From the IMG/VR virus record IMGVR_UViG_3300025098_000341, positions 1 to 21,170 of that record: a stretch of DNA of 21,170 nt. One strand, 5' to 3'. Both the position numbers and the translations under genes were made by a program. Each line of letters starts with the position of its first letter. Positions within the stretch are counted from its first letter, which is position 1. The notes beneath the pieces were generated by a model. That model saw only the letters and a program-made list of their open reading frames with translations. It did not search any database and was not told the DNA's origin. Shown here in pieces: positions 1 through 21,170 of the stretch. The stretch comes from a virus.

Positions 1-324
1 CTCGCGGATCGTGTGCTACAACCTACAGAAGCAGCTCAAGAACAAGTTGTACGACAAGTAACAGATGACCTCGCTAAAATCTTTGCTGGTATCGAAATGC
101 CGGCACGTCCTAACGGTGCTCAAATTGCTCTTACTGTTATACAGCAGTACGCTTCTCAGCCAGACGTTGCACAAAGACTTCAATCAGATGAAGCATTTGC
201 TGCGAGACTTGAGAAGTACGCCGGACAATACACCTTCCAGATGCAACAAGCACAGAACGCCCAAATTGGTAGAGTCGGTACAGAGCCAGCTCAGATGGGA
301 GATATTAACACACAAGGAATATAA
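1..324 (+). CDS. Portal protein, C-terminal fragment (5' end outside window)
   Basis: The reading frame is open from the first base, so this is the C-terminal end of a longer gene; the GTG at 13 is probably just a Val codon. The roughly 107 visible residues are Gln/Ala-rich and helical, ending in a polar tail (QNAQIGRVGTEPAQMGDINT). The portal call is inferred mainly from position: directly upstream of lysozyme, scaffold and major capsid genes, the usual place for a podovirus portal, whose C-terminal part is likewise a helical, Gln-rich barrel/crown. A portal is the dodecameric ring at one capsid vertex through which DNA is packaged and ejected. No diagnostic motif lies in the visible part, so another head protein is possible. 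The stop at 322-324 is one base from the next ATG. Confidence 0.6.
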   Translation, partial: LADRVLQPTEAAQEQVVRQVTDDLAKIFAGIEMPARPNGAQIALTVIQQYASQPDVAQRLQSDEAFAARLEKYAGQYTFQMQQAQNAQIGRVGTEPAQMGDINTQGI

Positions 325-325
325 T

Positions 326-859
326 ATGGCTGATAATTTATCCGCACAAGGCTACGTAGCGAGAGCTGTAGCAAAAAATAAAGGTGCCGAAGAAGTGGCA
401 CAAATGATAGGAGTCAACGAAGGTGTAAGACCAAAAGCTTACAAGGATTCATTGGGCAATATGTCCATAGGAATTGGTTTTAACCTAGAGGACAAAACTA
501 ATCAACCCATCTTGGATTCGCTTGGACTAAACAGAGAAGAACTAAAGTCCGGCAAGAGGTCACTAACCGACAAGGAATTATCTTCGCTATATAGTTACTC
601 ATTGTCTAGAGCCATTAAGGATTTACAGAAGTTTGACCCAAACATTAAAAGCCGTCCCAAGAATGTACAGATGGCATTGATTGATATGTCGTACAACTTA
701 GGATACAATAAGTTGAATACATTCAAGAAGATGAAAGCTGCTTTAGAGCAAAATGATTACGGTACAGCAGCGGATGAAATGGTTGATTCCAAGTGGTACA
801 AACAAGTAAAGACTAGAGGACCACGTACTGTAGCACTTATGCGTTCAGCAGCACAATAA
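326..859 (+). CDS. Phage lysozyme / endolysin, GH24-like muramidase
   Basis: A 177-aa protein of the T4-lysozyme-like GH24 family, which cleaves the MurNAc-GlcNAc bond of peptidoglycan. Seen: E32 in NEGVRPKAYKD with D41 nine residues later, matching the E-x8-D-x5-T catalytic pattern, then DSLGNMSIGIGFNL (family form DxxGxxTIGxGHN), the helix ALIDMSYNLG, and a C-terminal TRGPRTVALMR matching the family ending. The third catalytic position, usually Thr, is Ser47, and the usual His of GHN is Phe. The ATG at 326 was chosen because it follows the upstream stop by one base, has an AAGGAA-like sequence before it, and gives a normal GH24 length; a longer in-frame start at 65 would overlap the portal gene. 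No signal peptide or SAR helix is visible, so export would need a holin. Its place between portal and scaffold also allows a virion-associated role. Confidence 0.9.
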   Translation: MADNLSAQGYVARAVAKNKGAEEVAQMIGVNEGVRPKAYKDSLGNMSIGIGFNLEDKTNQPILDSLGLNREELKSGKRSLTDKELSSLYSYSLSRAIKDLQKFDPNIKSRPKNVQMALIDMSYNLGYNKLNTFKKMKAALEQNDYGTAADEMVDSKWYKQVKTRGPRTVALMRSAAQ

Positions 860-862
860 TTT

Positions 863-1087
863 ATGAGTTTAGAAAAGGACTTACAATCACTAGGTAATCA
901 CGAGCACTTTGCTCGATTCCTAAAAGTAGTAGCAGAGCTTCGTGAAGAAACCATTGAAGAGCTACATAACGCAAGCAACGAACAGATACAACAAATATCT
1001 GGACGCATTCTGACATACGATCAGATACTACAAATGTGCGACTGGAGAAAACTACAAGTTCGTTTTTCTGATAGGCTTGATACATAA
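863..1087 (+). CDS. Small conserved-type phage protein of unknown function
   Basis: A 74-aa, predominantly alpha-helical, charged protein starting three bases after the lysozyme stop. Visible pieces are an amphipathic N-terminal half (LGNHEHFARFLKVVAELREE) and a C-terminal section with ISGRILTYDQILQMCDW. Its shape and place immediately before the scaffold gene resemble small unassigned proteins seen in the head-gene cluster of marine podoviruses (from memory). No enzymatic motif, membrane segment or Cys pair is present. A role in head assembly or packaging is only a guess from the neighbours. The opposite strand also carries a 74-codon open frame here, which I treat as a shadow. Confidence 0.75.
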   Translation: MSLEKDLQSLGNHEHFARFLKVVAELREETIEELHNASNEQIQQISGRILTYDQILQMCDWRKLQVRFSDRLDT

Positions 1088-1121
1088 GTTATAATACATT
1101 TATCGCCATCGCTCGGCGTTA

Positions 1122-1126
1122 AGGAG
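1122..1126 (+). promoter_or_regulatory. Shine-Dalgarno of the scaffold gene
   Basis: AGGAG lies ten bases before the ATG at 1137, in a 49-base gap that is one of the longer intergenic stretches of the structural cassette. It is one of the clearer ribosome binding sites here; the next head genes have A-rich leaders with no such motif. A short inverted repeat (CGCC 1104-1107 with GGCG 1115-1118) lies just upstream. Confidence 0.6.
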
Positions 1127-1136
1127 TGCAAACATT

Positions 1137-2219
1137 ATGTCAAACGAAATCACAGAGGGAGTCGCTGAACCCTCAACCGAAACAACAGCGTCACAGTCAA
1201 ATATGTCAGCAGCGGATTTTATAAACCGCCGCTTGGGGAAACAGAATGAGGAAACTCAAGAAGTGGCTCCACCAGTTGAAGCAACAGATGAAGTAACAGA
1301 AGAAACCGAGGTCGAGAGTCCAGAGGTAGAAGCAAGTGAAGAAATCGTTGCTGAACAAACTGAAGAACCAGAAGGTTCTGAAGATGTTCTTTCACAGTTA
1401 GATCTAGATGATATGTCCGAAGATGATCTTCGAGAATTATCCGAGAAGCTAGGAAGTAGAGCAGTCGCTCGATTCGGTGAGCTCACAGCAAAACGTAAAG
1501 CTGCTGAAGCAAAGCTGAAAGAGATGGAAGCTCAACTGCAAAATAATAATCCATTAGAAACTCAAGAAGTAGCCAATAATCCCTACGCATCAGTAGATAC
1601 GTTAGAAGGATTACAAGAAAAGGCGAAGGAAGTAACAGATGTCATAGAATGGGCAGAGGAAACATTATTCAATGCAGATGGCTACGGACCCGAAGATGTA
1701 GTAACAGAAGTTGAAGGCAAGGAATTAACCAAGTCAGATGTGCGTAAGAGTTTACTCAACGCTCGTAAGGCTCGTGATAAGTACTTACCATCTCAACTGC
1801 AAACAGTTCAAAGAGTACAGCAGTCACATCAGCTCAAAGAAGCTTTTGATACACAAGCTGAACAAGAGTTGAACTGGTTACAAGGAGACGACAATGACGT
1901 ACGCAAAAGCTACGAAGCTATGATTGGAGATCCTAGATTCGATTCACTACGAGAAAAAGCAGATCCAGAAGTTGCAGCTCAACTTAACTATCTGATGGCT
2001 CACGCAGCGAATAGTATTTATGGACGTAAACCAGTCAAGGAAGCTCCGAAGTCAGCTACGTTGACACCTCCAAAAGCAGCAATATCTGCCGGAGCATCAT
2101 CAGATAAAGGTGTGAATAAGTCCGTTAAGGCACTTAAAGACCTTAACCAACGGTTTAGACATTCTGGCAACAAGAGTGATTTTATAACTCTCAGAACACA
2201 ACAAATTAAAAATCGTTAA
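1137..2219 (+). CDS. Capsid scaffolding protein
   Basis: A 360-aa protein directly before the major capsid gene, the canonical scaffold position. Residues about 1-110 are strongly acidic and low-complexity (many Glu, Thr, Val, Ser). This is followed by a predicted coiled-coil or long helix (LTAKRKAAEAKLKEMEAQLQ) and helical Glu/Gln/Lys-rich sequence. The C-terminus turns basic (KALKDLNQRFRHSG, then LRTQQIKNR). An acidic helical body with a basic C-terminal segment is the known design of podovirus scaffolds, where the basic end binds capsid subunits and the protein leaves before or during packaging. Sequence similarity to a named family was not recognised, so the call rests on composition and synteny. 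Confidence 0.83.
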   Translation: MSNEITEGVAEPSTETTASQSNMSAADFINRRLGKQNEETQEVAPPVEATDEVTEETEVESPEVEASEEIVAEQTEEPEGSEDVLSQLDLDDMSEDDLRELSEKLGSRAVARFGELTAKRKAAEAKLKEMEAQLQNNNPLETQEVANNPYASVDTLEGLQEKAKEVTDVIEWAEETLFNADGYGPEDVVTEVEGKELTKSDVRKSLLNARKARDKYLPSQLQTVQRVQQSHQLKEAFDTQAEQELNWLQGDDNDVRKSYEAMIGDPRFDSLREKADPEVAAQLNYLMAHAANSIYGRKPVKEAPKSATLTPPKAAISAGASSDKGVNKSVKALKDLNQRFRHSGNKSDFITLRTQQIKNR

Positions 2220-2243
2220 ACAAACACAACCCATTAAAATATT

Positions 2244-3251
2244 ATGGCATTTAGTAATACATATGACACAACAAATACGGGATCTGGTGTTTCTAACAGA
2301 GAAGACTTGACAGATGTCTTGACAATTCTTGCTCCGGAAGAAACTCCAATCCTTTCATCTGCTCAAAAGCAGAAAGCAAACGCTACATTCGTAGAGTGGA
2401 CAGTAGACGCATTAGCTGCTCCATCATCAACTGGTATCCGTGAAGGTGCTGACGTAGGTACATTCACTGATCAGTTCGCTGGACGTGCAAAACTAGGTAA
2501 CTACATTCAGAAGTTCCGCCGCGATTACCAAGTATCTGATCTACAAGAAGCAGTTGATTCAGTCGGACCAGCTAAGATTGCTCAAGCAGAAGCTAAAGCA
2601 ATTCGTGAGCTTAAACGCGATATCGAAAAAACTATCGCTGGTTCTCAAGATCGTACTGTAGAAAACGGTTCCGACACTCCTTATGCCCTTCGTGGTTTAG
2701 GACGTTGGTTAGAAGCTAACGCTTCTGACTCAGATGTTCCAGCAGCATTCCGTACTCCAGCAGACAGCCGCTACACAGTTGCAGAAGCTGGTGCTACAGC
2801 ATTCAGTGAATCAACATTGAATGACATCATCGCTTCTATCTTCAAAGAAACTGGTACAGTTAATGACCTAACATTGGTTGCTGACACTAAATTACGCCGC
2901 GTTATCAGTGATTTCGCTCGTGTAACTGCTTCAGCTACAAACAATGTGCGTTCAGTAAACTATGACGGTGGAGCTGGTGAAATCAAACTTACTGTTGATT
3001 TATACCAATCAGACCACGGTATCGTTTCCATCGTAAACGGTAATCCAGATTGTATGCCAGACTTCGGTTCATCCGCTGGTGAGTCCGGATACTTAATCAA
3101 CCCAGAATACGTTGGTATTCACGAGTTAATCCCAATGGGATCAACACGTCTACCTAACCAAGGTGGTGGTGAGCGTGGCTACGTGGATTGTGCTCTTACA
3201 TTAGGAGTATATCACCCACAAGCACACGGTGTTATCGAAGGAACTGCTTAA
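2244..3251 (+). CDS. Major capsid protein, SU10/DUF5309-like (HK97 fold)
   Basis: A 335-aa protein forming the icosahedral shell. The N-terminal part has the family signature of SU10-type (DUF5309) capsid proteins: NREDLTDVLTILAPEETPIL, then an FVEWTVDALAAPSS section, then REGAD. Further on, a KFRRDYQVSD section is followed by a long helix (AQAEAKAIRELKRDIEKTIA), the likely HK97-fold spine helix, and GLGRWLEANA. The C-terminal GVHHPQ-like ending (here LGVYHPQAHGVIEGTA) also fits. Length matches the family. The gene follows the scaffold by 24 bases and is followed at once by a strong terminator, suggesting that its transcript level is set separately. The start lacks a Shine-Dalgarno motif; the leader is A-rich (CATTAAAATATTATGG). 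Confidence 0.93.
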   Translation: MAFSNTYDTTNTGSGVSNREDLTDVLTILAPEETPILSSAQKQKANATFVEWTVDALAAPSSTGIREGADVGTFTDQFAGRAKLGNYIQKFRRDYQVSDLQEAVDSVGPAKIAQAEAKAIRELKRDIEKTIAGSQDRTVENGSDTPYALRGLGRWLEANASDSDVPAAFRTPADSRYTVAEAGATAFSESTLNDIIASIFKETGTVNDLTLVADTKLRRVISDFARVTASATNNVRSVNYDGGAGEIKLTVDLYQSDHGIVSIVNGNPDCMPDFGSSAGESGYLINPEYVGIHELIPMGSTRLPNQGGGERGYVDCALTLGVYHPQAHGVIEGTA

Positions 3252-3262
3252 TCCTTACATTC

Positions 3263-3300
3263 GGTACGGGGGGCGAAAGCCCCCTATACCTTTTCTTTTT
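3263..3300 (+). terminator. Intrinsic terminator after the capsid gene
   Basis: A 12-position stem (3263-3274 with 3279-3290) carries one C/A mismatch and one G/T wobble, has a six-pair GC-rich core, and is capped by a GAAA tetraloop. It is followed by TTTTCTTTTT at 3291-3300. This is a textbook factor-independent terminator placed 12 bases after the capsid stop and 15 bases before the next start. It probably terminates part of the rightward transcription and may stabilise the 3' end of the capsid mRNA. Confidence 0.93.
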
Positions 3301-3314
3301 AACTTAAAACTATT

Positions 3315-3623
3315 ATGGATATTATTACGGACTTACCAAAGAATTTCACAGATGATGAGATCGATGCAGCATTTATGCAAGAGATCAAGAATGGTTTCAA
3401 ATTAGAAAGAGAAACAGAACACGAGAGAGTAGCAGCTGCCGCTAAACAAGCAGCACACCTTAAGGGCACAACGCATCCAGTACTAGGGAAACCAGTAGCC
3501 ACTATGCCGGCTCGTGAGTTCTTTAGACTTACAAGTAAGTACGGACACAAGGAGGTACACTCCAAAGAATTTTTAAAGCACTACAATAAAACATTTGCTG
3601 AACTTTCCCCTAATAAAATATAA
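3315..3623 (+). CDS. Small head-region protein, unknown
   Basis: A 102-aa charged, mainly helical protein (IITDLPKNFTDDEIDAAFMQ, then an Ala/Glu/Lys-rich stretch with HERVAAAAKQAAHLKGTTHP, then a C-terminal HSKEFLKHYNKTFAELS). No motif allows a function. It lies between the capsid gene and the adaptor-like gene, where head-completion, decoration or capsid-vertex proteins are often encoded, so a virion role is plausible but inferred. It is the first gene after the capsid terminator, so its expression depends on read-through or on a promoter I could not identify. Its stop overlaps the next start in a TAATG junction at 3621-3625, suggesting translational coupling. Confidence 0.75.
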   Translation: MDIITDLPKNFTDDEIDAAFMQEIKNGFKLERETEHERVAAAAKQAAHLKGTTHPVLGKPVATMPAREFFRLTSKYGHKEVHSKEFLKHYNKTFAELSPNKI

Positions 3624-4231
3624 TGCAAGTAAAAAGTTATACAGATCTCAAAGCACTCATACAAGCGTTAGCCGGTGTGAGTTCTTTTACAACTGAGGAG
3701 GATTCTAAGATTCTCAGTTTTGTAAATCGCCGAGCTGCGGAAGCTTATAACTTGAGTCCATCTTGGTCTAGGTACTTAGTTATTTCCGAAGAAAGAACAC
3801 TTACCTCTGGGAATGTAGTACCTTATACTGAAGCCAGTAAAGATGATATAGGTGAGTTCATTCGTATTCACAGAACCCAAGCATTTCAAAAAAACTCAGC
3901 TCTTGAATATGATTTTTACGTGGATGCTAACGGTGCTAATATTTTAAATATAACTAACGATAATGATACATCAGCATTTGTTACTTATAAAAAAGAACTT
4001 CCTACATTTACAGCGGATTCAACAGACTTTCCCCTTGAGTTCTTTTACTTTGTAGCTCACGCATCTTATGCAGACTTCTTACGTATGGATGGTCAGCACG
4101 GTAAAGCTCTAACCGAAGAACAAATAGCTAAAAACTATTTAGACATCGAGCTAGAAAAAATAGATATTCGTTCAAACAATAACTCAATTAATCACAAATT
4201 TTCAACTTACGTCAATCGACAAAGTCGTTGA
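3623..4231 (+). CDS. Head-tail adaptor / tail tubular protein A-like
   Basis: A 202-aa protein. The N-terminal part (SYTDLKALIQALAGVSSFTT, then EEDSKILSFVNRRAAEAYNL) looks like the helical bundle opening of podovirus head-tail adaptors, with residues and surface features (SPSWSRYLVISEERTL) passing into beta-rich sequence. A helix (FFYFVAHASYADFLRMDGQ) and EEQIAKNYLDIELEKID near the C-terminus also fit. Adaptors of the T7 gp11/P22 gp4 type form a ring under the portal that joins the tail nozzle. Position after capsid and length (about 200 aa) match that family. The identification is by shape and synteny. The gene starts inside the previous stop (TAATG). Confidence 0.65.
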   Translation: MQVKSYTDLKALIQALAGVSSFTTEEDSKILSFVNRRAAEAYNLSPSWSRYLVISEERTLTSGNVVPYTEASKDDIGEFIRIHRTQAFQKNSALEYDFYVDANGANILNITNDNDTSAFVTYKKELPTFTADSTDFPLEFFYFVAHASYADFLRMDGQHGKALTEEQIAKNYLDIELEKIDIRSNNNSINHKFSTYVNRQSR

Positions 4232-4252
4232 CACTCAATGTAAAATACTCAT

Positions 4253-4591
4253 ATGGCAAATTCATTCGTAACTAACCTTTATCCCGTACCAAGTGGAACA
4301 GCTAATGACCACAGATTGACAGTTGATGCTACCGCTGGTGGCGTTCTGTTCTCTGGAGCAAACGATGACAACACAAGTGCCTTCGATTCATTGACTAAAT
4401 ATATCGCTATGGATGTCCAAGACGCTGATGTATTTATGACATTCGATGGTAGTGCACCCACAACATCAAACGGTCACAAGTTATTCGCTGGTAGAAGTTA
4501 TACCTTCAGCAAAGAGGCAGCTGTCAAAGCTAAGTTCATTCGCTCTGGTGGTACTTCCGCAAAGATTCACGCATCTCAGTTCACTAACTAA
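4253..4591 (+). CDS. Small beta-rich virion protein, unknown
   Basis: A 112-aa protein of predicted all-beta type with many Ser, Thr, Gly and Asp. Visible features are TVDATAGGVLFSGANDD, a strand pattern SLTKYIAMDVQDADVFMTFD, then GSAPTTSNGHKLFAG. The DGSAPTTSNGHKL element resembles small beta-sandwich proteins that recur near tail and fibre genes of marine phages (from memory). It may be a decoration, collar or fibre-attachment protein; this is inference. It starts 21 bases after the adaptor stop with no Shine-Dalgarno motif, and its stop overlaps the fibre gene start by one base (TAATG at 4589-4593), suggesting coupled translation with the fibre. Confidence 0.7.
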   Translation: MANSFVTNLYPVPSGTANDHRLTVDATAGGVLFSGANDDNTSAFDSLTKYIAMDVQDADVFMTFDGSAPTTSNGHKLFAGRSYTFSKEAAVKAKFIRSGGTSAKIHASQFTN

Positions 4592-7344
4592 TGTCTTCAG
4601 AACAACTAGCTGACGGAGTCAACCCTTTGGATGCTGAGTTGGCGGCAACTTGGGACGTACTTAAAGGATACTCTGGTAGAGATACCGATCTAGGAATAGC
4701 TCGTAGATTCGGTGGTGCCGCAGCTGCGTACTCATTGCGAGATATTGGTGCAATGAATGGAAGGGTTGTCAAGGCTCGTAGAAGTGAAGATGATTTAGAA
4801 GAAGACTTCTCGGCTAATCAAGTACAAGATGGTACTTTAGAAAAATGGGTAAACGGTGAGTTAGAAAGCACACTACCAGCAGATGTAGCAACAGCCGCAG
4901 CTGCTTATAGTCTTCGTAAGGTAAAAGCTAGTTACGGAGCACCTACAACTAAGCTAGATGGAAGTGATGGTTTCCCATCCAACTTAAATGATTTACCTTT
5001 AGGTAATTATAGTAACGCAATCAGTGGATCTACATTTACAGTAGGTCATTTTAGTACAAACTCTGGTGCAGCTGATTCAGTAAGTCTTTCTTTAGGGAAT
5101 AATAGCTTTATATTAAGAGCTAATAAGGCAACGTCTGGAACACAATACGGTCACGTAATTCGTGTTCAAGGACTAAGTGTAGGTAAAAGATATACAGTCA
5201 CTGGAGAATTTAAAGTAACCAAAGGAAACGGAAGTGGTACAGTAAGAATGGCTGTAGATATATCTGACGCAACATCTGAAACAGATGAAAAAAGTATTGC
5301 GACTACAAATTCTACATTTACGCCATTTGAAGTTACTGCCTTATTTAATGATTCAACCGCAAATGTAAACTTTATTGACTTTACCTTAAATGATTTTGGC
5401 GGAGCTAACTCCGGAAGCGGTCCAATAGAAGGCGAGTTCAGAAATATTAAGATAGTAGAGTCCGACAATAGAGTTGTAAGACTTCGCAGAAGTTCTGATA
5501 ATGTAGAAGTAGATGTAGATTTCGATACAGAAGGTAAGTTAAGTACTAGCTCATTGGTCGGTGATATAGCTGAACAAGGTGGCGAAAGTGGAAGCACAAC
5601 TGCTACTACCCTTGGAGATTTTATTAGTGGAACAGATGCATTCGTCCACACTTGGTACGACCAAGCTGGGTCAAACGATGCAGTTCAAGAGACTGCTGGT
5701 AACCAACCAAAGATTGCAGAGAATGGAGCATTAATTACTGAAAATAATAATACTGCTATAGATTTTGAGGAGTCAAGTTCTCAGTTTTTATTAATTAGTA
5801 AAGCATTTGCTAATTCAAGTGGAGCAGATGTTTCTATTTTTTCTGTATCAAAGAATGTTGCGACTGATGGAAGCAATGCTCACCCAATTATATCTAATAG
5901 AAGTGGTTCTACCAACGGTTATCAATTCGGATATGATGGTACAGACCATTTGGAGTTTGTGCATTTCGCAAATACAGCAAACAATGCGGTTTCAACTGAA
6001 ACATATGAAACACAGATTTTAGGTTCAGCTATAAGAGATAATCTTACTTTTGATATTTTTGTTAATTCGGATAAAAGAGCTGACAATACGGCTAGTAGTT
6101 ATGTCGCTTCAACTGATTTCACTAGAATAGGTGGTAATGAAAATGCTTCTAAATTTATGGATGGCACTATGCAAGAAATTGTCATTTTTGAGTCAGACCA
6201 ATCAGACAATCGCTTCAAGATTGAGTCCAACATCAATAACTATTATGGTTTGTACAATGATGCGAATGAGTTTAGTGGAAACCCAGTGGCTGCTGGTGGG
6301 GCTTCAGCCGCAATTACATTGACTAATGAAAGTAAGACTGGATTTACTGCTGAGATTAGTTCCACAAGTGGTACTAAACAAATAAACTTCCCTCTGCTAA
6401 ATTCTCTTGTTAGTGGAGATGATTACTTTGTTTCCTTTGATTATACAAGCACATCTACATCTACAGTAGGAGTTAAGCCAAGGACTGCCGCATTAGGTAG
6501 TGCAAGTAATGATGTTATCTCAGCTACTAATAGTGGATTCTATGGAGGAACTGGAGATGCTGCCCACAATGGATTTGATGTAAATAACACAGCTACAGTA
6601 TTGTCATTTCAAACGACAGCACAAAGTTTTACCTTTACTGTATCTAATTTAAGAGTATCTCGCATAGCTCGTAATGGTTTCGTAGAAACTTTATACGACC
6701 AAAGTGGTAATGGTGATGATATGACTCAAGCAACTGCTGGAAGTCAACCAGCTATTGTTCAGAATGGTGGACAAGTAAAACTTGAAAATGGTAAGCCAGC
6801 CTTTAAAGGAGATGGAACAGATGACCACTTAGAGGCTTCTTATTTCTATAGTGCTGGTGAAGTTACTGCTATGAGTACATTTAGTGTTATATCTAATCGT
6901 GCAGATACTGTGGCTGAAAGAGTTATTATTTCAGCTGGGTCTGGTGTTAGTACTACTTATCCGGGATTCAATACTGCTTTAGATAAAACTACTAATTCTA
7001 ACCCTTTTGAACAAAGAGTCGCAAATACAAGTGCAACAAAAGAAACAGCTTTACTAAATATAGCAAGAGATGGAGATATACTTGGGTCTACTTTCTTTAC
7101 AAAGGATGGTACTCATTTAGTAAAGGCTACTACTAAAGATGGTACAACTTCAACATCGGCAGCTATTACAGTAGGTGCATACAGAGGTAGTACTTTAAGT
7201 GGAAAGTTAAGAATTGGTGCAACTCGTACATTTGCACTACAAAGGTTTTTTGATTACCCTATAGCAGAGACTATGGTCTTTAGGGCTGATTTAAGAGACG
7301 AAGGAATAGAAGATGAAATTAATCAATTTTATAATATAGGATAA
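4591..7344 (+). CDS. Tail fibre / receptor-binding protein with AbfB/LamG-like repeats
   Basis: A 917-aa, beta-rich, Ser/Thr/Asn-rich protein. Residues about 40-110 hold two AAAYSLR openings, each followed by a sequence like VVKARRSEDD or KVKASYG. A further VVRLRRSSDNVEVDVDFD precedes the segment HTWYDQAGSNDAVQETAGNQ (Trp at residue 355). A second related block, ETLYDQSGNGDDMTQATAGS, begins near residue 699. In known proteins the order AYSLR, VRRSSDN, WYDQSG, QPxI, FDGxxD marks the arabinofuranosidase-B-catalytic-like/LamG-type jelly-roll module widely reused in phage tail proteins, usually for binding glycans. The region between (residues about 145-290) resembles a carbohydrate-binding beta-sandwich. 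I infer a host-recognition fibre or collar appendage; enzymatic activity is not shown. It is coupled to the 112-aa gene upstream. Confidence 0.83.
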   Translation: MSSEQLADGVNPLDAELAATWDVLKGYSGRDTDLGIARRFGGAAAAYSLRDIGAMNGRVVKARRSEDDLEEDFSANQVQDGTLEKWVNGELESTLPADVATAAAAYSLRKVKASYGAPTTKLDGSDGFPSNLNDLPLGNYSNAISGSTFTVGHFSTNSGAADSVSLSLGNNSFILRANKATSGTQYGHVIRVQGLSVGKRYTVTGEFKVTKGNGSGTVRMAVDISDATSETDEKSIATTNSTFTPFEVTALFNDSTANVNFIDFTLNDFGGANSGSGPIEGEFRNIKIVESDNRVVRLRRSSDNVEVDVDFDTEGKLSTSSLVGDIAEQGGESGSTTATTLGDFISGTDAFVHTWYDQAGSNDAVQETAGNQPKIAENGALITENNNTAIDFEESSSQFLLISKAFANSSGADVSIFSVSKNVATDGSNAHPIISNRSGSTNGYQFGYDGTDHLEFVHFANTANNAVSTETYETQILGSAIRDNLTFDIFVNSDKRADNTASSYVASTDFTRIGGNENASKFMDGTMQEIVIFESDQSDNRFKIESNINNYYGLYNDANEFSGNPVAAGGASAAITLTNESKTGFTAEISSTSGTKQINFPLLNSLVSGDDYFVSFDYTSTSTSTVGVKPRTAALGSASNDVISATNSGFYGGTGDAAHNGFDVNNTATVLSFQTTAQSFTFTVSNLRVSRIARNGFVETLYDQSGNGDDMTQATAGSQPAIVQNGGQVKLENGKPAFKGDGTDDHLEASYFYSAGEVTAMSTFSVISNRADTVAERVIISAGSGVSTTYPGFNTALDKTTNSNPFEQRVANTSATKETALLNIARDGDILGSTFFTKDGTHLVKATTKDGTTSTSAAITVGAYRGSTLSGKLRIGATRTFALQRFFDYPIAETMVFRADLRDEGIEDEINQFYNIG

Positions 7345-7346
7345 TT

Positions 7347-7595
7347 ATGAGCGAAGAAACAATCAATTATTTAGTATACGATACAGAGGCTGATGCGATT
7401 GCAAGAGCAGACACAGAGGGTGCTAGACGAGGCTATGCTTACCACAGAGTAGGTTCTGGTACTCGCTACCACACTTACCCAAAAGTGACTGCTGACAGCA
7501 AGTATGCCCTTGTCGTAGACGGATACGAACTAACAGAAGATGAAGAGTCAGCTATTACAAATAGCGTCACCTTCCCAGCACCAGAGGAAGTCTAG
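7347..7595 (+). CDS. Small acidic protein, possible fibre-associated factor
   Basis: An 82-aa acidic protein (INYLVYDTEADAIARADTEG, later YALVVDGYELTEDEESAI). It begins two bases after the fibre stop, and an AGGAT sequence overlapping that stop may serve as its ribosome binding site. Genes of this size right after a fibre gene are often assembly chaperones, but I recognise no chaperone family here, so that role is only positional inference. Nothing in the sequence suggests a membrane segment or enzyme. It is one base from the start of the next small membrane protein and is probably co-transcribed with it. Confidence 0.7.
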   Translation: MSEETINYLVYDTEADAIARADTEGARRGYAYHRVGSGTRYHTYPKVTADSKYALVVDGYELTEDEESAITNSVTFPAPEEV

Positions 7596-7596
7596 T

Positions 7597-7755
7597 ATGG
7601 AAGAGACACTACAAAGATTATCCGTAGGAATCTTCGGATGGATAGCCACGGATACATTACAGAGCGTGGACCTTGTGCTTGGCGTAGTGTCTAAATCAGT
7701 TCTGATCACTTTAACAGTTTTATCAATCTATAAACTATGGAGGGAACTTAAATGA
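7597..7755 (+). CDS. Small one-helix membrane protein, holin-like candidate
   Basis: A 52-aa protein. Residues about 25-46 form a hydrophobic helix (DLVLGVVSKSVLITLTVLSI), followed by a short basic end YKLWRELK. The start at 7597 was chosen because it lies one base after the preceding stop, while an upstream in-frame ATG at 7540 would overlap the previous gene by 56 bases. The stop overlaps the next start as ATGA (7752-7755), a sign of coupling with the GTA-holin-like gene that follows. Together the pair looks like a holin with a partner (antiholin or pinholin-type), an inference from size, topology and neighbours. Confidence 0.72.
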   Translation: MEETLQRLSVGIFGWIATDTLQSVDLVLGVVSKSVLITLTVLSIYKLWRELK

Positions 7756-8159
7756 CACCAGAATTATTAGCAATGTTAGGTGGTGGAGCTTCTGGCTTTA
7801 TCTTTAAATTAGTAGGTACACTAGTACAAAATCAAGCAGCACTTACTAAAGGACTAATTGAAAAACAAAAAGCATCAGACGAAAGTGCCGATGCCGCAGC
7901 AGCTAGGGTAGATGCCTTTGGTGCTTGGACACGAAGAATTATTGTATTAACAGTTTTATTTGGCGTAATCATTGCACCATTTATTCTAGCAAATAGTGAA
8001 TCCGGCGTTACGATAGCTACTGATTACAGTAATTGGTTCGGAATCTTCAAAGGTACAAATTACCAAACTCTTCACGGATACATCATTCTCCCCGAAATCA
8101 AGACAGCCGTTATCAGTATAATCAGTTTCTACTTCGGAAGTGCAGCAGTAAGTAAATAA
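7752..8159 (+). CDS. Putative holin, GTA-holin (3TM)-like
   Basis: A 135-aa inner-membrane protein. Residues about 7-25 are glycine-rich and mildly hydrophobic (AMLGGGASGFIFKLVGTLVQ), a polar helix follows (NQAALTKGLIEKQKASDESA), then a strong helix at about 62-80 (RRIIVLTVLFGVIIAPFILA) and a last one at about 116-132 (IKTAVISIISFYFGSAAV). This arrangement matches holins of the gene-transfer-agent three-helix family, which form lesions that let endolysin reach peptidoglycan. The endolysin of this phage, encoded at 326-859, has no export signal, so a holin is expected. Other phage membrane proteins could have this layout. Confidence 0.72.
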   Translation: MTPELLAMLGGGASGFIFKLVGTLVQNQAALTKGLIEKQKASDESADAAAARVDAFGAWTRRIIVLTVLFGVIIAPFILANSESGVTIATDYSNWFGIFKGTNYQTLHGYIILPEIKTAVISIISFYFGSAAVSK

Positions 8160-8180
8160 TATGATCTGTAAACTTTGTAA

Positions 8181-9008
8181 ATGGATAAGCAAACTGCAAA
8201 ACAAAAACTCAAAGAACTGCGAGATTCTTTGTCCCAAGTATTGGAAGGCAAAGATTATCAAAGTGCTGAAGAAGTTAAAGAGCAGTCTGCTGAAGCTATC
8301 AAGCAAGCTAGGTCAGCTAGTAAGCAACTTAAAAAATCTCTTATCGAAAAAGTAAAAGACCTTCCGGTAGTACAGAAGGTAAGTGAACTAGGCACCGCTG
8401 GGAGTGTCGCTGTAAGTACAGCCGCAGTTGCTCAGACAACGGTTGCTGTAGATCAAACAGAAGTCTTCGTGGCAAACATCGCAAACGATGTTGTCGAAGA
8501 GCGTATCGAAGTTCCAATGTTCATTGATACCTTTGTTGATTTCCACGAGTTGAATGATTGGGGTCAAGTGGTTATCGCTGAGAAGATCGCTGCGGTTTCC
8601 GAACAGTCACAGATTTCTCAACCAGCTGTTGACGCTCCGGACACCACACAAGAAACCTCTCCTTCTTCAAATAGTTCTTCCGCCGAAAGTTCCTCTCAAA
8701 GCGATCAGCCACAACAAACTGATAAATCATCAGAGTCCCAAAGCCAAGAGCAAGAATCAAGAGAAGATAGTTCATCAGAAGAAAGTGAAGAGGTTAAAGA
8801 AAGCGATTCAGAACAAGATAAAGAAGATAAGCAAGAACAAACCCAAGAACAGCAAACTGAAGAACAGAAACAATCTCAAGAAAGTGAATCATCATCTGAG
8901 ACTAGCACAGAGTCCAATGATGTCAAGTCCGATTTACCCACAATAGAAACACCCTTTGAGCCAATGGATGGCGAGGTAAGCCCCCATAGGGAAGTATCAC
9001 CAGTATAA
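8181..9008 (+). CDS. Acidic Ser/Glu/Gln-rich protein with hydrophobic midsection, unknown
   Basis: A 275-aa protein of three parts. Residues 1-65 are a charged amphipathic helix region. Residues about 70-140 are more hydrophobic and Val/Ala-rich (TAGSVAVSTAAVAQTTVAVD, later VPMFIDTFVDF), possibly membrane-associated. Residues about 150-260 are low-complexity Ser, Glu, Gln, Asp and Lys, expected to be disordered, ending in a short proline-containing tail (HREVSPV). A stop lies directly before the ATG at 8181, fixing the start within this frame. It sits between the holin-like gene and two other small membrane proteins, so a role at the cell envelope during lysis, or in the virion, is possible. 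I do not recognise a family. The strong negative charge could also suit a DNA-mimic, which is speculation. Confidence 0.75.
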   Translation: MDKQTAKQKLKELRDSLSQVLEGKDYQSAEEVKEQSAEAIKQARSASKQLKKSLIEKVKDLPVVQKVSELGTAGSVAVSTAAVAQTTVAVDQTEVFVANIANDVVEERIEVPMFIDTFVDFHELNDWGQVVIAEKIAAVSEQSQISQPAVDAPDTTQETSPSSNSSSAESSSQSDQPQQTDKSSESQSQEQESREDSSSEESEEVKESDSEQDKEDKQEQTQEQQTEEQKQSQESESSSETSTESNDVKSDLPTIETPFEPMDGEVSPHREVSPV

Positions 9009-9010
9009 TA

Positions 9011-9181
9011 ATGGAATTTTTTAAATATATCTTCGATAACTACAAGGACAATATGCTCGGTATAGCATTTGCCTACATTGGTATAATATCAATAGTGATG
9101 ATGTTTTTGCCTAAGGATAACTTCATCTCTAAGCTCTTTCGAGAGTTTGCATCAATCTTTACATCCCTTTTCAAAAAATGA
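9011..9181 (+). CDS. Small single-pass membrane protein, unknown
   Basis: A 56-aa protein starting two bases after the preceding stop. Residues 1-14 are charged (MEFFKYIFDNYKDN), residues about 15-34 form a hydrophobic helix (MLGIAFAYIGIISIVMMFLP), and the C-terminal part is amphipathic with basic residues (KLFREFASIFTSLFKK). Its stop overlaps the next ATG as ATGA at 9178-9181, so translation of the PEP-CTERM-like gene is likely coupled to it. One helix plus an amphipathic basic tail is compatible with an accessory lysis protein or holin regulator, but no family was recognised. Confidence 0.72.
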   Translation: MEFFKYIFDNYKDNMLGIAFAYIGIISIVMMFLPKDNFISKLFREFASIFTSLFKK

Positions 9182-9459
9182 GTCACGAAGCCACAACGCG
9201 TCCACTAGCTGTAACATACTCTGATTACGATTGGGGTGATAACTTTGCATCAAATGATTATAATTACTTCTATGTACCTTCTATTCCAGAATGGGCATAC
9301 AGTGAGTTCGATGGATTACTATACGAAGGAGTACAGTACAATTGGAATGAAGTGGATTATAGACTTTCAGTAGAATACAACAGCGTTCCAGAGCCATCAT
9401 TTATTGGTTTATTTATGGGACTCTGTTTACTAACATTAACACTAATCAAGAGGAAATAA
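9178..9459 (+). CDS. Small protein with PEP-CTERM-like C-terminal sorting signal
   Basis: A 93-aa protein. Residues 1-69 are acidic and very rich in Tyr, Trp, Asp and Asn (DYDWGDNFASNDYNYFYVPS). The C-terminus reads V70-PEPS, a hydrophobic helix at about 75-90 (FIGLFMGLCLLTLTLI), then KRK. This is the layout of PEP-CTERM signals: a near-invariant Pro-Glu-Pro, a transmembrane helix and a short basic cluster, recognised in host bacteria by exosortases. No N-terminal signal peptide is visible, and no start codon exists upstream before the in-frame TAA at 9130-9132, so export is unexplained. Alternatives are a plain tail-anchored membrane protein or chance. It lies in the probable lysis/membrane block. 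Confidence 0.75.
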   Translation: MSHEATTRPLAVTYSDYDWGDNFASNDYNYFYVPSIPEWAYSEFDGLLYEGVQYNWNEVDYRLSVEYNSVPEPSFIGLFMGLCLLTLTLIKRK

Positions 9460-9461
9460 CT

Positions 9462-9542
9462 ATGGACAAATACGGAAAAGGAAGTTGCGGCGAAAGAGTC
9501 GGTAAAGGTAAAGGTAAAATGAAGAAAGGCTACGGTAAGTAA
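9462..9542 (+). CDS. Micro-protein, 26 aa, Gly/Lys-rich
   Basis: Translation gives MDKYGKGSCGERVGKGKGKM followed by KKGYGK. A good ribosome binding site (GAGGAA, formed by the last codons of the previous gene) lies upstream, and the stop overlaps the following ATG as TAATG (9540-9544). It has one Cys, high positive charge and no hydrophobic core, so it is probably an unstructured nucleic-acid-binding or virion-internal peptide. I call it a gene because of the ribosome binding site and the exact junctions on both sides; composition alone would not be enough. Confidence 0.6.
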   Translation: MDKYGKGSCGERVGKGKGKMKKGYGK

Positions 9543-9676
9543 TGCCCGGAGGACTTATATCAGTTGTAGTAATCGGAGACAAGAAGAAGGGTTCTTGCTG
9601 TTCAGCTTGTGCCGCAGAGAGTGAAGCAAAGGCTATACGCCGTCCTAGCGTAGGATCAACACGTAAGAAAGTATAA
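9542..9676 (+). CDS. Small basic Cys-containing protein, 44 aa
   Basis: The product begins MPGGLISVVVIGDKKKGSCC and continues with SACAAESEAKAIRR and a basic end (STRKKV). A CCSAC cluster of three cysteines lies at residues 19-23, after a short hydrophobic strand. Start and stop both sit in TAATG junctions with the neighbouring small genes. The triple-Cys cluster could bind metal or form disulfides, but a single CCxxC is too little to name a zinc finger. It belongs to a run of tiny basic proteins just before the tail nozzle-like gene. No family recognised. Confidence 0.65.
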   Translation: MPGGLISVVVIGDKKKGSCCSACAAESEAKAIRRPSVGSTRKKV

Positions 9677-9813
9677 TGGCTAAGATTTGTAAAAAAGGAA
9701 TCGCTTGGGCACGTAGGACTTTTGATAAGTATCCTAGTGCTTATGCTAATATGGCGGCTAGTAAGTACTGTAAAGATCCTAACTATGCCAAGAAATCTAA
9801 GAAGAAGAAATAA
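9676..9813 (+). CDS. Small basic protein, 45 aa, conserved-type in marine phages
   Basis: The product runs MAKICKKGIAWARRTFDKYP, then SAYANMAASKYCKDPNYAKK and ends SKKKK. It has two cysteines (residues 5 and 32), a central amphipathic helix with aromatic residues and a lysine tail. Similar short proteins with GIAWARRxFDxYPSAYAN-type cores are familiar from marine phage genomes (from memory), where their role is not established. TAATG junctions join it to both neighbours, so it is translated as part of one tightly coupled set. A DNA-binding or capsid-internal role is inferred only from charge. Confidence 0.72.
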   Translation: MAKICKKGIAWARRTFDKYPSAYANMAASKYCKDPNYAKKSKKKK

Positions 9814-10058
9814 TGGGTGAGCTCAAAAAGTGGAGAGAACAAAACTGGGTACGAATCGGAATTGACGGTTCAATCAAAGGACCTTGTGGAACCTCAAAAG
9901 ATAAGAAAAGACCAGACCGTTGTCTTCCAATGGCTAAAGCCAAGAGTCTCACTAAGTCTGAAAGAGCGGCTACAGCTCGCAAGAAAAAAGCTGGCGGAGC
10001 AAAAGGAAAACAATTTGTAAGTAACACACCAAAAGCAAAAGTAAGGAGTAAGAAGTAA
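9813..10058 (+). CDS. Small basic protein, DUF5872-like
   Basis: An 81-aa protein with the segment KKWREQNWVRIGIDGSIKGP followed by CGTSKDKKRPDRCLPMAKA and a lysine/arginine-rich C-terminal half (ERAATARKKKAGGAKGK). The order W-NWV-G-GPCG-K-RCLP-AKA matches the pattern I know from DUF5872-type proteins of marine phages and large DNA viruses. Function of the family is unknown; the two cysteines in the GPCG and RCLP elements may be functional. The basic tail suggests contact with nucleic acid or capsid. Start and stop overlap the neighbours as TAATG. The identification is from memory of the motif and should be read as a likeness. Confidence 0.78.
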   Translation: MGELKKWREQNWVRIGIDGSIKGPCGTSKDKKRPDRCLPMAKAKSLTKSERAATARKKKAGGAKGKQFVSNTPKAKVRSKK

Positions 10059-10459
10059 TGATTAAGATAGAGAGAAACCCAGACGGTAGCATTAAAGCTG
10101 CTTACAGTGTAGATGCTTCTGGTATGAGACTTTATGGTTCAGACCCAACTCCTATTCCAGTATTAGGCTCTATGCCCCAAGCTACTAAACCTTCATTAGA
10201 TGCTATTTTAGGAAATGTAAAAGTAGATCCAATTACTGGAAGATCTGGTCGAAGAACATTTGATGAGTTTAAAAATTTTATAAAAATAAATAAAGAATCT
10301 TTCATAAGAGATAAAGGAAAATTTGAAGGATTCAGAGGAGGAGGAATAAAAAGTTTCAATGCTATACTTGATGATCTACAAGAAGGTAAATTTGATAAAC
10401 TTACTGAAGAAGAAGCAAAGTACGTAGACGATTTAAAAAACAATAAAATTAATTTATAA
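10058..10459 (+). CDS. Hypothetical protein, 133 aa
   Basis: A mixed-charge protein opening MIKIERNPDGSIKAAYSVDA, with a proline-rich turn (SDPTPIPVLGSMPQATKP) and a helical C-terminal half (FDEFKNFIKINKESFIRDKG, then ILDDLQEGKFDKLTEEEAKY). An AAGGAG ribosome binding site precedes it and it is joined at both ends by TAATG overlaps. Local codon use is more AT-rich than in the flanking genes, especially from about 10250 to 10459, which may mean a more recent origin or a different expression level. No family recognised. Its place within the small basic cluster suggests a shared virion or late role, by inference. Confidence 0.72.
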   Translation: MIKIERNPDGSIKAAYSVDASGMRLYGSDPTPIPVLGSMPQATKPSLDAILGNVKVDPITGRSGRRTFDEFKNFIKINKESFIRDKGKFEGFRGGGIKSFNAILDDLQEGKFDKLTEEEAKYVDDLKNNKINL

Positions 10460-10704
10460 TGGCTATCGACAAAAAGAAGATGAAGTGCAACGTACCTCGC
10501 CGAGATGTTCAAGGCGGCAAGAAGTTCGTAGTAAAAGCTTGTGAAGGTGGTAAAGAAAAGATTATTCGTTTCGGAGATGCGAATATGAAAATCAAAAAGA
10601 ATATACCAGCTAGCAAGAAAAGCTATTGTGCTCGTAGTGCTGGCATTAAAGGCAAAGGAAAGATGTCCGCTAACTATTGGTCAAGAAAGGCTTGGGACTG
10701 CTAG
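10459..10704 (+). CDS. Small basic Cys-containing protein, marine-phage type
   Basis: An 81-aa protein. Recognisable elements are KMKCNVPRR near the N-terminus, VKACEGGKEKIIRFGDANMK (residues about 26-45), and a C-terminal NYWSRKAWDC. The pattern C-PRR, EKxxRFGDxNMxIKK, PxxxKSxxAR and YWSxKAW is one I associate with an abundant unassigned small protein of marine phages; the usual RHxC element is altered here to CARSAG. It has four cysteines and a high positive charge. It overlaps the previous stop as TAATG, and its stop ends right where the 765-aa tail gene begins. The function is unknown. Confidence 0.78.
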   Translation: MAIDKKKMKCNVPRRDVQGGKKFVVKACEGGKEKIIRFGDANMKIKKNIPASKKSYCARSAGIKGKGKMSANYWSRKAWDC

Positions 10705-13002
10705 ATGGCAAGATACGATACATACACTCGCTTCGATGACAGAATGTTGGAGGAGCTAGACCGCGGATTCATTGGATTCAACAATCGTCTACGCCCAGAC
10801 CAGTTGACCTCTGGTATTTTATTTGATAGCCAAAATGGTAGAATGGCTCAAAACGGCGAGTGGCAAACTCGTAAAGGTATTGATAATATTAAGGCACCTT
10901 TATCTGTTGGTGGTTCAGCTTTGACTTTACCTTTTGATTTAGATGACGGAGGAACAGAGCCACAGCTTAATGATAACGCCGTCAATGAGGTATACGGTTC
11001 TTGTATTTTCTCTGATCCCAACGATGAGTCCGAAAGCTATATAATTTTAGCCGCTAACACAAAAGCTGTAGCAATCAAAGTTTCAGATTCTAGTACTGAA
11101 TACGATTTAGCATATCCCGGAGGTGAGACCATTTCATCTCCAGTTGAAATGATTCAAGCATTTAATAAACTGATTATATTCCGCAAAGGAGATACACCCT
11201 TTGAAAAAGATTTATCCGCTACAAATATTAATACAGAGCCAACATTAGACAAGGTGTCAAGCGGAGAGTACAGTCAGCCAACTCAGATTGTTTGTGCCGC
11301 TGGTGAGTTCGCTTTGATTGAAAACCGAGGAGTAGTACACCAAACAGACGGAGTATCTCAAGGAGATATTATTTCAGTAGTAGGAGATAAAACACTTTCG
11401 GCAGATCAAACATCTGGTTTAGTAATCGGAGAAAGATTAACAGTAGCTAAAGTATTTACTGCTGGTTCTACTACAAGTATAACAAATGTAACTAAAGCAC
11501 TTATAACTGGAGGTGAGTTCGATGGATTATACAAAATTACGGCTACTGCTTCTGGTCACGGAAAAAATGTTGGAGATCCCATTACAATAGCTAATTTTGG
11601 TGACGTTAAGATTGACGGTAAAAGATTCGTAGCTGAAGTAAACGGAAATGATATAATATTTTATGTTCCACAGAATCCTTCTACTACAATTAGTGGAGAT
11701 GAAACTCTAGCTCTAGCCGCTGGATTTGAATTTTATTTGGACGCATCTAAGACAAGTACCCACGTAACAGATGGACAAAGCTTAACAAGTACACCAGTAT
11801 TTGCTCGCAAGGTTTCCGAAGGATTAGGATTCTCTCATATGCCAGCACCAGAGTACGGCGTATATCACCAACGCAGACTCGCGGTTCCCTATCGCTATAG
11901 CGTAGATGACGTAGCTGATACATATTCGGATCGTAAAATATTCGATGAGATTCTTATATCAGATATTCTTGATACAGATACATACGACCAAGTATACGGA
12001 CAGTTTAGATTCAATGCTGGTAGATCTGATTTTAACGTAGGTATGTTATCATTCTCTGACGATAAGTTAGTTGTATTCAACAGAAATAGCATTCATATAG
12101 TAGTAGGAAACGGAGACTTAGGCGGATTCCAATCTCAGTTACTTACAGATGAAGTTGGATTAACTGCCAAAAACTCAGTGATTCAAGTCGGTAATCAGAT
12201 TATATTCTTATCAGACAACGGTGTTTACGGACTGAGCTTCGTGGACTTATATAACCTTCGCGGAAATGAAGTACCACTATCCGAAAGTATCCAAAAGACA
12301 ATAGATACAATAAACAAAGCACACGTAGATAAAGCTAGTGCTGTATACTTTGATAACAAATACTACTTAGCTGTTCCTACTGGAACTTCTGAGGTTAATA
12401 ATACTTTGTTGATTTACAATTTCTTAAACAAAAGTTGGGAGTCCATAGATACTGTAAACAATGTAGATTTAAGTGGTAGTACTTTCTCATCCTTTGAGTT
12501 CACTAAATTATTAGTAGCCGGTAAAGGTTTAAAAAGAGGGGTGTACGTAACAAACACAGACGGTGGTATTCATAGGCTAGAAGTATTCGCCGATGGTATT
12601 GATAGAGTAATCACAGATATTGGTAGTACTACAGAGAAAGAAACTAGAGTTCAAGGTTCAGCTACTACTAGAATGTTTACACTAGGTTCCATAGACCGCA
12701 AGAAGTTCAACAACTTCGAGCTTCATTTGCAGTCCGGTCCAGATAACTCATCTGATGTTTCTATATCTGCGGTATCCGAAAATTTAGACTCCGAGCCAGC
12801 TCTTGATCTCAAGGATGCCAGTGATTATATCGGCGGAGTATCGATAGCTCCAGACGAGGATGTATCCATTAGAGGACGTATTGGAAACAAAAGAGCCTAT
12901 GGCTTACAAGTGACTTTAACAAGCATTCTAGGTAGACCTAGATTTAGATCTCTCAAAATCGCCGGAGCTGAGACGTTCCGCTCGACAAGTAGTGTACAAT
13001 AG
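10705..13002 (+). CDS. Tail tubular B / tail nozzle-like structural protein
   Basis: A 765-aa protein, beta-strand-rich throughout. The N-terminal part (YDTYTRFDDRMLEELDRGFI then GFNNRLRPDQLTSGI, later NGEWQTRKGIDNI) resembles the opening of podovirus tail nozzle proteins, where RPDQL and TRKG-type motifs recur. The middle holds a 'YHQRRLAVPYRYS' segment and FSDDKLVVFNRNSIHIVVGN, typical of the propeller-like body of T7 gp12/P22 gp10-type proteins, followed by FLSDNGVYGL and WESIDTVNNVD. Such proteins form the tube below the adaptor that contacts the cell. Length matches the family (about 700-800 aa). It starts at the stop of the preceding small gene. Confidence 0.8.
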   Translation: MARYDTYTRFDDRMLEELDRGFIGFNNRLRPDQLTSGILFDSQNGRMAQNGEWQTRKGIDNIKAPLSVGGSALTLPFDLDDGGTEPQLNDNAVNEVYGSCIFSDPNDESESYIILAANTKAVAIKVSDSSTEYDLAYPGGETISSPVEMIQAFNKLIIFRKGDTPFEKDLSATNINTEPTLDKVSSGEYSQPTQIVCAAGEFALIENRGVVHQTDGVSQGDIISVVGDKTLSADQTSGLVIGERLTVAKVFTAGSTTSITNVTKALITGGEFDGLYKITATASGHGKNVGDPITIANFGDVKIDGKRFVAEVNGNDIIFYVPQNPSTTISGDETLALAAGFEFYLDASKTSTHVTDGQSLTSTPVFARKVSEGLGFSHMPAPEYGVYHQRRLAVPYRYSVDDVADTYSDRKIFDEILISDILDTDTYDQVYGQFRFNAGRSDFNVGMLSFSDDKLVVFNRNSIHIVVGNGDLGGFQSQLLTDEVGLTAKNSVIQVGNQIIFLSDNGVYGLSFVDLYNLRGNEVPLSESIQKTIDTINKAHVDKASAVYFDNKYYLAVPTGTSEVNNTLLIYNFLNKSWESIDTVNNVDLSGSTFSSFEFTKLLVAGKGLKRGVYVTNTDGGIHRLEVFADGIDRVITDIGSTTEKETRVQGSATTRMFTLGSIDRKKFNNFELHLQSGPDNSSDVSISAVSENLDSEPALDLKDASDYIGGVSIAPDEDVSIRGRIGNKRAYGLQVTLTSILGRPRFRSLKIAGAETFRSTSSVQ

Positions 13003-13024
13003 TAATAAATAATTTCATAAAGAT

Positions 13025-13702
13025 ATGTCTATTTTAGTAAAAGGAACCGACTTTGGTCCAACAGAACAAGTAACATCTGGAAAGCTAGATAATCTAGTAG
13101 ATGCAGCTAAATTTACCAACACTTCAGAAACTGCTGTAGCTTACACTGGTAGCACTGGCACTTGTTTACAAGGCGGCGGATTAGAGGTTACAACAGCTGG
13201 TCAGTTACAGATTCAAGACGGTGAAGTAGACTTAGTTAAGTTATCTACTAACAATCAATTAAACTCTGGATTGTACGGAGTTCTAGATAAAGTTTATCCA
13301 GTTGGTTCAATTTATATTTCTACAGTATCAACAAATCCAGATACCTTAATGTTTGGCGGTAATAGTGATACGACTTGGGTGGCATTTGGTGCTGGAAGAA
13401 CATTAGTAGGTATTAATTCTGCTGACACAGACTTTGATACATCCGAAGAAACTGGTGGTGTTAAAGAAGTTACGCTTACTAAGGAGCAATCTGGTTTACC
13501 AGCTCATACTCACTATTTACAGTACTATAGTTTTAGCGATGGTGGAGATAACGGAGGTGCTGCAACTGGAGATGATTATCGTGCTAATACTGGTAATAGC
13601 CAAAACTTAGGAACAATCGCTATTGATGGAGCAGACGCGTCACAAGCTCACACGAATTTACAACCCTACATAGTAACCTATATGTGGAAAAGAACAGCCT
13701 AA
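13025..13702 (+). CDS. Tail collar / gp10 C-terminal-like domain protein
   Basis: A 225-aa protein. Residues about 90-225 match the phage collar/gp10-C-like domain: VYPVGSIYISTVSTNPDTLM, then WVAFGAGRTLVGINSADTDF, ETGGVKEVTLTKEQ, the histidine-bearing LPAHTHYLQYY, and the ending HTNLQPYIVTYMWKRTA. In this family the GSIYxS, AGRxLVG, HxHx and NLQPYI elements are the diagnostic core, and the histidines can bind metal in trimeric fibre tips. Residues 1-80 form an N-terminal attachment region. It probably forms a trimeric tip or short fibre used in host recognition, separate from the 917-aa fibre. Expressed with the tail nozzle and internal protein genes. Confidence 0.88.
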   Translation: MSILVKGTDFGPTEQVTSGKLDNLVDAAKFTNTSETAVAYTGSTGTCLQGGGLEVTTAGQLQIQDGEVDLVKLSTNNQLNSGLYGVLDKVYPVGSIYISTVSTNPDTLMFGGNSDTTWVAFGAGRTLVGINSADTDFDTSEETGGVKEVTLTKEQSGLPAHTHYLQYYSFSDGGDNGGAATGDDYRANTGNSQNLGTIAIDGADASQAHTNLQPYIVTYMWKRTA

Positions 13703-13703
13703 A

Positions 13704-14780
13704 ATGAAAAACTTTTTAATAGAATTTTTTAGACCTCTAGATAATCTTATCTTCAATTACTTTGTAAAGATTGGAGTAATTAAACCGTTTCTTAGTGCAC
13801 TTATTGGAGGAGCAAAAGCATTTTTAGGAAGCAAGGCTGGTAGTGCAATAGCTGGTCAAGCAATCAGTGGTGCCTTAGGTTCTAGGTCTGCTCGTAAAGC
13901 TAGTCAAAGAGCAGCTAGTACAATAGAAAGAGCTTACGGAGAACTAAGAGATCCTTCCGAGATTATTTCAGAAGCTTACGAGACTGGTATTTACAGCCCC
14001 GAAACTATGGGAGCTATCCTCGGTGCAGAGAGAGAGTTTATTCCACAGTTCCAAGAGTTAGCAGAACTAAGAGCTCGTGGTATCCGTGGCATCCAAGAGG
14101 AATCTAAGCTACGCCAGTTGGGTTTGCTGGGTGAACTAGGTGCAGATATTAGAGGAACTTTAGAAGACCCAAGATTAGCTAAACTAGCTGGATTAGATGT
14201 AGCCGAAGCAGAAAGATTAACAACAGAAGCTGCTGGACCACTTGGAGCAGAGGCTGCTAGAACAGCTGAGCAAACTGCATTAGGCTTAGGGCAAAGAATG
14301 GGAAGAGTCGGAGATGCTTCTACATTGGCTAGAGCCGCTCTAGGTAGAGAGTCCGCACAGAGAGCACGTAGACAAGAAGCCGCTGGTGCACGTCAAAGAG
14401 CCTTACAATCAGCTACAGCTGCTATGGTGGACCCATCTGCTTTCTTATTTACACCTTCTGCTGAAGAAAGAATTTATGCTAGTACACCTCTAGGAGTACA
14501 AGTCACAGACCCCGGAATGGCGGCAACATTAGGTTCAGCAGCAGATGTTCAAAGAGCTAATATACTTCTAGGAAAAGGAGCGGTACAAGCTCAAGGAGCT
14601 GCGGCGAGTGGACAGATATTAGGTCAAACAATCGGAGGCATCGGTAATATACTAGGTGGTATGGATTTCGGTAGCCGAGGAGCTACATCACCAGTAACAT
14701 TTGGCGGACAAACACCAACGGTCGCTGGAGTAAACCCTAGTTCGTTCGGAAACTTTGGATTACCTACATTCGGAGGATAA
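13704..14780 (+). CDS. Internal virion protein (DNA ejection), small Ala/Gly-rich
   Basis: A 358-aa Ala/Gly/Arg-rich protein. An N-terminal hydrophobic section (NLIFNYFVKIGVIKPFLSAL) leads into a Gly/Ala segment (AIAGQAISGALGSRSARKAS), then long helices with Arg/Glu repeats, and a Gly/Phe-rich C-terminus. This is the profile of membrane-active internal virion proteins (T7 gp14/P22 gp7 style) that leave the head first and form a conduit in the cell envelope. It is the first of three such genes in a row before the end of the late module, the usual position. It starts one base after the collar gene stop. No sequence family recognised with certainty. Confidence 0.68.
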   Translation: MKNFLIEFFRPLDNLIFNYFVKIGVIKPFLSALIGGAKAFLGSKAGSAIAGQAISGALGSRSARKASQRAASTIERAYGELRDPSEIISEAYETGIYSPETMGAILGAEREFIPQFQELAELRARGIRGIQEESKLRQLGLLGELGADIRGTLEDPRLAKLAGLDVAEAERLTTEAAGPLGAEAARTAEQTALGLGQRMGRVGDASTLARAALGRESAQRARRQEAAGARQRALQSATAAMVDPSAFLFTPSAEERIYASTPLGVQVTDPGMAATLGSAADVQRANILLGKGAVQAQGAAASGQILGQTIGGIGNILGGMDFGSRGATSPVTFGGQTPTVAGVNPSSFGNFGLPTFGG

Positions 14781-14783
14781 TTT

Positions 14784-15722
14784 ATGCTTAGAGGATCATC
14801 ACCAATTCAATTATCTCAACTAGATATAAGCCCCGCAATTCAAGCTGGGGCTTTGGAGCAACAAGCTGCCGTGAACTTAGCTGGTAGTATTCAGCAAGGT
14901 ATACAAAATTTTCAAGCAAAAAAGGAGGAAAAGAAACAGCAACAAATGACTTCCTCTTTGTTGAAGCAATATTTGCCAGAAGGAACTGATGATGAGGCTA
15001 TCAATGCATTAGCTAGAGATAAAGACCTCAGAAATAATTTCTTTGATTTCTTGGGTGCACAAGGTATGGCTCAAGCTAAGTTAAGAGAAGCAGAAGTAGA
15101 AGCATCAAAACTATCTCCGGCTATAGAAAAAAGTGTATTTGAAACAAGTATACAGCCTAAAATAGGTGATGCTAATCTAGCTAGAACCAGAAGCTTAAAA
15201 GCCGAAGAGGGTATATCTTTATTAGATAAAGGTTTAGAAACTGGTTTCGGTGAAAACGTTAAACTAGAATTAAAGAAATTTGGTAATGCTTTCTTAGGAA
15301 CTGATTTCGATGTATCCGATCAAGAGGTATTCAAATCGCAAGTTGAGCCATTAATGCTTCAGTACTTAGAGGAAACAAAAGGTGCTATATCTGATAGAGA
15401 AATGGCAACATTTGCTAGTTGGAGTGCTGGATTAACTAAAGACCCAGAGTCCAACAAACGAATACTTAAAGCAGTTAAAAATATGGCTGATAGGCAAATT
15501 AAAGTTAATAACTTCTATAGCGATCTGTTAACTAAAACAAGCGACGTAAGAAGCATTAATCTTGAGTTGGAAAAATTTATCAACGATGAAGCATCCAACA
15601 ATCCTATATTTGTCGGTGGTGAAGGTGGCGTAAGTCCTAATAATGATACTCCGGCTTTCGATCCAAATGACCCAGTTTTTCAATTTATGAGCGAAGAAGA
15701 TAAGAGATTATTTGGAATGTAA
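14784..15722 (+). CDS. Internal virion protein candidate, middle size
   Basis: A 312-aa protein, mainly helical and charged, with coiled-coil sections (SIQQGIQNFQAKKEEKKQQQ) near the N-terminus. A central part (EVEASKLSPAIEKSVFETSI) and an acidic C-terminus (FDPNDPVFQFMSEEDKRLFG) follow. GGAGG lies eight bases before the ATG, a good ribosome binding site. The stop overlaps the next gene's start as TAATG. A role as the second ejection protein between the 358-aa and 933-aa proteins is inferred from order and helical character, as in T7 gp15 or P22 gp20. No enzymatic motif is seen. Confidence 0.68.
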   Translation: MLRGSSPIQLSQLDISPAIQAGALEQQAAVNLAGSIQQGIQNFQAKKEEKKQQQMTSSLLKQYLPEGTDDEAINALARDKDLRNNFFDFLGAQGMAQAKLREAEVEASKLSPAIEKSVFETSIQPKIGDANLARTRSLKAEEGISLLDKGLETGFGENVKLELKKFGNAFLGTDFDVSDQEVFKSQVEPLMLQYLEETKGAISDREMATFASWSAGLTKDPESNKRILKAVKNMADRQIKVNNFYSDLLTKTSDVRSINLELEKFINDEASNNPIFVGGEGGVSPNNDTPAFDPNDPVFQFMSEEDKRLFGM

Positions 15723-18523
15723 TGGAGGTATTAAGTTTAGAGCAAAAGAGGGCATTAGCTTTAGCTAGAGCTAAGCAAAAACAAGCTGAATCCAAAGGGT
15801 TTAGCAATATTCAGCCTATCCAAGACCCACAAATAGCAGAACAACTAGGTACTAGTATGTATGGTCCCACTGAGGTACTTTACGAAGGTGTTGCGGAGCC
15901 TATAATAATGGGTAGTGCTATGATGGGTGACGTAGCTGTGAACTCTATAATAGGCATCGCCGATTTTCTTGGTAATGATAGATTCGTTGCTGAAATGAAT
16001 GCTCGTAAGGATACTGGAAATATGCCAACTGACATCGCCAATCAGATTAGAGCAGATATTAAGAATACACTTAATATAGAAGATCCAGTTGAAAGAGGCG
16101 AAATAGCCAAACAAAAGTCCGCTGAGTATCTTAAAATGCTTACTTACTATAAAATGGCTCAACCTTTTCTAAAATTGATTCCGGGGTTGAGGACTATAGA
16201 TAAAATGGTCACTAGTGACATAGCTAAAAAACCACTTTTGTTTACAGCTGGTGAAGCCGCTGGTATAGGAGCTGAAACCGAAGTAGCTTACAGAGGTGGA
16301 GGTCCGATGGCTCAAGGACTTACTGGAGGTCTTACATCCGTTCTTACTCCGGGGCTTTTCAATTTATCTAAAAGAGTTGTACAAAAGCTTACTGGAGGAG
16401 AGTTAATTAAACAATACGGTCAAAGTAACTTTAATAAAGCATCTGACTTACTACAAGGTTTTGCGACTAAGTCACCGGATGAAATCGCCGAAACTATAAG
16501 ACAATACGAAAGCGGAAATATTCCTCTAGAAATAATTACCGGAGACGAAGGATTCACTTCATTAGAAAGGGCTTTAGTCGATGAAATACAAACTCTTCAA
16601 CTAAACAAAAGAGATAAGGAATATTTATTAAATCTATCTGAGAATTTTACAAACAGAAAAAATGTAAAAAATGCTGCCGACTTCTTGAGGGCAGAGAAGG
16701 AAAGACATAAATTATCTATAGATAATTTGATTGCACTAAATCAAAAAAAGGGTTTGCAACAACTTAGTGAACTCAGCCCAAATGCCAGTGCTGAAGAAAT
16801 ACAAGAATCAGTCTTTCAATCCCTAAATAAATCATCACAACAAGGACACGGACTTGAGAATGAAGTTTGGAGAGCTGTAGACTTAGAAAAAAGTGCATTC
16901 CAATACCCAAATGCTAGAAAAGCTTTTCAAGAATTACAAAAACAGTTAGGTGAAGTAAAAGATGTAGATATGCCGGATTTCGCAACCAAGTTCTTATCAG
17001 AACCCGGAAAAATAAAAACAGTGGGTGATCTTTATGGATTGTATAGTAGATTGGGGGAATATGCGGTTATCGCTAGATCTAATAAACAGTTTAATACAGC
17101 TAGAGTAGCCACAGAATTAAGGAAATCTATATTTGAAGATCTAGACAAGATACCCGGAGCTGGACCAGAATTACAAAGAGCTAAAGATGTATCTCGTATG
17201 GTAAACGAGAGATTCAATAAAGGTGTAGTAGGAAGAATACTAAGTTATTCTAGGGAAGGTGCAGAGGCTATAGATCCTTCATTGATATTACAAAAGACAT
17301 ACAAGAAAGGACAAGAGGGAAAACTTAGCTTTGAGCAATTAACTAAAGCTGTAAGCAGAATGGGTTCAGATGAAATGGCTCCACAGACACTAGAGGAGTT
17401 TCAAATGATGTCTGGATTGCACGATTATATACGTACTCGATTCGTTGATTTCTCAACTGGTAAAGGCGGCTTAATTGATCCCGACAAAGCACAGCAATTC
17501 CTAGAAAATAATAAGCAACTATTGGATGTTCCAGAATATGCTCCACTAAAAGTTCAATTAGAAAGTGCAAAGGATACAGCAGATGTATTTAGAGCTGAAG
17601 TAAAAGATCTAAAAGATTTATACTCGCATAGATTCGGGACTAAAGGAGAAAAGTCATTTGGTAAATTCATAGGAGCTTCTAGTTCAAACAGAATGAAAAG
17701 CATTCTAGGTGGAGGAAACCCAGCTGGAGAAATGAAAGAGCTATTGGATTTAATTAATAAATCCCCAATAAACACATTCAAGCAAGCTGGAGTAAATAAA
17801 CAAGAAGTACTCCAAGGTGTTAAGGATTCAATATATGAATACATATCTTCTTTCGGGACAAAAAGTGGAGACTTTGAGTTACTTACAATAGAAAGTATAC
17901 TCAAAAATCCAGAAATAAAACAAGCTATCGATTTAGCACTTGATCCATCAGAGATAAAGAACGTAAACAAATTTGTAGCAGAGTTAAAGAAGTTTAATAA
18001 ATACAAGCTTACTGAGTCTAAAGTATCAGCAGCTAATACTCTTGCTAAACAAAGTTTCTTTACACAACTTGCGGCAATATCAAGTGGTATTATTACTGGT
18101 AAGATAGCCTCTGGACCGGGTGCTCTTATGGCAGTTTCTTCTGGTAAAAAAACAGCAACAGAGGTTTTAATGAACCTTCAAAAGGGAGAAGTTATAGATA
18201 TTCTTAACGATGCTATGAAGGACCCTAAGTTGCTAGAAGCACTTATGATGAATAATAACACTTATACTCGTAAGGGATTTGCTAGAAAAAGAAACTATTT
18301 GAACAAGTACTTAATATCTAGAGGTATTGGTGGATTTGTAGAAGGTAAAAACGAAGAGAAATTACAGAAAGCTATGGAGTCCCAAGACGAAGCTAAAAGT
18401 GCTGTGCTTCAATTTATGGGTGACGTTTCAAGATCTCCGCTTGTAGAAACATTAAATCCTTTTTCTAAAACTAGGATGTCTATTACTCCGGGGTTAGGTA
18501 GAATCCAAGAGTTAATGAAATAA
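15722..18523 (+). CDS. Large internal virion / ejection protein
   Basis: A 933-aa, largely helical protein, the longest in the window. The N-terminus (LSLEQKRALALARAKQKQAE) resembles the start of large ejection proteins in marine podoviruses. Weakly hydrophobic patches near residues 55-80 (AEPIIMGSAMMGDVAVNSII) and 165-215 and again at about 775-810 suggest membrane interaction. The rest is charged helix. I did not see a convincing lytic transglycosylase catalytic Glu motif, unlike T7 gp16, so peptidoglycan cleavage is not claimed. It likely enters the cell with or ahead of the DNA. The start overlaps the previous stop (TAATG); the stop is followed by the convergent terminator. Confidence 0.7.
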   Translation: MEVLSLEQKRALALARAKQKQAESKGFSNIQPIQDPQIAEQLGTSMYGPTEVLYEGVAEPIIMGSAMMGDVAVNSIIGIADFLGNDRFVAEMNARKDTGNMPTDIANQIRADIKNTLNIEDPVERGEIAKQKSAEYLKMLTYYKMAQPFLKLIPGLRTIDKMVTSDIAKKPLLFTAGEAAGIGAETEVAYRGGGPMAQGLTGGLTSVLTPGLFNLSKRVVQKLTGGELIKQYGQSNFNKASDLLQGFATKSPDEIAETIRQYESGNIPLEIITGDEGFTSLERALVDEIQTLQLNKRDKEYLLNLSENFTNRKNVKNAADFLRAEKERHKLSIDNLIALNQKKGLQQLSELSPNASAEEIQESVFQSLNKSSQQGHGLENEVWRAVDLEKSAFQYPNARKAFQELQKQLGEVKDVDMPDFATKFLSEPGKIKTVGDLYGLYSRLGEYAVIARSNKQFNTARVATELRKSIFEDLDKIPGAGPELQRAKDVSRMVNERFNKGVVGRILSYSREGAEAIDPSLILQKTYKKGQEGKLSFEQLTKAVSRMGSDEMAPQTLEEFQMMSGLHDYIRTRFVDFSTGKGGLIDPDKAQQFLENNKQLLDVPEYAPLKVQLESAKDTADVFRAEVKDLKDLYSHRFGTKGEKSFGKFIGASSSNRMKSILGGGNPAGEMKELLDLINKSPINTFKQAGVNKQEVLQGVKDSIYEYISSFGTKSGDFELLTIESILKNPEIKQAIDLALDPSEIKNVNKFVAELKKFNKYKLTESKVSAANTLAKQSFFTQLAAISSGIITGKIASGPGALMAVSSGKKTATEVLMNLQKGEVIDILNDAMKDPKLLEALMMNNNTYTRKGFARKRNYLNKYLISRGIGGFVEGKNEEKLQKAMESQDEAKSAVLQFMGDVSRSPLVETLNPFSKTRMSITPGLGRIQELMK

Positions 18524-18528
18524 AAAAA

Positions 18529-18563
18529 GCCCCCACCGAAAAACAAAACAAAACGGTGAGGGC
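18529..18563 (-). terminator. Intrinsic terminator of the leftward operon
   Basis: Ten-position stem (18529-18538 with 18554-18563) around a 15-base A-rich loop. On the minus strand all ten positions pair, one as a G-U wobble, and the hairpin is followed by seven T (18528-18522). On the plus strand that same position is a C/A mismatch and no T-run follows. So the element fits termination of leftward transcription, 35 bases after the last minus-strand gene. It lies six bases after the rightward 933-aa gene, and I see no equivalent rightward terminator. Confidence 0.88.
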
Positions 18564-18597
18564 TAGTAGATAATGGTTAACAATAAACCTAACTGCT

Positions 18598-18753
18598 CTA
18601 AGACATATTAGAAAGTAATTCTTTGAGGTATTTCTTTTGCTCTTGTAACTCCTTGCGGCGTTCCTCAAGAGCCTCTATCCTATAGGACACAGTCCTTGAT
18701 TCTTCACGGATAAGATTTATCCTAGTGTGCAGTCTCTCGATGTTATCGTTCAT
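18598..18753 (-). CDS. Small coiled-coil protein, 51 aa
   Basis: A 51-aa product starting MNDNIERLHTRINLIREESR, then RIEALEERRKELQEQ and ending LLSNMS. It is one almost continuous charged helix with heptad-like Leu/Ile spacing, so a coiled coil is expected. It is the last gene of the leftward operon: its ATG overlaps the stop of the preceding gene as TAATG, and its stop lies 35 bases before the terminator. No family recognised; small coiled-coil proteins can be adaptors of phage enzymes, but that is speculation. An overlapping longer open frame (18483-18668) is rejected because it runs through the terminator. Confidence 0.7.
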   Translation of the reverse strand: MNDNIERLHTRINLIREESRTVSYRIEALEERRKELQEQKKYLKELLSNMS

Positions 18754-18899
18754 TAGCTCTTAGTTATTTGTAGGCTTAGGGTAAAGTTTAAGACTCCTAC
18801 TGATAGCCAAATAATTCTGTCCCCTTTGAGTCCATCAACCTCTACGAAGATAGAAGGAATGATATAGATTTCGGGCACCTTGAATATATGTAATCTCAT
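18753..18899 (-). CDS. Small protein, 48 aa, unknown
   Basis: Starting at 18899, the product is MRLHIFKVPEIYIIPSIFVE then VDGLKGDRIIWLSVGVLNFT and ends LQITKS. I chose this start because its ATG overlaps the stop of the nuclease-like gene as ATGA (18896-18899), the same coupling used elsewhere here; a longer in-frame start at 19004 would overlap that gene by over 100 bases. The protein is beta-strand-like and hydrophobic in places but has no clear membrane helix. The stop overlaps the start of the 51-aa gene as TAATG. No family recognised. Confidence 0.68.
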   Translation of the reverse strand: MRLHIFKVPEIYIIPSIFVEVDGLKGDRIIWLSVGVLNFTLSLQITKS

Positions 18900-19303
18900 A
18901 AATGTAAAATAGTTGCGTCCTTTGCCGAGAGGTATCCTATTGGCTTCTCCGACTTCCCTTGTTTTGTGAACTCTGTTGAGTTCGGTAATAGTTTCGTAGT
19001 CCATTTGAAATCATAATCCTTTCTAGTTAATTTGCTGATGTTGTAAAGATAAACAGTTTTGTTTACTTCCGTCAAGAAAATAAAATCCTTTTGTAGATTT
19101 TTTGCTATCTCCATATTGGAGTTGTACTTGATGGCTTCTATGAACCACGGATCCCACGCTTGAGATCTGCACTTCACTTCGATAATGTATTTGTCGCACT
19201 CGAAATCGAATGGACTAAACTGGTCTTCTGGTTCTATCAGAGTTCCTAGTTGGGGGTAGAGTTTTTCGAGTCCTCTTGCGACTGCTCTTTCTTTATCCTT
19301 CAT
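18896..19303 (-). CDS. PD-(D/E)XK-type nuclease candidate
   Basis: A 135-aa protein. The sequence SPFDFECDKYIIEVKCR (residues about 30-46) has the D-x8-E-x-K spacing of the PD-(D/E)XK active site: D33, E42 and K44 on neighbouring strands, with upstream Glu at residues 5 or 13 as possible further ligand. These folds cut DNA in resolvases, packaging-related nucleases and restriction enzymes; the small size fits a phage single-domain endonuclease or Holliday-junction-type resolvase. The rest of the protein is mixed alpha/beta (KNLQKDFIFLTEVNKTVYLY). No SD-like motif precedes the ATG; a structured element ends nine bases upstream. Function is likely but not proven. Confidence 0.68.
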   Translation of the reverse strand: MKDKERAVARGLEKLYPQLGTLIEPEDQFSPFDFECDKYIIEVKCRSQAWDPWFIEAIKYNSNMEIAKNLQKDFIFLTEVNKTVYLYNISKLTRKDYDFKWTTKLLPNSTEFTKQGKSEKPIGYLSAKDATILHL

Positions 19304-19312
19304 AAATTAAAA

Positions 19313-19377
19313 GATGTAGGCGGCGAAAGGGAATATGATTAACCCACCACCGTCTTAATAGGCGGACTACCTACATC
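19313..19377 (-). promoter_or_regulatory. Foldable intergenic element between helicase and nuclease genes
   Basis: The 80-base gap between the helicase stop and the next start holds an exact 8-bp inverted repeat (GATGTAGG at 19313-19320 and CCTACATC at 19370-19377) enclosing about 49 bases that can form further stems, for example CCGTC/GGCGG on the plus strand or CCGCC/GGTGG on the minus. The 3' end on the minus strand lies nine bases before the nuclease ATG and is followed by TTTT. It may be a leader structure, RNA-processing site or weak attenuator. Strand is assigned from the flanking genes only. Confidence 0.5.
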
Positions 19378-19383
19378 AAAGTA

Positions 19384-20718
19384 TTACATAAACAGACCTT
19401 TATTAGTGTAGAACTTGAACTTACCTTTTACGTCTCTCTCTCCTTCTCTGTTCTTTGCTACGTTGTACTTCATACTGATATAAGATCCTAATCCGTCAAG
19501 TCTTTTCGATGCTTCTATGTCATCATTTTCTGCCCACATAAGAATGATTACATCCGCATCATTTTCAATATCGCCGGAATCCTTGAGGTCGTAGATAGCT
19601 AGACCACCTTCTCTTCTGGCACCCTCACGATTTACTTGAGAGAGGAGTAACACTCCTATGTTTAACTCAAGTGCAAGTTGCTTGATAGTGTGAGAGATAT
19701 TGGCTACTGCATCGTTCTTTGATTGGTTCTTGTTACTGAATGGAATCAGCTGTAGATAATCTATTACCAATAGCTTTACTCCATATCGGCGAACCATAGT
19801 CCTAGCGTGAGAACAAAGCTCTCCAATGTTCTTGATGCTGTGCACTGTATAGATGGGCATATCCTTTAGGCTATCGCATCCTTCCCTAATCTTTTTCATC
19901 TTGTCATCAGCAATTACTTTGTCCTTAATTTGCCGTAGGTTCGCTCCGGATTTACAAGTGAGGATACGTTTAAGGACTTGCTTTTGAGGCATCTCTAGGC
20001 TAAATACGCCGCATTTAGTGCCATCCTTGTAGGCTGATCGAGCTACAATATTTAGGGCTAACTGGGATTTACCACAAGATGTAGGAGCAGAGATAACCAC
20101 AACCTCGCCGGCACCGATACCTCCGTTACCTAGCTTATCGTCTAAGTGTGGGATGTGGGTCTTGACTACGTCCTCTGTCCATTCGCCGGATAACTGTTGC
20201 TCGAACTCTGTTTGAAGTTCTTCAACGGCGTTACTAATGGTCATATCAAAACCAGTTGTGGTCTCTAAGTCCAAAAGACTACTCTCTACGTCACCTCGGA
20301 TTGTTTCCGTTTCTTCGGATTCGTCCTCGGCTTTCTCAAGAGCAACCTTGAAAGTTCTTATCATCTTGCGAAGGTTTGATTTCTCCTTCACAACATTGGC
20401 ACAATTCTGGGCATCTAAAGTAGATGTGTGCTTCTCCATTAAAGTGCTTATCATTGTCATTCCGTCAACGTCCTCAAAGCTAGAGGAACGTTTAAGCTCC
20501 TCTATCAATGAGATTTCGTTTAAGGGTTCGCCCTTTTGGGCGAGTGAACTGACACTTTTAAAAACTAAGTTATGTCTAAAAAGATAAAAGTCATCTGCCT
20601 TTATCTTGTGAGCAATGCTGTCGTAGAAGTCACTGCTTCCGTCAGCCAGACAGTGAGCAAGGACTCTCTCCTCGGCATCCACATTCTTCGGTATCTTTAA
20701 TTCGTTTTCTTCCATCAT
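19384..20718 (-). CDS. dnaB: Replicative DNA helicase, DnaB-like
   Basis: A 444-aa RecA-fold helicase that unwinds DNA ahead of the phage replisome as a hexamer. The N-terminal domain (IPKNVDAEERVLAHCLAD, residues 9-26, to about 120) has the DnaB N-domain start; the linker is acidic. The ATPase domain begins near residue 185 (HLDDKLGNGGIGAGEVVVIS) with Walker A APTSCGKS at 211-218, SLEM at 240-243, Walker B LLVIDYLQLI with Asp320, a sensor-type SQVNRE at 360-365, and KNR at 422-424 as arginine-finger region. The Walker A begins with Ala rather than Gly. Length matches phage DnaB forms. The start at 20718 agrees with family N-termini but overlaps the upstream gene by 77 bases. A strong replication-module marker. 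Confidence 0.94.
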   Translation of the reverse strand: MMEENELKIPKNVDAEERVLAHCLADGSSDFYDSIAHKIKADDFYLFRHNLVFKSVSSLAQKGEPLNEISLIEELKRSSSFEDVDGMTMISTLMEKHTSTLDAQNCANVVKEKSNLRKMIRTFKVALEKAEDESEETETIRGDVESSLLDLETTTGFDMTISNAVEELQTEFEQQLSGEWTEDVVKTHIPHLDDKLGNGGIGAGEVVVISAPTSCGKSQLALNIVARSAYKDGTKCGVFSLEMPQKQVLKRILTCKSGANLRQIKDKVIADDKMKKIREGCDSLKDMPIYTVHSIKNIGELCSHARTMVRRYGVKLLVIDYLQLIPFSNKNQSKNDAVANISHTIKQLALELNIGVLLLSQVNREGARREGGLAIYDLKDSGDIENDADVIILMWAENDDIEASKRLDGLGSYISMKYNVAKNREGERDVKGKFKFYTNKGLFM

Positions 20719-20869
20719 CTATTTGTTCTTTCATAACCCTTAGGCATTGTCCTAAATATCTAAGGTGATTCTTTTTTTCGCTTTCAATTTTGTTTTCAGT
20801 TGCCTCATTCTGTAAGTGTATTGCGAGGTCAACTCCGTCATATAGATTGTTAAGAAGTTTATTAGTCAT
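20642..20869 (-). CDS. Hypothetical protein, 75 aa, upstream of helicase
   Basis: A charged, mostly helical protein (NNLYDGVDLAIHLQNEATEN, then HLRYLGQCLRVMKEQIDDGR) with a Cys-containing end (ECGCRGESPCSLSG, three Cys). It overlaps the helicase start by 77 bases in another frame, which is large for this genome, so either its C-terminus is truly encoded inside the helicase gene or the open frame is not a gene. The compact leftward organisation and a clear ATG 30 bases after the preceding gene argue for it; the absence of a Shine-Dalgarno motif argues neither way. No family recognised. Confidence 0.6.
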   Translation of the reverse strand: MTNKLLNNLYDGVDLAIHLQNEATENKIESEKKNHLRYLGQCLRVMKEQIDDGRKRIKDTEECGCRGESPCSLSG

Positions 20870-20899
20870 AGAGTATTATCATATCATTTGAGTCCATTT

Positions 20900-21170
20900 T
20901 TAGTTTTGTATATCGTCCAATTCTTTTGGTAACTCGTTGTCCTCTATGGCTTTAACAGTCCATAGCCAACAAGCCATATTCCAAAGTACTGCCCCGAAGT
21001 GGTCTTCTGTAGCGTCCTTATCTCTGCATTGCATAAGATGTCTGTACGCCGCATCACAGTACCGAGAGGTAGGAATACCCTTCCTCCAATTATCAGCTCC
21101 GTACTTAGTAGCTCCGTCCTCGAAGCGTCTAGCCATTGCCATAATTGCACAAGTGGGTATCATACTGGGC
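20900..21170 (-). CDS. DUF5664/MazZ-N-like dNTP pyrophosphohydrolase-type protein, 5' end cut
   Basis: The frame stays open to the window edge, so the N-terminus is missing; the ATG at 21163 is probably internal. The visible part has the family core: MIPTCAIMAMARRFEDGATK, YGADNWRKGIPTSRYCDAAY, RHLMQC, then TEDHFGAVLWNMACWLWT. The pattern P-A-A-x-F-x-GA-KYG-NWxKGIP-xR-AxRH, then ED-H-xxxxWNxA is the dATP/dGTP diphosphohydrolase N-terminal (DUF5664) signature known from marine phages, related to the MazG-type fold that hydrolyses dNTPs to dNMP. Catalytic activity is inferred from that family. It begins the visible leftward replication module. Confidence 0.82.
   Translation of the reverse strand, partial: PSMIPTCAIMAMARRFEDGATKYGADNWRKGIPTSRYCDAAYRHLMQCRDKDATEDHFGAVLWNMACWLWTVKAIEDNELPKELDDIQN

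Follow-up and report, generated by a model that had tools for sequence, protein, structure and literature searches.

A PEP-CTERM-like membrane anchor on the exchangeable last gene of a phage cassette that includes a holin-like gene

Introduction

In layout, the closest described counterparts of the phage protein examined here are the PEP-CTERM proteins, the family associated with EpsH/exosortase and captured by the models TIGR02595 and PF07589. According to Haft et al., these proteins carry a near-invariant PEP motif close to the C-terminus, and about 97% of them possess a signal peptide; their ectodomains are poor in Lys/Arg and Cys, and those with long cytosolic tails are possibly non-functional (PMC1569441). 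A single organism can encode many of them, as illustrated by the 65 PEP-CTERM proteins of Verrucomicrobium spinosum (PMC1569441). The titles and abstract openings of the literature on PEP-CTERM, phage and exosortase hold no description of a phage-encoded PEP-CTERM protein, and we claim no priority.

Here we analyse a stretch of 21,170 nucleotides (the window; positions 1 to 21,170 of the IMG/VR virus record IMGVR_UViG_3300025098_000341) in which the last gene of a five-gene cassette, hereafter the slot gene, encodes a protein with a tail of this kind. Like PEP-CTERM proteins, the slot proteins combine a C-terminal [VI]PEP[SA], a helix of about 16 residues and a Lys/Arg end with diverse ectodomains that are poor in basic residues and Cys and have no known homologues. 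They depart from that family in that the window's type has no signal peptide, the window protein scores just under both model cut-offs, the second Pro is replaceable among relatives, some members carry long cytosolic tails, and the gene sits in a phage operon instead of forming a single-gene unit. The second point of comparison is provided by holin-linked lysis modules (including spanin-type envelope proteins), which likewise place small membrane proteins beside a three-segment holin-like gene among structural genes; the present cassette also resembles them in having been swapped as a unit in one relative (L024). It differs from holin and spanin modules in that the slot anchor is C-terminal rather than N-terminal, in that no lipoprotein partner was seen, and in that no match to a known holin, antiholin or spanin model was obtained.

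Results

Translation of the slot gene (9178–9459, + strand) yields a protein of 93 residues, MSHEATTRP...VEYNSVPEPSFIGLFMGLCLLTLTLIKRK, in which an acidic ectodomain (residues 1–69) is followed by VPEP (residues 70–73; codons 9385–9396, + strand), a single hydrophobic segment (residues 74–90) and KRK, the last three residues of the protein. An earlier note on this DNA, made from its letters and open reading frames, had described VPEPS, a 16-residue hydrophobic helix and KRK in this order, and the translation bears it out. The same note had stated that there is no N-terminal signal peptide and that none can be added upstream. This also stands: we looked for a hydrophobic segment at the N-terminus of the window protein and found none, and the 15 codons that separate ATG 9178 from the upstream in-frame stop contain no start codon, so that a signal peptide cannot be gained by extension. 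A chance origin of the tail is unlikely, since [VI]PEP fell in place in 89 of 200,000 shuffles of the 73 residues before the helix. When 3,679 ORFs were surveyed (from the window, the related phage loci collected by then, two reference phages and one cellular contig), such a tail occurred only in the slot family and in two genuine cellular PEP-CTERM proteins. Structural searches added little, with AlphaFold models of the slot protein and of the 8181 product at low confidence (one at pLDDT 61 and the other at 48, uninformative) and nothing useful matched by profile searches of the PDB.

The tail is real and conserved. Scans of IMG/VR for the slot gene recovered 25 and then 52 encoding loci, and 33 distinct full-length relatives all have P71 and E72, with P73 present in 32 of them. 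The codons of the motif change synonymously among these relatives (CCA/CCG/CCT for Pro, GAG/GAA for Glu) while most helix positions vary in residue, a combination that indicates selection on the motif. In the search for the tail in related phages that the earlier note had proposed, all 79 distinct slot tails scored with a pattern that allowed P[ED] carried PE plus a helix. The helix itself comes in several kinds, among them the classical IPEPSTYVLFAGFAVLL...IKRRK of L049–L051 and the VPEPSTYALLAGFAVLIF...IKRRNK of L052. A spurious ORF or chance tail, which the short length of the gene and the absence of a match in the phage record collection might suggest, can essentially be discounted: it is refuted by the conservation data, namely more than 50 homologous loci, synonymous turnover and a fixed gene neighbourhood.

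The set was then divided by ectodomain into 81 distinct slot proteins, 54 of the window's type and 27 of a type with an apparent signal peptide. Every protein scored keeps Pro-Glu ahead of the helix, and the second Pro behaves differently in the two types. It is retained in 51 of the 54 window-type proteins (replaced by Ser twice and by Gln once) and in 8 of the 27 others, where Met (9), Leu (8) and Ser (2) take its place; on the tree of the signal-peptide type, in which many forks are weak, Pro and Leu interchange several times. According to the earlier note, absence of a profile hit together with loss of the motif in related phages, the helix being kept, would reduce the tail to a plain anchor. 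This applies in part: in 22 of the 81 distinct slot proteins, 3 of them of the window's type, another residue (Ser, Gln, Met or Leu) stands in place of the second Pro and the helix remains. A further peculiarity is seen in four relatives (L024, L031, L033 and L034), whose slot proteins retain VPEP and extend beyond the helix into long extra cytosolic tails that are amphipathic and Lys-rich.

Profile scores place the family at the border of the PEP-CTERM models. The window protein reaches 15.6 bits against TIGR02595 (cut-off 16) and 15.1 bits against PF07589 (cut-off 20.7), so the profile check put forward in the earlier note fails for this protein; it succeeds for some relatives, with L049 (17.5), L113 (16.8) and L052 (21.4) above the first cut-off and L052 alone (21.8) above the second. 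None of the 54 distinct window-type proteins has a signal peptide, and an apparent one is found in the exchangeable type of L064 and L119. Given the missing signal peptide in the window's type, the replaceable second Pro and the long tails of four relatives, the slot family is PEP-CTERM-like in layout and, as judged from its sequences, cannot be filed as a PEP-CTERM member. For the same second-Pro replacements and long tails, the entry into the exosortase pathway that the earlier note had ascribed to the protein is unsupported as stated.

Recognition of the anchor by a host exosortase is nevertheless possible, especially for proteins of the window's type, which almost always keep PEP and show synonymous codon turnover in it. 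If the slot protein were a true substrate, VPEP would be recognised at the periplasmic face, the anchor cut and the ectodomain passed to the surface or the exopolysaccharide, where it would block a receptor or alter the surface. The match of PEP[AS], helix and basic end to the PEP-CTERM models, the three relatives over the TIGR02595 cut-off (one of them also over that of PF07589) and an ectodomain poor in Lys/Arg and Cys, like those of PEP-CTERM proteins (PMC1569441), all speak for it, as does the occurrence of the nearest holin-like gene in a phage of Puniceicoccales, in the Verrucomicrobia, a phylum with PEP-CTERM-rich members (PMC1569441). Set against these points are the loss of the second Pro in 19 of 27 signal-peptide-type and 3 of 54 window-type proteins, the scores of the window protein under both cut-offs, a signal peptide absent here and present in ~97% of the PEP-CTERM family (PMC1569441), and the four long C-terminal extensions. 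On balance we regard a true exosortase substrate as a possible but doubtful reading.

The leads to a host are few. Phage C75C1 is related to the window (its capsid protein is 65% identical), and both it (CDS0041/0046) and Verrucomicrobia phage P8625 (P8625_27/28) encode homologues of the genes at 7597 and 7752, that of 7752 at about 44% identity in both, but neither has 8181, 9011 or the slot gene. P8625, which infects a Puniceicoccales strain (PMC4642752), is the only lead with a named host, and one shared gene pair makes it a lead, not an assignment. No tRNA-based hints to the host were found, and a GTDB species scan of genome contigs returned no genome with the slot cassette and, as its only product, a cellular PEP-CTERM protein. 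The PEP-CTERM protein of the Sphingomonadaceae MAG BWSM_79 (L055, 9494–10210) contains VDYNSVPEPA, as the slot family does, and scores above both PEP-CTERM cut-offs, but it has an N-terminal part of its own with a signal-peptide-like start. The shared residues are no evidence of descent: the search pattern itself contained VDYNSVPE, and a local match of this extent is roughly what selection by chance would yield. In the same MAG, two adjacent genes with PEP-CTERM tails occupy L055 9494–11166.

Scanning with the 8181 and 9011 genes revealed that the same cassette position holds slot genes of several kinds. One kind, found in L064 (6420–7013), L119 (5998–6618) and their relatives, encodes 197–206 residues, with a hydrophobic segment at the N-terminus of the sort that marks signal peptides, and consists of an unrecognised secreted domain of about 150 residues on a reused anchor (the domain has no significant match in Pfam or NCBIfam and no match of note among phage records). 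The DNA of the helix and KRK anchor (9397–9456, + strand, in the window) is common to L064, with 63 of 67 nucleotides identical from residue 76 on and the junction just after the PE-x motif. Since a signal-peptide ectodomain is thus joined in L064 to the anchor that the window uses, the part preceding this anchor would be exported, with the N-terminus out and the C-terminus in. Together with this exchange, the charge asymmetry of the window-type ectodomains, which average 69.5 residues with 2.5 Lys/Arg versus 14.3 Asp/Glu and are also Cys-poor, implies the same topology and supports the outward-facing acidic N-terminal part proposed in the earlier note.

The slot protein would accordingly be anchored in the inner membrane, the acidic ectodomain facing the periplasm and KRK the cytoplasm. 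From what is established about Sec/YidC insertion, the short acidic N-terminal part of the window's type, which has no signal peptide, probably crosses as a translocated N-tail, and sister phages would achieve the same export by means of a signal peptide. The opposite arrangement, an ordinary tail anchor with the N-terminal part inside, the C-terminus outside and VPEP acting solely as a helix cap (an S69-x-x-E72 capping box), would suit the lack of a signal peptide, a helix that begins at residue 73 in the low-confidence AlphaFold model, and the frequency of PE as a helix start; but it would set KRK outside in violation of the positive-inside rule, and the same anchor lies under an exported-looking domain in L064. 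We therefore consider it highly unlikely. A programmed frameshift from 9011 into the slot gene, which would supply an N-terminal signal anchor, was also examined and rejected, as relatives do not keep the A-run ahead of the ATGA (they have AAGAAATGA and AAGCGATGA there).

The slot gene closes a cassette of fixed order on the + strand. The first gene (7597–7755) encodes a 52-residue protein with one transmembrane segment and lies just upstream of the holin-like gene (7752–8159), whose 135-residue product has three hydrophobic segments. Pfam held no match to the latter and its only match was phrog_38283, of unknown function; because no functional profile matched this or any other upstream gene of the cassette, the term holin-like refers to layout only. 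There follow a 275-residue protein (8181–9008) with a Lys-rich helical N-terminal part, a weak hydrophobic segment (residues 74–90), a conserved EER[IF]EVPxFID region and a long disordered tail rich in Ser, Glu and Gln, and a 56-residue single-transmembrane protein with a basic amphipathic C-terminus (9011–9181), the stop of which overlaps the slot start (ATGA). A counterpart of the latter (50–56 residues, with a transmembrane segment) precedes the slot gene by an ATGA overlap in every window-type locus that includes the start and upstream sequence; 8181 lies directly or nearly directly upstream of it, and 7752 and 7597 are usually found further upstream in relatives. The cassette occurs widely among uncultured phages, most of them marine; a search of 50,697 phage records gave no match to the slot gene or to 8181. 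The phage lysozyme gene (326–859; PF00959) is about 7 kb away, and the cassette has no physical linkage to an endolysin. Promoter and terminator sites were no more numerous in 7300–10800 than in shuffles. Upstream of the cassette, a large virion-associated protein (4591–7344, + strand; phrog_10356), possibly a host-range protein, differs among relatives much more than its neighbours do.

A candidate overlapping gene was noticed within the cassette. An ORF of 64 codons (8161–8355, + strand) begins one nucleotide past the stop of the holin-like gene and continues across the beginning of 8181 in the +1 frame, its predicted product having a CxxCKWI start and a Lys/Leu-rich amphipathic end. The frame is open for 148–190 nucleotides in 38 of 46 distinct 8181 genes, with a median probability of 0.02 per gene against codon-usage draws (the genes are related and these probabilities are not independent), and synonymous shuffling of the window gene left it open in 19 of 5,000 cases. 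Synonymous change in 8181 is 0.25 in the overlap versus 0.355 downstream, and amino-acid change tends to be higher in the overlap.

Comparison of L024 (1–6204) with the window (7347–10704) shows that the slot gene and the holin-like gene have been replaced together. The block from 7597 through the holin position, 8181 and 9011 to the slot is 38–63% identical to the window, with a different three-segment protein in the holin place, and is flanked by genes (7347, 9679, 9813 and 10459) that are 90–100% identical; a diverged block between such flanks indicates that it moves as a unit in which the holin-like and slot genes travel together. Most helix subtypes accompany the same holin-like type, and the co-variation of the two genes rests on a single type-E event. 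Between the cassette and the head-closure gene, 9482–10704 (+ strand) holds a run of very small Lys/Arg-rich proteins whose order and number differ among relatives.

The modularity of the ectodomains, one of which is an unrelated signal-peptide domain attached to the same anchor, would also fit superinfection exclusion or a decoy, in which the ectodomain stays anchored and blocks the DNA entry or the receptor of a second phage, its exchange being driven by competition between phages. However, the slot gene lies among structural genes, adjoins the holin-like gene and is swapped along with it, and exclusion genes are more often expressed early. This explanation seems to us distinctly unlikely.

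Discussion

We give roughly an even chance to the reading that the slot protein, membrane-anchored and facing the periplasm, belongs to a late envelope cassette, linked to a holin-like gene, in which ectodomains are exchangeable and exosortase processing is not obligatory. Drawn from sequence comparison, this reading makes the slot protein the variable, membrane-anchored part of a cassette (7597, 7752, 8181, 9011 and 9178) whose target would be the host envelope, most likely at lysis and together with the neighbouring holin-like protein. The anchor would be a PEP-CTERM look-alike with Pro-Glu invariant at the membrane interface; recognition by an exosortase may serve in some hosts and would not be what conserves the tail across the family.

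Several observations favour this holin-linked envelope role: the ATGA-linked position after 9011, the PE and helix common to every tail scored, the exchange of ectodomains on the anchor of L064, the charge asymmetry, the joint swap in L024 and the variation of the second Pro on the tree. It is weakened by the fact that no lysis gene in the cassette is recognised by profile, by the single event behind the co-variation with the holin-like gene, by the near-fixation of PEP in the window's type, which exceeds the needs of a plain anchor, and by ectodomain exchange, which fits superinfection exclusion as well. A bolder proposal, that the cassette feeds exchangeable ectodomains (short acidic N-tails without a signal peptide or domains with one) into the host exosortase pathway and so remodels or blocks the surface during infection, appears to us rather improbable; if true, these phages would have a system that builds on the PEP-CTERM/exosortase pathway.

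The slot gene and its 8181 partner belong to a widespread cassette, and neither gene has a match in a large collection of phage records. Whether or not an exosortase reads the anchor, the locus combines a candidate overlapping gene with an envelope module that is linked to a holin-like gene and whose ectodomains are exchangeable, and we found no description of it. If an exosortase does not read the anchor, the slot family would provide a natural control on which part of a PEP-CTERM-like tail is needed merely for anchoring. If it does, phage biology would be connected with a pathway for surface sorting that otherwise has cellular substrates, and the tail would serve as a sequence tag for the host group.
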